Both the position numbers and the translations under genes were made by a program. DNA of 64,000 bases, from positions 1 to 64,000 of the forward strand of contig NZ_VKHP01000004.1 of the NCBI RefSeq assembly GCF_010811875.1, written 5' to 3'. Source of the DNA: Bradyrhizobium uaiense. Its GTDB lineage: Bacteria; Pseudomonadota; Alphaproteobacteria; Rhizobiales; Xanthobacteraceae. Positions 1 through 64,000 of this stretch are shown here, piece by piece. The notes under the pieces are model-generated. The model did no database searches and was not told the DNA's origin. It saw only the letters and a program-made list of their open reading frames with translations. Numbering within the stretch: position 1 is the first letter of the stretch; the number at the start of each line of letters is the position of its first letter.

Positions 1-125
1 ACGCCCACCGAGGTCGGCGTCTTGAAATAGTTCATCAGCCTGTCCGCGAGCGGCGCACCGATCATCGCGCCGCCACCAAAGCCCATGATCGCCATGCCGG
101 TCGCCATGCCGCGGCGGTCGGGAAA
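1..125 (-). pseudogene. Inverted internal fragment of the adjacent MFS transporter
   Basis: Read on the minus strand from 125 to 1, this stretch gives 41 in-frame codons starting [19 protein letters not shown] and ending in [12 protein letters not shown]. This is the kind of segment that normally directly precedes the [10 protein letters not shown] segment encoded on the plus strand from 125 in OFA-family MFS transporters. The two halves of one protein therefore meet head to head at about 125. No start or stop codon lies inside the fragment. It is either a small genuine inversion that breaks the transporter or a fold-back artefact at a contig end; the window alone cannot decide. Confidence 0.75.
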
Positions 126-1123
126 CCTTCCTCACCATGGGCGCGATCTACTTCGTCTTCATGATGATCGGCGCGTTCCGCTATCGCATCCCGCCGGCCG
201 GCTGGCAGCCGGACGGCTGGACGCCGCCGGCCAAGTCCAACGCGATGATCTCGACCAGGAACGTGCATCTCGACAACGCGCACAAGACGCCGCAGTTCTG
301 GCTGATCTGGCTGGTGCTCTGCCTCAACGTGTCGGCGGGCATCGGGGTGATCGGCATGGCCTCGCCGATGCTGCAGGAGATATTCGCCGGCAAGCTGATC
401 GGGTTGCCCAATGTCGGCTTCAATGCGCTTGATGCCTCGCAGAAGGCGCAGATCGCGGCGATCGCCGCCGGCTTCGCCGGCCTGCTGTCGCTGTTCAACA
501 TCGGCGGCCGCTTCTTCTGGGCCTCGCTGTCGGACAAGATCGGCCGCAAGAACACCTATTACACGTTCTTCGTGCTCGGCATCGTGCTCTACGCGCTGGC
601 GCCGACCTTTGCCGCGATGGGCTCGAAGCTTCTGTTCGTGCTTGGCTTCGGCATCATCCTGTCGATGTATGGCGGCGGCTTCGCCACCGTGCCGGCCTAT
701 CTCGCCGACATGTTCGGCACCCAGTTCGTCGGCGCGATCCATGGCCGCCTGCTGACGGCATGGTCGACCGCCGGTATTATCGGCCCCGTGGTGGTGAACT
801 ACCTGCGCGATTTCCAACTAGCGGCCGGTGTGCCGCGCGACCAGCTCTACAACACGACGATGTATATCCTCTGCGCCATGCTGATTGCCGGCTTCATCTG
901 CAACTACCTGATCAAACCGGTCGATCCGAAGTGGCACATGAGCGACGCCGAGGTGGCGAAGCTGCAGGAAGCCACCGCGACTGGTGGCGCCGGACCGAGC
1001 GGATCGTTCGGTATCGGCAAGGGCGGTCTGGACGGCCGGGCGGCGCTGTTCTGGCTGTTCGTCGGAATTCCGCTGGCCTGGGGCATCTACATGACGCTGC
1101 TCAGCGCGGTCAAAATCCTCTGA
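125..1123 (+). CDS. MFS transporter, OFA (oxalate/formate antiporter-like) family, 5'-truncated
   Basis: In-frame coding runs from ACC at 125 (T-F-L-T-M) to TGA at 1121-1123, about 332 residues, the C-terminal two thirds of a roughly 12-helix transporter. Hydrophobic helices are clear, for example around [16 protein letters not shown]-type and [10 protein letters not shown] segments, and the cytoplasmic loop SDKIGRKN is the classic MFS motif after the seventh helix. The arrangement [11 protein letters not shown] followed by a final helix pair fits OFA-type carboxylate exchangers. The substrate cannot be read from sequence. The ATG at 137 is internal, not a true start: the preceding codons remain homologous-looking, and the expected upstream part lies inverted at 1-125. 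If the inversion is real the gene is a pseudogene; if it is an assembly fault the gene is intact in the genome. Confidence 0.8.
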
Positions 1124-1213
1124 TCGCGACGATCATCGCCGCGGGTCGCCGATGCTACGGCGCCTGCGGCATTCGTTTTATTCAATAAACAGAAATGGAA
1201 TTGGGGGATTTCA

Positions 1214-1489
1214 ATGGTTCGCACCCGGATTTGCCTTGCCGCCGCATTGCTCGCCGTCGGGCTTCATGCCGCCTCGGCCCAGACCGCGGCACCGGCCGCG
1301 CCGGCGCCGGCCGCCACCACGGCCAAGCCGTCGAAGATCAAGCTGACGATGGAGAAACTGAAGGCCATGAAAGCGCAGTGGCACGCCAACAAGCCCAAGC
1401 TCAAGGCCTGCCGCAAAGAGGTGAAGCAGAAGGGACTGATCGGCGACGACCGCTGGTTCTATATCTCGGACTGCATGACCAAGACCTGA
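1214..1489 (+). CDS. Small secreted protein with a PsiF-like C-terminus
   Basis: A 91-residue protein. It has an N-terminal signal peptide (basic MVRTR, hydrophobic LAAALLAVGL, likely cleavage after ASA), then an Ala/Pro/Thr-rich linker and a basic helical region. The C-terminal part (KLKACRKEVKQKGLIGDDR, then a second cysteine in SDCM) resembles the short repeat of PsiF-type periplasmic proteins, where two cysteines bracket a K-G-L-x-G-D-x-R segment. The similarity is by eye only. A purine-rich ribosome site (GGGGGA) lies 7 bases before the ATG. It stands alone between the transporter and a long inverted repeat. Function unknown; probably periplasmic. Confidence 0.75.
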   Translation: MVRTRICLAAALLAVGLHAASAQTAAPAAPAPAATTAKPSKIKLTMEKLKAMKAQWHANKPKLKACRKEVKQKGLIGDDRWFYISDCMTKT

Positions 1490-1540
1490 GGCCGCTCTGA
1501 ATACGTTGAACATTGAGTGGAGAGAGCGCGCCGTGCGGCA

Positions 1541-1772
1541 CCCCTCTCCCTAGCCCTCCCCCGCAAGGGGGGAGGGAACCCTTCCGCCGGTGACTCCCTT
1601 ACACATTCGATGCCGAGATCGTCCGAGACCTGGTCGGTGCTCGCAGCACTCGTGTGCATGACAGACCTTGCAGCTATTCAAACATCGTCTGCGCTTCTTG
1701 CGCGGCGCAACGTAAGGTGAGCACGCTGATCAGACTCCCTCCCCCCTTGCGGGGGAGGGCTAGGGAGAGGGG
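1541..1772. repeat. Perfect 37-bp inverted repeat pair flanking 158 bp
   Basis: The left arm at 1541-1577 (starting cccctctccctagccctccc) is the exact reverse complement of the right arm at 1736-1772. Each arm is itself partly palindromic around gcaagggg. The 158 bases between hold no convincing gene. Together with the flanks this accounts for the 329-base gap between the small secreted protein and the end of lon. The pair could fold as one large stem and terminate both converging transcripts, or be two opposed copies of a dispersed intergenic repeat. Confidence 0.9.
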
Positions 1773-1818
1773 TAAGCCCCGGGCGAGATGATCAACGCCC
1801 AGCGTTATCTGCCGCCAC

Positions 1819-4197
<2,379 letters not shown>

Positions 4198-4208
4198 ATC
4201 GAAATCCC

Positions 4209-4616
4209 TCAGCTCGATTTTCCGAGCCGCAGGCCGACGCAGCCATGCGCGGCAAAGCGGCTGATGGTGTAGCGGCCGGTCGGCAGCGCGATGCGGCGCT
4301 CGAAGCGGCCCTGCGGCAGCTCGAGGCGCAGGATGCGGGCGTTGCGGAGCTCGGAGGGCAAAGTGCGGCGGCCGGAGATCACCAGCGTGCCGCCGTCGAG
4401 CGCGGCCTCGACCTCGTCGGGATCGACCCCCGGCAGCGCGACCAGGATCAGGATCTCCTCCTCGGTCTCGATCACGTCCATCGGCGGTTCCCAGCTCGGC
4501 TCGCTGGTTTCCCCGCGCGGGTGCAAATTGAGGAAGCTCTGGTGCAATCGTTCGGCGCGGGCGAGCGCCTCGATCGCATCCGTCAGCATCCAGTTGATCT
4601 GATCCTTGGGCCGCAT
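4209..4616 (-). CDS. Hsp20/alpha-crystallin family small heat-shock protein
   Basis: 135 residues. Small heat-shock proteins hold unfolding clients in a refoldable state without ATP. The centre and C-terminal half form an alpha-crystallin domain: a D-V-I-E-T start, ILVALPGVDPDEVEAAL and the strand GTLVISGRR, followed by LELPQGRFERRIALPTG, the usual P-x-G-x-F-x-R pattern. The N-terminal segment is short. The classic C-terminal I-x-I/V anchor is not obvious; the end reads GLRLGKSS, which may limit large oligomers. A GTGGAG ribosome site precedes the ATG. The stop lies 11 bases before lon, so both are probably one transcript coupling chaperone holding with proteolysis. No sigma-32 or EcfG promoter could be identified upstream. 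Confidence 0.92.
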   Translation of the reverse strand: MRPKDQINWMLTDAIEALARAERLHQSFLNLHPRGETSEPSWEPPMDVIETEEEILILVALPGVDPDEVEAALDGGTLVISGRRTLPSELRNARILRLELPQGRFERRIALPTGRYTISRFAAHGCVGLRLGKSS

Positions 4617-4795
4617 GGGCAGTCTCCACGTCGCATTGGGAGGCGAGGTTACCGGTCTTGCCGCCGACCGTAAACCGGCCTCTGGTGCCGCCGATCGAGG
4701 GTAAAATTGTCCGTAATGTCACGATTTGCAGCATGGCTGGGATGCGCCGCTGCGCTCTGCTCCGGGCCAGAATGGCTCGATGTTCTGATCGCTGC

Positions 4796-5812
4796 CTACA
4801 GCCAGCCGGAACGCCTGAACTGCCAGAACAGCGCGCCGCATGCGACCAGCATCAGGCCCATCACGACGAAATAACTGTACTCCCATTGCAGCTCCGGAAT
4901 GTACTTGAAATTCATGCCGTAGATGCCGGCGACGGCGGTCGGCACCGCCACGATCGCAAGCCATGAGGCGAGCTTCTTGGAGATCGCGGTTTCCTGCGCC
5001 TGACCGACCAGCAGGCTTGCCTCAAATGCAAAGGCGAGCACCTCGCGCAGTGAATCGATGCGTTCCTGGATGGTGCGGACGTGGTCCGTGACATCACGGA
5101 ACAGCGGCCGCATCGTCTCGCGCACCATCGGCAGGTTGTCGCGCTCCAGCCTGCGGCAGACCTCCACCAGCGGCCCGACCGCGTTGCGTAGCCGCAGCAG
5201 GTCGCGCCGCAGCAGATAGAGCCGCTCGATCTGTGCCCGCGTCATCGCGCTCGCCAGCACCTCCGCCTCCATCGCCTCGACCTCCTCCTGGATCGTCTCG
5301 AGCACCGGTGAGTAGTTGTCGACGATGAAATCGAGGATGGCATAGAGGATGTAGTCCTCGCCCCGGGCGAGAGCGCGCGGGCAGCTCTCGCAACGCTCGC
5401 GGACCGGCGTGTAGGAGGTCGAGGCGCCGTGGCGAACGGAGACGATGTAGCCCTCGCCGACGAACAGGTGCGTCTCGCCGAACGAGATGCTCTCGCCCTC
5501 GAGCTGCGCGGTGCGTGCCACGATGAACAGCGCATCACCGTATTGTTCGATCTTCGGACGCTGATGCGCATGATCCGCATCTTCGATCGCGAGGTCGTGC
5601 AGCTGGAATTGTCGCTGCAGGCTGCTCAGCAGCGTCATGTCGGGCTCGTGCAGGCCGATCCACACGACATGATCCGGCTTGTTGCGCCAGCTCGCGGCCT
5701 CATCGATCGCGATATTGGCCACGCGTCGTCCCTCGACATAGACGCCTGCCGCGACCACGCCATCGGCGTGGACCGGCCCGGCGGTTGCGACAGTTGGCGA
5801 TACGAGGTTCAT
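4796..5812 (-). CDS. corA: CorA-family divalent cation transporter
   Basis: 338 residues from the ATG at 5812. CorA proteins are pentameric inner-membrane channels for Mg2+ (some Co2+, Ni2+ or Zn2+). The large cytoplasmic N-terminal domain includes the long helix around ILDFIVDNYSPVLETI. The signature YGMNF follows the first transmembrane helix (WLAIVAVPTAVAGI) and is followed by a second helix (SYFVVMGLMLVACGALFW) and a basic C-terminus. A GTG three codons upstream (5821) is in frame, but the GAGGGTGAAG ribosome site fits the ATG better because it overlaps that GTG. It stands alone, with a 14-bp palindrome 18 bases upstream of the start. Mg2+ is the likeliest substrate; zinc efflux (ZntB-like) is possible. 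Confidence 0.92.
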   Translation of the reverse strand: MNLVSPTVATAGPVHADGVVAAGVYVEGRRVANIAIDEAASWRNKPDHVVWIGLHEPDMTLLSSLQRQFQLHDLAIEDADHAHQRPKIEQYGDALFIVARTAQLEGESISFGETHLFVGEGYIVSVRHGASTSYTPVRERCESCPRALARGEDYILYAILDFIVDNYSPVLETIQEEVEAMEAEVLASAMTRAQIERLYLLRRDLLRLRNAVGPLVEVCRRLERDNLPMVRETMRPLFRDVTDHVRTIQERIDSLREVLAFAFEASLLVGQAQETAISKKLASWLAIVAVPTAVAGIYGMNFKYIPELQWEYSYFVVMGLMLVACGALFWQFRRSGWL

Positions 5813-5830
5813 GGTCTTCACCCTCGGTGA

Positions 5831-5844
5831 TCAAGCCCGCTTGA
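5831..5844. promoter_or_regulatory. Short palindrome upstream of corA
   Basis: TCAAGC-cc-GCTTGA is a perfect 14-bp dyad placed 18 bases upstream of the corA ATG, where a repressor could overlap the leader or promoter. It does not match the FNR/FixK consensus TTGAT-N4-ATCAA. No regulator is assigned. Confidence 0.35.
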
Positions 5845-5960
5845 CGCTGTTTGCTGTCGAAAGGCTAGCACTGAATGGGCGCTGGTCAACACGGCCAGCG
5901 ACATTGCGTTCCGGCCTGTACGGGGCGGCACATCCGGTCCCATCGCAGGTTGGCCGGTCT

Positions 5961-5979
5961 TTATGCGACTCCTATGTCG
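5961..5979 (+). promoter_or_regulatory. Recurrent TTAT-N4-CTCCTAT motif, copy 1
   Basis: TTATGCGACTCCTATGTCG lies about 93 bases before the 6072 start. It closely matches elements at 10081-10097 (minus), 10961-10980 (minus) and 11139-11157 (plus), all in leader regions of separate transcripts. The element may be a regulator site or core promoter. This identification rests only on the shared sequence. Confidence 0.4.
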
Positions 5980-6071
5980 CGCCGCGGCGTGTCCTCTCGA
6001 ATTCCTACGGACTTCCCAGCATCTATGGCGTGACGCGGTGCGTTCGCGCGCCGCCAACAGGAAGGTGGGAC

Positions 6072-6347
6072 ATGACCTTGCTCCACGTACACGATGTCCG
6101 GCCGCACGGTTCGGCCGGTGCCATGCCTCTGGTGCTGCGGCGGACCATCCGGCGGATCGGCCTCGCCTTCAGGACGCTTCACCGCGCCATCGCCGCGGCA
6201 AAAATCCACCGGCTGCGCAACGAGCTGTTGCTGCATCGCGGGCATGAGGACTGGGCACGGACCCATCTCAACGTCGGCATGCCCGGCGGCGATGCCGAGA
6301 GATATCCGCGGGCGCCGGTCGTGCTCGGCGAGAAGTGGGACTACTGA
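6072..6347 (+). CDS. Small unknown basic protein
   Basis: 91 residues, not recognised. The ATG at 6072 follows a strong AGGAAGG ribosome site (6059-6065). The N-terminus is mildly hydrophobic (MTLLHVHD), followed by a basic amphipathic helix (LRRTIRRIGLAFRTLHRAI, continuing AAAKIHRLRNELLLHRG) and a polar tail with a Gly-Asp/Pro-rich stretch ending VVLGEKWDY. There is no cysteine, clear signal peptide or transmembrane span. The following gene starts one base after the stop, so the two are probably co-transcribed. Codon use matches neighbours. The recurrent TTAT...CCTAT motif lies upstream. Confidence 0.65.
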   Translation: MTLLHVHDVRPHGSAGAMPLVLRRTIRRIGLAFRTLHRAIAAAKIHRLRNELLLHRGHEDWARTHLNVGMPGGDAERYPRAPVVLGEKWDY

Positions 6348-6348
6348 G

Positions 6349-6513
6349 ATGCGCGCAGTTGTATTCATCGCGTCCCTGCTGCGCAGCGCCGCAGAGGGGC
6401 TGCTCAAATTCTTCGCCTGGATCGGCGAGGAGCCGATCAGCGTCTACCGGCCCGAAGCCCATTATATGCGCGGCCCCGGACCTGCGTGGCGGGCCAAGCA
6501 TCACGGGCATTAG
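6349..6513 (+). CDS. Small unknown protein following 6072
   Basis: 54 residues, not recognised. The N-terminus is hydrophobic (VVFIASLLRSAAEGLLKFFAWI) and could be a membrane-associated helix. The C-terminal half is polar, with EPISVYRPEAHYM and an RAKHHGH end. The start codon lies one base after the preceding stop, and the ribosome site (GAGAAGTGGGA) sits inside that gene, which argues for translational coupling. It converges with the slipin gene, whose stop lies 10 bases away. Function unknown. Confidence 0.6.
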   Translation: MRAVVFIASLLRSAAEGLLKFFAWIGEEPISVYRPEAHYMRGPGPAWRAKHHGH

Positions 6514-6522
6514 CAATTGCGA

Positions 6523-7284
6523 TCACGTCGCCTCGCTACGGCGCGTGAGGTGATCGAGCAAATTCATCGGGAGCGGGAAGACCACGGTCGAGGAGCGCTC
6601 GCCGGCAATGTCATGCAGCGCGGCGAAATAGCGGAGCTGCATCGCCTGCGGCTCCTGGGCGAGGATCCGCCCGGCCTCGACCAGCTTCTCGGCGGCCTGC
6701 TGCTCGCCCATCGCGTTGATCACCTTGGCGCGCCGCAGCCGCTCTGCCTCGGCCTGCTTGGCGATCGCCCGCACCATGGTTTCGTTGATATCGATGTCCT
6801 TGATCTCGACCGCGTTGACCTTGATACCCCAGACGTCGGTCTGCTTGTCGAGGGTCTCCTGGATATCGGCGTTCAGCCGGTCGCGTTCCGCCAGCATCTC
6901 GTCGAGCTCGTGCTTGCCGAGCACCGAGCGCAGCGTGGTCTGGGCCAGCTGGCTGGTCGCAGCCATGTAGTCGCTGACCTTGATGATGGCGCGCTCGGGG
7001 TCGACGATGCGGAAGTAGAGAACGGCGTTGACCTTGACCGAGACGTTGTCGCGAGAAATTACGTCCTGCGGCGGCACCACCTGCACCACCACCCTGAGAT
7101 CGACCTTCACCAGCTGCTGCACAACCGGAATCAGGATGATGAGCCCGGGACCCTTCACCCCGGTGAAACGACCCAGCGTGAAGATGACGCCGCGCTCATA
7201 TTCGCGCAGCACGCGCACGGCCTGGGTCAGGAATATGATGATCAGCAACGCGATCGCCGCATAGGTGAAATAATCAAGCATCAT
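6523..7284 (-). CDS. Slipin/stomatin-like SPFH (band 7) membrane protein
   Basis: 253 residues. One N-terminal transmembrane helix ([19 protein letters not shown]) is followed by the SPFH domain: [45 protein letters not shown], then [12 protein letters not shown] and [15 protein letters not shown] helical tail rich in Ala, Glu and Arg follows ([14 protein letters not shown]). Slipins oligomerise in membrane microdomains. In bacteria the gene is typically next to an NfeD protease, as here: the start overlaps the nfeD stop by 4 bases (ATGA). The published archaeal pair shows the protease cleaving the stomatin partner, so the two probably act together in membrane quality control. That role is inferred for this organism. 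Confidence 0.93.
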
Positions 7285-8678
7285 GCTTTACCTCCCTGGC
7301 CGGCGGCGGCCGGCGCACGCCGCACCACCAGCGTCAGATCGACGATGTTGGCGACCTCGACCGTCTCTCCGGCCCTGAATGTCTCGGTGCCGCGCGCCTG
7401 CCAGCGTTCACCATTGGTGAAGACGTGGCCTGACGTCTCGGTCCAGTCGAGCACCTCGGCCGATAGCCCGCGCATGGCTTGCGCGCCAAGGCGGATCGGG
7501 CCGTTGCGCGCGCGGCGCAGCGCGCCGAGCACGACGAGAACGAGGCCTGCGAACATCGCCGCGACGATGCAGATCACCGACCATGACAGGTGGTATCCGG
7601 GCGCCTCGATCCGAAACAGCATGGCGGCGCCAAGCACGAAGGCGACGATGCCGCCGAGGCCGATCACGACGGTCGGGTTGAACGCCTCGATCGCAAGCAG
7701 CGCGATCCCGACCAGCATCAGGGCGAAGCCGGCATAGTTGATCGGCAGCATGTTGAGTGCATAGAGGCCGAGCAGCAGGCAGATCGTCCCGACGACCCCA
7801 GGCGCCACGGCACCGGGCGACATGAACTCGAATATCAGGCCGTAGATGCCGACCATCAGCAGGACGAACGCGATGTTGGGGTCGGTGACGACCGCCAGTG
7901 CGCGCGAGAGCCAGGTGGGGTCGATGGCTTCGATCACGGCATCCTTGGTCGCCAGGCGCTGTGTCTTGCCGCCGGCAAGCTCCACCGTGTGGCCGTCGAT
8001 CTGCCTCAGCAGGTCGGCCGGATCGCGCGCGGTAAACTCGATGACATTGGCTTGCAATGCGGCGTTGGTGCTGAGGGTGGCAGCATCGCGGACCGCCTTC
8101 TCGGCCCAGTCGGCATTGCGGCCGCGCAGTTCGGCGAGGCTGCGGATGAAGGCAACGGCATCGTTCGTCACCTTCGCCGTCATGGCATCCTTGGTCTCGG
8201 ACGCGCTGCCGCCGTCTTTCTGATCCTTGCCACCCTTGTCCGGGGGGCTGCCCGGCAGGCCCGGCATCGGGCCGCCAATCTGGACCGGCGTCGCGGCGCC
8301 GATATTGGTGCCAGGCGCCATCGCGGCAAGATGGGTCGCATAGAGGATATAGGTCCCGGCGCTCGCGGCGTGGGCGCCGGAGGGCGCAACATAGCCGACG
8401 ACGGGAACGGGCGAGGCCAGCACGTCGGTGATGATCTCGCGCATGCTGGTGCTGAGACCGCCCGGTGTGTTCAGGCGCAGGATGACGATCTCGGCGCGCC
8501 GTTCGGCGGCCTTGGCCAGAGCATCTTTGACGTAACTGGCCGATGCCGGCCCGATCGCGCCGTCGATTGAAATGGTCAGGGCAAGATGGCTGTTGTCCGC
8601 GGCCGCGCCGGGACGGATGGAGAAAACCAGAGCGACCAGGACGGTCGCCATAACGAGAGCCGCCTTGAGGGTCTGCAC
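7281..8678 (-). CDS. nfeD: NfeD-family membrane-bound serine protease (long form)
   Basis: 465 residues from the GTG at 8678. A second GTG at 8687 is in frame, but the AAGGGAG ribosome site is spaced correctly only for 8678. Architecture: signal peptide or anchor ([20 protein letters not shown]); ClpP-class domain with LRLNTPGG and the nucleophile serine in HAASAGTYI; a low-complexity Gly/Pro/Lys/Asp insert; the probable general-base lysine in WAEKAVRDA; several transmembrane helices (for example [15 protein letters not shown]); and a C-terminal OB-fold NfeD domain ending near TLVVRRAP. Upstream of slipin in the same operon. Family members cleave hydrophobic stretches of membrane proteins. 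The name comes from nodulation formation efficiency, but a nodulation role here is not shown. Confidence 0.92.
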
Positions 8679-8794
8679 GGCAAGCACTCCCTTGCCGTGG
8701 ATATGGGGCGCCGTCCGGGAACCTCAATATGGCGCGGTGTCACGGAGCCGTGCGTGGCTCCTATTGTGCATTGCGATGGCTCGCGTCGCGGCTT

Positions 8795-9736
8795 TCATTT
8801 TGCTTCCGCCAGATAGTCATCGGCGATGTCGGTCATCGCCTGCGCGATCTCGGCCTTCGCCTGCGCCTCCAGCTGAACGATCGGCAGCCGCGTCGCCGGC
8901 TGCATGAAGCCCAATAATGCCAGCGCGAATTTCAGGGCAGCGGGATGGTCGCGTTCCAGCAGTGTCGCAAGCGGCGTCAGCCGCCGGTGCAGCTCGCGCG
9001 CCTGATGCAATCGCCCGGCGCGGAGATGCCGGGCCACGGCCACACACAGATCGGGCGCAAGGTTCGCCACGGTGGAAATGCAGCCATGACCGCCAGCTGC
9101 GAGATGCGCCAGCGAAATGGTGTCGTCGCCGGTCAGCATCCGGAATGTCGCCGGCAGGCGTGGGCGCAGGCGCGTAAGCCGGCCGATGTCGCCGCTGCTG
9201 TCGCGCAGGCCCACGATTTGCGGCGAAGCTGCCAACTCGACCAGCGTCTCGTCGACCAGGCCTTTCACTGTTCGAGACGGAATGTCGTGCAGGATCACTG
9301 GCAAGGTCGTGGCCGCGGCGACGGCGCGGAAATGCGCCGCCATGCCCTGTGGCATCGGCTTGTTGTAGTAAGGCACGACCGACAATATGGCGTCGGCACC
9401 GGCTGCTTCCGCGGCGGCCGTGAACGTGACGGCACGATCCGTCGCGTTCGACCCGGCGCCGGCGATGATGCGGACCCGCTTGCGTGCGACGCGGTCGGCG
9501 ATGCGGACCAGCTGCGTGCGCTCCGCGGGCTCGAGCGTCGAGCTCTCACCTGCAGTCTCGCCGACCACCAGTGCCGTGGCGCCGGCCGCGATCTGGCGCT
9601 CGCACAGCCGGCCGAACGCTTCGGTGTCGATTTCGTCCCGGTGATTGAAGGGGGTCGGAAGATCGGGGATGAAGCCCGACAGCCATTCGCCCGAATCCGG
9701 ACGCGACGCCGCTATCGAAGTCACATTTGAAGTCAT
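8795..9736 (-). CDS. DapA/NanA-family TIM-barrel protein lacking the Schiff-base lysine
   Basis: 313 residues, the usual length of dihydrodipicolinate synthase and N-acetylneuraminate lyase relatives. The family fold is clear: PTPFNHRDEID near the N-terminus, GETAGESSTL, IAGAGSNATDRAV, VVPYYNKPMPQG and LTGDDTISLAHLAAGGHG. Two catalytic positions are changed. The active-site tyrosine of L-Y-N-x-P-S-R-T is histidine (ILHDIPSRT), and the lysine that forms the enzyme-substrate imine, normally in I-K-D/E-x-S/T-G-D, is arginine (VGLRDSSGD; CGC codon near 9207). Ordinary aldolase or DapA chemistry is therefore unlikely, and it should not be annotated as dapA. It lies 9 bases after the small gene at 9746 in the same direction, and no good ribosome site is visible before the ATG. 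Confidence 0.88.
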   Translation of the reverse strand: MTSNVTSIAASRPDSGEWLSGFIPDLPTPFNHRDEIDTEAFGRLCERQIAAGATALVVGETAGESSTLEPAERTQLVRIADRVARKRVRIIAGAGSNATDRAVTFTAAAEAAGADAILSVVPYYNKPMPQGMAAHFRAVAAATTLPVILHDIPSRTVKGLVDETLVELAASPQIVGLRDSSGDIGRLTRLRPRLPATFRMLTGDDTISLAHLAAGGHGCISTVANLAPDLCVAVARHLRAGRLHQARELHRRLTPLATLLERDHPAALKFALALLGFMQPATRLPIVQLEAQAKAEIAQAMTDIADDYLAEAK

Positions 9737-9745
9737 GGGGGTGGC

Positions 9746-10000
9746 TTAGGCCACGCGGCTTGCGGGGAGGCTTGCGGTCTCGCCGCGCATATCGAGCTCG
9801 ATCTCGCGCGACAGCTCGACGATCATTTCGGGGTGCTGGCCGTTCTCGAACAGCGCGTATTTGACGGCCTGGGCGCGATTGACGAACAGGCCGCCATAGA
9901 GGCCGTTCTGCTGCTGGGCGACCCATTGGCCGCGGTGGTTGCGGCCGATGAAGACAATGGTGGACGCTGCGCTACACAAGGGAGGTTCGACGAATTTCAC
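9746..10000 (-). CDS. Small conserved-looking protein of unknown function
   Basis: 84 residues from the GTG at 10000, chosen because AAGGA lies about 10 bases upstream. The frame extends further, but without a ribosome site. The protein begins VKFVEPPLCSAASTIVFIGR, continues HRGQWVAQQQNGLYGGLFVN, and ends with a segment containing EMIVELSREIELDM. The pattern of alternating strands plus a helix (AQAVKYALFENG) suggests a small alpha/beta domain. No signal or membrane span. It lies 9 bases before the DapA-like gene and may be co-transcribed with it. A copy of the recurrent CTCCTAT motif lies about 81 bases upstream. Function unknown. Confidence 0.65.
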   Translation of the reverse strand: MKFVEPPLCSAASTIVFIGRNHRGQWVAQQQNGLYGGLFVNRAQAVKYALFENGQHPEMIVELSREIELDMRGETASLPASRVA

Positions 10001-10080
10001 TGTGGTCGTCCTTAAGGTGGAAGTCACGCGTTCAATGTCTGTCTTGCCGGATATGAAATCGAGCACGAGCGAGCAGCGAC

Positions 10081-10097
10081 TTCATAGGAGCGGCATA
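10081..10097 (-). promoter_or_regulatory. Recurrent TTAT-N4-CTCCTAT motif, copy 2
   Basis: On the minus strand this reads TATGCCGCTCCTATGAA, which differs from copy 1 over the same span at only a few positions. A second partial copy, ATCCTATG, sits immediately upstream. It lies 81-97 bases before the GTG at 10000. Confidence 0.38.
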
Positions 10098-10114
10098 GGA
10101 TTTCATGGGATGGT

Positions 10115-10390
10115 TCAGAGGCGCTGGACGATGCCGGTGCCGAGCGCGCACAGCGCGACATAGGCGGTCATCTCGTCCCAGTGATTGAGGTTTGCGGCAA
10201 ACGGCATTTCCCGTTTGGCAATCCCGGCGAAGGCGCAGATCACGGCCGACATCAAGAGCAGCGTGACGAGGCCCCTGCCGAAGCCGGCGCCGGCGAACGC
10301 CGCGAAGCCGATCATGATGGCAAGCCGGAAGCCGAACCGGACCATGACTTGGATCGACGGCAGTTGCCGCGGCAATTGTTTGGTGTTCAC
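10115..10390 (-). CDS. Small inner-membrane protein of unknown function
   Basis: 91 residues from a GTG at 10390, which starts 13 bases after the stop of the upstream gene. Two to three hydrophobic segments are visible (LAIMIGFAAFAGAGFG, LVTLLLMSAVICAFAGI and a weaker C-terminal YVALCALGTGIV), so it is probably a two- or three-helix membrane protein. The N-terminus is basic and polar (VNTKQLPRQLPS). No motif recognised. A later ATG (MVRFGFRL) is a possible alternative start because the ribosome site before the GTG is weak. Probably in an operon with the 10404-10868 gene. Confidence 0.55.
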   Translation of the reverse strand: MNTKQLPRQLPSIQVMVRFGFRLAIMIGFAAFAGAGFGRGLVTLLLMSAVICAFAGIAKREMPFAANLNHWDEMTAYVALCALGTGIVQRL

Positions 10391-10403
10391 GGCTGCGCCG
10401 CCG

Positions 10404-10868
10404 TCAGCCGATATTGTCGACGAGCAGCGGCTCGTACAGCGTGCGCGGTTCGCGACGCACGGTCGGCACGCTGGTGCGATTCTCGGGCGTCGAGATCCGC
10501 TGCGCCTCGACGAAGCCACTGAGGATTGCGAGTGCGAGATCGGTATGGCGGGTCTCGATCGACTGGTCGAGCCAGTCCGGCAGCTCGCGCTCGCGCGACA
10601 GCGCGCAGTGCCACTCGCCCTCGTCATAGACCAGGCGGCGGATTTGCCACTGTGGCAGTTCGAGATCGAGCAGCGCGATTGCGGCATCGGTCCAGGCGCC
10701 GGACCGGATCAGGCGCTCGACGCGGGCGGTCTTGCCGCTCTGTCCGACCGAGGGAAAGCGCCGGCAGGTCTGGCTGATGATGTCGGCCATGAATTCGGCG
10801 GATACCGCATAGGCGTCGCGCAGCCGTTCGCCGAGATCGGTCGAGGTGTTTTCGGATAGCACGGACAT
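10404..10868 (-). CDS. Unknown protein, 154 residues
   Basis: Starts at the ATG at 10868 (MSVLSENTS), with AGGA 13-16 bases upstream. It looks soluble and alpha-helical: LGERLRDAYAVSAEFMADII, then RVERLIRSGAWTDAAIALLD, a strand-turn segment QWQIRRLVYDEGEWHCALS, and a helix around DLALAILSGFVEAQRIS before a Pro/Arg/Thr-rich tail ending LLVDNIG. No catalytic motif is recognised. It is followed at once by the small membrane protein gene. Its leader contains copy 3 of the recurrent motif. The codon pattern is normal, so a real gene is likely; function unknown. Confidence 0.7.
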   Translation of the reverse strand: MSVLSENTSTDLGERLRDAYAVSAEFMADIISQTCRRFPSVGQSGKTARVERLIRSGAWTDAAIALLDLELPQWQIRRLVYDEGEWHCALSRERELPDWLDQSIETRHTDLALAILSGFVEAQRISTPENRTSVPTVRREPRTLYEPLLVDNIG

Positions 10869-10960
10869 GGCGTCATCTCGTCCTGGGTGCGGCCCAAAGC
10901 ATTGGCCGCAGGCCCAAAATGGCCGGAGTGCCATTTGAATACGAGATGAGGCGAGGGGCG

Positions 10961-10980
10961 GAGATATAGGGATTCCATAA
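10961..10980 (-). promoter_or_regulatory. Recurrent TTAT-N4-CTCCTAT motif, copy 3
   Basis: Minus-strand reading TTATGGAATCCCTATATCTC, about 93-112 bases before the 10868 start codon. It matches the TTAT...(C/T)CCTAT(A/G) core of the other copies and lies just outside the inverted repeat at 10989-11110. Confidence 0.38.
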
Positions 10981-10988
10981 AGGCCGCG

Positions 10989-11110
10989 CGTCGTCCCGGC
11001 GAAAGCCGGGACCCATAACCACCGATCTCAGTTGTCGTGTCGCGCTGGAGCTCCAGCCGTCGCAAAACTCGGCCCTGTGGCTATGGGTCCCGGCTTTCGC
11101 CGGGACGACG
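10989..11110. repeat. Inverted repeat with two 29-bp arms
   Basis: Arms at 10989-11017 (cgtcgtcccggcgaaagccg...) and 11082-11110 are exact reverse complements separated by 64 bases. Each arm contains its own internal hairpin (cccggcgaaagccggg), the layout of a REP/BIME-like dispersed element. It occupies the middle of the 399-base gene-free stretch between divergently transcribed genes (10868 and 11268), which otherwise holds two copies of the TTAT...CCTAT motif and no ORF I would support. Confidence 0.88.
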
Positions 11111-11138
11111 GCTGAGAACGTTGGCGGCACTGAGGCAC

Positions 11139-11157
11139 TTATACGATTCCTATAACG
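11139..11157 (+). promoter_or_regulatory. Recurrent TTAT-N4-CTCCTAT motif, copy 4 (kdp leader)
   Basis: TTATACGATTCCTATAACG, about 110 bases before the first micro-ORF of the kdp operon. The outer TTATA/TATAA parts form a dyad. It is a candidate KdpE or other regulator site, or a promoter element. Because it is shared with non-kdp genes, a kdp-specific role is less likely. Confidence 0.4.
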
Positions 11158-11267
11158 TCCTTATTCGCCACCTCTCGAAAACCTATGCCCCGGATGGCAC
11201 CTCACGGCGATCCGGCGCGGAGCGCTTATACGGTCGCCCGCGCCCCTCGGATGCATAGGAGTCTCTC

Positions 11268-11351
11268 ATGATGGACATTCTCATGGCGGCGCTCGCGATC
11301 GGCTTCTTCGCGGCCGGCATCGGCTACGCCTACGCCTGCGAACGGCTGTGA
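11268..11351 (+). CDS. Micro-ORF 1 of the kdp operon, single-pass membrane peptide
   Basis: 27 residues, MMDILMAALAIGFFAAGIGY then AYACERL: essentially one transmembrane helix with a short polar end. AGGAG lies 6-8 bases before the ATG at 11268 (an in-frame ATG at 11271 is also possible). It is spaced 11 bases from kdpF in the same direction. It resembles KdpF in size and type but differs in sequence. It may be a structural micro-subunit or regulator of the Kdp complex; not experimentally supported. Confidence 0.6.
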   Translation: MMDILMAALAIGFFAAGIGYAYACERL

Positions 11352-11362
11352 CGGAGGCGACG

Positions 11363-11452
11363 ATGATCTTCGATTACTCGCTCGCCAGCCTCGTTTCGCT
11401 CGGCCTGTTGTTCTACCTCACCTACGCATTGCTGCGGCCCGAACGCTTCTAG
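11363..11452 (+). CDS. kdpF: KdpF, small subunit of the potassium-transporting ATPase
   Basis: 29 residues, one transmembrane helix: MIFDYSLASLVSLGLLFYLT then YALLRPERF. The ending Y-A-L-L-R-P-E-R-F is the hallmark of KdpF, which ends L-x-R-P-E-x-F in other bacteria. KdpF sits beside KdpA in the membrane and stabilises the KdpFABC complex. GGAGG precedes the ATG by 5 bases. It lies second in a run of three micro-ORFs ahead of kdpA. Confidence 0.85.
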   Translation: MIFDYSLASLVSLGLLFYLTYALLRPERF

Positions 11453-11462
11453 GCGGTTCGCC

Positions 11463-11567
11463 ATGCTCGCGCTTTGCACGATCCTCTTGGCCGACGCGGT
11501 GCTGACCGGGCTGTTGCTCGGCATGTTCGCGTCGCTGCTGCGCTTCGCACCCATTCGAAAGGTTTGA
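11463..11567 (+). CDS. Micro-ORF 3 of the kdp operon, single-pass membrane peptide
   Basis: 34 residues, [20 protein letters not shown] then [14 protein letters not shown]. One long hydrophobic helix with a basic C-terminus (R-K-V). AGGCGG lies 6-11 bases upstream of the ATG, overlapping the kdpF stop region. Its stop is 4 bases before kdpA. The tight spacing with good ribosome sites on both sides argues that it is translated. Not recognised as a known Kdp subunit. Confidence 0.5.
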
Positions 11568-11571
11568 CGCG

Positions 11572-13275
11572 ATGACCGTCATCGGCTGGATTCAAATTAT
11601 TCTATTTTGCGCGATCGTGATCGCGCTGGTCAAACCGCTCGGCTGGTACATGACCCGCGTGTTCAGCGGCGAGCGCACCTTCCTCTCCCCCGTGCTGCGC
11701 CCCCTCGAGCGCGGCATCTACTGGGTCGGCGGCGTCGACGAGCGGCGCGAGCAGCATTGGCTGACCTATACGGTCGCGATGCTGCTGTTCCATGTCGGCG
11801 GCTTCGCCCTGATCTACGGCCTGATGCGGTTGCAGGCGGTGCTGCCGTTCAACCCGGCCGGCCAGACCGCGGTTGCCGAGGATCTCTCGTTCAACACTGC
11901 GATCTCCTTCATCACCAACACCAACTGGCAGAACTACGGCGGCGAGAGCACGCTGTCCTATCTGGTCCAGATGCTGGGCCTGACCCACCAGAACTTCCTG
12001 TCGGCGGCGACCGGCATCGCGCTGGCGATGGCGCTGATCCGCGGCTTCACCCGCTCGTCGATGCGCACGGTCGGTAATTTCTGGGTCGACGTCACGCGCT
12101 GCACGCTCTACGTGCTGCTGCCGATCTGCATCGTTTATGCGCTGTTCCTGGTCTGGCAGGGCATGCCGCAGACGCTCGGCGCTTATGTCGATGCCGCCAC
12201 GCTTGAGGGCGGCAAGCAGACCATCGCGCTCGGACCTGTCGCTTCGCAGGTTGCGATCAAGATGCTTGGCACCAATGGCGGCGGCTTCTTCAATGCTAAC
12301 GCCGCGCATCCGTTCGAGAATCCGACCGCGCTGTCCAACCTCGTGCAGATGATCTCGATCTTCGCGCTGGGTGCGGCGCTGACGAATGTGTTCGGCCGCA
12401 TGGTCGGCAACCAGCGCCAGGGCTGGGCGATCTTCGCCGTGATGGGCATCCTGTTCGTCGCCGGCGTCACCGTCACCTATTGGGCGGAAGCCAACGGCAC
12501 CTCGGCGCTGCAGGCGCTGGGTCTCACCGGCGGTAACATGGAGGGCAAGGAGGTCCGCTTCGGCGTCGTCGCGTCCTCGCTGTTCGCCGTCGTCACCACC
12601 GCCGCCTCCTGCGGCGCGGTCAATGCCATGCATGACAGCTTCACCGCGCTCGGCGGCATGATCCCGCTGATCAACATGCAGCTTGGCGAAGTCATCATCG
12701 GCGGCGTCGGTGCGGGCCTTTACGGCATGCTGCTGTTCGTCGTGCTGGCGATCTTCGTCGCCGGCCTGATGGTCGGCCGTACGCCGGAATATGTCGGCAA
12801 GAAGATCGAGGCGCGCGAGGTCAAGATGGCGATGCTTGCGATCCTGGTGCTGCCGCTGATGTATCTCGGCTGGACCGCGGTCGGCGTGGTGCTGCCGTCG
12901 GCGGTGGCCTCGATGGCCAATGCCGGTCCGCACGGCTTCACCGAGGTGCTCTATGCCTACACCTCGGGAACCGGCAACAACGGTTCGGCGTTCGCGGGCC
13001 TCACCGGCAACACCCTGTTCTACAATCTGACGCTCGCGATGGCGATGTTCGTCGGCCGCTTCTTCATGATCGTGCCGGCGATGGCCATTGCAGGTTCGCT
13101 GGTCGAGAAGAAGTCGATCCCGGCCTCGGCGGGCACCTTCCCGACCACCGGCGGCCTGTTCGTCGGCCTTGTCATCGGCGTGATCCTGATCATCGGCGGT
13201 CTCACCTTCTTCCCGGCGCTGGCGCTCGGGCCGATCGTCGAGCACCTCGCCATGAACGCCAACACCCTGTTCTGA
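11572..13275 (+). CDS. kdpA: KdpA, potassium-binding channel subunit of the Kdp ATPase
   Basis: 567 residues, about ten membrane helices, usual family length. KdpA is the superfamily-of-K+-transporters subunit that selects K+ on the periplasmic side. Selectivity-loop segments are visible: [32 protein letters not shown] and, later, [14 protein letters not shown]. The ATG follows GAAAGG and lies 4 bases after the third micro-ORF. First of the large kdpABC genes for high-affinity, ATP-driven K+ uptake in low K+ or osmotic stress. kdpB begins 23 bases after its stop. Confidence 0.98.
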
Positions 13276-13298
13276 TCGAATTGTCCGGAGTGACATCC

Positions 13299-15410
<2,112 letters not shown>

Positions 15411-15419
15411 CCGTGTAGC

Positions 15420-15504
15420 CGTCATTGCGAGGAGCGAAGCGACGAAGCAATCCACCCATCCGTTGTGCCGAACCATGGATTGCTTCGCTTCGCTCGCAAT
15501 GACG
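15420..15504. repeat. Dispersed palindromic repeat between kdpB and kdpC
   Basis: The left arm starts cgtcattgcgaggagcgaag and the right arm ends cttcgctcgcaatgacg; they pair over about 30 bases with small bulges and a loop of about 21 bases. A second copy with the same arms lies at 19867-19950. It sits inside the kdp operon, 22 bases before the kdpC start, so it may act as an mRNA-stability or attenuation element between kdpB and kdpC. Confidence 0.9.
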
Positions 15505-15526
15505 AAAGAGACCTAGGAGATACATC

Positions 15527-16132
15527 ATGTTGAAAGAAATTCGCCCCGCCATTCTCGTGCTGGTTCTGCTGACCGCGATCACGGGCCTTGCCTATCCGCT
15601 CGCCATGACGGCGATCGCCGGCGTCATCTTTCCGAAGCAGGCGCAAGGCAGCCTGATCGAGAAGGACGGCAAGGTGATCGGCTCCGCTTTGATCGGGCAG
15701 GAGTTCAAGGAGGACAAATACTTCCATGGCCGGCCGTCGGCGACGGTCGCGCCCGATCCGAACGATTCCTCCAAGACCGTGCCGGCGCCCTACAACGCGG
15801 CCAATTCCGGCGGCTCCAACCTCGGTCCGACCAGCAAGGCGCTGAACGATCGGGTCAAGGAGGATGTCGAGAGGCTGAAGGCGGAGAACCCCTCCGCCGG
15901 CGTGCCGGTCGATCTCGTCACCACCTCCGCCAGCGGCCTCGATCCGGACATCTCGCCGGACGCCGCGCTGTTCCAGGTGCCGCGGGTGGCCAAGGCGCGC
16001 AGCATGTCGGAAGATGTGGTGCGTGAGCTGGTGACGCAGAACACGCAAGGCCGCTTCGCCGGCGTGATCGGCGAGCCCCGCGTTAACGTTCTTGCGCTCA
16101 ACCTGGCGCTCGACGCAGCAAAGGCGAAATAG
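15527..16132 (+). CDS. kdpC: KdpC, stabilising subunit of the Kdp ATPase
   Basis: 201 residues. One N-terminal transmembrane helix ([20 protein letters not shown]) followed by a periplasmic domain, the standard KdpC layout. Family segments seen: [51 protein letters not shown] in VAKAR, and a C-terminal [19 protein letters not shown] lies 8 bases before the ATG. It helps couple KdpB to KdpA and is needed for complex stability. A repeat element precedes it; kdpD starts 39 bases later. Confidence 0.97.
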
Positions 16133-16171
16133 GGGAGTAGGCCCGCTCTCGCAGGATGACTATATTGCGGT

Positions 16172-18883
16172 ATGGCCAATCAGCGTGACCCCCACAAACG
16201 ACCCTCGCCGGATGCGCTGCTGGAGGCGGCGCGCCGGGAGACCGATCGCTCGGGGCGGCTGAAGATCTTCATCGGCGCCGCGCCCGGTGTCGGCAAGACC
16301 TACGAGATGCTCTCGAGCGCCCACGCCCGCCTCAAGGCGGGCGTGGACGTCGTGGTCGGTGTCGTCGAAACCCACGGCCGGATGGAGACCGAGGCGCTGC
16401 TCAGGGGTCTCGAAGTGATCCCGCGGAAGCGGCTGGCCTATCGCGACCAGACGCTCGAGGAAATGGACCTCGATGCCGTGATCGCGCGGCGCCCTCAGCT
16501 CGCGCTGGTCGACGAGCTCGCCCACACCAATGCACCGGGCAGCCGGCATCCCAAGCGCTATCTCGATGTCGAGGAGCTGCTGTCGCACGGCATCGACGTC
16601 TACACCGCGATCAACATTCAGCACATCGAGAGCCTCAACGACGTCGTCGCGCAGATCACCCATGTGCGGGTGCGCGAGACCGTGCCCGACTCGGTGGTCG
16701 ATCGCGCCCATGCGATCGAGCTGATCGACCTCACGCCCGACGACCTGATCCAGCGGCTGAAGGAGGGCAAGGTCTATGTGCCCAAGCAGGCCGAGCGGGC
16801 GCTGGAGCACTATTTCTCGCCCGGCAATCTGACCGCGCTGCGCGAGCTGGCACTGCGCCGCACCGCCGAGCGGGTCGACGAGCAGCTGCTCAACCACATG
16901 CAGGCCAATGCGATCCAGGGCCCGTGGGCCGCCGGCGAGCGGATTCTTGTTTGCCTGAGCGAGGACCCGCGCGCGGCAGGCCTCGTGCGCTACACCAAAC
17001 GGTTGGCCGACCGGCTGCACGCGCAATGGACCGCCGTCAGCATCGAGACGCGACGCAGCCTGCAACTGAGCGACGAGCAGCGCGACCGCCTGGCCGATAC
17101 CATGCGGCTTGCGGAATCGCTCGGCGGCGAGGCGTTGACGCTGCCCGGTGTCGGCCGCCGCATCGCCGACGACGTCATCAATTTTGCGCAAGCCAACAAC
17201 GTCACCCAGATCATCATCGGCAAATCGACGCGTTCGCGCTGGTTCGAGCTGACGCACGGCTCCGTGGTGCACGATCTGGTGCGCCGCGCCGGCAATATCA
17301 GCGTCAACGTGATCGCCGGCGACGAGCTGCCGGTCGGCAAGGCGGCGGTGCAGACCGCGCAGCGGCAGGAGCCGTTCAACCCGCGGCCTTACCTGATGGC
17401 GCTGCTGCTGACGGCGATCGGGCTCGGCGCGGCCAAGCTGATCCAGCCGTTCTTCGGCATCGAGAATGTCGACCTCGTGTTCATCACCGCCGTGGTCGGC
17501 GCTGCGGCGCGCTACGGCCTGTGGCCGTCGCTGCTGGCGAGCGTCGCCGCCTCGCTGTGCTACAATTTCTTCTTCCTGCCGCCGGTCTATACCTTCACCA
17601 TCACCGACCCGACCAACGTCGCGGCGTTCTTCTTCTTCATGCTGATCGCGTTGCTGGTCTCCAACGTCGCGGCGCGGGTGCGCACCCAGGCCGACACCGC
17701 GATCGGCCGCGTCCGCACCACCGAGTCGCTCTATGCCTTCAGCCGCAAGCTCGCGGGCACCGCGACGCTGGACGACGTGTTGTGGGCGACCGCCTACCAG
17801 ATCGCGCTGATGCTGAAGGTGCGTGTGGTGTTGCTGCTGCCGGAGGGCGGCATGCTGACCGTCAAGAGCGGCTATCCGCCGGAGGACCAGCTCGATCAGG
17901 CCGATCTCGCCGCCGCCAACTGGGCCTGGGGCAACGACCGCCCGGCAGGCCGCGGCTCGGACACGCTGCCCGGCGGAAAGCGGCTGTTCCTGCCGATGCG
18001 CACCGGCCGCGGCCCGATCGGGGTGATCGGCATCGACGACGACCGCACCGGGCCGCTGCTGACGCCGGACCAGCGCCGGCTGCTCGATGCGCTGGTCGAC
18101 CAGGGGGCGCTGGCGATCGAGCGTGTGCTGCTGGTCGAGGACATGGATCGCGTCAAGCGCACGGTGGAATCCGACCGGCTGCGCGGCGCACTCCTGACCT
18201 CGATCTCGCACGACCTCAAGACGCCGCTGGCCTCGGTGCTCGGCTCGGCCTCGGCGCTGCGCGATCTCGGCGCCAACCTGAGCGACGCCCAGAAGCATGA
18301 CCTGCTCGCGACCGTGATCGACGAGTCGGAGCGGCTCAATCGTTTCATCGCCAATCTGCTCGACATGACCAAGCTGGAGTCAGGCGCGATCGTGCCCAAC
18401 ACCGCACGGCACGACGTCGGCGAGATCGTTGGCAGCGCGCTGCGTCGCGCCGCCAAGATCCTGGTGCATCACCGGGTGTCGCTGGAGCTCGCGGCCGATC
18501 TGCCGATGCTGGAGCTTGACGCCGTGCTGTTCGAGCAGGTGCTGTTCAATCTGCTCGACAACGCCGCCAAGTACGCCCCATCGGACACCACGATCTCGAT
18601 CCACGGCGTGCGCGACCGTGACACGATCGCGTTGCAGATACTCGATGAAGGCAACGGTATTCCGGCGGCCGAGCTCGAGAGCGTGTTCGACAAATTCTAT
18701 CGCGCCGAGAAGGGCGACCATGTCCGCCCCGGCACCGGCCTTGGGCTTGCGATCTCGCGCGGCTTCGTCGAGGCAATGCGCGGCACGATCGCGGCGGCCA
18801 ACCGCTCCGACCGGAGCGGCGCCGTCATCACCATCCGCCTGCCGATCCCGGCCGACACCAACGCGCTGGACACTGTTGCATGA
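16172..18883 (+). CDS. kdpD: KdpD, sensor histidine kinase for K+/osmotic status
   Basis: 903 residues, full length. Domains in order: KdpD N-terminal domain with Walker A GAAPGVGKT (residues 35-43), a universal-stress-protein-like domain (QIIIGKSTRSRW), four closely spaced transmembrane helices around residues 400-510, a GAF-like segment, the HisKA box SISHDLKTPLAS with the phospho-accepting histidine near residue 680, and an HATPase domain with NLLDNAAKYAP and GTGLGLAIS. It senses low K+ or turgor loss and phosphorylates KdpE. Its stop overlaps the kdpE start by 4 bases (ATGA), so the two are translationally coupled. Confidence 0.97.
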   Translation: MANQRDPHKRPSPDALLEAARRETDRSGRLKIFIGAAPGVGKTYEMLSSAHARLKAGVDVVVGVVETHGRMETEALLRGLEVIPRKRLAYRDQTLEEMDLDAVIARRPQLALVDELAHTNAPGSRHPKRYLDVEELLSHGIDVYTAINIQHIESLNDVVAQITHVRVRETVPDSVVDRAHAIELIDLTPDDLIQRLKEGKVYVPKQAERALEHYFSPGNLTALRELALRRTAERVDEQLLNHMQANAIQGPWAAGERILVCLSEDPRAAGLVRYTKRLADRLHAQWTAVSIETRRSLQLSDEQRDRLADTMRLAESLGGEALTLPGVGRRIADDVINFAQANNVTQIIIGKSTRSRWFELTHGSVVHDLVRRAGNISVNVIAGDELPVGKAAVQTAQRQEPFNPRPYLMALLLTAIGLGAAKLIQPFFGIENVDLVFITAVVGAAARYGLWPSLLASVAASLCYNFFFLPPVYTFTITDPTNVAAFFFFMLIALLVSNVAARVRTQADTAIGRVRTTESLYAFSRKLAGTATLDDVLWATAYQIALMLKVRVVLLLPEGGMLTVKSGYPPEDQLDQADLAAANWAWGNDRPAGRGSDTLPGGKRLFLPMRTGRGPIGVIGIDDDRTGPLLTPDQRRLLDALVDQGALAIERVLLVEDMDRVKRTVESDRLRGALLTSISHDLKTPLASVLGSASALRDLGANLSDAQKHDLLATVIDESERLNRFIANLLDMTKLESGAIVPNTARHDVGEIVGSALRRAAKILVHHRVSLELAADLPMLELDAVLFEQVLFNLLDNAAKYAPSDTTISIHGVRDRDTIALQILDEGNGIPAAELESVFDKFYRAEKGDHVRPGTGLGLAISRGFVEAMRGTIAAANRSDRSGAVITIRLPIPADTNALDTVA

Positions 18884-19569
18884 ACGCGACACCCATCAAG
18901 GTCCTGGTCATCGACGACGAGCCGCCGATCCGCAAGCTGCTGCGGATGGGGCTCAGCACCCAGGGCTACGACATCCTGGAAGCCTCCAACGGCAAGATCG
19001 CCCTGGAGATGCTGGCCGAGGGGCCGGCGCTGATCATCCTCGATCTCGGACTGCCCGATATCCAGGGCCACGACCTCCTGCGCATGATCCGCGGCCGCAA
19101 CGAGAGCGTTCCGGTGGTGGTGCTGTCGAGCCGCGGCGACGAGGCCGGCAAGGTGCAGGCGCTCGATCTCGGCGCCGACGACTATCTGACCAAGCCGTTC
19201 GGCATGGACGAATTGCTGGCGCGGCTGCGCGCGGCGCTGCGCCACCAGTTGCAGGTGCAGGGCGAGCGGCCGGTGTTCCGCTCCGGCGATCTCGCGGTCG
19301 ATCTGGTGCGGCGGATCGTCAAGGTCGGCGACAAGGAGATCAAGCTGTCGCCGAAGGAATATGACCTGCTGCGCGTGCTGGTTCAGCACGCCGGCAAGGT
19401 GCTGACGCATCGCTTCCTGCTGAAGGAGTTGTGGGACGAGCTGACCGACGCGCAATATTTGCGTGTCTATGTGCGCCAGCTCCGCCAGAAGATCGAGGCC
19501 GACCCCGAGCGCCCGCAATTCGTGCTGACCGAGACCGGCATCGGCTATCGGCTGCGCGCGGCAGACTAG
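18880..19569 (+). CDS. kdpE: KdpE, OmpR-family response regulator
   Basis: 229 residues. Receiver domain with the acidic pair (VIDDEPP), the phospho-accepting Asp55 in LDLGLPD, the switch Ser in VVLSSRG and Lys in DYLTKPFG. A C-terminal winged-helix DNA-binding domain follows, with KLSPKEYDLLRVL, HRFLLKELW and LRVYVRQLRQKIE. It activates the kdp promoter when phosphorylated by KdpD. Last gene of the kdp operon. No classical T-rich KdpE box was identified upstream of the operon; the TTATA...TATAA dyad at 11139 is a candidate. Confidence 0.97.
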   Translation: MNATPIKVLVIDDEPPIRKLLRMGLSTQGYDILEASNGKIALEMLAEGPALIILDLGLPDIQGHDLLRMIRGRNESVPVVVLSSRGDEAGKVQALDLGADDYLTKPFGMDELLARLRAALRHQLQVQGERPVFRSGDLAVDLVRRIVKVGDKEIKLSPKEYDLLRVLVQHAGKVLTHRFLLKELWDELTDAQYLRVYVRQLRQKIEADPERPQFVLTETGIGYRLRAAD

Positions 19570-19623
19570 CTTCGGAACCTTCGCTCCGATCGAGGCTTGT
19601 TCTCCCTTATCGGGAGAGAAGCC

Positions 19624-19848
19624 ATGGCAAGAAAATACTCGCGGAAGGCATCGAGCGATGTCGAGCGTGTAATGAAGAAGCGCAAGGCCGGGACGCTGCG
19701 CAGCGGCCGCTCCAAGAAGAAGGTGAAGAGCCGCAAGCAGGCAATCGCTATCGGTCTGTCCGAAGCGCGCGCCAAGGGGCGGAAGGTGCCGAAGAAGGCG
19801 TCCAAGAAGAAGACGGCGAAGAAGCGCAAGACGTCGAAGAAGAGGTAG
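19624..19848 (+). CDS. Lysine-rich DUF6496-type protein
   Basis: 74 residues from the ATG at 19624 (MARKYSRKASSDVERVMKK), with GGAGAGAAG upstream. It reads like the DUF6496 family: an S-x-x-V-E-R-V-M-K-K-R-K-x-G-T-L-R-S-G core, followed by a segment typical of DUF6496 (K-x-R-K-Q-A-I-A-I-G-L-S-E-A-R). The C-terminal third is almost all Lys, Ala, Ser, Arg and Thr, like histone H1 or AlgP tails. Probably nucleic-acid binding by charge. It sits 54 bases after kdpE and converges on ku across a palindromic repeat. A general-stress role is plausible but no correctly spaced EcfG promoter was found. Confidence 0.8.
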   Translation: MARKYSRKASSDVERVMKKRKAGTLRSGRSKKKVKSRKQAIAIGLSEARAKGRKVPKKASKKKTAKKRKTSKKR

Positions 19849-19866
19849 CCTTCGCATATCCATCCT

Positions 19867-19950
19867 CGTCATTGCGAGGAGCGAAGCGACGAAGCAATCC
19901 ATCTCTCCACGCGGGGAAAGATGGATTGCTTCGCTTCGCTCGCAATGACG
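19867..19950. repeat. Dispersed palindromic repeat, second copy
   Basis: Same arms as the 15420-15504 element (cgtcattgcgagg... and ...cgctcgcaatgacg), here with a different loop. It lies between two converging stops (19848 and 19961), where it can form a stem in either transcript and probably serves as a bidirectional terminator. Confidence 0.9.
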
Positions 19951-19960
19951 TGGAGAGGCC

Positions 19961-20851
19961 TTATCCCGCCTTGCGCGATCGCGCGCTCGACCGGTGCGCC
20001 TTCTTGGCGGTACGGCGTTGCGCGGCCGGGCGCCGTGCGCTGGAGCCTGAGCGCCTGGCGCCGCCTTTCCGGTCCTTCAGGCTCTGCTTCAGCGCGTCCA
20101 TCAGGCTCACCACATTGCTTGGCTTCTCCTCGCGCGCGGCGGCCTTGATCGGCTTGCCGGCGGCCTTGCGGCGGACCAGCGCCTTCAGCGCGGTCTCGTA
20201 TTCGTCCTTGAATTTCGACGGGTCGAAATGGCCGGCCTTGCTGTCCAGGATATGGCCGGCAAGCTCGATCATGTCCTTGGTCACTTTCGGGCTCTTGATG
20301 TCATCGAAATAATCGTCGGCCTCGCGCACCTCGTAGGGGTAGCGCAGGGTGGTGCCGAGCATGCCCTTGTCGAGTGGTTCGATCGCGATCACGTGTTCGC
20401 GGTTGGTCAGCACGATCCGCGCCAGCGCGACCCGGTCCTGGTCCTTCATGGCGTCGCGGATCACCGCGAAGGCGTCGACGCCGGCCTTGCCGTCGGGCCT
20501 GATGTAATAGGGGTGGTCGAGATAGCGCTTGTCGATCTCGCCCTCGGGCACGAAACTGTCGATATCGATGGTGTGGTTGCTCTCGATCTCGACCGCCTCG
20601 AGCTCGTCCTTCTCGATCTCGACATATTTGCCCTTGCTTACCTCGTAGCCGCGGCCCTTCTGGTCGCCCTCGACGATATCGCCGGTCTCGGTATCGACCA
20701 TCTGCTGCTTCAGCCGGTTGCCGGTCTCCCGGTTGATCATGTGGAAGCGCGTCTTCTCGACTGTGGTCGAGGCCGGGTAGAGCGCCACGGGGCACGACAC
20801 CAGCGAGAGTTTGAGCGTGCCTTTCCAGTAGGCGCGGGGAGCAGCCATCAT
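19961..20851 (-). CDS. ku: Ku, DNA-end-binding protein of NHEJ
   Basis: 296 residues from the ATG at 20851; the adjacent ATG at 20848 has better spacing from GGAG and is equally possible. Bacterial Ku is a homodimeric ring that binds DNA double-strand ends and recruits LigD. Family features: RAYWKGTLKLSLVSCPVALYP at the N-terminus, FHMINRETGNRLKQ, GYEVSKGKYVEIEKDEL, YIRPDGKAG and MLGTTLRYPYEVR. The C-terminal tail after about residue 255 is basic and Ser/Arg/Ala-rich (RRSGSSARRPAAQRRTAKKA), an extended tail that in other species adds DNA binding. Divergent from ligD. A perfect EcfG-type promoter lies about 25-55 bases upstream. Confidence 0.97.
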   Translation of the reverse strand: MMAAPRAYWKGTLKLSLVSCPVALYPASTTVEKTRFHMINRETGNRLKQQMVDTETGDIVEGDQKGRGYEVSKGKYVEIEKDELEAVEIESNHTIDIDSFVPEGEIDKRYLDHPYYIRPDGKAGVDAFAVIRDAMKDQDRVALARIVLTNREHVIAIEPLDKGMLGTTLRYPYEVREADDYFDDIKSPKVTKDMIELAGHILDSKAGHFDPSKFKDEYETALKALVRRKAAGKPIKAAAREEKPSNVVSLMDALKQSLKDRKGGARRSGSSARRPAAQRRTAKKAHRSSARSRKAG

Positions 20852-20873
20852 CGTCTCCAAACAGCTTGAGTTT

Positions 20874-20898
20874 GGAACTTGAACGGATACCGTAGGTT
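20874..20898 (+). promoter_or_regulatory. EcfG-type promoter candidate for ligD
   Basis: GGAAC at 20874-20878, 16-base spacer, GGTT at 20895-20898; the alphaproteobacterial general-stress sigma factor consensus is GGAAC-N16/17-CGTT. It points toward ligD, whose GTG start lies 54 bases beyond. It overlaps the minus-strand promoter for ku almost completely. Confidence 0.55.
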
Positions 20899-20906
20899 TT
20901 GGTTCC
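20882..20906 (-). promoter_or_regulatory. EcfG-type promoter candidate for ku
   Basis: On the minus strand: GGAAC at 20906-20902, 16-base spacer, CGTT at 20885-20882, an exact match to the general-stress consensus. The expected transcription start, about 7-8 bases further on, leaves a leader of roughly 25 bases before the ku ATG. Confidence 0.68.
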
Positions 20907-20952
20907 TGATGGCCGCACGGGCGGCGGCCGCCGTTTGTCCCGAGGCCTTTAC

Positions 20953-23583
20953 GTGTCGCTGAGAAATCTCACCACCTATCGCAAGAAGCGCGACTTCGAG
21001 AAGACCAATGAGCCGTCGGGCGAGGTCAGGGTCGCGCCAGCGAAGCAGCGGCGCTTCGTGATCCAGAAGCATGATGCGACGCGGCTGCATTATGATTTCA
21101 GGCTGGAGTTCGACGGCGTCTTCAAGTCCTGGGCGGTGACGCGCGGGCCCTCGCTCGATCCGCATGACAAGCGGCTCGCGGTCGAGGTCGAGGATCATCC
21201 GCTCGACTATGGCGATTTCGAAGGCACCATTCCCGAAGGCCAGTATGGCGGCGGCACGGTGCAGCTGTGGGATCGCGGCACCTGGGAATCTGACGATCCC
21301 GAGCGTGGCTTCAAGAAGGGCGACCTGAAGTTCACGCTGCATGGCGACAAGCTGCACGGCAGCTGGGTGCTGGTGCGGATGAAGAACGATCGCACCGGCG
21401 GCAAACGTACCAACTGGCTGCTGATCAAGCACCGAGATGAGTATGCCGTCGATGGCAACGGCGAAGCAATCCTCGCCGAGGACCGCTCGGTTGCCTCCGG
21501 CCGTTCGATGGAGCAGATCGCAGCCGGCAAGGGTCGGGCGCCGAAGCCGTTCATGCTGGCGAAGGGCAGTGGCAAAGCCAAGGCGGACGCGGTCTGGCAA
21601 TCCAGTCACGGCATGGCGGCGGACGCGCGCGCCAAAACCAAGGCGCCGGCGCCGAAAGCAAAGCTGAAGGAACGACCGAAGGCGACGTCGAAGCAGGTGA
21701 CGGAGATGCCCGATTTCGTCACGCCGCAGCTCTGCGCCGCGGTCGAGAGCCCGCCAAATGGCGCGGGCTGGTGCCACGAGATCAAGTTCGACGGCTATCG
21801 CGTGCAGCTTCGCGTCGAGGACGGTGAGGCCGTGCTGAAGACCCGCAAGGGGCTCGACTGGTCCGACAAGTTTGGCGCGATCGTGAAGGAGGCCGGCAAG
21901 CTGCCGGATGCCCTGATAGATGGCGAGATCGTCGCGCTCGACGAGAAAGGCATCCCGCATTTTTCGACGTTGCAGGCGGCGCTCTCGGACGGCAAGACCG
22001 GTCAGTTGATCTTCTACGCGTTCGACCTGCTGTTTGCCGGCCACGAGGATCTGCGCCCGCTGCCACTCACCGCGCGCAAGGCGCGGCTCAAGGCGCTGCT
22101 CGCTGCCCGCAAGGGCAAGAACCCTCTGATCCGTTATGTCGAGCATTTCGAGCAGCGTGGCGACGCCGTGCTGGACTCGGCGCGCGAGCTCGGGCTGGAA
22201 GGTATCGTCTCCAAGAAGCTCGACGGCGCCTATCGGTCGGGCCGGTCCGATGACTGGACCAAGGCCAAGATCCGCGCCGGCCATGAGGTGGTGATCGGTG
22301 GCTGGAAGGATACCAACGGCAAATTCCGCTCGCTGATGGCGGGCGTCTATCGCGGCGATCATCTGGCCTTTGTCGGCATCGTCGGCACCGGCTTCGGCCA
22401 GGACACCGTTCGCCGCATCATGCCGGCGCTGAAGGCGGCGGCATCGGACACCAGCCCGTTCGGCGGCAAGAATGCGCCGAAGAAGACCCGCGACGTGCAC
22501 TGGCTGAAGCCCGAACTGGTCGCCGAGATCGAGTTCGCCGGCTGGACTGATGCTCAGAATATCCGCCAGGCGGCGTTCAAGGGCCTGCGCCAGGACAAGC
22601 CGGCGCATGAGGTCGAGGCCGAACGGCCGGTCGTAACCAAGGTGGTGAAGCCGATGGCAAGAGGCGTGGCGAAAAAGGGGACTGCCGAGGTAATGGGTGT
22701 CGTCATCTCCCATCCCGACAAGGCGCTGTGGCCGGATGCCGGCGATGCCGAGCCAGTGACCAAGCTCGATCTCGCCAACTATTTCGCTGCGGTCGGCGAA
22801 TGGATGATCGGATACCTTAAGGGCCGGCCGTGCTCGATCGTGCGCGCGCCTGACGGCATCAAGGGCGAGACTTTCTTCCAGCGCCACGCGATGGCGGGCA
22901 CGTCGAAGCTCCTGAAGCTCGCCAAGGTCTCCGGCGACCGCAAGCCCTATCTGCAGATTGATCAGGTCGAGGGGCTCGCCGCGGTCGCGCAGCTCGGCGG
23001 CCTTGAGCTGCATCCCTGGAATTGTGCGCCCGATGCCTACGACACGCCGAGCCGGCTGGTGTTCGATCTCGATCCCGCGCCCGATGTCGCGTTCTCCGAC
23101 GTGATCGACGCTGCCAAAGACATGCGCCAGCGGCTCACCGCGGTCGGCCTCGAGAGCTTCTGCAAGACCACCGGCGGCAAGGGTCTCCACGTCGTGGCGC
23201 CGCTCTCCTCAGGCGCGAAGGACAAGGTGACGTGGAAGGAGGCCAAGGCGTTCGCGCAAGCGATCTGCCAGTGGATGGCGCAGGATGACCCCGAACGCTA
23301 CCTGATCAACATGTCGAAGGCCAAGCGCACCGGAAAGATCTTCCTCGACTATCTGCGCAACGACCGGCTCTCGACCGCGGTCGCGGTGCTGTCGCCGCGG
23401 GCGCGACCGGGCGCCACCGTGTCGATGCCGCTGACCTGGACCCAGGTGCGCGGCGATCTCGATTCGAAGAAGTACACGGTGCGGTCGGTGCCGGCGCTGC
23501 TCGCGAAGACCAAGGCCTGGGACGGCTATGAGGACGCGGCCTCGTCGATCAAGCCGGCGATGAAGAAGCTCGCGGCATTGTAG
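20953..23583 (+). CDS. ligD: LigD, multidomain NHEJ DNA ligase
   Basis: 876 residues from the GTG at 20953, preceded by GAGG; an in-frame TTG at 20899 falls inside the promoter pair and is rejected. Order is phosphoesterase, ligase, polymerase. The 3'-phosphoesterase domain has [18 protein letters not shown] and RGPSLDP. The ATP-dependent ligase has the nucleotidyl lysine near residue 278 in HEIKFDGYR. The primase-like polymerase has the D-x-D pair near 705/707 in [10 protein letters not shown] and [11 protein letters not shown] Lys/Ala/Pro-rich linker joins the first two domains. It repairs double-strand breaks with Ku by trimming, filling and sealing ends. All three catalytic modules appear intact. 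Confidence 0.97.
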
Positions 23584-23619
23584 CCGTCATTGGGCGGGCT
23601 GGTGCCGTTGACTCACGTC

Positions 23620-23726
23620 GTCATACTCCGCGAAAGCGGGGTATCCAGTACGCCGCGGCCCATCGGTTCAATCGTCGACGCCTCTGGAATACTGGATCAC
23701 CCGCGTTCGCTTTCGCGGGTGATGAC
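23620..23726. repeat. Inverted repeat downstream of ligD
   Basis: The arm at 23620-23650 (gtcatactccgcgaaagcgg...) pairs imperfectly with 23690-23726 (...cgctttcgcgggtgatgac) around a loop of about 39 bases; each arm carries an internal cgcgaaagcg-type hairpin. Third palindromic family in this window. It lies between the converging ligD and DUF3309 genes and may terminate both. Confidence 0.8.
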
Positions 23727-23762
23727 AGTTGTTGATGCGGATAGTACGCAACGTTCCCGGCG

Positions 23763-23927
23763 CTAGAGGCGTCCGAGCAACAGCAGGATGAGCAGGATCA
23801 CGATCACGAGGCCGAGACCGCCGCCGCCATAATAGCCGGTGCCGTAGAACGGCCCGCCGCCGATGCCGCTGAAGCCACCAAGCAGCGCAATGACCAGAAT
23901 AATAAGGATGATCGTTCCAATTGACAT
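23763..23927 (-). CDS. DUF3309-type glycine-rich membrane microprotein
   Basis: 54 residues: MSIGTIILIILVIALLGGFS, a Gly/Tyr-rich loop (GIGGGPFYGTGYYGGGG) and a second helix LGLVIVILLILLLLGRL. This is the compact two-helix hairpin of DUF3309 proteins, which are common in Rhizobiales. GAGGAGAG lies just before the ATG. Probably an inner-membrane protein; function unknown. An EcfG-like promoter about 55-80 bases upstream suggests general-stress control. Divergent from the PHA-system gene. Confidence 0.85.
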   Translation of the reverse strand: MSIGTIILIILVIALLGGFSGIGGGPFYGTGYYGGGGLGLVIVILLILLLLGRL

Positions 23928-23980
23928 CTCAACTCTCCTCAGCCCGGCGGGCCTGTTGATCTCTGCCCTTCGGGAGAGGA

Positions 23981-24005
23981 AACAACCCGTCATGATGAAG
24001 GTTCC
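23981..24005 (-). promoter_or_regulatory. EcfG-type promoter candidate for the DUF3309 gene
   Basis: Minus strand: GGAAC at 24005-24001, 16-base spacer, TGTT at 23984-23981. It matches the general-stress consensus except for the least conserved first base of the -10. The DUF3309 ATG lies 54 bases downstream of the -10. Confidence 0.48.
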
Positions 24006-24093
24006 GGGTTGGGCGGTGCGATAAAGCTGTGTGGTCTTCCGTTTGGGTTGGAACAGAACTACATGAACGGAATCCTTGGAGGAGTACACCCCG

Positions 24094-24402
24094 ATGTCGG
24101 CTCCGCTGATCGTCTCGATTCCCCACAGCCTTGGCCGTGACGAGGCCATCCGCCGCTTGAAGACGGGCCTGTCGCGCGCAGCCGCGAACGTGCCGGTGCT
24201 GAGTGTCGACGAGGAGCGCTGGGAGAATAACCGCATGAACTTTCGTGTCCGCGCGATGGGGCAGGTCGCGGCCGGGCATGTCGATGTCGAGGATGCCGTC
24301 GTGCGCGTGGAGGTGACGCTGCCGTGGCTGCTGCAGCGCTTCGCCGAGGTCGCGCAGGCCGCCATTCAGAAGAGCGGACAGCTGCTGCTGACCAAGCGCT
24401 GA
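24094..24402 (+). CDS. Polyhydroxyalkanoate-system family protein (PHA granule region type)
   Basis: 102 residues from the ATG at 24094, with GGAGGAG 9 bases upstream. It shows the small-family pattern: IPHSLGRDEAIRRLKTGL near the N-terminus (H-S-L-G-x-x-E-A), a central NFRVRAMGQVAAGHVDVED and VRVEVTLPWLL, then a helical end. Members occur near PHA granule genes and are thought to be granule-associated or regulatory; no polymerase or phasin gene lies nearby. Soluble, no signal. It converges with treY, 9 bases apart. Confidence 0.75.
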   Translation: MSAPLIVSIPHSLGRDEAIRRLKTGLSRAAANVPVLSVDEERWENNRMNFRVRAMGQVAAGHVDVEDAVVRVEVTLPWLLQRFAEVAQAAIQKSGQLLLTKR

Positions 24403-24411
24403 CGCGCGCTG

Positions 24412-27195
24412 TCAGCTGTGGGAGCGCGCGCGCTTTGAGGCTTGCCTCGCTGCTGCCGCAACCTTGGCCTTCAGCACAGCGACCGGCAGACTGGCGAACA
24501 GTGTCGAGAGCCGAATTTTGTTATCGCCGCTGGGGAGGGCGTATCCAACCAGGTCGAGCTCGCCTTCAAAGGCCTCAGGTGGCGGCCAGCTGCGACCGCC
24601 CTGCGTGAACGGCGTGAATGATTTCGTCACCGCGACGATGACTGCCTCGCGGCCATAGCGTCGTGCGAAGGCGATGACATGATCGTGGTGCGGCCCGCTG
24701 ACGGTGAGCGGTTCGTAGCTGCCGCTGGCGAAGACCTCGCGTAGCTCGCTGCGCAGCCGCAGCAGATGTCGCGTCCATGCGAATTTGAGCCGGCCGTCGC
24801 GCCGGCTCTGTGCCAGCGCGTCCCAATCCGGCGTCTCCAGCGTTGCAAGCGCTTCCGCGCGCGCGGCAAAATCGACAGGACGGCGATTGTCGGGGTCGAC
24901 CAGCGAGAGATCCCAGCTTTCGGTGCCTTGGTAAAAGTCCGGCACGCCCGGCATGGTTGCCTTCAGCGTGATCTGGCTGAGCGAATTCAATGCGCCGATC
25001 AGCGCGGTGCGCTCGGCTAGCGTATTCAGCGCATCGAGGAATTCGGGCGATGTATTGCGATCGAGGATCCGCTCAATGAAGGTTTTCACGCCGGCCTCGT
25101 AAGGCTCGTGCGGATTGAGCCAGCTGGTTTCCTGCTTGCCCTCGCGCGCCGCCTTCAGCGCATAGGCCTGGATGCGCGCGACCAGCGCTGGGTCATCCGG
25201 GTCCCAGACCCCGAGCAGGGCCTGATACAGCATGTATTCGAACGTCGCCGACGGTGCGCGCATCTCGCCGTCGAGCACCAGATGCGGCGCGTTCAGCACC
25301 TTCCAGCGCGCCACCGCGCTGGTCCATTCGCCCGGGATTTCCGCCAGCGCCATGATACGGGCGCGGGCATCCTCGCCGCGCTTGGTGTCGTGGGTCGCGG
25401 TCGAGGTCATGCCGTGCGGCCATTCGCGGGCGCGGGCCTGCATCATGGCGTGGAAATTCTCAGGCGCGATCGCACGCGCCGCCGGGTCGCCGCCGACCTC
25501 GTTCAGCGCCAGCAGGCGGTGATAGCGATAGAACGTCGTGTCCTCCAGCGATTTCGCCATCATCGGCCCGGTGAATTGCTGCACCTTCAGCGCGAAGCGC
25601 CGCACCCGCGGCCCGCTGTGCGGGGGGCGGCCGGGCTTCAGCAGGTCCATCGTCAGGGCATCGCGCAGGAAGTCGAAAATGCCTTCGTCCGCCGCGAACC
25701 AGTCGGTGCGAGCGCGCTCGGTGGTCTCGCTGATCAGCGCACGGTCATGCGCAGTCGGGCCGGAGCCGGTGAGATAGGTGCGATAGACCGGGAAGTGCAG
25801 CACATAAAGCTCGAGCGCCTGCCGCAGGCTGTCGGCGGAGAAGTCGCGGGTCGAATAATGCCCGCTGGCGATGCGCGCGACGAGCCGCGCCAGCACAGTG
25901 AATTCGCTGGTCAGCAGCGTCTCCAGCACGCGGCGTTTGGCCGCGCGCAGCACCGGCGTCAGGTTTGGCGACTGGTTGCTGATCTGGCGCCAGACCTCGT
26001 TGAGCGGATCAAGGCCGCTGCCGTCGACCAGCACCTGGCTGATCGTGTTCATCCATTCATAGCCGGTGGTGCCATGGACGCCGGCAAACTTCGTCAGCTT
26101 CTCGTCCTCGCCGAGGATCTTCTCGATCACCATGTAGAACGGCTTTGCCTTGGCGCCCTGCGCGGAGCGGATCAGGCGACGCAGCCGCTGGAAATACTGC
26201 GCGGGATCGCGCAGGCCGTCGATATGGTCGAGCCGCAGGCCTTGCAGCCGGTCCTCCGCGATCAGCCGCTTCACGAGGCTGTGGCTCGCTTCGAAGGTGG
26301 CGGCGTCCTCGACCCTGAGGCCGGCCAGCGTGTTGACGTCGAAAAAGCGGCGATAGTTGATGTCGCTGGAGGCAAGCCGCCAGTGGCCGAGCTTGTAGTG
26401 CTGGCGCTCCAGCAGGTGGTGTAGCGCCAGCGTCTGGGTCGGGCGATCCTCGCCGGCGCGATAGGCATCGAGCCCGCGCGCGATGATCGCGGTGCTATCA
26501 TCGATCGCCTTGATCGCCGCCTTCAGCGTCGGGGCCTCGACGCGGTTCGGATGACGCAGCCCGCGGTATCGCGCGGCGAGTCCGAGTATGGCGCGTCCGG
26601 CTGCGCCGTCTTCGGCCGCGGCCTCGCGGACGATGGTCCGCAGCACCTCGCCATAGCGCTCCGGTGCGATCGGCAGACGGTGCTCGAAATACCAGGCCGA
26701 GAAGCTGCCTTCGTTCGCATCGTAGCGCAGTTCGATGTCGCCGCGCTCCAGCGCCTGGCCATAGGACGAGCCGAGGATCGGCAGCAGCACGCCGCCGCGG
26801 GCGCGATAGGGCAATTGGTCCCAATCGATGTCGAAGGAGACCGCGTGCGGCGACACCGGGCCCCATTCCAGCACGTCGAGCCACCACGGATTGTCGGCAA
26901 AGTGCACGCCGACATGGTTCGGCACGAAATCCAGGATCAGCCCGAGGTCGTTCTGCTTCAGCGCATCGCTGAGCCGCGCGAAGCCTTCTTCGCCGCCGAG
27001 CTCCGGATTGAACTTGGTGTGGTCGACGACGTCGTAGCCATGGGTCGAGCCTTGGCGCGCCTTCATGAACGGCGAGGCATAGACATGGCTGATGCCGAGC
27101 GCCTTCAGATACGGCGCCACGGCGGCGGCGGCATCGAAGTCGAAATCGGCGGTGAGTTGCAGTCGGTATGTCGCGATCGGGATCGCCGGAGGCAT
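24412..27195 (-). CDS. treY: Malto-oligosyltrehalose synthase
   Basis: 927 residues. TreY (GH13) rearranges the reducing-end alpha-1,4 bond of a glucan chain into alpha-1,1, giving a maltooligosyl-trehalose. Seen: N-terminal IPIATYRLQLTADFDFD, KALGISHVYASPFMKARQGSTHGYDVVDH, LDFVPNHVGV, the catalytic aspartate region GLRLDHIDGLRDP near residue 320, and VIEKILGEDEKL with the general acid. C-terminal PGVPDFYQGTE is typical of TreY. Last gene of the glgE-treS-glgB-glgX-treZ-treY operon, starting 4 bases after the treZ stop. TreZ then releases free trehalose. Confidence 0.97.
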   Translation of the reverse strand: MPPAIPIATYRLQLTADFDFDAAAAVAPYLKALGISHVYASPFMKARQGSTHGYDVVDHTKFNPELGGEEGFARLSDALKQNDLGLILDFVPNHVGVHFADNPWWLDVLEWGPVSPHAVSFDIDWDQLPYRARGGVLLPILGSSYGQALERGDIELRYDANEGSFSAWYFEHRLPIAPERYGEVLRTIVREAAAEDGAAGRAILGLAARYRGLRHPNRVEAPTLKAAIKAIDDSTAIIARGLDAYRAGEDRPTQTLALHHLLERQHYKLGHWRLASSDINYRRFFDVNTLAGLRVEDAATFEASHSLVKRLIAEDRLQGLRLDHIDGLRDPAQYFQRLRRLIRSAQGAKAKPFYMVIEKILGEDEKLTKFAGVHGTTGYEWMNTISQVLVDGSGLDPLNEVWRQISNQSPNLTPVLRAAKRRVLETLLTSEFTVLARLVARIASGHYSTRDFSADSLRQALELYVLHFPVYRTYLTGSGPTAHDRALISETTERARTDWFAADEGIFDFLRDALTMDLLKPGRPPHSGPRVRRFALKVQQFTGPMMAKSLEDTTFYRYHRLLALNEVGGDPAARAIAPENFHAMMQARAREWPHGMTSTATHDTKRGEDARARIMALAEIPGEWTSAVARWKVLNAPHLVLDGEMRAPSATFEYMLYQALLGVWDPDDPALVARIQAYALKAAREGKQETSWLNPHEPYEAGVKTFIERILDRNTSPEFLDALNTLAERTALIGALNSLSQITLKATMPGVPDFYQGTESWDLSLVDPDNRRPVDFAARAEALATLETPDWDALAQSRRDGRLKFAWTRHLLRLRSELREVFASGSYEPLTVSGPHHDHVIAFARRYGREAVIVAVTKSFTPFTQGGRSWPPPEAFEGELDLVGYALPSGDNKIRLSTLFASLPVAVLKAKVAAAARQASKRARSHS

Positions 27196-27199
27196 TGTG

Positions 27200-28951
27200 C
27201 TATCCGATGTGCCAGCGCACCGCCCAGCCGGGGAGGTCGTTCGACAACGCGCCGCCCCATATCGCAGTTCCCTTCGGCTCCCGTGTGCCGGTGATCTCTC
27301 GATCGGAGAGATTGGCCGTGAGCCACAGCGTGCGGCCGCCGCCCATCTGCCAATGCGCAGTCAAGAGATCGCCCGTCACGCGGTCGCCGCCGAAGCGCGC
27401 CCCTGGGAGGTGCGGCGTGATCTCGCGCCTGCGTATGGCAAGCAGGTCACGCACCAGCGCAAGCCGTGTGCGGGCGGGATCGTGGCCGAGTGCTGCCCAG
27501 TCGAGCACGGCCGACCGCACCGTCTCCTCGGCAAGCGGGTCGGGAATGTCGTCGCCATATTTGGCATAGGCCCAGGCAAATTCCCTGCGCCGGCCGGCGC
27601 GGACGGCGTTAGCGAGGTCGCCCTTGAAATCGCAGAAGAACGGGAACGGCGTCGTCGCGCCCCATTCCTCGCCCATGAACAGCATCGGCGTGTTAGGTGC
27701 GATCAACGTCACCGCCAGCGCGGCTTCGATCGCCGCAGGCTTTGCGAGGCTTTCGAGCCGATCGCCGAGCGGCCGGTTGCCGATCTGGTCGTGGTTCTGC
27801 AGGAAGTTGATGAAGCAGGTCGGTGACAGCGCGCCGCTCGGCTCGCCGCGCGCCTTGCCGCCCCAGAACTCCGAGACCTCACCTTGATAGATGTAGCCGG
27901 ACGACAGCGCGCGTGCGAGGTCCTGCTTCGGCGAGCGGTAATCACCATAGTAGCCCTGCTTTTCGCCAGTCAGCAGCACATGCCAGGCGTGATGATAATC
28001 GTCGTTCCACTGGCCGCGGAATCTGCCGTCCGGCGGGTCCTCGGCGGCGTCAAGCAGGCTCGCAATGTTGTCGCCGTTCTCCAGCACGAGGTTGATCTGC
28101 CGGCCTGTCTCCATGGCGAGCTGGCCGGCGGCCCGGCTGAAGTCATGCAGGATGGAGATTTCGCCGGCTTCGACGATGGTGTTGACGGCATCGAAGCGCA
28201 GCCCATCGAAGCGGTAGTCGCGGAGCCAGCTCACGACGCTGCCGATCGCGAAGGCGCGCACCTCGGGTACGCGATAATCAATCGCGCTGCCCCATGGCGT
28301 ATGCGCATCGCTGAAGAAGGTGGGCGCGTAGCGGCCGAGATAATTCCCCTCGGGCCCGAAATGGTTGTAGACCACGTCGAGCATCACCATCAGCCCGCGC
28401 AGATGCGCCTCGTCGATCAGGGTCTTGAGGTCTTCGGGCCTGCCATAGGCACTGTCGGGCGCGTACCACAGCACGCCGTCATAGCCCCAGTTGTGGCGCC
28501 CAGCGAAATCCGCCAGCGGCATCAGTTCGAGCGCGGTGATGCCGGCTGCGACGAGGTGATCGAGCTTGTCGATCATCGCGCGATAGGTGCCCTCCGGCGT
28601 GAAGGTGCCGACGTGAGCCTCGAGGACGACGGCCTCGTGCCAGCGGCGTCCGCGCCACTCGGTCGCGCGCCATTTGAAGGCTGTGTGATCGATCACCTCG
28701 CTCGGGCCGAACACGTCGTCCGGCTGGAATGCGGAGGCGGGATCGGGCACATCGACTTCGTCATCGATGCGGAATTTATAACGGGTGCTCGCCCGTGCGC
28801 CCGGAATCTCGGCAACGTACCAGCCCGCTGTATCGCGCGTGAGTGCATGCGGTTTGTCGAGCAGGAGGTCGACGCGCCTGGCTGCCGGCGCCCACAACCG
28901 GAAGCGCGCGCCGTCGGGTGTCAGCTCAGCGCCGAAATGCTGCCTGCTCAT
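27200..28951 (-). CDS. treZ: Malto-oligosyltrehalose trehalohydrolase
   Basis: 583 residues from the ATG at 28951, which overlaps the glgX stop by 4 bases (ATGA). TreZ (GH13) cleaves the bond next to the terminal trehalose made by TreY. An N-terminal beta-sandwich (FGAELTPDGARFRLWAPAARR) precedes the barrel: ELMPLADFAGRHNWGYDGVLW, LDVVYNHFGPEGNYL, the nucleophile in GLRFDAVNTI near residue 252, ENGDN with the acid near 289 and NFLQNHDQIGNRP. Sequence around FMGEEWG near the C-terminus is typical. It works with TreY to convert alpha-glucan to trehalose. Confidence 0.97.
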   Translation of the reverse strand: MSRQHFGAELTPDGARFRLWAPAARRVDLLLDKPHALTRDTAGWYVAEIPGARASTRYKFRIDDEVDVPDPASAFQPDDVFGPSEVIDHTAFKWRATEWRGRRWHEAVVLEAHVGTFTPEGTYRAMIDKLDHLVAAGITALELMPLADFAGRHNWGYDGVLWYAPDSAYGRPEDLKTLIDEAHLRGLMVMLDVVYNHFGPEGNYLGRYAPTFFSDAHTPWGSAIDYRVPEVRAFAIGSVVSWLRDYRFDGLRFDAVNTIVEAGEISILHDFSRAAGQLAMETGRQINLVLENGDNIASLLDAAEDPPDGRFRGQWNDDYHHAWHVLLTGEKQGYYGDYRSPKQDLARALSSGYIYQGEVSEFWGGKARGEPSGALSPTCFINFLQNHDQIGNRPLGDRLESLAKPAAIEAALAVTLIAPNTPMLFMGEEWGATTPFPFFCDFKGDLANAVRAGRRREFAWAYAKYGDDIPDPLAEETVRSAVLDWAALGHDPARTRLALVRDLLAIRRREITPHLPGARFGGDRVTGDLLTAHWQMGGGRTLWLTANLSDREITGTREPKGTAIWGGALSNDLPGWAVRWHIG

Positions 28952-31020
28952 GCCGAGCCCGCAAATGCCAGCACTGAGCGCGGCGGTGCCGTGGTGTCGG
29001 TGCCGGATGCGAATTGGTCGCCGGTCTGCTCCGCCTTGGTGGTGTTCAGGACCTGCTGCCAGCTCTTGTATTCCGCCATCCTCGGTATCCTGAACACGAT
29101 CTCCTGCGGCGCGGCATTCAGCACGATAAAGATCGGCGCCTGTCCTTGTTCCATCGGCCCCAGCACATAGGCGAGGAACCGGCTTTCGGGGAATTTCCAG
29201 TCGGACTCCTTCATCTCCTCCGCTGATGGAGTCAGCCACAGCACGCCATAGCTGCCGTCGGTGCGGCGGCCGTCGAGCCAGCTCTGGCAGCGGATCTGGC
29301 CGAAGCGCTGGCGCAGCGCGCTGAGGTGGCCGATGAAATCGATGGCGTCGTCGTCCGTGCCGAGATTGTCCCAGCCGATCCAGCCGGTCTCGTTGTCCTG
29401 GCAATAGGCGTTGTTGTTGCCTCCTTGCGTGTTGGCGACCTCGTCGCCCGCGAGGATCAGCGGTGTGCCCTGGGCGAGCAGCAGGCAGGCCAGCGCATTC
29501 TTCCTGAGTTGGCGACGCAGCGCGATGATCGCGGGATCGTCGGTCGGGCCTTCGTGGCCGCAATTGTTGCTGTGGTTGTCGTTGGAGCCGTCGCGATTGT
29601 CCTCGCCATTGGCCTCATTGTGCTTCTCGTTGTAGCTGAAGAGATCGGCGAGCGTGAAGCCGTCATGCACCGTGATGTGGTTGACGCTGGCCCGGGTCGC
29701 GCGATTGTCGTGGTGAAACAGATCCGACGAGGCGGTCATGCGGCCCGAGATGTCGCCGATCAGGCTGCCTTCGCCGCTCCAGTAGCGCCGCATCGCGCTG
29801 CGATAGCGGTCATTCCACTCCGACCATTGCGACGGAAACGCGCCGACCTGATAGCCGCCGAGACCGAGGTCCCAGGGTTCAGCGACCATCTTTGCGGTCG
29901 CCAGTACCGGGTCCTGGCGTATTGCGGTGAGGAAGGGATGGTTGCGATCGAACCCGTTCGGTCCGCGCGCCAAGGTGGTGGCGAGATCGAAGCGGAAGCC
30001 GTCGACATGGCAGACCTCGACCCAATAGCGCAGCGAATCCATCACCATCTGCAGCACGCGCGGATGGGTGAGATTGACCGAGCTGCCGCAGCCGGTGAAG
30101 TCGTCGTAGAAGCGCGGGTTCTCGCGGTTCAGCCAGTAATACGAGGCATTGTCGATGCCGCGGAAGCACAGCGTCGGGCCCATATGGTTGCCCTCGGCGG
30201 TGTGGTTGTAGACGACGTCGAGCAGCACCTCGATGCCGGCATCGTGCAGTCGCGCGACTGTTGTACGAAACGAGTCCAGCGCATTGTCCTGGGCGTAGCG
30301 TGCCTCGGGTGCGAAGAAGGCGATGGTGTTGTAACCCCAGTAATTCGAAAGCTTCTTCTCGACCAGGACACGGTCGTCGATCAGCCCATGGATCGGCAAC
30401 AGCTCGATGGTGGTGACGCCAAGCCGCTTCAGGTGGTCGATCATCGCCGGCGACGACAGCCCGCCATAGGTGCCGCGCAGGTTCGGCGGCACATCCTCGC
30501 GCTTCTGCGTCAGGCCTTTGACGTGCGCCTCGTAGATGATGGTGTCTTCCCAGGGAATGTGCGGCCGGATCTCGCGGCGACCCCAGTTGAAGGTCTCGTC
30601 GACCACGACCGCCTTCGGCATGCCGCGGGCATTGTCGCGCCGGTCGAACGAGAGATCCTCGCGTGCGCTGCCGGTGCGGTAGGCGAAATGCGCATCGCTC
30701 CATACCAGCCGGCCGGCCAGCCGCTTGGCATAGGGGTCGAGCAGCAGCTTGTTGGCGTTGAAACGGTGGCCGCGCTCCGGCGCATAGGGCCCGTAGACGC
30801 GGTAGCCGTAAAGCTGGCCCGGCGAGACGTCGTTGAGGTAGCAGTGCCAGACGTCCTCGGTGCGCTCCGGCATCTCGATCCGCTCGAGCTCGCGGCGACC
30901 CTGGCCGTCGAACAGGCACAGCTCCACCTTCTCCGCGTTCGCCGAGAACAGCGCAAAATTGGTGCCCCTGCCGTCCCAGCTTGCACCGAGCCGTGCGGAC
31001 GTTCCTCCAGTCAGTCGCAT
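28948..31020 (-). CDS. glgX: Glycogen debranching enzyme GlgX
   Basis: 690 residues. GlgX (GH13, isoamylase type) hydrolyses alpha-1,6 branches, supplying linear chains for TreY. The N-terminal CBM48 region begins ARLGASWDGRGTNFALFSANA. The barrel has VLLDVVYNHTAEGNHMGPT, the nucleophile in DGFRFDLATTLARG near residue 342, MVAEPWDLG with the acid near 380, and FSYNEKHNEANGEDNRDGSN, a segment typical of GlgX. It starts 3 bases after the glgB stop. Confidence 0.97.
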   Translation of the reverse strand: MRLTGGTSARLGASWDGRGTNFALFSANAEKVELCLFDGQGRRELERIEMPERTEDVWHCYLNDVSPGQLYGYRVYGPYAPERGHRFNANKLLLDPYAKRLAGRLVWSDAHFAYRTGSAREDLSFDRRDNARGMPKAVVVDETFNWGRREIRPHIPWEDTIIYEAHVKGLTQKREDVPPNLRGTYGGLSSPAMIDHLKRLGVTTIELLPIHGLIDDRVLVEKKLSNYWGYNTIAFFAPEARYAQDNALDSFRTTVARLHDAGIEVLLDVVYNHTAEGNHMGPTLCFRGIDNASYYWLNRENPRFYDDFTGCGSSVNLTHPRVLQMVMDSLRYWVEVCHVDGFRFDLATTLARGPNGFDRNHPFLTAIRQDPVLATAKMVAEPWDLGLGGYQVGAFPSQWSEWNDRYRSAMRRYWSGEGSLIGDISGRMTASSDLFHHDNRATRASVNHITVHDGFTLADLFSYNEKHNEANGEDNRDGSNDNHSNNCGHEGPTDDPAIIALRRQLRKNALACLLLAQGTPLILAGDEVANTQGGNNNAYCQDNETGWIGWDNLGTDDDAIDFIGHLSALRQRFGQIRCQSWLDGRRTDGSYGVLWLTPSAEEMKESDWKFPESRFLAYVLGPMEQGQAPIFIVLNAAPQEIVFRIPRMAEYKSWQQVLNTTKAEQTGDQFASGTDTTAPPRSVLAFAGSA

Positions 31021-31023
31021 GAA

Positions 31024-33167
31024 TCAGCTTTCCGGTACGAGGAAGATCGCTGCCAGCGGCGGAATGGTGAGGCTGAGCTCCGGCGTGGCGCCCTCGGAGG
31101 CGCGGACCTCGCCGACATTACCGACATTGGTGCCGCCGTAATGGGAGGAATCCGAGTTGAACACCTCGTGCCACTTGCCGGCGAACGGCACCCGGACGCG
31201 ATAGTCACGATAGACGTTGGGCGAGAAATTCAGGACTACGAGGCAGCGGGCGCGCGCGTCATTGCCCTTGCGGATCCAGGCGAACACATTGTTGTTGGCG
31301 TCGTCGGTGATCACCCATTCGAATCCGGCCTGGTCGCAGTCGAGCTCGTGCAGCGCCGGCAGCGCGCGGTAGAGCCGATTGAGATCGCGGACCAGGTTCT
31401 GGATGCCGCTGTGCCTCGGCTGTTGCAGCAAATGCCAATCGATCGAATGGTCGTGATCCCACTCGCGCTCCTGGCCGAACTCGCAGCCCATGAACATCAG
31501 CTTCTTGCCGGGGTGGCCGAACATGAAGCTGTAATAGGCGCGCAGATTGGCAAAGCGCTGCCAGTCGTCGCCGGGCATGCGGCCGAGGATCGAGCGCTTG
31601 CCGTGCACGACCTCGTCGTGGGACAGCGGCAGGATGAAGTTCTCCGAGAAGGCGTAGTGCAGGCCGAACAGGATGTCGCCGTGATGGAATTTGCGGTGGA
31701 TGGGATCCTTGCCGATATATTTCAGCGTGTCGTGCATCCAGCCCATATTCCACTTGTAGCCGAAGCCGAGCCCGCCATATTCGACCGGGCGCGACACCTG
31801 CGGCCACGCCGTGGACTCTTCCGCCGCCGTCGTCGCCTGCGGAAAATGTGCGAACAGCTCGGTGTTGAAGCGGCGCAGGAAATCGATCGCCTCGATATTC
31901 TCGCGGCCGCCATATTTGTTAGGGATCCAGCCACCGGCGGGACGACTGTAGTCGAGATAGAGCATCGAGGCGACGGCATCGACGCGCAGCCCATCGATGC
32001 CGTAGCGATCGAGCCAGAACAGCGCGTTCGACACCAGGAAGTTGGTGACCTCGGTGCGCCCGTAATTGTAGATCAGCGTGCCCCAGTCGAGGTGACGGCC
32101 CTGCAACGGATTGGCGTGCTCATAGAGCGCGGTGCCGTCGAAATTGCCGAGGCCATGAGGATCGTCGGGGAAATGCCCGGGGACCCAGTCGAGCAGCACG
32201 GCAACTCCTGCGCGGTGGCAGGCGTCGATCAGCGCGGCGAAATCGTCGGGCGAGCCGAACCGGCTGGTCGGCGCGAACATGCCGGTCGGCTGATAGCCCC
32301 AGGAGCCGTCGAATGGATGCTCGGTGATCGGCAAAAATTCGATATGGGTGAATCCCATGTCGCTGGCATAGGCCGGCAGTTGCTCCGCCATCTCGCGATA
32401 GGTCAGCCAATCATTGCGGCCCTTGCGGCGCCACGAACCGAGATGAACCTCGTAGATCGACATCGGCGAGCTCAGGGCGTTGACGCGATCCGGCGCCGGG
32501 CGCGGATGCGGGATCTTGCGCTCGTCGATCACGATCGAGGCGGTCTTCGGGCGCACCTCGGCGGCGAACGCCAGCGGATCGGACTTCAGCGGCTGATGCT
32601 GGCCGTTGCGCCCGATGATCTCGAACTTGTAGTGGTCGCCGACGCGTGCGCGCGGGATGAACAGCTCCCAATAGCCCGGCCCGCGCACCCGCATCGGATG
32701 GCGGCGGCCGTCCCAGAAATTGAAGTCGCCGACCACGCTGACCCGCCGCGCATTCGGCGCCAGCACCACGAAGCCGATGCCATCGACGCCGTCGAGCGTC
32801 ATCGGATGGGCACCGAGCGTGTCGTAGAGGCGCTGATGCGTGCCCTCGCCAAGCAGATAGAGATCGAAATCGCTCAGGATCGGCGGAAAGCGGTAGGCAT
32901 CCTCCAGCTCGACGACGTTGTCGCCGAAGCGGGCGCGGAGCTGATAGCGCGTCGAGCCGTTCGGCAGGGGACCCGCGAACAGGCCGGCATCGTGGATTCG
33001 CGCCAGCGGTGCCGTCTCGCCATGCTCGCCGATCGCCTCGACATTGGTGGCATCGGGCAGGAAGGCGCGCACGACGTTGCGATCCCCCTCGGCGTGGAGC
33101 CCGAGATAGTGGAAGGGGTCGGAGTGACGGCCCTCGATGATGGCATAGGCCTCGGCGGGCAGTTTGG

Positions 33168-33171
<4 letters not shown>
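31024..33171 (-). CDS. glgB: 1,4-alpha-glucan branching enzyme
   Basis: 715 residues, starting in a 4-base overlap with the treS-mak stop. GlgB (GH13) transfers a chain end to a 6-OH, creating branches. N-terminal extension plus CBM48 ([21 protein letters not shown]), then a barrel with [28 protein letters not shown], the nucleophile in [17 protein letters not shown] near residue 397, AEESTAWP with the acid near 451, and [14 protein letters not shown]. In GlgE-pathway organisms GlgB branches the chains that GlgE makes, and its operon position fits that. Confidence 0.97.
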
Positions 33172-36473
<3,302 letters not shown>

Positions 36474-36483
36474 GAAAGCTCCT

Positions 36484-38433
<1,950 letters not shown>

Positions 38434-38523
38434 GGTGATGCCGCCATTGAAAATGCAAATGACGTCCCGACGCCGGGAAGGAGGCGCGCCAGACCCATAT
38501 AGAAAGCCGCTCGCCGGACAATG

Positions 38524-38558
38524 GTTCCCGGCGGGAACGCTTGATAGGGTAGAGCGTT
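38524..38558 (+). promoter_or_regulatory. EcfG-type promoter toward malQ, overlapping a GTTCCC/GGGAAC dyad
   Basis: GGAAC at 38534-38538, 16-base spacer, CGTT at 38555-38558: exact general-stress consensus, 79 bases before the malQ ATG. The -35 is the right half of GTTCCC-ggc-GGGAAC (38524-38538). The left half gives a GGAAC on the minus strand toward glgE, but the base tetrad 16 bases on is GCTT, so that side fits poorly. Confidence 0.65.
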
Positions 38559-38636
38559 GAACATCAACTATCCCTTTCCCGTATCTGTACAATTTAGCAA
38601 CGATCCCGATACCGTTGCGAGCAAGCAGCGTGCCGA

Positions 38637-40586
38637 ATGGACCTTTACGCCAAAGCCCAGACCCTGGGAATCCAGACCGAGTATATCGATGGTAGCGGTC
38701 ACCGCCGTGTGACAACCCCCGAGGCGCTGACGGCGATCCTCGCGGCGCTGCCGCCCCAGACGCCGCGGCGGATCGTCGCCGATCCCGTGGTCGTCAGAGG
38801 CAGCCATGGTGGGCAAACGCAGCTCGCCGAGACGGCCCGGCTTCCGGTGCAATGGAAGGTCACGAACGGCACCGCGGTGCTTGCGCAGGGCGCGGCGCAT
38901 GAGCGGAATGTGACGTGGCCGTCCGGTCTGGCGGAAGGCGTGCACCGGTTGCAGCTATCGGATGCATCGGGCAGCGAGGAATTGCCGCTGCTGGTGGCGC
39001 CGGAAGGCGCGTTCGGCGGCGCGTTCGATCGCTGCTGGGTGATCGCGGTCCAGCTTTACGGCGTGCGCTCCGCGCGCAATTGGGGCATCGGTGATTTTAC
39101 CGACCTGCAAGCGCTGCTCGAATTCGCCCATCAGCTCGGCGCAGATGGCATCGGGCTCAATCCGCTGCATGCGTTGTTCGACGACCGGCCGGGCGATTGC
39201 AGCCCGTATTCGCCGAACAGTCGGCTGTTCCTCAACGCGCTCTATGTCGACGTCGACCGGATTCCCGAATTCCGCACCGATTCCGAGACGCAAGCCGCGC
39301 TGGCGCAACTGCGCAGCCATGACATGGTCGACTATATCGGCGTCGCGGCGCTGAAATGGCCTGCGCTGCGCGCGGCCTTCGCCGCCTTCAAGGCCAATCC
39401 CGGCCCCGGCCGCCGGCAGGATTTCGAGGCCTATCGCAACGAGCAGGGCACGCTGCTGTCGCGCTTCGCCTGCTTCGAGACGATGCGGCACAAATTCAAC
39501 AAGCCGTGGTGGGAGTGGCCGGACGAATGGCGGCAGCCCAACGACGCGGTCTGCGCCAAATTGCGCGAGGCGCGCGACAGCGCGGCCGAGGTCGAGTTTG
39601 TCGAGTTCGTGCAATGGACCGCGGACCGTCAGCTCGGTGCTTGCCAGGCGCTGGCGCACAAGCTCGGCATGCGGGTCGGGCTCTATCTCGATGTCGCCGT
39701 CGGCGTGCAGTCGGATGGTTTCGACGCCTGGAATGAGCAGGTCGCGATCTCGCGTCATCTCGGCGTCGGCGCGCCGCCGGACCCGCTCAACACCGCGGGC
39801 CAGGACTGGGGACTGGCCGGCTTCAACGCCGCCGGCCTCGAACAGCGCTTGTTCGAGCCGTTCCGGCAGATGCTGCGCGCCTCGATGCACCATGCCGGCG
39901 CGATCAGGCTCGACCATGCCTTCGGGCTGAAGCGGCTTTATCTTGTGCCGGGCGGTTTCGGCCCGGCCAACGGCGCCTATGTGCTGATGCCGTTCGAGGC
40001 GCTGCTGGCGGCGACCGCGCAGGAGAGTGTGGCGAGCCGCTGCGTCGTCATCGGCGAGGACCTCGGCACCGTGCCGCCGGGTTTCCGCGAGCAGATGAAC
40101 GGCTGGGGTATCTGGTCCTATCTTGTGATGATGTTCGAGCAGGATGACCAGCGCGCCTTCCGCAACGCCGACCACTATCTGCCGAATGCGCTGGTCACCT
40201 TCAACACCCACGATCTCTCGACCTATGCCGGCTGGCGCTCGTTCAGCGACCTCAAGACCAAGCGCGCGCTCGGTATTGATCCCGGCGAGACCGACCAGGG
40301 GCGCTGGGACGCGCTGGGTCAGCTCGACGACGTGCTGCGCCGGCACGACATCCACCACAACGACTTCTATTCGGTGGTGAGCTTCATGGCACGGACCCGG
40401 TCGCGGATGATGGCGGTTTCGATGGAGGATCTGCTCGGCATCGTCGAGCAGCCGAATATCCCCGGTACCGTCTACGAGCATCCGAACTGGAAGCGGCGGC
40501 TGCCGGTCCCGCTCGAGCAACTCGCGTCGACGATCGACATCGACGCGCTCAAGCGCGCAACCCGTGAGCGGTCGCACGCAAGATAA
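38637..40586 (+). CDS. malQ: 4-alpha-glucanotransferase (amylomaltase)
   Basis: 649 residues. MalQ (GH77) transfers alpha-1,4-glucan segments between acceptors, reshaping maltodextrin lengths and releasing glucose. Seen: an N-terminal extension rich in beta strands, VIAVQLYGVRSARNWGIGDF, GADGIGLNPLHALFDD, the catalytic aspartate in AIRLDHAFGLKRLYLVP near residue 425, the general acid in VIGEDLGTVPPGF near 474, and TFNTHDLSTYAGW. The ribosome site is weak. Divergent from glgE; it starts 79 bases after an exact EcfG-type promoter and is followed 15 bases later by the GH15 gene. Consistent with recycling short maltodextrins left by GlgX and TreY/TreZ. Confidence 0.95.
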   Translation: MDLYAKAQTLGIQTEYIDGSGHRRVTTPEALTAILAALPPQTPRRIVADPVVVRGSHGGQTQLAETARLPVQWKVTNGTAVLAQGAAHERNVTWPSGLAEGVHRLQLSDASGSEELPLLVAPEGAFGGAFDRCWVIAVQLYGVRSARNWGIGDFTDLQALLEFAHQLGADGIGLNPLHALFDDRPGDCSPYSPNSRLFLNALYVDVDRIPEFRTDSETQAALAQLRSHDMVDYIGVAALKWPALRAAFAAFKANPGPGRRQDFEAYRNEQGTLLSRFACFETMRHKFNKPWWEWPDEWRQPNDAVCAKLREARDSAAEVEFVEFVQWTADRQLGACQALAHKLGMRVGLYLDVAVGVQSDGFDAWNEQVAISRHLGVGAPPDPLNTAGQDWGLAGFNAAGLEQRLFEPFRQMLRASMHHAGAIRLDHAFGLKRLYLVPGGFGPANGAYVLMPFEALLAATAQESVASRCVVIGEDLGTVPPGFREQMNGWGIWSYLVMMFEQDDQRAFRNADHYLPNALVTFNTHDLSTYAGWRSFSDLKTKRALGIDPGETDQGRWDALGQLDDVLRRHDIHHNDFYSVVSFMARTRSRMMAVSMEDLLGIVEQPNIPGTVYEHPNWKRRLPVPLEQLASTIDIDALKRATRERSHAR

Positions 40587-40601
40587 CGCGGAGCACGGTG
40601 T

Positions 40602-42410
40602 GTGGCTTCCCGGATCGAAGACTATGGACTGATCGGCGATTGCGAGACCGCAGCGCTGGTCGGCCGCGACGGCTCGATCGATTGGCTGTGCTGGCCGGCA
40701 TTCGATTCCGATGCCTGCTTCGCGGCGCTGCTCGGCACCTCAAAGAATGGCCGCTGGCAGCTGGCGCCCGCCGAGGCGATCAAGCGGACCTCGCGCCGCT
40801 ACCTGGACGATACGCTGATCCTGGAGACCCGGTTCGAGACCGAGGGAGGCGTGGTTGCGCTGATCGACTTCATGCCGCCGCGCGGAAACGCTTCCGATGT
40901 GGTCCGCCTCGTTCGCGGCATCAGCGGCCGCGTCAAGATGCACATGGAGCTGGTGATCCGGTTCGGCTTCGGCGTCGATGTGCCCTGGGTGAAGAAGAAT
41001 CCGGACGGCGAGGGGCTGCTGGCGATCTGCGGGCAGGACATGACCGTGCTGCGCACACCGGTCGAAACATCAGGCAAGGATCTGACCACGATCGCCGATT
41101 TCGAGATCGGCGAGGGCGACACCGTGCCGTTCGTCCTGACCTACGGCGCGTCCTTTCAACCGGTGCCGGCGCCGATCGATCCCGAGGCGGCGCTGAAGGA
41201 CACCGAGGACTACTGGAGGGAATGGTGCAGCCGCTCAACCTATGACGGCGGTGATCTGCGCGGCCTCGTGATGCGCTCGCTGATCACGCTGAAGGCGCTG
41301 ACCTTCAGGCCGACCGGCGGCATTGTCGCGGCAGCCACTACGTCATTGCCGGAAAAGCTCGGCGGCGCGCGGAACTGGGACTACCGCTTCTGCTGGCTGC
41401 GCGACGCCACCTTCACGCTGCTGGCGCTGATGAATTCGGGCTATACCGAGGAAGCAGCGGCCTGGCACAACTGGCTGCTGCGGGCTGCCGCAGGCGCGCC
41501 GGCCAACATGCAGATCATGTACGGCATCCTGGGCCAGCGTCGCCTGCTGGAATGGGAAGCCGGCTGGCTGCCCGGCTATGAGGGCGCGACGCCGGTCCGC
41601 GTCGGCAACGCCGCGCATGCGCAGCTTCAGCTCGATGTCTACGGCGAGCTGATCGACGCCTTCCACCAGTCCCGCATGGCTATGCTCAAGCTCGACGAGG
41701 AGAACTGGTCGCTCGAATGCACCGTGGTCGGTCATCTCGCCGATGTCTGGGACCAGCCCGATCACGGCATCTGGGAGCGCCGCGGCACGCCCAAACACTA
41801 CGTGTTCTCCAAGGTGATGTGCTGGGTCGCGTTCGACCGCGCCATCAAGAGCGCGGAGCGGTTCGGCTTCAAGGCGCCGCTGGTCAAATGGCGGGTGCTG
41901 CGCGAGGCCATCCATCGCGACGTCTGTCGGCGGGGCTTCGACCCTGATCTCAACAGCTTCGTCGAGAGCTATGGTTCAAAGCTGCTCGACGCCAGCCTGC
42001 TGCTGCTGCCGTCGGTCGGCTTCCTGCCGCCGACCGATCCGCGCATTCGCGGTACGATCGAGGCGGTCGACCGGCACATGATGCGTGGCGGGTTCGTGCT
42101 GCGTCACGATCCGCGCGACATATCCGATGAAATCCAGCCGATCGAGGGGGCGTTCCTGGCCTGCAGCCTGTGGCTCGCCGACGCCCATGTGCTGGCGGGA
42201 GAGGTCGACAAGGCGCAGACCATGTTCGACCGCGTGGTGGCGGTCGCCAACGATCTCGGGCTGCTGGCGGAGGAATTCGACTCCGTCGCCGGCCGGCAGA
42301 CCGGCAATTTCCCGCAGGCGCTGACCCATATCGCGCTGATCAACACGGCGCACAATCTCAGTGCCGCGAGGGCCGACGCCGAGAAGCCCGTGGTGCAGCG
42401 GTCGACCTGA
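40602..42410 (+). CDS. Glycoside hydrolase family 15 protein (glucoamylase or trehalase-like)
   Basis: 602 residues from a GTG with CGGAG upstream. Family GH15 (alpha/alpha)6 barrel enzymes release glucose from non-reducing ends of alpha-glucans; some bacterial and mycobacterial members hydrolyse trehalose. Features: N-terminal beta domain starting RIEDYGLIGDCETAALVGRDGSIDWLCWP, the barrel GGARNWDYRFCWLRDATFTL, IMYGILGQRRLLEWE, HYVFSKVMCWVAFDRAI and a late catalytic region (LLAEEFDS). It lies 15 bases after malQ, so both probably belong to one transcript. It could drain glucan or trehalose to glucose for the pentose-phosphate genes downstream. Substrate not predictable by eye. Confidence 0.92.
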   Translation: MASRIEDYGLIGDCETAALVGRDGSIDWLCWPAFDSDACFAALLGTSKNGRWQLAPAEAIKRTSRRYLDDTLILETRFETEGGVVALIDFMPPRGNASDVVRLVRGISGRVKMHMELVIRFGFGVDVPWVKKNPDGEGLLAICGQDMTVLRTPVETSGKDLTTIADFEIGEGDTVPFVLTYGASFQPVPAPIDPEAALKDTEDYWREWCSRSTYDGGDLRGLVMRSLITLKALTFRPTGGIVAAATTSLPEKLGGARNWDYRFCWLRDATFTLLALMNSGYTEEAAAWHNWLLRAAAGAPANMQIMYGILGQRRLLEWEAGWLPGYEGATPVRVGNAAHAQLQLDVYGELIDAFHQSRMAMLKLDEENWSLECTVVGHLADVWDQPDHGIWERRGTPKHYVFSKVMCWVAFDRAIKSAERFGFKAPLVKWRVLREAIHRDVCRRGFDPDLNSFVESYGSKLLDASLLLLPSVGFLPPTDPRIRGTIEAVDRHMMRGGFVLRHDPRDISDEIQPIEGAFLACSLWLADAHVLAGEVDKAQTMFDRVVAVANDLGLLAEEFDSVAGRQTGNFPQALTHIALINTAHNLSAARADAEKPVVQRST

Positions 42411-42446
42411 TTTTCCGGATCGTGCCTTAAAGCATGATCCGGAAAA
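42411..42446. repeat. Hairpin repeat downstream of the GH15 gene
   Basis: TTTTCCGGATC (42411-42421) pairs with GATCCGGAAAA (42436-42446) across a 14-base loop, followed by gtgcgaagcggttttccg. The segment resembles a widely dispersed intergenic repeat of Rhizobiales. It starts immediately after the GH15 stop and likely ends that transcript. Confidence 0.8.
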
Positions 42447-42489
42447 GTGCGAAGCGGTTTTCCGAAAAGGCGATACTCAAACAAGGAGC

Positions 42490-42530
42490 TAAAGCGCGAT
42501 GACGATTCAACCCAATCTCATCGCGCTTTA
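42490..42530. terminator. Bidirectional hairpin at the end of the HAD-phosphatase gene
   Basis: TAAAGCGCGATGA (42490-42502) is the exact complement of TCATCGCGCTTTA (42518-42530), with a 15-base loop. The right arm contains the HAD stop codon. It lies between converging operons (malQ-GH15 and the pentose-phosphate operon). No strong U tract follows, so factor-independent action is unproven. Confidence 0.65.
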
Positions 42531-43334
42531 GCGGCCCGTCGTCAGCACGACATCCATGGCGCGTGCGAAACCGTCGTTCTCGTTGGTCTCAGTGACATGC
42601 GTGGCGCGCGCCTTCACGTCATCGCTGGCGTTGCCCATCGCAAACGAGATTCCGCTACGCGCGAACATCGGCAGATCGTTCTGCATGTCGCCGATCGTGG
42701 CGACATTCTCGAGCGGCACGCCGAGGCGCTTGGCGATGCCCTCGACGAAGGTGCCCTTGTCGTGGCCGGGCGGAGTGACGTCGAGATAGTAGGTCTGTGA
42801 GCGGACCGCGGTCGCGTCACGGCCGACCATCTGCTGCATGTCGGCTTCGCAGCGTTGCAGCAGGGGCGCATCCGAGCTGGCGCCGACGATCTTGCAGGCC
42901 TGGTCGAGATAGGGCGCGAAGTCGTCGACGATGGTCGGGTCATGCTTGATCGCGCGCTTTTCGTGCGCGTTGTACTCGCCGTCTGGATTTCGGGTCAGCC
43001 AGCGGTCGTTGGTGAACAGCCAGATATCGATGCCGCGCTCGCGGAGTAGGTCGACGGCCCGCCTGGCCACGGCCGGGGGGATCACATGCTGCTCGATCGG
43101 CTTCAATTGCGGATCGACGATCGACGAGCCGTTGAAGGCGCCGATCGGCAGCGTGATCGCGAGCGGCGCGACCAGGAAGCCCATCCCGATGGTCGGCCGG
43201 CTGGAGACGATGGTGAAGCCGATGCCGGCCTCATGCAGCCTGCGTACCGCCGTCAGGGCGCCGTCGGTCAAGGTCTTGTCCTTGGTGAGCAGCGTACCGT
43301 CGACATCGGAGACGACAAGGGCGATGCGGGTCAT
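42528..43334 (-). CDS. Cof-type HAD-superfamily phosphatase
   Basis: 268 residues. Motif I VVSDVDGTLLTKD holds the two catalytic aspartates; motif II is VSSRP; the C2-type cap runs through the middle; motif III/IV is GDMQNDLPMFARSG with AMGNA after it. Cof-like HADs dephosphorylate sugar phosphates or related small molecules. It is the last gene of the pentose-phosphate operon, with a start that overlaps the gntK stop by 4 bases, so a sugar-phosphate substrate is likely, perhaps as a metabolic safety valve. The exact substrate is unknown. Confidence 0.92.
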   Translation of the reverse strand: MTRIALVVSDVDGTLLTKDKTLTDGALTAVRRLHEAGIGFTIVSSRPTIGMGFLVAPLAITLPIGAFNGSSIVDPQLKPIEQHVIPPAVARRAVDLLRERGIDIWLFTNDRWLTRNPDGEYNAHEKRAIKHDPTIVDDFAPYLDQACKIVGASSDAPLLQRCEADMQQMVGRDATAVRSQTYYLDVTPPGHDKGTFVEGIAKRLGVPLENVATIGDMQNDLPMFARSGISFAMGNASDDVKARATHVTETNENDGFARAMDVVLTTGR

Positions 43335-43864
43335 GAGCGGTCCAGCTTCAATTGAGTGACGATGTCTTCGATGATGGTGTCGACCGATCGGTCGATCGCG
43401 ACCGTAATCGGGCGCTCGTCCGGCGTCGGCGGCTCCAGCGTCCTGAACTGGCTGGCGAGCAGGCCCGGTGGCATGAAATGGTCCTTGCGCGCGGCCAGCC
43501 GCCCGGCGATCAGCTCCTGCGTGCCGTCGAGGAAGACGATCCGGATATCCTCGCGGCCATGCACCAGGATGTCGCGATAGCTGCGCTTCAGCGCGGAGCA
43601 GGCGATGACGGCGCGCTCGCGGACGCCGCAGGTGCGGTCGATCTCATGGGCGATCGCGCGCAGCCAGGGCCAGCGATCCTCGTCGGTGAGCGGCTGGCCG
43701 GAATGCATCTTCGCGACATTGCTCGGCGGATGAAAGCTGTCGCCGTCCTCGAAGCGCCAGCCGATCCGGATTGCAAGGCGGTCGGCGATGGTGCTCTTGC
43801 CCGATCCGGAGACGCCCATCACGACCAGTGCGCAGGGGTTTTGCCTGTCACCCAAGGAAGTCAC
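43331..43864 (-). CDS. gntK: Gluconokinase (GntK type)
   Basis: About 177 residues. It phosphorylates gluconate to 6-phosphogluconate, feeding gnd or the Entner-Doudoroff route. P-loop VMGVSGSGKST, then FEDGDSFHPPSNVAKM (the D-x-H substrate region), PLTDEDRWPWL, CSALKRSYRD and DHFMPPGLLASQF, all standard for GntK. The start is uncertain: GTG at 43864 lies within triplicated CTTGGGTGA repeats after the pgl stop and has no convincing ribosome site; translation may depend on coupling. The stop overlaps the HAD gene. Confidence 0.93.
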   Translation of the reverse strand: MTSLGDRQNPCALVVMGVSGSGKSTIADRLAIRIGWRFEDGDSFHPPSNVAKMHSGQPLTDEDRWPWLRAIAHEIDRTCGVRERAVIACSALKRSYRDILVHGREDIRIVFLDGTQELIAGRLAARKDHFMPPGLLASQFRTLEPPTPDERPITVAIDRSVDTIIEDIVTQLKLDRS

Positions 43865-43898
43865 CCAAGAAACTCATCGAGAAAATCACCCAAGGAAG
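43847..43898 (-). repeat. Triplicated TTGGGTGA repeat at the pgl-gntK junction
   Basis: On the minus strand, CTTCCTTGGGTGA-type units end at about 43886, 43862 and 43848. The first encodes the pgl C-terminus (F-L-G-stop). A short ATG frame between the copies would give MSFLGDFLG then stop. This looks like a local duplication of the pgl tail that also set the gntK start region. Confidence 0.6.
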
Positions 43899-44638
43899 CC
43901 CTCCGGCAGCGCGGCCTGGTCGATCAGCCAGACGGTTTCGCCCAGCGATCGCGCGCGGTTTGCCGGCAGGTTCTCGCCTGCGAACAGGCGCGTCAAGATC
44001 GCGCGCTTGTTTTCGCCCGCGACCTCGAACAGCATCTCGCGGCAAGAGGCGAGCGCGGGCAGGGTCAGCGACACCCGCGGCACGAACGGCTCGACATTGG
44101 CCTTGGGCACCCCGACCACCCAGCGCGCGGTTTCCTCGACCGCGGGATATCCGGGAAACAACGAGGCGGTGTGGCCGTCGGGCCCGATGCCCATCAGCAC
44201 CAGGTCGAACAGCGGCCGCTTCGGATCGAGCTGCTCGGCGCCGTAAAACGCCATCAGCTCGTTCTCGTACAGTGCCGCGCTGACGTCGGGATCCCTGAGG
44301 TCGGCGGTGTCGGTCGCGATCGGGTGCACATTCGCAGCCGGCGCGCAGCGGTCGAGGAAGGCTTGCCGCGCCATGCTCATGTTGTGCAGCTTGTCCTTGC
44401 GCGGCACCAGCCGCTCGTCGCCGATGAACCAGTCGATCCGGTCCCACGGAATCCTCGCGCGATAGTCCGGTGTCGCCAGCAGCTGGTAGAGCGCCTTGGG
44501 GCTGGAGCCGCCGGTGAGGCAGATCGCGATCCGGCCGGAGTTTTCGTCGATCCTTGCGATCACCCGCTCGGCGGCCGTCTTCGCCAGTGCCGCCGGATCG
44601 GCGACCGTGATGATCTTGCGCTCGCTGCCGGCGGCCAT
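43886..44638 (-). CDS. pgl: 6-phosphogluconolactonase
   Basis: 250 residues. It hydrolyses 6-phosphogluconolactone to 6-phosphogluconate, the second oxidative pentose-phosphate step. Family segments: CLTGGSSPKALYQLL, WFIGDERLVPRKDKLHN, the G-P-D-G-H-T-A-S-L-F-P-G loop (LMGIGPDGHTASLFPG) that carries the catalytic histidine, and a P-x-x-R-V-S-L-T substrate site. It starts one base after the zwf stop, indicating translational coupling. The C-terminus ALPEGFLG lies in a small duplicated repeat. Confidence 0.95.
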   Translation of the reverse strand: MAAGSERKIITVADPAALAKTAAERVIARIDENSGRIAICLTGGSSPKALYQLLATPDYRARIPWDRIDWFIGDERLVPRKDKLHNMSMARQAFLDRCAPAANVHPIATDTADLRDPDVSAALYENELMAFYGAEQLDPKRPLFDLVLMGIGPDGHTASLFPGYPAVEETARWVVGVPKANVEPFVPRVSLTLPALASCREMLFEVAGENKRAILTRLFAGENLPANRARSLGETVWLIDQAALPEGFLG

Positions 44639-44639
44639 G

Positions 44640-46133
44640 TCAGCCGAGCTTCCGCCAGCTGCGGCCGTCGCGCGTCAGCAGCGCGTTGGCGGCTTCCGGG
44701 CCTTCGCTGCCGGCCTTGTAGGGTTGCAGGCCGCGCCCGCCGGCGCTCTTCCAGGCGTCGAGGAAGGGCTGCACCGCCGTCCATCCGGCCTCGACGCTGT
44801 CGGCGCGCTGGAACAGCAGATTGTCGCCGATCATGCAGTCATAGATCAGCGTCTCGTAACCGGTCGACGGCTCGGCCTTGAAGTAGTCCTTGTAGCGGAA
44901 CTTCATCTCGACGCCGTCGATGTTGATCGCCGGGCCCGGCACCTTGGTGTTGAACTGCAGTTCGATGCCTTCGGTCGGCTCGGTGGAGATGACCAGGTAA
45001 TTCTGCGACAAGCGTTCGACCGCGGTATCCCGGAACATCGCGAACGGCGCCTGCTTGAACTTGATCGCGATCTCGGTGCGTTTGGTGGTCAGGGCCTTGC
45101 CGGTGCGCAGATAGAACGGCACGCCGGCCCAGCGCCAATTGTCGATGGTCAGTTTCAGCGCGGCATAGGTCTCGGTCGAGCTGTCGGGCCTGACGTCCGG
45201 TGTCTTGAGGTAGTCCTCGATCTCGGCGTCGCCGATCCGGCCGGTGCGATACTGGCCGCGCACCGAATTGGACAGCGCCTCATGCTCGGTCTGGGTCTGG
45301 ATCGCGCTCAGCACCTCGGCTTTCTCCGAGCGCACCGCATGGGCGTCGAAGCGCGCAGGCGGCTCCATCGTCACCAGCGATAGCAGCTGAAACAGATGGT
45401 TCGGCACCATGTCGCGCAGCGCACCGGTTGAGTCGTAGAAGCTGCCGCGATGGCCGACGCCGATCTTCTCGTCGACGGTGATCTGGATGTGGTCGATATG
45501 GTTGCGATTCCAGATCGGCTCGAACATGCCGTTGGCAAAGCGCAGCACCAGGATGTTCTGCACGGTTTCCTTGCCGAGGTAATGGTCGATCCGGTAGATC
45601 TGGTGCTCGTCCATCAGCTTCAGCAGCGCGGCATTCAGCGCCTTGGCCGACGCCAGATCGGTGCCGAACGGCTTTTCGATGATCAGTCGCCGCCAGACGC
45701 CGTTCTCCGCCAGCATGCCGGTGCGCCCGAGCTGCTCGCTGATCGGCAGGAAGGCGTTCGGCGGGGTCGCCAGATAGAACAGCCGATTGCCGCCGGTGCC
45801 GCGCGCCTTCTCGAGCTTGTCGAGCCGTTCGTTCATGGCATCGAACGAGGCCGGATCGCGCGGATCGGCCTCGATCGCCGTGACGCATTCGAACAGCCGC
45901 TTCGCGATCGCCTCATCCACGGGGCGGGTGGCGAACTTGCGCAGCCCCTGCAGCAGGCTGTCGGTCAGCTGCTCGCTCGACATGCCCTTGCGGACGACGC
46001 CGACGACGCAGAATTTTTCCGGCAGCAGATTGCCGGCGGCGAGATTGTAGAGCGCCGGAACGACCAGCCGGTGCGTCAGATCACCGGTGGCGCCGAAGAT
46101 GATGAAGGAGCAGGGATCGGGTTTCTTCTGCAC
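44640..46133 (-). CDS. zwf: Glucose-6-phosphate dehydrogenase
   Basis: 497 residues from the GTG at 46133 (VQKKPDPCSF); a GTG at 46145 is in frame but has a weaker ribosome site (GGAAGG fits 46133). It oxidises glucose 6-phosphate to the lactone with NADP+ or NAD+. Cofactor loop IIFGATGDLTHR; active-site RIDHYLGKETVQNILVLRFAN with catalytic His and Lys; IEKPFGTD; GSFYDSTGALRDMVPNH. Normal length. Between gnd (7-19 bases upstream depending on start) and pgl in the operon. Confidence 0.97.
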   Translation of the reverse strand: MQKKPDPCSFIIFGATGDLTHRLVVPALYNLAAGNLLPEKFCVVGVVRKGMSSEQLTDSLLQGLRKFATRPVDEAIAKRLFECVTAIEADPRDPASFDAMNERLDKLEKARGTGGNRLFYLATPPNAFLPISEQLGRTGMLAENGVWRRLIIEKPFGTDLASAKALNAALLKLMDEHQIYRIDHYLGKETVQNILVLRFANGMFEPIWNRNHIDHIQITVDEKIGVGHRGSFYDSTGALRDMVPNHLFQLLSLVTMEPPARFDAHAVRSEKAEVLSAIQTQTEHEALSNSVRGQYRTGRIGDAEIEDYLKTPDVRPDSSTETYAALKLTIDNWRWAGVPFYLRTGKALTTKRTEIAIKFKQAPFAMFRDTAVERLSQNYLVISTEPTEGIELQFNTKVPGPAINIDGVEMKFRYKDYFKAEPSTGYETLIYDCMIGDNLLFQRADSVEAGWTAVQPFLDAWKSAGGRGLQPYKAGSEGPEAANALLTRDGRSWRKLG

Positions 46134-46152
46134 GTGACCTTCCACGTTCGAT

Positions 46153-47136
46153 TCAAGACTTCTTCGGCGGCTCCTTGTGGCCCCCGAAACCTGCGCGCAT
46201 CGCAGAGAGGATCTTCTCCGCGAAGGTGTGATCCTTGCGCGAACGGAAGCGCGTGTAGAGCGCGGCCGTCAGCACCTCGGCCGGCACGGCCTCGTCGACC
46301 GCGGCATTGACGGTCCAGCGGCCTTCGCCGGAATCCTCGACGAAGCCGGAATAATTGTCGAGCGTGTGGTTCTGCGCCAGCGCCGAGGCGGTGAGGTCGA
46401 GCAGCCAGGACGGGATCACGCTGCCGCGCCGCCAGACCTCCGCGATGTCGGCGATGTCGAGATCGAAGCGATGCTCCGGCGGCAGCGCCTCGATGTTGGC
46501 GTTCTTCAGGATGTCGAAGCCTTCGGCATAGGCCTGCATCAGGCCGTATTCGATGCCGTTGTGGATCATCTTGACGAAATGCCCGGCGCCAACAGGACCG
46601 GCGTGAATGTAGCCCTGTTCGATGCGCGGATCGCGGCCGTCGCGGCCCTGGGTGTGCGGAATGTCGCCGATCCCGGGCGCGAGTGTCCTGAAGATCGGGT
46701 CGAGGCGGTCGACCACCGGCTTGTCGCCGCCGATCATCATGCAGTAGCCGCGCTCGATGCCCCAGATGCCGCCGCTGGTGCCGACATCGACATAATGCAG
46801 CCCGCGCTCCCTGAGCGCCTTGCCGCGGCGGACGTCGTCCTGCCAGAAGGTGTTGCCGCCGTCGATGATGACGTCGCCGGGCTGCATCAGCTTCGAGAGC
46901 GCCTCGATGGTGGCTTCGGTGATCTTGCCGGCCGGCAGCATCACCCAGGCGGTGCGCGGCGCTTCCAGCTTGAGGACAAAGTCCTCCAGCGACGAAGCGC
47001 CCGTGGCATTGTCCGCGACCAGCGCCGCGACTGCCTTGGGGTCCTTGTCATAGACCACGGTGGTGTGGCCCTGGGTCATCAGGCGGCGGACGATGTTGCC
47101 GCCCATCCGCCCGAGGCCGATCATGCCGAGTTGCAT
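46153..47136 (-). CDS. gnd: 6-phosphogluconate dehydrogenase (decarboxylating), short form
   Basis: 327 residues, the short class, rather than the 470-residue NADP form. It oxidatively decarboxylates 6-phosphogluconate to ribulose 5-phosphate. Rossmann start [19 protein letters not shown]; the second strand ends VVYDKD, where an acidic residue suggests NAD preference (inference). [36 protein letters not shown] and the catalytic lysine-asparagine in [16 protein letters not shown] are all present. GGAGG precedes the ATG; it starts 12 bases after the tal-pgi stop. Confidence 0.96.
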
Positions 47137-47148
47137 CTGGGGCCTCCG

Positions 47149-49995
47149 TCAGTTCAGTGCAGCCGAGATCGCGGCGTCGAGCGCCGCGAGCCCGGAGGTG
47201 AGATCGCCCTTGAGATGCACGCGCAGCGCCCGTCGGCCGCGCTCGGTGAGCACGTCGAAATCGCCGCGCGCCTGCGCCGCCTTGATGACGCCGAAGCTCG
47301 CCTTCTGGCCGGGCACCGGCAGGTCGTGGGCGTCATCGGTCGTGACCTGCAGGAACACGCCGCTGTCGGGCCCGCCCTTGTAGGCCTGCCCGGTCGAATG
47401 CAGGAAGCGCGGGCCGAACTCGGCGCAGGTCGCAAGGTGCTTGGCGTCGCGGACCTTCAGCCGCATTGCCTGCATGGCGTCGATGGTGTCGCCGTCGCGC
47501 TCGATATAGGCGAGCAGGGCGACATAGTCGCCGCGGCCGGAACGCGACAGGTGGGCTCTGATCCAGGAATTGAGGTCGCCATTGGCGCCGGCCTTGCGCA
47601 GCTCCTCGGCGTTTTGCGCGTCGGTGTAGATCTCGACGTCATCAGCCGACACCACCGGCTGCTCGGCCGGCAGCGACCCGGTCTTCTCGAACGCGGCCGT
47701 CAGCTCGCGCGTCTTGATCTTGGCCGCCTCGACGTCGGGCTGGTTGAACGGGTTGATGCCGAGGATCGAGCCTGCCACCGCGGTTGCGATCTCGAACCGG
47801 AAGAACTCCTGGCCGATATGGTCGATCGATTTCATCACGATGCGAACCACGGGGTGGCCGGCGGCCTCCAGCGCGGCGAGCTTCGCCTCATGCGCGGCGT
47901 CGCTCTCACCCTCGGTGCGGAGGTCGATGAAGAAGCGGTCGTTGCCGTAGACTGTCGCGTCGCCGATCGTCTCGCCCTCGATCGGGATCAGGCCCTTGCC
48001 GTCCTTGCCGGTCGATTCCGCGATCAGCTGCTCGGCCCAGGCGCCAAAATCGGCGACGTCGGGCGAGGCGAAGATCGTCACCTTGTCGCGGCCCTCGAGC
48101 CCGGCGATGCCCATCGCAAGCCCGAGCTGGACGCCCGGGTTCTCCTGCGGCGGCACGTCGGCGCCGCACGAGCGCACCATGGCGAGCGTATGGCCGAGCA
48201 GGCTGCGGAGGTCGATGCCGGCCGCCGCCGCCGGCACCAGGCCGAACGGCGACAGCACCGAATAGCGGCCGCCGATCGCGGGATCGCCGTAGAAGATGCG
48301 GGCAAAGCCCTGCTTGATCGCGACCTTCTGCAGCGACGAGCCGGGATCGGTCACCGCGATGAAGCGATGGCCGGCCTTGTCCTTGCCAATCGCCTTTGCC
48401 ACCCGGTCGAAGAAGTAGTCCTTCATCACGTTCGGCTCGGTGGTGCCGCCGGATTTGGAGGAGACGATGAACAGCGTCCTGGCGATGTCGACATACTCCT
48501 CCATCGCACGAACCTGCGCCGGATCGGTGGAGTCGAGCACGTGCAGCCGCGGGAAGCCGGACTTGTGCGGGAAGGTCTGGGCCAGCACTTCCGGTCCGAG
48601 GCTCGAGCCGCCCATACCGAGCACGACGGCGTCGGTGAAGTTCTGTCCCTTCACGCGCTTGGCGAAATCCTCGTAGTCGGCGACGTCGGCGGAGGCGGCG
48701 CTGGTCAGCCAGCCCAGCCATTTGTCCTCGTCATCGCCGGTCCAGACCGACTTGTCCTTGTGCCAGAGCCGGCGGATCTTGGCCGACGTGCGCCATTCCT
48801 CGGTGCTCTTCTCGACTGCCTTCGAAATGGTCGCGCCGAGCGCCAGCTTCTGCTGGTCGATGCCGCCCCCGAGCGAGGTGGCGCGCTTGTGGGCGACCGC
48901 GCCATAGAGCTTGTCGGCCGCGTCGGCGAACAACTTGACGCCGTCCTTCACCAGTTCCTCGGTGATCGCATCGAGCGAAATGCCGGACTTCTCCAGCTCC
49001 TCCAGCACGTGGCGAGCGTCCTCGACATTCTCCTCGAGGCTATCGCGGACCTTGCCGTGGTCGCGGAAGGCGTCGAGCGTTGCCGGCGGCACGGTGTTGA
49101 CGGTGTCGGGGCCGATCAGCTCCTCGACGTAGAGGACGTCGCTGTAGTCCTTGTTCTTGGTGCCGGTCGACGCCCACAGCAGCCGCTGCGGCTTGGCGCC
49201 CTTGGCTGTCAGCCTGTCCCAGCGCGGGCCCGAGAACAGGCGCTTGTAGTCCTGGTAGGCGAGCTTTGCATTCGCGATTGCGACCTTGCCCTTCAGTGCC
49301 GCGAGCCGTTCCTTTTCGTGCGGATCGTTGGCCTTTGCGATCTTCTCGTCCAGTTGCTTGTCGACGGCAGAGTCGATGCGGCTGACGAAGAAGCTGGCGA
49401 CGCTCGCGACATGGGAGGGATCGCCGCCCTTGGCGACGTACTTCTCCAGACCCCTGAGATAGGCCTCCGCGACCTGGCGATAGACCTCCTGCGAGAACAA
49501 GAGCGTGATGTTGATGCTGATGCCTTCGCCGATCAGATATTCGATCGCCGGCAGGCCCTCCGGCGTCGCCGGCACCTTGACCATCAGGTTCTTGCGGTGG
49601 ACGTCTTTCCAGAGCCGCTCGGCTTCCACGATCGTGCCCTTGGTGTCCATGGCGAGATAGGGCGACACTTCGAGGCTGACGAAGCCGTCGCCGCCGTGGC
49701 TGTGATCGTAGACCGGGCGCAGCACGTCGGCGGCATGCTGGATATCCACCACGGCAAGATGCTCGAACAGGTCGGCGACCGAGCGGTCGCCCTTCTTGAG
49801 GGCCTGGCCGATCGCCCCGTCATACTCGTCCGAACTGCCGATCGCCTTCTCGAAGATCGAGGGGTTGGACGTCACGCCTTTGACGCCATCGGTCTCGATC
49901 AGCCGCTTCAGGTCGCCCTTGGCGACGAACCCGCGGGCGAGGAAGTCCAGCCAGACGGCCTGGCGGTGATTTTCGAGTGCTTTGACGGGGTTCAT
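47149..49995 (-). CDS. Bifunctional transaldolase / glucose-6-phosphate isomerase
   Basis: 948 residues. The N-terminal part (about 1-370) is transaldolase: GVTSNPSIFEKAI, the Schiff-base lysine in NLMVKVPATPEG, INITLLFSQEVYRQV and RLLWASTGTKN. The C-terminal part (about 380-948) is phosphoglucose isomerase: VVLGMGGSSLGPEVL, FIVSSKSGGTTEPNVMK, GGRYSVLSPFGLVPAA and a late substrate region. The fusion links sedoheptulose/fructose-phosphate recycling with fructose-6-P to glucose-6-P conversion and so returns carbon to zwf. First gene of the operon. No clear promoter motif was identified in the 216 bases upstream. Confidence 0.95.
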   Translation of the reverse strand: MNPVKALENHRQAVWLDFLARGFVAKGDLKRLIETDGVKGVTSNPSIFEKAIGSSDEYDGAIGQALKKGDRSVADLFEHLAVVDIQHAADVLRPVYDHSHGGDGFVSLEVSPYLAMDTKGTIVEAERLWKDVHRKNLMVKVPATPEGLPAIEYLIGEGISINITLLFSQEVYRQVAEAYLRGLEKYVAKGGDPSHVASVASFFVSRIDSAVDKQLDEKIAKANDPHEKERLAALKGKVAIANAKLAYQDYKRLFSGPRWDRLTAKGAKPQRLLWASTGTKNKDYSDVLYVEELIGPDTVNTVPPATLDAFRDHGKVRDSLEENVEDARHVLEELEKSGISLDAITEELVKDGVKLFADAADKLYGAVAHKRATSLGGGIDQQKLALGATISKAVEKSTEEWRTSAKIRRLWHKDKSVWTGDDEDKWLGWLTSAASADVADYEDFAKRVKGQNFTDAVVLGMGGSSLGPEVLAQTFPHKSGFPRLHVLDSTDPAQVRAMEEYVDIARTLFIVSSKSGGTTEPNVMKDYFFDRVAKAIGKDKAGHRFIAVTDPGSSLQKVAIKQGFARIFYGDPAIGGRYSVLSPFGLVPAAAAGIDLRSLLGHTLAMVRSCGADVPPQENPGVQLGLAMGIAGLEGRDKVTIFASPDVADFGAWAEQLIAESTGKDGKGLIPIEGETIGDATVYGNDRFFIDLRTEGESDAAHEAKLAALEAAGHPVVRIVMKSIDHIGQEFFRFEIATAVAGSILGINPFNQPDVEAAKIKTRELTAAFEKTGSLPAEQPVVSADDVEIYTDAQNAEELRKAGANGDLNSWIRAHLSRSGRGDYVALLAYIERDGDTIDAMQAMRLKVRDAKHLATCAEFGPRFLHSTGQAYKGGPDSGVFLQVTTDDAHDLPVPGQKASFGVIKAAQARGDFDVLTERGRRALRVHLKGDLTSGLAALDAAISAALN

Positions 49996-50211
49996 GGGTG
50001 CCTGTTCTCGTTCGATCGAGGGTCGATTTTTGGGTTCCCGGGCAGCTTTCGGGCGCGGAGGGGGATTGTCAACATGGCTGGGGGCCCGGGCGGAATATCA
50101 GCATTCCCAAGGGATAACGCCATTCACAACAGTTCGATCCCCTCGGACGCGGTCCGAGCAGACCCCGAACTCAGCACATTTTTATGACGCGTTGCGGTGC
50201 GCGACCGCGCG

Positions 50212-50658
50212 TCAGGGCCGCAGGTAGAGATAGCCCTGGGATTGCAGCTCGGCGATGCGGACCACGCCGCCGCGCTCGGCCGCGACGAAGCCGGGAAGCA
50301 GGTCCTTCAGGCCGATGTTCTGCGATTTCATGGTGTTGCCGCAGGCGGCGAGCTCGATGCCATCCTTGCTGAACTGCCTGACACGCTTGGACAGGTCAGG
50401 ATTGGCTCCTGACGAATGAAACGCCTTCAGCGCCTGGCCGTGCACCACCAGCGCGATCGTGACATTGCCGGGGCCGCCGACGCCGTCGAGATGGTTCTGG
50501 ATGTTTCCGATCACGAAACTGACCTTGTCGAGGTCGTCGAGGTGATAGACCACCCTCAGCTTCTGCGGCGATGGTTCGGTGGCGGCAGTCGCCCGCGACG
50601 CCGCGAAGGCGGCGCCGATCGCCGAGAGCGTGCCCCACAGGATACTGCGTCGGTGCAT
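50212..50658 (-). CDS. Exported DsrE-like protein
   Basis: 148 residues. The N-terminus MHRRSILWGTLSAIGAAFAA with a following A-x-A cleavage region is a secretion signal; RRSILWG is only a partial twin-arginine motif. The mature part resembles DsrE/DsrF-like folds: KLRVVYHLDDLDKVSFVIGN, IALVVHGQALKAFH and a cysteine in IELAACGNTMKSQNI, the position where DsrE-like proteins often have a cysteine. Periplasmic, monocistronic or paired with the exported gene upstream. Possibly sulfur or thiol handling; the family includes many uncharacterised periplasmic members. Confidence 0.8.
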   Translation of the reverse strand: MHRRSILWGTLSAIGAAFAASRATAATEPSPQKLRVVYHLDDLDKVSFVIGNIQNHLDGVGGPGNVTIALVVHGQALKAFHSSGANPDLSKRVRQFSKDGIELAACGNTMKSQNIGLKDLLPGFVAAERGGVVRIAELQSQGYLYLRP

Positions 50659-50715
50659 GGCGTCCCTCGCGCAATTATTGTTGACCTGACCAAGCCCATC
50701 GCTTGTGCGAGCCTA

Positions 50716-51345
50716 TTACTTGTGACGGAGCGCCGCGAGTTCCTTGCGGTCGGTCACGAGTTCGGCGCATTCGCTCAGGCCTGCGCGATCGACGCGGAAG
50801 ATCTTGTCGTCGGCGCCGGCGAGCAGCTCTTCGCTCGCCTCAACGTCGGGCTTGTTGTGATTCCACATCCTGATGCTGCTCAGGCGTGCGATCGCGTATT
50901 TATCGTCCTTCGACAGCGCCACGCTGATACCGCCGCCTTCGCAATCCACGCCGCATTCAAAGCGTATTTCGTGTCCGGACTCGGTCGCGGTCGCGTGGTT
51001 GCAATGGCCGCTGGAGTCGAAATTGCCGGAGCGGTGGCGGTAGGCGACGCCGAGGCGGAACGAGTAGTTGGTGGTCTTGTCCTCCGGCGCGTCTTCGGCC
51101 GACACCAGAAGCTTCATCGCGCGGACCTTCTGCTTCGGATGCCGCGCGAGATGATCTGCATCGTATCGCCGCACGAAGCAGGCATAGGCTTTCGCGCCGG
51201 GCGGGCCTGCGAACATCCTGTTGTCGAAGGCGGCTGCCAGGCCCTTGTCGACCGCCTTGTCGACCTCTTCCTGCGCCTGGACGGTCGACGCCGCGCCGGC
51301 GCAGGCTGCGGCGGCAACTGCGACAACAAGAAACGTCTGCTTCAT
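50716..51345 (-). CDS. Exported protein of unknown function
   Basis: 209 residues from the ATG at 51345, with GAGG 6 bases upstream. Signal peptide MKQTFLVVAVAAAACAGAAS, cleavage near VQA. The mature protein has five cysteines, three of them clustered in SGHCNHATATESGHEIRFEC then GVDCEGGG, which suggests disulfides in the periplasm. Sequence around YACFVRRYDADHLARHP, LGVAYRHRSGNF and GISVALSKDDKYAIARL looks like a beta-rich fold. Not recognised. It lies 57 bases upstream of the DsrE-like gene. Confidence 0.78.
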   Translation of the reverse strand: MKQTFLVVAVAAAACAGAASTVQAQEEVDKAVDKGLAAAFDNRMFAGPPGAKAYACFVRRYDADHLARHPKQKVRAMKLLVSAEDAPEDKTTNYSFRLGVAYRHRSGNFDSSGHCNHATATESGHEIRFECGVDCEGGGISVALSKDDKYAIARLSSIRMWNHNKPDVEASEELLAGADDKIFRVDRAGLSECAELVTDRKELAALRHK

Positions 51346-51853
51346 GTCCGCCTCGGGAATAGCCCGCGCCTTCAAGGTGTCATCTTTACAGCGCGGCAAT
51401 GGTGCCGCGTGGAACTGCGCCGGCTCGTTGCCTTAGTCGCGGCAAGAAGGAGGCACGTTCAACGGCTTCTGAATGTTTGTTCATCCGAATCTGTGACGTG
51501 CGCATCTTGACGCCAAGGCTGGACAGCCACACGTTTTCAGGGAGGCCAACGTTCATCTCCGGACGGGGAAGTTGCCCCGCTCGGAAGTCCGCCTAGGAAG
51601 CCTGGGCCCCGGTAAACCACGGATGTGGCTGAGGAGTTACAACCGTTAAAAACAGGCTACCAATGGGGGATATTGATGAACCATTAAGCTTCCTGCCTGT
51701 TGATAAGGCAGAGGGTGCACGCGCCGTGCATTGCCGAAGTGAGTCGGTCGAGTGTCCAATGGACCCAGCGTGCCGACGCTGATTCGATCCTTGGACGCTC
51801 TGGTTACGACTCGTGTCAGCCGTGCGGCGATACATATCGTGGAGAGAGGGATC
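51346..51853. other. 508-base intergenic region before prkA
   Basis: No gene is supported here: short frames lack ribosome sites and look like noise. The right half (about 51630-51720) is more AT-rich than its surroundings (for example ttgatgaaccattaagcttcc) and is a likely promoter region for prkA. I searched by eye for GGAAC-N16-CGTT, an FNR-like dyad and a sigma-54 GG/GC pair and found none that fits. A small RNA or a long regulated leader is possible. Confidence 0.5.
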
Positions 51854-53797
51854 ATGTACAACGATTCTTTGTTCAACGCCTTCGCAAGGTCGTTTGAAGC
51901 GCGAAGCCAGACCGACATGTCGATGGCCGAGTATCTGGAGTCGTGTCGAAGTGATCCGATGCGATATGCCAATGCGGCCGAGCGGTTATTAGCGGCAATC
52001 GGTGAGCCCCAGATGATCGACACGGCCAAGGACCCACGCCTTGGCCGTATCTTTTTGAACCGTACGATACGGTCGTATCCGGCCTTCGCCGGCTTCTACG
52101 GCATGGAGGACACGATCGAGCGGCTGGTCGGCTTCTTCCGTCACGCCGCGCAGGGCCTCGAGGAGCGCAAGCAGATCCTCTATCTGCTCGGGCCGGTCGG
52201 TGGCGGCAAGTCGTCGCTCGCCGAGCGCATCAAGGCGCTGATGGAAATTCATCCGATCTACGTGCTGAAGGCGGGTGACGAGCTGTCGCCGGTGTTCGAG
52301 AGCCCGCTCGGACTGTTCGATCCGGAGCAGCTCGGGCCGATGATCGAGGAGAAGTACGGCATTCCGCGCCGCCGGCTGAGCGGGCTGATGTCGCCCTGGG
52401 CCTACAAGCGGCTCGAAGCCTTCGGCGGCGACATCTCGCAGTTCCGCGTCGCGCGCATCCAGCCCTCCCGGCTGCGCCAGATCGCGGTCGCCAAGACCGA
52501 GCCCGGTGACGAGAACAATCAGGACATCTCCTCGCTGGTCGGCAAGGTCGACATCCGCAAGCTCGAGACCTATGCCCAGAACGATCCCGACGCCTACAGC
52601 TATTCCGGCGGCCTCAACCGCGCCAACCAGGGCGTGCTCGAGTTCGTCGAAATGTTCAAGGCGCCGATCAAGATGCTGCACCCGTTGCTGACCGCGACGC
52701 AGGAAGGCAACTACATCGGCACCGAGAACATCGGTGCGATCCCGTTCACCGGCATCATCCTCGCGCACTCCAACGAAGCCGAGTGGCAGAGCTTCAAGAC
52801 CAACAAGAACAACGAGGCCTTCATCGACCGCATCTGCGTCATCAAGGTGCCGTACTGCCTGCGGGTCACCGAGGAGCAGAAGATCTACGAGAAGCTGATC
52901 CAAGGCTCCGAGCTTGCCGCCGCGCCGTGCGCGCCGGCCACGCTGGAAACGCTGGCCCGCTTCTCGGTGATGTCGCGGCTGCGCAAGCACGAAAACTCGA
53001 CGCTATTCGGCAAGATGCGAGTCTATGACGGCGAGAGCCTGAAGGAATCCGATCCGAAGGCGCGCAGCGTGCAGGAATACAAGGATGCAGCCGGTGTCGA
53101 CGAAGGCATGGACGGCGTCTCTACCCGCTTTGCCTTCAAGGTGCTGGCCTCGACCTTCAATCACGACACCACGGAGGTCGGCGCCGATGCGGTACACCTG
53201 ATGTATGTGCTGGAGATGGCGATCCGCCGCGAGCAGCTGCCTGACGAGACCGAGAAGCGCTATCTCGAATTCATCAAGGCCGACCTCGCGCCGCGCTATG
53301 CCGAGTTCATCGGCAACGAGATCCAGAAGGCCTATCTGGAATCCTACTCCGACTACGGCCAGAACCTGTTCGACCGCTACGTCGACTATGCCGACGCCTG
53401 GATCGAGGATCAGGACTTCAAGGATCCCGACACCGGCCAGCTGATGAACCGCGAGCTGCTGAACCAGGAGCTGACCAAGATCGAGAAGCCGGCCGGCATT
53501 GCCAACCCGAAGGACTTCCGCAACGAGGTCGTCAAGTTCTCGCTGCGCTCGCGGGCGCACAACAACGGCAAGAACCCGAGCTGGACCTCCTACGAAAAGG
53601 TCCGCGACGTGATCGAGAAGCGGATATTCTCGCAGGTCGAGGATCTGCTCCCGGTGATCTCGTTCGGCTCCAAGAAGGACGGCGAGACCGAGAAGAAGCA
53701 CGGCGAGTTCGTCGAGCGGATGGTGGAGCGCGGCTATACCGAGCGCCAGGTCCGCCGCCTCGTCGAGTGGTACATGCGGGTGAAGCAGGCCGGCTAG
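51854..53797 (+). CDS. prkA: PrkA-family serine protein kinase (YeaG)
   Basis: 647 residues from the ATG at 51854, with AGAGGG upstream. It has an AAA+ domain with P-loop LLGPVGGGKSS near residue 115 and ILAHSNEAEW in the sensor region. A C-terminal PrkA kinase-like domain follows, where family conservation is seen in FEFI-free segments such as RRLVEWYMRV. YeaG/PrkA proteins are cytoplasmic and act in nitrogen-starvation, stationary or sporulation responses. First of a three-gene set with yeaH and spoVR, the arrangement found in many proteobacteria. A 36-base hairpin follows the gene. Confidence 0.95.
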   Translation: MYNDSLFNAFARSFEARSQTDMSMAEYLESCRSDPMRYANAAERLLAAIGEPQMIDTAKDPRLGRIFLNRTIRSYPAFAGFYGMEDTIERLVGFFRHAAQGLEERKQILYLLGPVGGGKSSLAERIKALMEIHPIYVLKAGDELSPVFESPLGLFDPEQLGPMIEEKYGIPRRRLSGLMSPWAYKRLEAFGGDISQFRVARIQPSRLRQIAVAKTEPGDENNQDISSLVGKVDIRKLETYAQNDPDAYSYSGGLNRANQGVLEFVEMFKAPIKMLHPLLTATQEGNYIGTENIGAIPFTGIILAHSNEAEWQSFKTNKNNEAFIDRICVIKVPYCLRVTEEQKIYEKLIQGSELAAAPCAPATLETLARFSVMSRLRKHENSTLFGKMRVYDGESLKESDPKARSVQEYKDAAGVDEGMDGVSTRFAFKVLASTFNHDTTEVGADAVHLMYVLEMAIRREQLPDETEKRYLEFIKADLAPRYAEFIGNEIQKAYLESYSDYGQNLFDRYVDYADAWIEDQDFKDPDTGQLMNRELLNQELTKIEKPAGIANPKDFRNEVVKFSLRSRAHNNGKNPSWTSYEKVRDVIEKRIFSQVEDLLPVISFGSKKDGETEKKHGEFVERMVERGYTERQVRRLVEWYMRVKQAG

Positions 53798-53800
53798 TAC

Positions 53801-53836
53801 ACGAAACGGAAAGCCGGCATCGGCTTTCCGTTTCGT
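53801..53836. terminator. Hairpin between prkA and yeaH
   Basis: ACGAAACGGAAAGCC (53801-53815) pairs perfectly with GGCTTTCCGTTTCGT (53822-53836) around a 6-base loop, starting 4 bases after the prkA stop. No poly-U run follows. It may partly terminate or protect the prkA message and so set prkA above yeaH/spoVR. Confidence 0.7.
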
Positions 53837-53906
53837 CCCGTTCCGTCCCGTCCAAGAAAAATGCGATGCGACTGGTCATGATCGCATCCGGTGAGGCAGA
53901 TGCAAC

Positions 53907-55181
53907 GTGGTCATGCATATCGTCGATCGGCGGTTGAATCCGGGTAGCAAGAGCCTGGAGAACCGGCAGCGGTTCCTGCGCCGCGCCAAGGCGCTGGTGC
54001 AGGGAGCCGTCAAGAAGTCGTCTCAGGACCGGGACATCAAGGATGTCCTGGAGGGCGGCGAAGTGACCATCCCCCTGGACGGCATGGACGAGCCGCGTTT
54101 CCGGCGCGAAGGCGGCACGCGCGACATGGTGATGCCGGGCAACAAGAAGTTCGTCGAGGGTGACTGGCTGCAACGCCCGAACCAGGGCGGCGCCAAGGGT
54201 TCCGGCGCGGGCGAGGGCGACAGCGAAGACGCCTTCCGCTTCGTGCTCAGCCGCGAGGAATTCGTCGATCTCTTCCTCGACGACCTCGAATTGCCCGATC
54301 TTGCCAAGCGCAAGCTCGCGGAGACCGAGAGCGAGGGTATCCGCCGCGCGGGTTATGCGACATCGGGCTCGCCCGCCAACATCTCGATCAGTCGCACGGT
54401 GAGCCGGGCGCTGGCGCGACGCGTGGCGCTGCGCCGGCCGCGCAAGGATGAGATCGAGACGCTCGAGGCGGAGCTTGCAGAGTGCGACGACGAGACGCGC
54501 CGCACCGAGCTGCTGGCGCTGCTCGAGGCGCTGAAGGCCAAGGCCAAGCGAATTCCGTTCATCGATCCGATCGATATCCGCTACCGCCGCTTCGAGACGG
54601 TGCCGAAGCCGGTGGCGCAGGCTGTGATGTTCTGCCTGATGGACGTCTCGGGCTCGATGTCCGAGCACATGAAGGACCTGGCAAAGCGGTTTTACATGCT
54701 GCTCTACGTGTTCCTGAAGCGGCGCTACAAGCACGTCGAGATCGTGTTCATCCGGCACACCGACCGCGCCGAGGAGGTGGACGAGGATACGTTCTTCCAT
54801 GGGCCGGCTTCCGGCGGCACGCTGGTGTCGAGCGCGCTGGTTGCGATGAACGACATCGTGCGCACCCGCTTCCGTCCGGCCGACTGGAACATCTACGCTG
54901 CGCAAGCCTCCGACGGCGACAACATGACCTCGGACAGCGGGCTGACCGGGCAACTGCTGACCGACAAGATCCTGCCGGTCTGCCAGTTCTTCGCCTATCT
55001 CGAGGTCGGTGAAGCCGCCAACTATACCTTCGACATGCCGGACTCCTCGCTCTGGACGCTCTATGAGCGCCTGCGCAACGAGGGCCAGCCACTGTCGATG
55101 CGCAAGGTCAGCGAACGCGGCGAGATCTTCCCGGTGTTCCAGGACCTGTTCAAGCGCCGAGCCAAGCAGGAAAGGGTGTAG
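53907..55181 (+). CDS. YeaH/YhbH family protein (DUF444)
   Basis: 424 residues from the GTG at 53907 (GAGG 11 bases upstream); ATG at 53913 is an alternative. The N-terminus HIVDRRLNPGSKSLENRQRF matches the family start (D-R-R-L...N-R-Q-R-F-L-R-R). A charged linker is followed by a von Willebrand A-like fold: FCLMDVSGSMSEHMKDLAKR is a MIDAS motif (D-x-S-x-S), with IVFIRHTDRAEEVDE and SGGTLVSSAL after it. YeaH is the usual partner of PrkA/YeaG in stress responses. Four bases separate it from spoVR. Confidence 0.93.
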   Translation: MVMHIVDRRLNPGSKSLENRQRFLRRAKALVQGAVKKSSQDRDIKDVLEGGEVTIPLDGMDEPRFRREGGTRDMVMPGNKKFVEGDWLQRPNQGGAKGSGAGEGDSEDAFRFVLSREEFVDLFLDDLELPDLAKRKLAETESEGIRRAGYATSGSPANISISRTVSRALARRVALRRPRKDEIETLEAELAECDDETRRTELLALLEALKAKAKRIPFIDPIDIRYRRFETVPKPVAQAVMFCLMDVSGSMSEHMKDLAKRFYMLLYVFLKRRYKHVEIVFIRHTDRAEEVDEDTFFHGPASGGTLVSSALVAMNDIVRTRFRPADWNIYAAQASDGDNMTSDSGLTGQLLTDKILPVCQFFAYLEVGEAANYTFDMPDSSLWTLYERLRNEGQPLSMRKVSERGEIFPVFQDLFKRRAKQERV

Positions 55182-55185
55182 CGTA

Positions 55186-56730
55186 ATGGGTTCTTCCGGG
55201 GAAAGGCTGTTCGAGGGCGCCGACTGGGATTTCCAGACCTTGCAGCGGATTCACGACGCCTGCGAGAAGATCGCGCGCACCGAGCTTGGGCTCGACGTCT
55301 ATCCCAACCAGATCGAGGTGATCACCGCCGAGCAGATGCTCGACGCCTATTCGTCGGTCGGCATGCCGCTGTTCTACAAGCACTGGTCGTTCGGCAAGCA
55401 GTTCGCTTTCCAGGAAGCGTCGTATCGCAAGGGCCTGATGGGCCTCGCCTACGAGATCGTGATCAATTCCTCGCCGTGCATCTCCTATCTGATGGAGGAG
55501 AACACCGCGACGATGCAGACGCTGGTGATCGCGCACGCGGCGTTCGGGCACAATCACTTCTTCAAGAACAACTATCTGTTCAAGCAGTGGACCGATGCCG
55601 ACGGCATCCTCGACTATCTCGAATTCGCCAAAGGCTACATCGCGGCCTGCGAGGATCGCCATGGGCGCGAGACGGTGGAGCGGACGCTGGACGCCGCGCA
55701 TGCGCTGATGTCGCATGGCGTCGACCGCTATCCCGGAAAGAAGGCGCTCGATCTGCGTGCCGAGGAGAAGCGTGCCGGCGAGCGCCGCCAGCACGAGGAG
55801 GCCGTGTTCAACGATTTGTGGCGGACGGTGCCGAACACCAAGGCCAAGAGCAAGGCCGCGCTCACTGCCGAGCGGCGCCGCGCGCTGCTCGGTCTGCCGC
55901 AGGAGAACATCCTCTACTTCCTGGAGAAGACCGCGCCGCGCCTGCAAGGCTGGCAGCGCGAGCTCATTCGCATCGTGCGCCACATCGCGCAGTACTTCTA
56001 CCCGCAGGGCCAGACCAAGGTGATGAACGAAGGCACCGCGACCTACGTCCATTACCGCATCATGAGCCGGCTGCATCAGCAGGACCGGATCACCGACGGC
56101 AATTTCCTCGAATTCCTGCAGTCGCACACCAATGTGGTGTTCCAGCCCGAGTTCGACGACCGCCGCTACTCCGGCTTCAATCCCTATGCGCTCGGCTTTG
56201 CGATGATGCAGGACATCGAGCGGATCGTGAAGAATCCGGAAGACGAAGACCGTGACTGGTTCCCCGACATCGCCGGCAAGGGTGACGTCGAGGGCGTGCT
56301 GCGCGAGATCTGGAGCAACTACCGCGACGAGAGCTTCATCAACCAGTTCCTCAGTCCGGCATTGATCCGGCGCTTCCGCATGTTCCATCTGCACGACGAC
56401 CCCGCCGAAAGCCAGGGGATCAAGGTCGATGCGATCCATGACGAGCGTGGCTACCGCCGGGTTCGTCGCGAGCTGGCGCGGCAATACGACGTCGGCTTCG
56501 TCGACGCCAATATCGAGGTCGTGGATGTCGATCTCGACGGCGATCGCCGCCTGATGCTGCGTCACACCACCGTGAAGGGCGCGCAGCTCAACGAGACCGA
56601 CGCACGGCGCGTGCTGCAGCATCTCGCCGATCTCTGGACCTACGACGTCGCGCTGACCGAAGTTGACGGTACCGACAAGGTGCTGAAGGAATACGTCGTC
56701 AGCCCACGCGCGGCAGCGGTCGCGGCTTGA
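55186..56730 (+). CDS. SpoVR-like protein
   Basis: 514 residues from the ATG at 55186 (MGSSGERLF), with AAAGGG upstream. SpoVR is named for a Bacillus cortex-formation gene, but the family is widespread in non-sporulating bacteria. Conserved segments: DVYPNQIEVITAEQMLDAY, MPLFYKHWSFGKQF, YLMEENTATMQTLVIAHAAF, HNHFFKNNYLF and MNEGTATYVHY. Histidine- and glutamate-rich conserved positions (E-E-N, H-x-x-F-G-H-N-H, N-E-G) suggest metal binding, which is inference. Third gene of the prkA-yeaH-spoVR set. Confidence 0.93.
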   Translation: MGSSGERLFEGADWDFQTLQRIHDACEKIARTELGLDVYPNQIEVITAEQMLDAYSSVGMPLFYKHWSFGKQFAFQEASYRKGLMGLAYEIVINSSPCISYLMEENTATMQTLVIAHAAFGHNHFFKNNYLFKQWTDADGILDYLEFAKGYIAACEDRHGRETVERTLDAAHALMSHGVDRYPGKKALDLRAEEKRAGERRQHEEAVFNDLWRTVPNTKAKSKAALTAERRRALLGLPQENILYFLEKTAPRLQGWQRELIRIVRHIAQYFYPQGQTKVMNEGTATYVHYRIMSRLHQQDRITDGNFLEFLQSHTNVVFQPEFDDRRYSGFNPYALGFAMMQDIERIVKNPEDEDRDWFPDIAGKGDVEGVLREIWSNYRDESFINQFLSPALIRRFRMFHLHDDPAESQGIKVDAIHDERGYRRVRRELARQYDVGFVDANIEVVDVDLDGDRRLMLRHTTVKGAQLNETDARRVLQHLADLWTYDVALTEVDGTDKVLKEYVVSPRAAAVAA

Positions 56731-56793
56731 GGATGACGCTGTCGCTGACCTGAGTGCGGCGCGGCCCGCCGTGCGGAATGCAGATCTTGCTCG

Positions 56794-56822
56794 GTGAACC
56801 TTCGCGTCCGGCGAAGGCTCAC
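56794..56822. terminator. Hairpin downstream of the spoVR-like gene
   Basis: GTGAaCCTTCGC pairs with GCGAAGGcTCAC across a 5-base loop, with one A/C mismatch. It lies 64 bases after the spoVR stop. The rest of the gap to 56985 shows no supportable gene. Confidence 0.5.
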
Positions 56823-56984
56823 ATCATGAACATTCCGGCAACATTGCAGGCTCTGAAAACACATCACGTTCTGTGCGCGAACGTGATGGCCGGCATGCGG
56901 AAATTTCGCGGCGGCTTTCTTGGTGATTGCCTGCTCGGGCGCGATTGATAATGTGCGCCGCGTCAAGAAAACCAAGAAAAGGAT

Positions 56985-58181
56985 ATGCTCTTGTCAACTC
57001 GCTCTCGCCTGGCGGGCCTGCTCGCCTTCACCGCGCTCACGGCCGCCACGATCCCGCCATCCATCGCAGCCGAAAGCGCGATCAGAATAGGAAACACCGC
57101 GCCCTACAGCGGCCCGGCGTCGGCCTACGGCACCATCGCGCGCGCCGAAGCCGCGTATTTCCAGATGCTCAACGATCAGGGCGGCATCAACGGCCGCAAG
57201 ATCGACTTCGAGAGTCTCGATGACGCCTATTCGCCGTCGAAGACCGTCGAGCAGACGCGCAAGCTCGTCGAGCAGGACGAGGTGCTCGCGATCTTCAGCG
57301 CGGTCGGCACCGCGCCCAATATCTCGGTGCAGAAGTACCTGAACATCAAGAAGGTGCCTCAGTTGTTCGTGTCCTCGGGCGCGACGCGCTGGAACGATCC
57401 GAAGCAATTCCCGTGGACGGTCGGTTTCAATCCAACCTACGAGCTCGAAGGTCGGCTCTACGCAAAATACATCCTGAAGACCAAGCCGGACGCGAAGATC
57501 GCGGTGATCACGCCGAACGAAGACGCCGGCAAGGATTATCTCAGGGGTTTCAAGGACGGGCTTGGCGAGCATGCCGGCCAGATCGTGGCCGAGACCACCT
57601 ACCTCACGACCGACCCGACTATCGATTCCCAGATGGTGACGATGCGCGAGTCCGGCGCGGACGTGTTCTTCGCCGAGGCGACGCCGAAATTCGCGGCGCA
57701 GGCGCTGCGCAAGGCGGCGAGTATGCGCTGGAAGCCGTTGACCATCCTGCCGACCGTCTCCAACTCGGTCTCGGCGGTGCTCGAGCCGGCCGGGCTCGAG
57801 AATGTGATCGGGGTCGTGACCGGCCTCTATCTGAAGGACCCGACCGATCCGCGCTGGGCCGACGATCCCGCGCAGAAGGAGTTTGCGGCCTGGATGAAGA
57901 AGTATCAGCCGAATGCGAGCGCGGGCGATCTCTTCAACGTGCAGGGCTATACGGTCGCACAGGTCATGGCGGCGGTTCTGAAGAACTGCAACGGCGATTA
58001 CAGCCGCGACAACATCATCAAGCAGGCGACCAATCTGAAGTCACTTGAACTGCCGATGCTGCTGCCGGGCATCAAGGTGCAGACCGAGCCCGACAATGTG
58101 ACGCCGATTCGACAGATCCAGATGGCACGGTTCGACGGCAAGTCCTGGGCACTGTTCGGCGACGTGCTGAGCGACAAGTAG
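56985..58181 (+). CDS. ABC-transporter substrate-binding protein, branched-chain amino-acid (LivK-like) type
   Basis: 398 residues. Signal peptide MLLSTRSRLAGLLAFTALTA with likely cleavage before AESAIRIG. The mature protein follows the type I periplasmic-binding pattern: IRIGNTAPYSGPASAYG, AYFQMLNDQGGINGRKI, DDAYSPSKTVEQTRKLVE and IFSAVGTAPNISVQKYL. It binds amino acids, amides or aromatic acids and delivers them to an ABC permease, but no permease or ATPase gene lies beside it, so it either serves a distant system or is an orphan receptor. AAAAGG is close to the ATG; a TTG two codons later is an alternative start. Confidence 0.92.
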   Translation: MLLSTRSRLAGLLAFTALTAATIPPSIAAESAIRIGNTAPYSGPASAYGTIARAEAAYFQMLNDQGGINGRKIDFESLDDAYSPSKTVEQTRKLVEQDEVLAIFSAVGTAPNISVQKYLNIKKVPQLFVSSGATRWNDPKQFPWTVGFNPTYELEGRLYAKYILKTKPDAKIAVITPNEDAGKDYLRGFKDGLGEHAGQIVAETTYLTTDPTIDSQMVTMRESGADVFFAEATPKFAAQALRKAASMRWKPLTILPTVSNSVSAVLEPAGLENVIGVVTGLYLKDPTDPRWADDPAQKEFAAWMKKYQPNASAGDLFNVQGYTVAQVMAAVLKNCNGDYSRDNIIKQATNLKSLELPMLLPGIKVQTEPDNVTPIRQIQMARFDGKSWALFGDVLSDK

Positions 58182-58195
58182 CCGGCCAAACGCAA

Positions 58196-58229
58196 ATCGG
58201 GCCTTCCGGTGGTTGCCGGAAGGCCCGAT
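58196..58229. terminator. Terminator-like hairpin between converging genes
   Basis: ATCGGGCCTTCCGG (58196-58209) pairs perfectly with CCGGAAGGCCCGAT (58216-58229) around a 6-base loop, 14 bases after the binding-protein stop and 19 before the beta-subunit stop on the other strand. Strong GC stem, no U tract. Confidence 0.8.
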
Positions 58230-58248
58230 CTGAAACCAGATTCAAACC

Positions 58249-59304
58249 TCAACGCAGGCTGGCGTTGATCTTGTCCAGCACGGCTGAGCCGGGGCACAGC
58301 GCCTGTTCGTCGAGCGTGTTGAGCGGTGTCTCGACGGTGTCGAGATGGGTGTGCAGGTCCTCGGCCTCCGGATCGACATAGAGCAGGCCGGTGACGATCT
58401 GGCCCTTGGCCGCATGCCTCTGCAGGAAGGTCATCGCGCCGAGCCGATCATGCGGATCGTAGTCGGCGTCGAGCTTGCGCAGCGCGAGCCTGGAGCCGTC
58501 ATGCTGCTCGACCACCTGCACGGTGCCGGGTGCATAGTCGACGCTGATCGGATCGCGGCCGACCAGCACGTCGAGCCGGTTCACCGCGTCATTGTGCTCG
58601 CGCACATAATCGAAGCTCTTGGTCGAGCCGGCGTGGTTGTTGAAGGCGATGCACGGGCTGATCACGTCGATGAAGGACGCGCCCTTGTGGCGGATCGCAG
58701 CGGCAATCAAGGGAACCAATTGCGTCTTGTCGCCGGAGAAGCTGCGCGCCACGAAGGTGGCCCCTAACTGCAAGGCGATCGCGACCAGGTCGATCGCGTT
58801 GTCGGTGTTGGTGACACCCTTCTTGGACTTCGAGCCGCGGTCGGCGGTCGCCGAGAACTGGCCCTTGGTCAGGCCGTACACGCCATTGTTCTCGACGATA
58901 TAGGTCATGTTGACCGCGCGCCGGATCGAATGCGCGAACTGGCCGAAGCCGATCGAGGCGCTGTCCCCGTCGCCGGAGACGCCGAGATAGATCAGGTCGC
59001 GGTTGGCGAGGTTGGCGCCGGTCAAGACCGACGGCATCCGGCCATGCACCGAGTTGAAGCCGTGCGAATTGCCGAGGAAATAGTCCGGGGTTTTCGACGA
59101 GCAGCCGATGCCGGAAATCTTGGCCACCCGGTGCGGCTCGATCGACAGCTCGTAGCAGGCCTCGATGATCGAGGCGGTGATCGAATCGTGGCCGCAGCCG
59201 GCGCACAGGGTCGAGATCTTCCCCTCGTAGTCGCGATGGGTATAGCCCAGCTCGTTCTTCTTCAGGCCGGGATGATGAAATTTCGGCTTTGCGATGTAGG
59301 TCAT
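58249..59304 (-). CDS. korB: 2-oxoacid:acceptor oxidoreductase, beta subunit (thiamine diphosphate)
   Basis: 351 residues. Beta subunits bind thiamine diphosphate and an iron-sulfur cluster. Seen: cysteines in TLCAGCGHDS and SGIGCSSKTP, the Mg-ThDP motif GDGDSASIG through NNGVYGLTKGQ, and a later cysteine in ISPCIAFN. Its ATG overlaps the alpha stop by 4 bases. With the alpha and flavoprotein genes upstream it forms a three-subunit set like the 2-oxoglutarate:NADP+ oxidoreductase characterised in Azoarcus evansii, with similar subunit sizes. The 2-oxoglutarate assignment is by resemblance; pyruvate is not excluded. Confidence 0.9.
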   Translation of the reverse strand: MTYIAKPKFHHPGLKKNELGYTHRDYEGKISTLCAGCGHDSITASIIEACYELSIEPHRVAKISGIGCSSKTPDYFLGNSHGFNSVHGRMPSVLTGANLANRDLIYLGVSGDGDSASIGFGQFAHSIRRAVNMTYIVENNGVYGLTKGQFSATADRGSKSKKGVTNTDNAIDLVAIALQLGATFVARSFSGDKTQLVPLIAAAIRHKGASFIDVISPCIAFNNHAGSTKSFDYVREHNDAVNRLDVLVGRDPISVDYAPGTVQVVEQHDGSRLALRKLDADYDPHDRLGAMTFLQRHAAKGQIVTGLLYVDPEAEDLHTHLDTVETPLNTLDEQALCPGSAVLDKINASLR

Positions 59305-61148
59305 GTCACGGCCTTGCGGAGAGGGGTCACCTTGAGATGATCCTGGTGGTCGCCGATCGCGTTGGCGATGAAGCGCGCGGTGATCGGCGTGCCGTCATAG
59401 TGCAGGATCGGCACCAGCCTGACCGGGTCGATGCCGTTCTCGTTGACGATCAGCTGGCGGAGCTGCGCGTCGCGGTTCTGCTCGACCACGTAGACGAAGT
59501 CGTGATCGGCGATGAAGCTCGCGACGCTGGAGTGGAACGGGAAGGCGCGGATGCGCATGCGGTCGAGCTGATGGCCGCGCGCCTCCAAAATCCCGATCGC
59601 CTCGTCCATCGCGGGCGAGGTCGAGCCGAAATAGAGCACGCCATACTTGGTCGGCTTTGCCGCATTGGCCTGCAACGGCCGCGGTACCATGTCCTGCGCG
59701 GTCTCGAACTTGCGTACCAGGCGCTGCATGTTGTCGGCGTAGACGGCGCCTTCCTCGGAATAGCGCGCGTAACGGTCGCGCGAGGTGCCGCGGGTGAAGT
59801 AGGAGCCCTTGGTCGGATGCGTGCCGGGATAGGTGCGATAGGGGATGCCGTCGCCGTCGACGTCGAGGTAGCGGCCGAAGTCGCGGCCCTCCTCGAGCAT
59901 CTCCGCCGTCATTACCTTGCCGCGGTCATATTGCTTCGCGTCATCCCACTTCAGCGGGCGGCACAGCCGGTGGTTCATGCCGATGTCGAGATCGAGCATC
60001 AGGAAGATCGTGGTCTGCAGCCGCTCGGCGAGATCGAACGCGGCGGCGGCGAATTCGAACGCCTCCGCCGGATCTTCCGGGAACAGCAGCACGTGCTTGG
60101 TGTCGCCGTGCGAAGCATAGGCGCAGGCGATCACGTCGCATTGTTGGGTGCGGGTCGGCATGCCCGTCGACGGGCCGGCGCGCTGGATGTTCATGATCAC
60201 AGCCGGGATCTCGGCGAAATAGGACAGGCCGATGAACTCGGTCATCAGCGAGATGCCCGGACCCGAGGTCGCGGTGAAGGCCCGCGCACCGTTCCAGGAG
60301 GCGCCGATCACGATGCCGATCGAGGCGAGCTCGTCCTCACCCTGCACGATCGCGTATTTCGCCTTGCCGGTTTCGGGATCGTGGCGGTACTTCTTGCAGT
60401 GGCTGGTGAAGGCTTCCGCGACCGACGATGACGGCGTGATCGGATACCAGGCGCACACGGTGGCGCCGCCATAGACGGCGCCGAGCGCGGCGGCGCTGTT
60501 GCCCTCGATGAAGATGCGGTCGCCGACCTTGTCGGACTTCTTCACCCGCAGTCCGATCGGGCATTTCAGGTTCTGCAGCGCCCAGTCGCGGCCGAGATGC
60601 AGCGCATGGACGTTGGAGGAGAGCAGCTTCTCCTTGCCCTTGTACTGCTCGCCGATCAGCTGCTCGACCAGCTTGGGATCGAGGTCGAGCAGGGCGCAGA
60701 GCGCGCCGAGATAGATGATGTTCTTGAACAGCTGGCGCTGCCTGGGATCGGTGTAGGTCGAGTTGGTGATCGCGGTCAGCGGCACGCCGATGACCGTGAT
60801 GTCCTCTCGGAATTTCGACGTCGGCATCGGCTTGGTCGAATCATAGAACAGATAGCCGCCGGGCTCGATCGAGGCGACGTCCTTGTCCCAGGTCTGCGGG
60901 TTCATCGCCACCATCATGTCGACGGCGCCGCGGGCGCCGAGATGGCCGTCCTCGGTGACGCGCACCTCATACCAGGTCGGCAGACCCTGGATGTTGGAGG
61001 GGAAGATGTTGCGCGGCGACACCGGCACGCCGTGCCGCAGGATCGAACGCGCGAACAGCTCGTTGGCGGAAGCCGAGCCCGAACCGTTGACGTTGGCGAA
61101 GCGGACGACGAAGTCGTTTACGCTGCTGATCGGGCTTTGGACTGACAT
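59301..61148 (-). CDS. korA: 2-oxoacid:acceptor oxidoreductase, fused gamma-alpha subunit
   Basis: 615 residues from the ATG at 61148, 31 bases inside the end of the upstream gene. Residues about 1-200 are a gamma domain (SASANELFARSILRHG, NIQGLPTWYEVRV, GAVDMMVAMNPQ). Residues about 205-615 are the alpha domain with the signature CAWYPITPSS, TATSGPGISLMTEF and GPSTGMPTRTQQ. The gamma-alpha fusion is the KorA type. It oxidatively decarboxylates a 2-oxoacid-CoA pair, passing electrons on through the beta subunit's cluster. In the middle of a three-gene operon with a 4-base overlap to beta. Confidence 0.92.
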   Translation of the reverse strand: MSVQSPISSVNDFVVRFANVNGSGSASANELFARSILRHGVPVSPRNIFPSNIQGLPTWYEVRVTEDGHLGARGAVDMMVAMNPQTWDKDVASIEPGGYLFYDSTKPMPTSKFREDITVIGVPLTAITNSTYTDPRQRQLFKNIIYLGALCALLDLDPKLVEQLIGEQYKGKEKLLSSNVHALHLGRDWALQNLKCPIGLRVKKSDKVGDRIFIEGNSAAALGAVYGGATVCAWYPITPSSSVAEAFTSHCKKYRHDPETGKAKYAIVQGEDELASIGIVIGASWNGARAFTATSGPGISLMTEFIGLSYFAEIPAVIMNIQRAGPSTGMPTRTQQCDVIACAYASHGDTKHVLLFPEDPAEAFEFAAAAFDLAERLQTTIFLMLDLDIGMNHRLCRPLKWDDAKQYDRGKVMTAEMLEEGRDFGRYLDVDGDGIPYRTYPGTHPTKGSYFTRGTSRDRYARYSEEGAVYADNMQRLVRKFETAQDMVPRPLQANAAKPTKYGVLYFGSTSPAMDEAIGILEARGHQLDRMRIRAFPFHSSVASFIADHDFVYVVEQNRDAQLRQLIVNENGIDPVRLVPILHYDGTPITARFIANAIGDHQDHLKVTPLRKAVT

Positions 61149-62917
61149 GTTGATCCCGCTTGAACCATATCGATGAGGTACTTCTGCATGTCCCAGGCGC
61201 CGGTCGGGCAGCGCTCGGCACACAGTCCGCAATGCAGGCAGACGTCTTCGTCTTTCACCATGACGCGGCCGGTCTTCAGGTCGCCGGAGACGTACAGCGC
61301 CTGGTCGTGATGCGGCGAGGGCGCCTTCAGCCGCTGCCGCAAATCATCCTCCTCGCCGTTCTCGGTGAAGCTGATGCAGTCCATCGGACAGATGTCGACG
61401 CAGGCGTCGCATTCGATGCACAGCGGCGCGGCAAACACCGTCTGCACGTCGCAGTTCAGGCAGCGCTCCGCTTCGCCGAGCGCGAGCTTCAGGTCGTAGC
61501 CCAGCTCGACCTCGGCGCGGATGTCCTTCAGCGCGATCACCTTGTCGCGATGCGGCACCTTGAAGCGCTTGTCGGTGGAGATGTCGTTGTCGTAGCTCCA
61601 CTCGTGGATGCCCATCTTCTGCGAGGAAACGTGCACCTCGGGCAGCGGGCGCTCGTTGATGTCCTCGCCGGACAGCATCTTGTGAATGGAGAGCGCGGCG
61701 TCGTGGCCGTGCGCCACCGCCCAGATGATGTTCTTCGGCCCGAACGCGGCGTCGCCGCCGAAGAACACCTTGGGATTGGTCGAGACGAACGTCTTGGGGT
61801 CGACCTTCGGCATGTGCCACTTGTCGAATTCGATGCCGCAATCGGCTTCGATCCAGGGGAACGCGTTCTCCTGGCCGACCGCAACGAGCACATCGTCGCA
61901 GGGGATGGTCTCGTCCGGCTCGCCCGAGGGCACCAGATTGCGCCGACCCTTGGCGTCGTACTCCGCCTTCACCTTCTGGAAGATGACGCCGATCAGCTTG
62001 CCGGCCACATGCTTGAACGCCACCGGCACCATGTAGTTGAGGATCGGGATGTCCTCGTGGAGGGCGTCTTCCTTCTCCCACGGCGAGGCCTTCATCTCCT
62101 CGAAGCCGGAGCGGACGACCACCTTGACGCTCTCGCCGCCGAGGCGGCGCGCGGTGCGGCAGCAATCCATCGCGGTATTGCCGCCGCCGAGCACGATGAC
62201 GCGGCGGCCGATCTTTTCGACGTGGCCGAACGACACGTTGGCCAGCCACTCGATGCCGATATGGATGTTGGCGGTGGCTTCCGTGCGGCCGGGAATGTCC
62301 AGCTCGCGGCCGCGCGGCGCGCCGCTTCCGACGAAGATCGCGTCGTAGTTCTCGGCGAGCAGCTGCTTCAGGCTGTCGACGCGCTGGCCGCCCTTGAACT
62401 CGACGCCGAGGTTGAGAATGTAATCGGTCTCTTCGTCGATCACGCTGTCGGGCAGGCGGAATTTCGGGATCTGGCTGCGCATCATGCCGCCGGCCTTGGG
62501 ATCGCCGTCGAACACGGTGCAGTGATAGCCGAGCGGGGCGAGATCGCGTGCCACCGCGAGCGAGGCGGGGCCGCCGCCGACCAGCGCGACGCGTTTGCCG
62601 TTCTTCGGCCCTGGCTTCGGCAGGCGATGCTTGATGTCGTCCTTGAAGTCGGCTGCGACGCGCTTCAGGCGGCAGATCGCGACCGGATTGTCCTCGACCC
62701 GGCCGCGGCGGCATGCGGGTTCGCATGGACGGTCACAGGTGCGCCCGAGAATGCCGGGGAACACGTTGGACTTCCAATTGATCATGTAGGCGTCGCTGTA
62801 ACGCCCCTCAGCAATCAACCGGATGTACTCGGGAACGGGGGTGTGTGCGGGGCAGGCCCATTGGCAATCGACTACTTTATGAAAGTAATCCGGCGCCGAG
62901 ATATCAGTCGGTTTCAT
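61118..62917 (-). CDS. FAD- and NAD(P)-dependent oxidoreductase with ferredoxin domains (KorC-like)
   Basis: 599 residues. An N-terminal Fer4_20 cluster region (VVDCQWACPAHTPVPEY and TCDRPCEPACRRG) precedes a GltD-like flavin domain: ALVGGGPASLAVARDLAPLG for FAD and VIVLGGGNTAMDCCRTA for NAD(P). The C-terminus carries two [4Fe-4S] ferredoxin motifs (CIECDACVDICPMDC and CLHCGLCAERCP). It probably moves electrons between the KorAB clusters and NADP(H), the role of the gamma-type subunit in the Azoarcus enzyme. AAAGGTAGGA precedes the ATG. First gene of the operon; korA begins inside its last codons. Confidence 0.93.
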   Translation of the reverse strand: MKPTDISAPDYFHKVVDCQWACPAHTPVPEYIRLIAEGRYSDAYMINWKSNVFPGILGRTCDRPCEPACRRGRVEDNPVAICRLKRVAADFKDDIKHRLPKPGPKNGKRVALVGGGPASLAVARDLAPLGYHCTVFDGDPKAGGMMRSQIPKFRLPDSVIDEETDYILNLGVEFKGGQRVDSLKQLLAENYDAIFVGSGAPRGRELDIPGRTEATANIHIGIEWLANVSFGHVEKIGRRVIVLGGGNTAMDCCRTARRLGGESVKVVVRSGFEEMKASPWEKEDALHEDIPILNYMVPVAFKHVAGKLIGVIFQKVKAEYDAKGRRNLVPSGEPDETIPCDDVLVAVGQENAFPWIEADCGIEFDKWHMPKVDPKTFVSTNPKVFFGGDAAFGPKNIIWAVAHGHDAALSIHKMLSGEDINERPLPEVHVSSQKMGIHEWSYDNDISTDKRFKVPHRDKVIALKDIRAEVELGYDLKLALGEAERCLNCDVQTVFAAPLCIECDACVDICPMDCISFTENGEEDDLRQRLKAPSPHHDQALYVSGDLKTGRVMVKDEDVCLHCGLCAERCPTGAWDMQKYLIDMVQAGSTCQSKARSAA

Positions 62918-63171
62918 TCCTACCTTTGACCCGCGCGAAAATGCCTGACCGCGCGGCCTTATCGTTGACGACGAACGCTCACGTGGCGTTGTTCTGGTTT
63001 TTGAATTGGATCATAGGTTTATCTTATTAGAGCCGTTCCAGAGAAGGCAAAGGCTAAATTGTCTGATCATCTGCTTTCGCGCGGCTGATGTGCGCTCAGC
63101 GTTAATCTCGATTTCGTTATGTGGCGGTGCAGCATGATCGCACCGCCAAAGCGCGCTTCAAGCCGCGCTTG

Positions 63172-63843
63172 TTACGCGCGCGGAAGATCGCTCTTGGCGA
63201 TATCCCACAACAGCCTGTAGACGCCGCTGGTGACCACCAGTTGCTTCAAGGCAGCGTTGCCGGTGACGGCCGCTGCGGCCGCAGGGACCGCGCCAACGTC
63301 GGTGGCGTCGATCAGCACGAACCAGTCGCCGGCGCCGGGATCGACTTTGTCGGCGTCCGGTGTCAGCGGCTTCGACAGCACGGGATCGTTCTCCAAAAGG
63401 TGCATCGAGATGACGCCGTCGCGCGCGGCGGGATCGAGTTGCTCCCGCAATGCAGCGCGGAGTTTGTCCGCGCCGTCGGCCGGCGGCCGCAGGCGGATGA
63501 TGCCGAGCGCTGCGCCGCGGCCGACGCCGCGGCTGATCGTGATGCGGGAAACCCCGCGGATCATGTTCTGGAAGCGCGCGATGTTGGCCTTCGACCAGTC
63601 GGTCTGGCTGGCGAGCGCCTTGCGGTAGGCCGGGCTCTCGAGCACGTCGAAGGTCGCGGTCGAGTAGAGGCTGAGATATTTCGGCCTGCCGTCATGGGCG
63701 ACGTAGCGGCGGGCTTCCAGGAATCCGTCGATCGCGACTCGTTCTTCGAGATGCTCGCGGTCGTACCAGCGATTGAATTCAGCTTCGTGTAAGCTGTCGA
63801 TATCCATCGACGTCAGCAGCATGCCTTGTCCGGCGATTGGCAT
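63172..63843 (-). CDS. Unknown protein, possible EthD/dimeric alpha-beta-barrel type
   Basis: 223 residues from the ATG at 63843 (MPIAGQGMLL), with AAGGAGC upstream. The N-terminal half looks like a ferredoxin-like alpha+beta fold: MLLTSMDIDSLHEAEFNRWYDREHLEER (D-x-x-x-E-x-x-F-N-x-W-Y-x-x-E-H is common in EthD-like and DUF4286-like proteins), GFLEARRYVAHDG and YLSLYSTATFDVLES. The second half repeats the pattern (ALGIIRLRP, MHLLENDP, DWFVLIDATD), so it may be two tandem copies. Cytosolic; no neighbour in an obvious operon. The remaining 157 bases to the window end hold no gene I can support. Confidence 0.7.
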   Translation of the reverse strand: MPIAGQGMLLTSMDIDSLHEAEFNRWYDREHLEERVAIDGFLEARRYVAHDGRPKYLSLYSTATFDVLESPAYRKALASQTDWSKANIARFQNMIRGVSRITISRGVGRGAALGIIRLRPPADGADKLRAALREQLDPAARDGVISMHLLENDPVLSKPLTPDADKVDPGAGDWFVLIDATDVGAVPAAAAAVTGNAALKQLVVTSGVYRLLWDIAKSDLPRA

Positions 63844-64000
63844 CGAGTGCTCCTTTTTTGCCTGTTTTATCTGCATAATATCGCCGAACGGCGCTGGTCA
63901 GGGAAGCGGGTCCGGGGCGGCGAGGACGGCTCAGACCAAGGATTGCCACAATTGCCGCAATCCTGTTCAGCGCGTATTCACGGAAGTAGCATTTCCATCC

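Follow-up and report, generated by a model that had tools for sequence, protein, structure and literature searches.

The ku-ligD intergenic region

The window, i.e., the whole stretch of DNA analysed, comprises 64,000 nucleotides of Bradyrhizobium uaiense (contig NZ_VKHP01000004.1 of assembly GCF_010811875.1) and includes two divergent genes of end-joining repair. The first, ku, with the Ku70/Ku80 beta-barrel domain (Pfam PF02735, 5.9e-47), occupies positions 19961..20851 on the minus strand, starts from ATG at 20851 preceded by GGAGACG, and is 99% identical to ku of Bradyrhizobium acaciae. The second, ligD, lies at 20953..23583 on the plus strand, has a probable GTG start at 20953 and encodes phosphoesterase, ligase and primase-polymerase domains in this order (Pfam PF13298, PF01068, PF04679, PF21686). 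Beyond ku, positions 15527-19569 are occupied by kdpC, kdpD and a response-regulator gene that is kdpE-like by position.

Between ku and ligD, positions 20874-20906 (GGAACTTGAACGGATACCGTAGGTTTTGGTTCC) follow the symmetric 33-bp pattern GGAACN3AACN11GTTN3GTTCC with the midpoint at 20890. The predicted EcfG-type promoter directed to ligD is located on the plus strand at 20874..20898 (GGAACTTGAACGGATACCGTAGGTT), with the -35 box GGAAC at 20874-20878, a spacer of 16 nucleotides and the -10 box GGTT at 20895-20898. The one predicted for ku is located on the minus strand at 20882..20906 (GGAACCAAAACCTACGGTATCCGTT), with GGAAC at 20906-20902, the same spacing and CGTT at 20885-20882. This confirms the GGAAC-N16-GGTT and GGAAC-N16-CGTT sites that the original prediction placed on the two strands within 33 bases. 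The -35 boxes are outermost, the -10 boxes lie inside, and the four boxes have no base in common. Both strands thus carry the -35 GGAAC and the -10 (C/G)GTT of EcfG promoters at a spacing of 16-17, GGTT being the ligD -10 whereas CGTT is the commonest form.

According to the geometry of ECF promoters, where transcription starts ~7-9 nt past the -10 box, the predicted start regions are 20904..20908 (plus strand) for ligD and 20872..20876 (minus strand) for ku. Counted from there, the leaders would be ~23 nt for ku and ~47 nt for ligD if the latter starts at GTG 20953, which agrees with the suggestion that each promoter sits at the right distance from its gene. The first codon of the ligD reading frame, TTG 20899, was rejected as the translation start because it would sit upstream of the predicted transcription start, and GTG 20953 is the most likely one. 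The codon at this position, tallied over 67 loci, was GTG in 36, GTC in 26 and another one in 5. By eye, GTG was found at or one codon from it in 15 of 17 relatives, sitting one codon further in in the Bradyrhizobium japonicum-type rows; the exceptions were TTG in locus L063 and locus L022, which has no ligD at that place.

The symmetry of the block would also suit a single palindromic operator, bound by a dimeric regulator of both genes and resembling EcfG sites only incidentally. The arms GGAAC/GTTCC and AAC/GTT are indeed symmetric about 20890, but we regard this explanation as improbable, for reasons given below along with the data on related loci. The motif GTTC-N7-GTTC is the LexA (SOS) operator of Alphaproteobacteria, and no such sequence was present in 20800-20960, which also speaks against the operator. 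A sigma-70 promoter scan of 20780-21000 gave no match either, although shuffled sequences likewise scored 0.0, so that this result is of low information.

Frequency of the block in the genome, family and class

The window contains seven single motifs (spacers of 15-18) against a shuffle mean of 2.19, a number reached in 1 of 100 shuffles. Genome-wide, the single motif GGAAC-N16/17-SGTT was not enriched, with 266 occurrences versus 339 for the reversed control pattern. The 33-bp block, on the other hand, was found once in the 9.97-Mb genome and its reversed control not at all. A looser search of the genome, for a plus-strand site with GTTCC 0-14 bp further on, returned seven matches in six places (control, ten), and only the place in the window had a spacing of 16-17 on both strands. 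It should be added that an alternative register, with each -10 box inside the opposite -35 box, was seen in at least three places among the genome matches listed and at the family ku locus L161, where the sites overlap but in a register different from that of the block; on a rough estimate only, these places were set aside as likely chance overlap. Furthermore, another of the six places, 1978-2021 of contig C647, has EcfG-like sites facing each other, with a spacing of 17 on one strand and 15 on the other.

In the draw of genomes from the family, the block was detected in 16 of 119 genomes and 6 of 47 genera, in one copy each, with the control at zero throughout, and all 16 blocks were flanked by ku and ligD. 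The Ku protein was also searched against 61 of the family genomes; seven have a Ku at least 72% identical, and all seven were among the 16 block-bearers. In the draw from the class, the block occurred in 2 of 385 genomes, both from the genus of the window, and the reversed control also in 2 of 385, both outside this genus. The block, unlike the single motif, exceeds chance.

Conservation at ku loci of relatives

Loci carrying ku were picked by protein similarity alone, irrespective of the motif; of 198 confirmed loci the best 80 were used, and sites were scored as GGAAC-N16/17-NGTT within 170 bp upstream of ku. All 80 loci had the ku-directed site, 74 had the ligD-directed one and 74 had both, and the reversed motif occurred in none; with C or G required as the first letter of the -10 box, the counts were 79, 71 and 70, respectively. 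Conservation of both boxes in relatives had been proposed as a check of the original prediction, and the 74 loci with both sites bear it out. Atypical -10 boxes were TGTT (L036, L075) and AGTT (L022) on the ligD side and AGTT (L027) on the ku side. The locus L052 is a contig of a Mucilaginibacter-labelled metagenome-assembled genome (MAG) bearing a Tardiphaga/Bradyrhizobium-like ku-ligD pair with the block, and is most likely mis-binned.

The register of the sites was counted over the 80 loci plus the window, 73 of these rows having ligD no more than 200 bp from ku. The exact 33-bp block was present in 71 of the 73, the window included, and the two exceptions, L027 and L046, had both sites with a ligD spacer of 17. 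The 71 exact blocks represent 43 distinct 33-mers. Box columns are invariant by the definition of the block, and the centre columns 14-16 carry 0.00-0.15 bit; since these are near-random among the distinct 33-mers, the boxes have been retained while many substitutions accumulated. The distance to ku also varies, the left edge of the block lying from ~52 to 105 bp ahead of the gene in joined loci, with the inner register near constant. The predicted promoters thus combine conserved boxes with a free spacer, as EcfG promoters do, and, judging from these alignments, their interleaved layout has been maintained by evolution in Bradyrhizobium and some related bacteria.

The idea that two weak motifs came together by chance and persisted through shared ancestry can be given hardly any credit. 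The single motif is common at random and most of the 80 loci belong to one genus, but the block has been kept in 43 versions with near-random centres and extends to six of the 47 family genera, and its reversed counterpart is missing from all 80 loci.

Several columns are conserved beyond what the two-promoter model demands. On the ku strand, AA at columns 7-8, outside the EcfG boxes, is invariant, and CC at columns 12-13 is mostly kept (40 and 36 of the 43 distinct blocks); conservation also extends to the spacer columns that adjoin the boxes, and the flanks, at 0.32-1.48 bit, are above the spacer centre. Columns 7-8 and 12-13 may perhaps reflect an A-tract in the spacer or the initial region of ligD. 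A palindromic operator would also account for the invariant AA and for a register fixed in 71 of 73 rows; however, L027 and L046 break the exact symmetry and yet retain both sites at a spacing of 16 or 17.

Also to be weighed is the option that ku alone has a genuine EcfG promoter here, with the motif toward ligD a by-product of symmetry and ligD expressed otherwise. The more complete record of the ku-directed site (80 of 80 versus 74 of 80) agrees with it, as do the less usual GGTT of the ligD -10 and its TGTT or AGTT variants in a few loci. We nevertheless consider it as improbable as the operator, owing to the loci in which the two genes are apart.

Loci with separated ku and ligD

Eight of the 80 loci have ligD away from ku, and the six loci devoid of a ligD-directed site near ku are all within these eight, which is at odds with a ligD motif of no function of its own. 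Four genomes of one lineage (G502-G505) each have a ku-side and a ligD-side copy of the sites; in one of their loci, L022, both genes are on the same contig, ~1 kb apart. The ligD-side copies kept the ligD-directed boxes and had the ku -35 altered in four of four cases, while the ku-side copies (L019-L022) kept the ku-directed boxes and had the ligD -35 altered in three of four. In the Bradyrhizobium aeschynomenes group (L042, L043, L045) each gene is preceded by its own site, the ligD-side -10 being TGTT.

Over the 15 separated copies, scored with NGTT allowed, the site of the adjacent gene was present in 15 and that of the other gene in 2 (Fisher p = 1.8e-6, a value that overstates the case, as the copies are related and come from two lineages only). 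Both directions were retained in the ku-side copies of L022 and L023, and the remaining 13 lost the direction not facing the adjacent gene, whereas the two halves of a palindrome should be lost or retained together. Among the ligD-proximal copies scored, all seven had the ligD-directed site and none the ku-directed one, which further argues against ku as the only gene served. The ligD side of L023, a draft MAG, was left unscored, the sole ligD piece there (L110) being the end of the gene. On the ku tree, the arrangement must have switched between joined and separated at least twice, with bootstrap support not fully settled.

Because the separated genes each keep their own site, we favour two promoters under separate selection over one palindromic operator. 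The strict co-induction that the original prediction derived from a shared regulatory core goes further than the data support, and joint control does not need such a core: overlap as a requirement was dropped, as each of the separated genes in two lineages has an EcfG-type site of its own, so that the overlap appears not to be essential.

It should also be mentioned that the DNA between the genes in the two separated lineages (3061-3940 of L022; upstream of ku in L019-L021, L023, L042, L043 and L045) shares pieces of ~70-79% identity over 53-168 bp, plus shorter inverted ones, as though one type of repeat had been inserted on two occasions. In L022, moreover, 26 bp that include part of the promoter block recur on both sides with 92% identity.

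The probable EcfG locus and other sites in the genome

NepR had one match in the genome, and its gene is adjoined by an ECF sigma factor gene and a divergent phyR, an arrangement that we take to be the usual EcfG locus. The best NCBIfam model for the sigma factor is a generic one, and the gene was named EcfG from its place beside nepR and phyR. An EcfG-type sigma factor in this sense, NepR and PhyR are thus encoded in the same genome as the block. The gap between nepR and phyR contains several GGAAC boxes and no strict GGAAC-N15-18-NGTT site, which leaves the local EcfG consensus uncalibrated.

Another GGAAC-N16-CGTT site is situated in the window at 38534-38558 on the plus strand, 78 bp ahead of a 4-alpha-glucanotransferase gene (38637-40586; PF02446) that is divergent from a GlgE-type gene (36484-38715; PF11896). 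A 4-alpha-glucanotransferase appears in the EcfG target table of Sphingomonas melonis (PMC6599016), and the site possibly marks a second stress-regulated operon in the window. The genome has two further ku genes (C1196:9660-10487 and C221:7961-8746); the scan of 170 bp upstream gave no EcfG-type site directed to ku for either of them. The one on contig C1196 has one EcfG-type site facing away (position 4480 of L102), and contig C221 has a partial ku-like match at 12792-13043.

ku loci in other families and published regulons

The class-wide survey covered 190 genomes, 28 of which gave a total of 40 Ku matches, 37 of these matches outside the genome of the window; 28 loci were fetched, and one Ku gene per locus was examined over 200 bp upstream. 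A ku-directed GGAAC-N16/17-NGTT was detected in 14 of the 28 loci (10 with C/G required), versus 0.13 (0.05 with C/G) in mononucleotide shuffles and none for the reversed motif; the other 14 had no ku-directed site within 200 bp. Five of the 28 had a site on the other strand. Predicted stress-type sites before ku are therefore common in the class and not universal, and the single ku-sense motif at half of these loci is again difficult to reconcile with a palindromic operator. Where sites are directed both ways (L172, L175, L181, L182), they stand side by side, unlike the interleaved block.

The position of ligD over 58 family and class loci was downstream and co-directional in 18, divergent upstream in 9 and other in 10, and no ligD was found within the locus in 21. 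In the 37 loci with ligD within the locus, ku was co-directional in 24, and the divergent upstream arrangement occurred in 9, 7 of which bear the block.

Published regulons describe similar sites. The consensus GGAAC-N16-CGTT, with flexible -10 boxes, has been reported for EcfG regulons (PMC7083833, PMC3892343). ku-ligD is within the EcfG regulon of Sphingopyxis granuli (PMC7083833), and ku is a listed member of that of S. melonis (PMC6599016). A review citing other work places both NHEJ pathways of Sinorhizobium meliloti under RpoE2 (PMC12844678), in line with the support that the original prediction had drawn from that species. In Mesorhizobium loti, three of four ku genes are heat-induced (PMC3989490).

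Two probable interleaved promoters and their possible operation

Conservation in relatives, retention of the own site by separated genes, the EcfG, NepR and PhyR genes, the sites in other families and the published control by the general stress response together uphold the predicted pair of divergent EcfG-type promoters, one per gene. We consider it likely that the block represents two complete promoters for EcfG (the ECF15 general-stress sigma factor), interleaved on opposite strands and occupied one at a time. Under stress, EcfG would be released from NepR through PhyR and would bring RNA polymerase to the block in one of two orientations, the first leading to transcription of ku leftward from ~20874 and the second to that of ligD rightward from ~20906. 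The same signal would thus induce both genes, with initiation alternating between them. From the geometry and the comparisons above we infer EcfG recognition, the start sites, mutual exclusion and induction alike. Since each predicted start falls on the outer end of the other promoter's -35 box, a bound polymerase should exclude a second one, and the competition for polymerase that was raised as an option in the original prediction should follow from this geometry.

The block resembles the promoters of EcfG (RpoE2/SigT-type) in its GGAAC -35, its (C/G)GTT -10 and its spacing of 16 (17 in the exceptions), and differs from EcfG promoters elsewhere in that two of them are interleaved on opposite strands. 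Ordinary divergent promoters also provide one promoter per gene, whereas here both are within the same 33 bp. Prokaryotic bidirectional promoters, as described by Warman and Grainger for Escherichia coli and Salmonella, are likewise pseudo-symmetric, and the polymerase orientations predicted for the block are likewise mutually exclusive. Those promoters, as characterised in the cited studies, share one -10 box, are described for sigma-70 and have starts separated mostly by 18 bp, in other cases by 10 or 23 bp (PMC12825309, PMC10268837), whereas the block has a separate -10 and -35 for each direction, a sigma factor of the ECF kind and a start spacing of ~32 bp as predicted from geometry. Without one common -10, the block is not a bidirectional promoter in that sense. 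In view of the regulons above, EcfG control of ku and ligD is already known elsewhere, and we rate the interleaved layout as the new part, an earlier description of it being possible.

In five bidirectional promoters of E. coli, competition was reported to become apparent at high activity only and, in the one case examined, to reduce noise (PMC12825309). Whether interleaving acts as a regulatory device, alternate firing fixing the ku:ligD ratio and damping cell-to-cell noise in what is an error-prone repair pathway, and whether this is why the overlap persists in most of the clade, is a more speculative matter, and we hold such a role to be rather unlikely.

If the block is read as two EcfG promoters, a large group of soil and nodule bacteria has its end-joining repair linked to the general stress response. 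The block would also be a naturally dissected test object, interleaved in most species seen and separated in two lineages, that bears on how polymerase competition at overlapping divergent promoters of one alternative sigma factor may shape expression ratio and noise.
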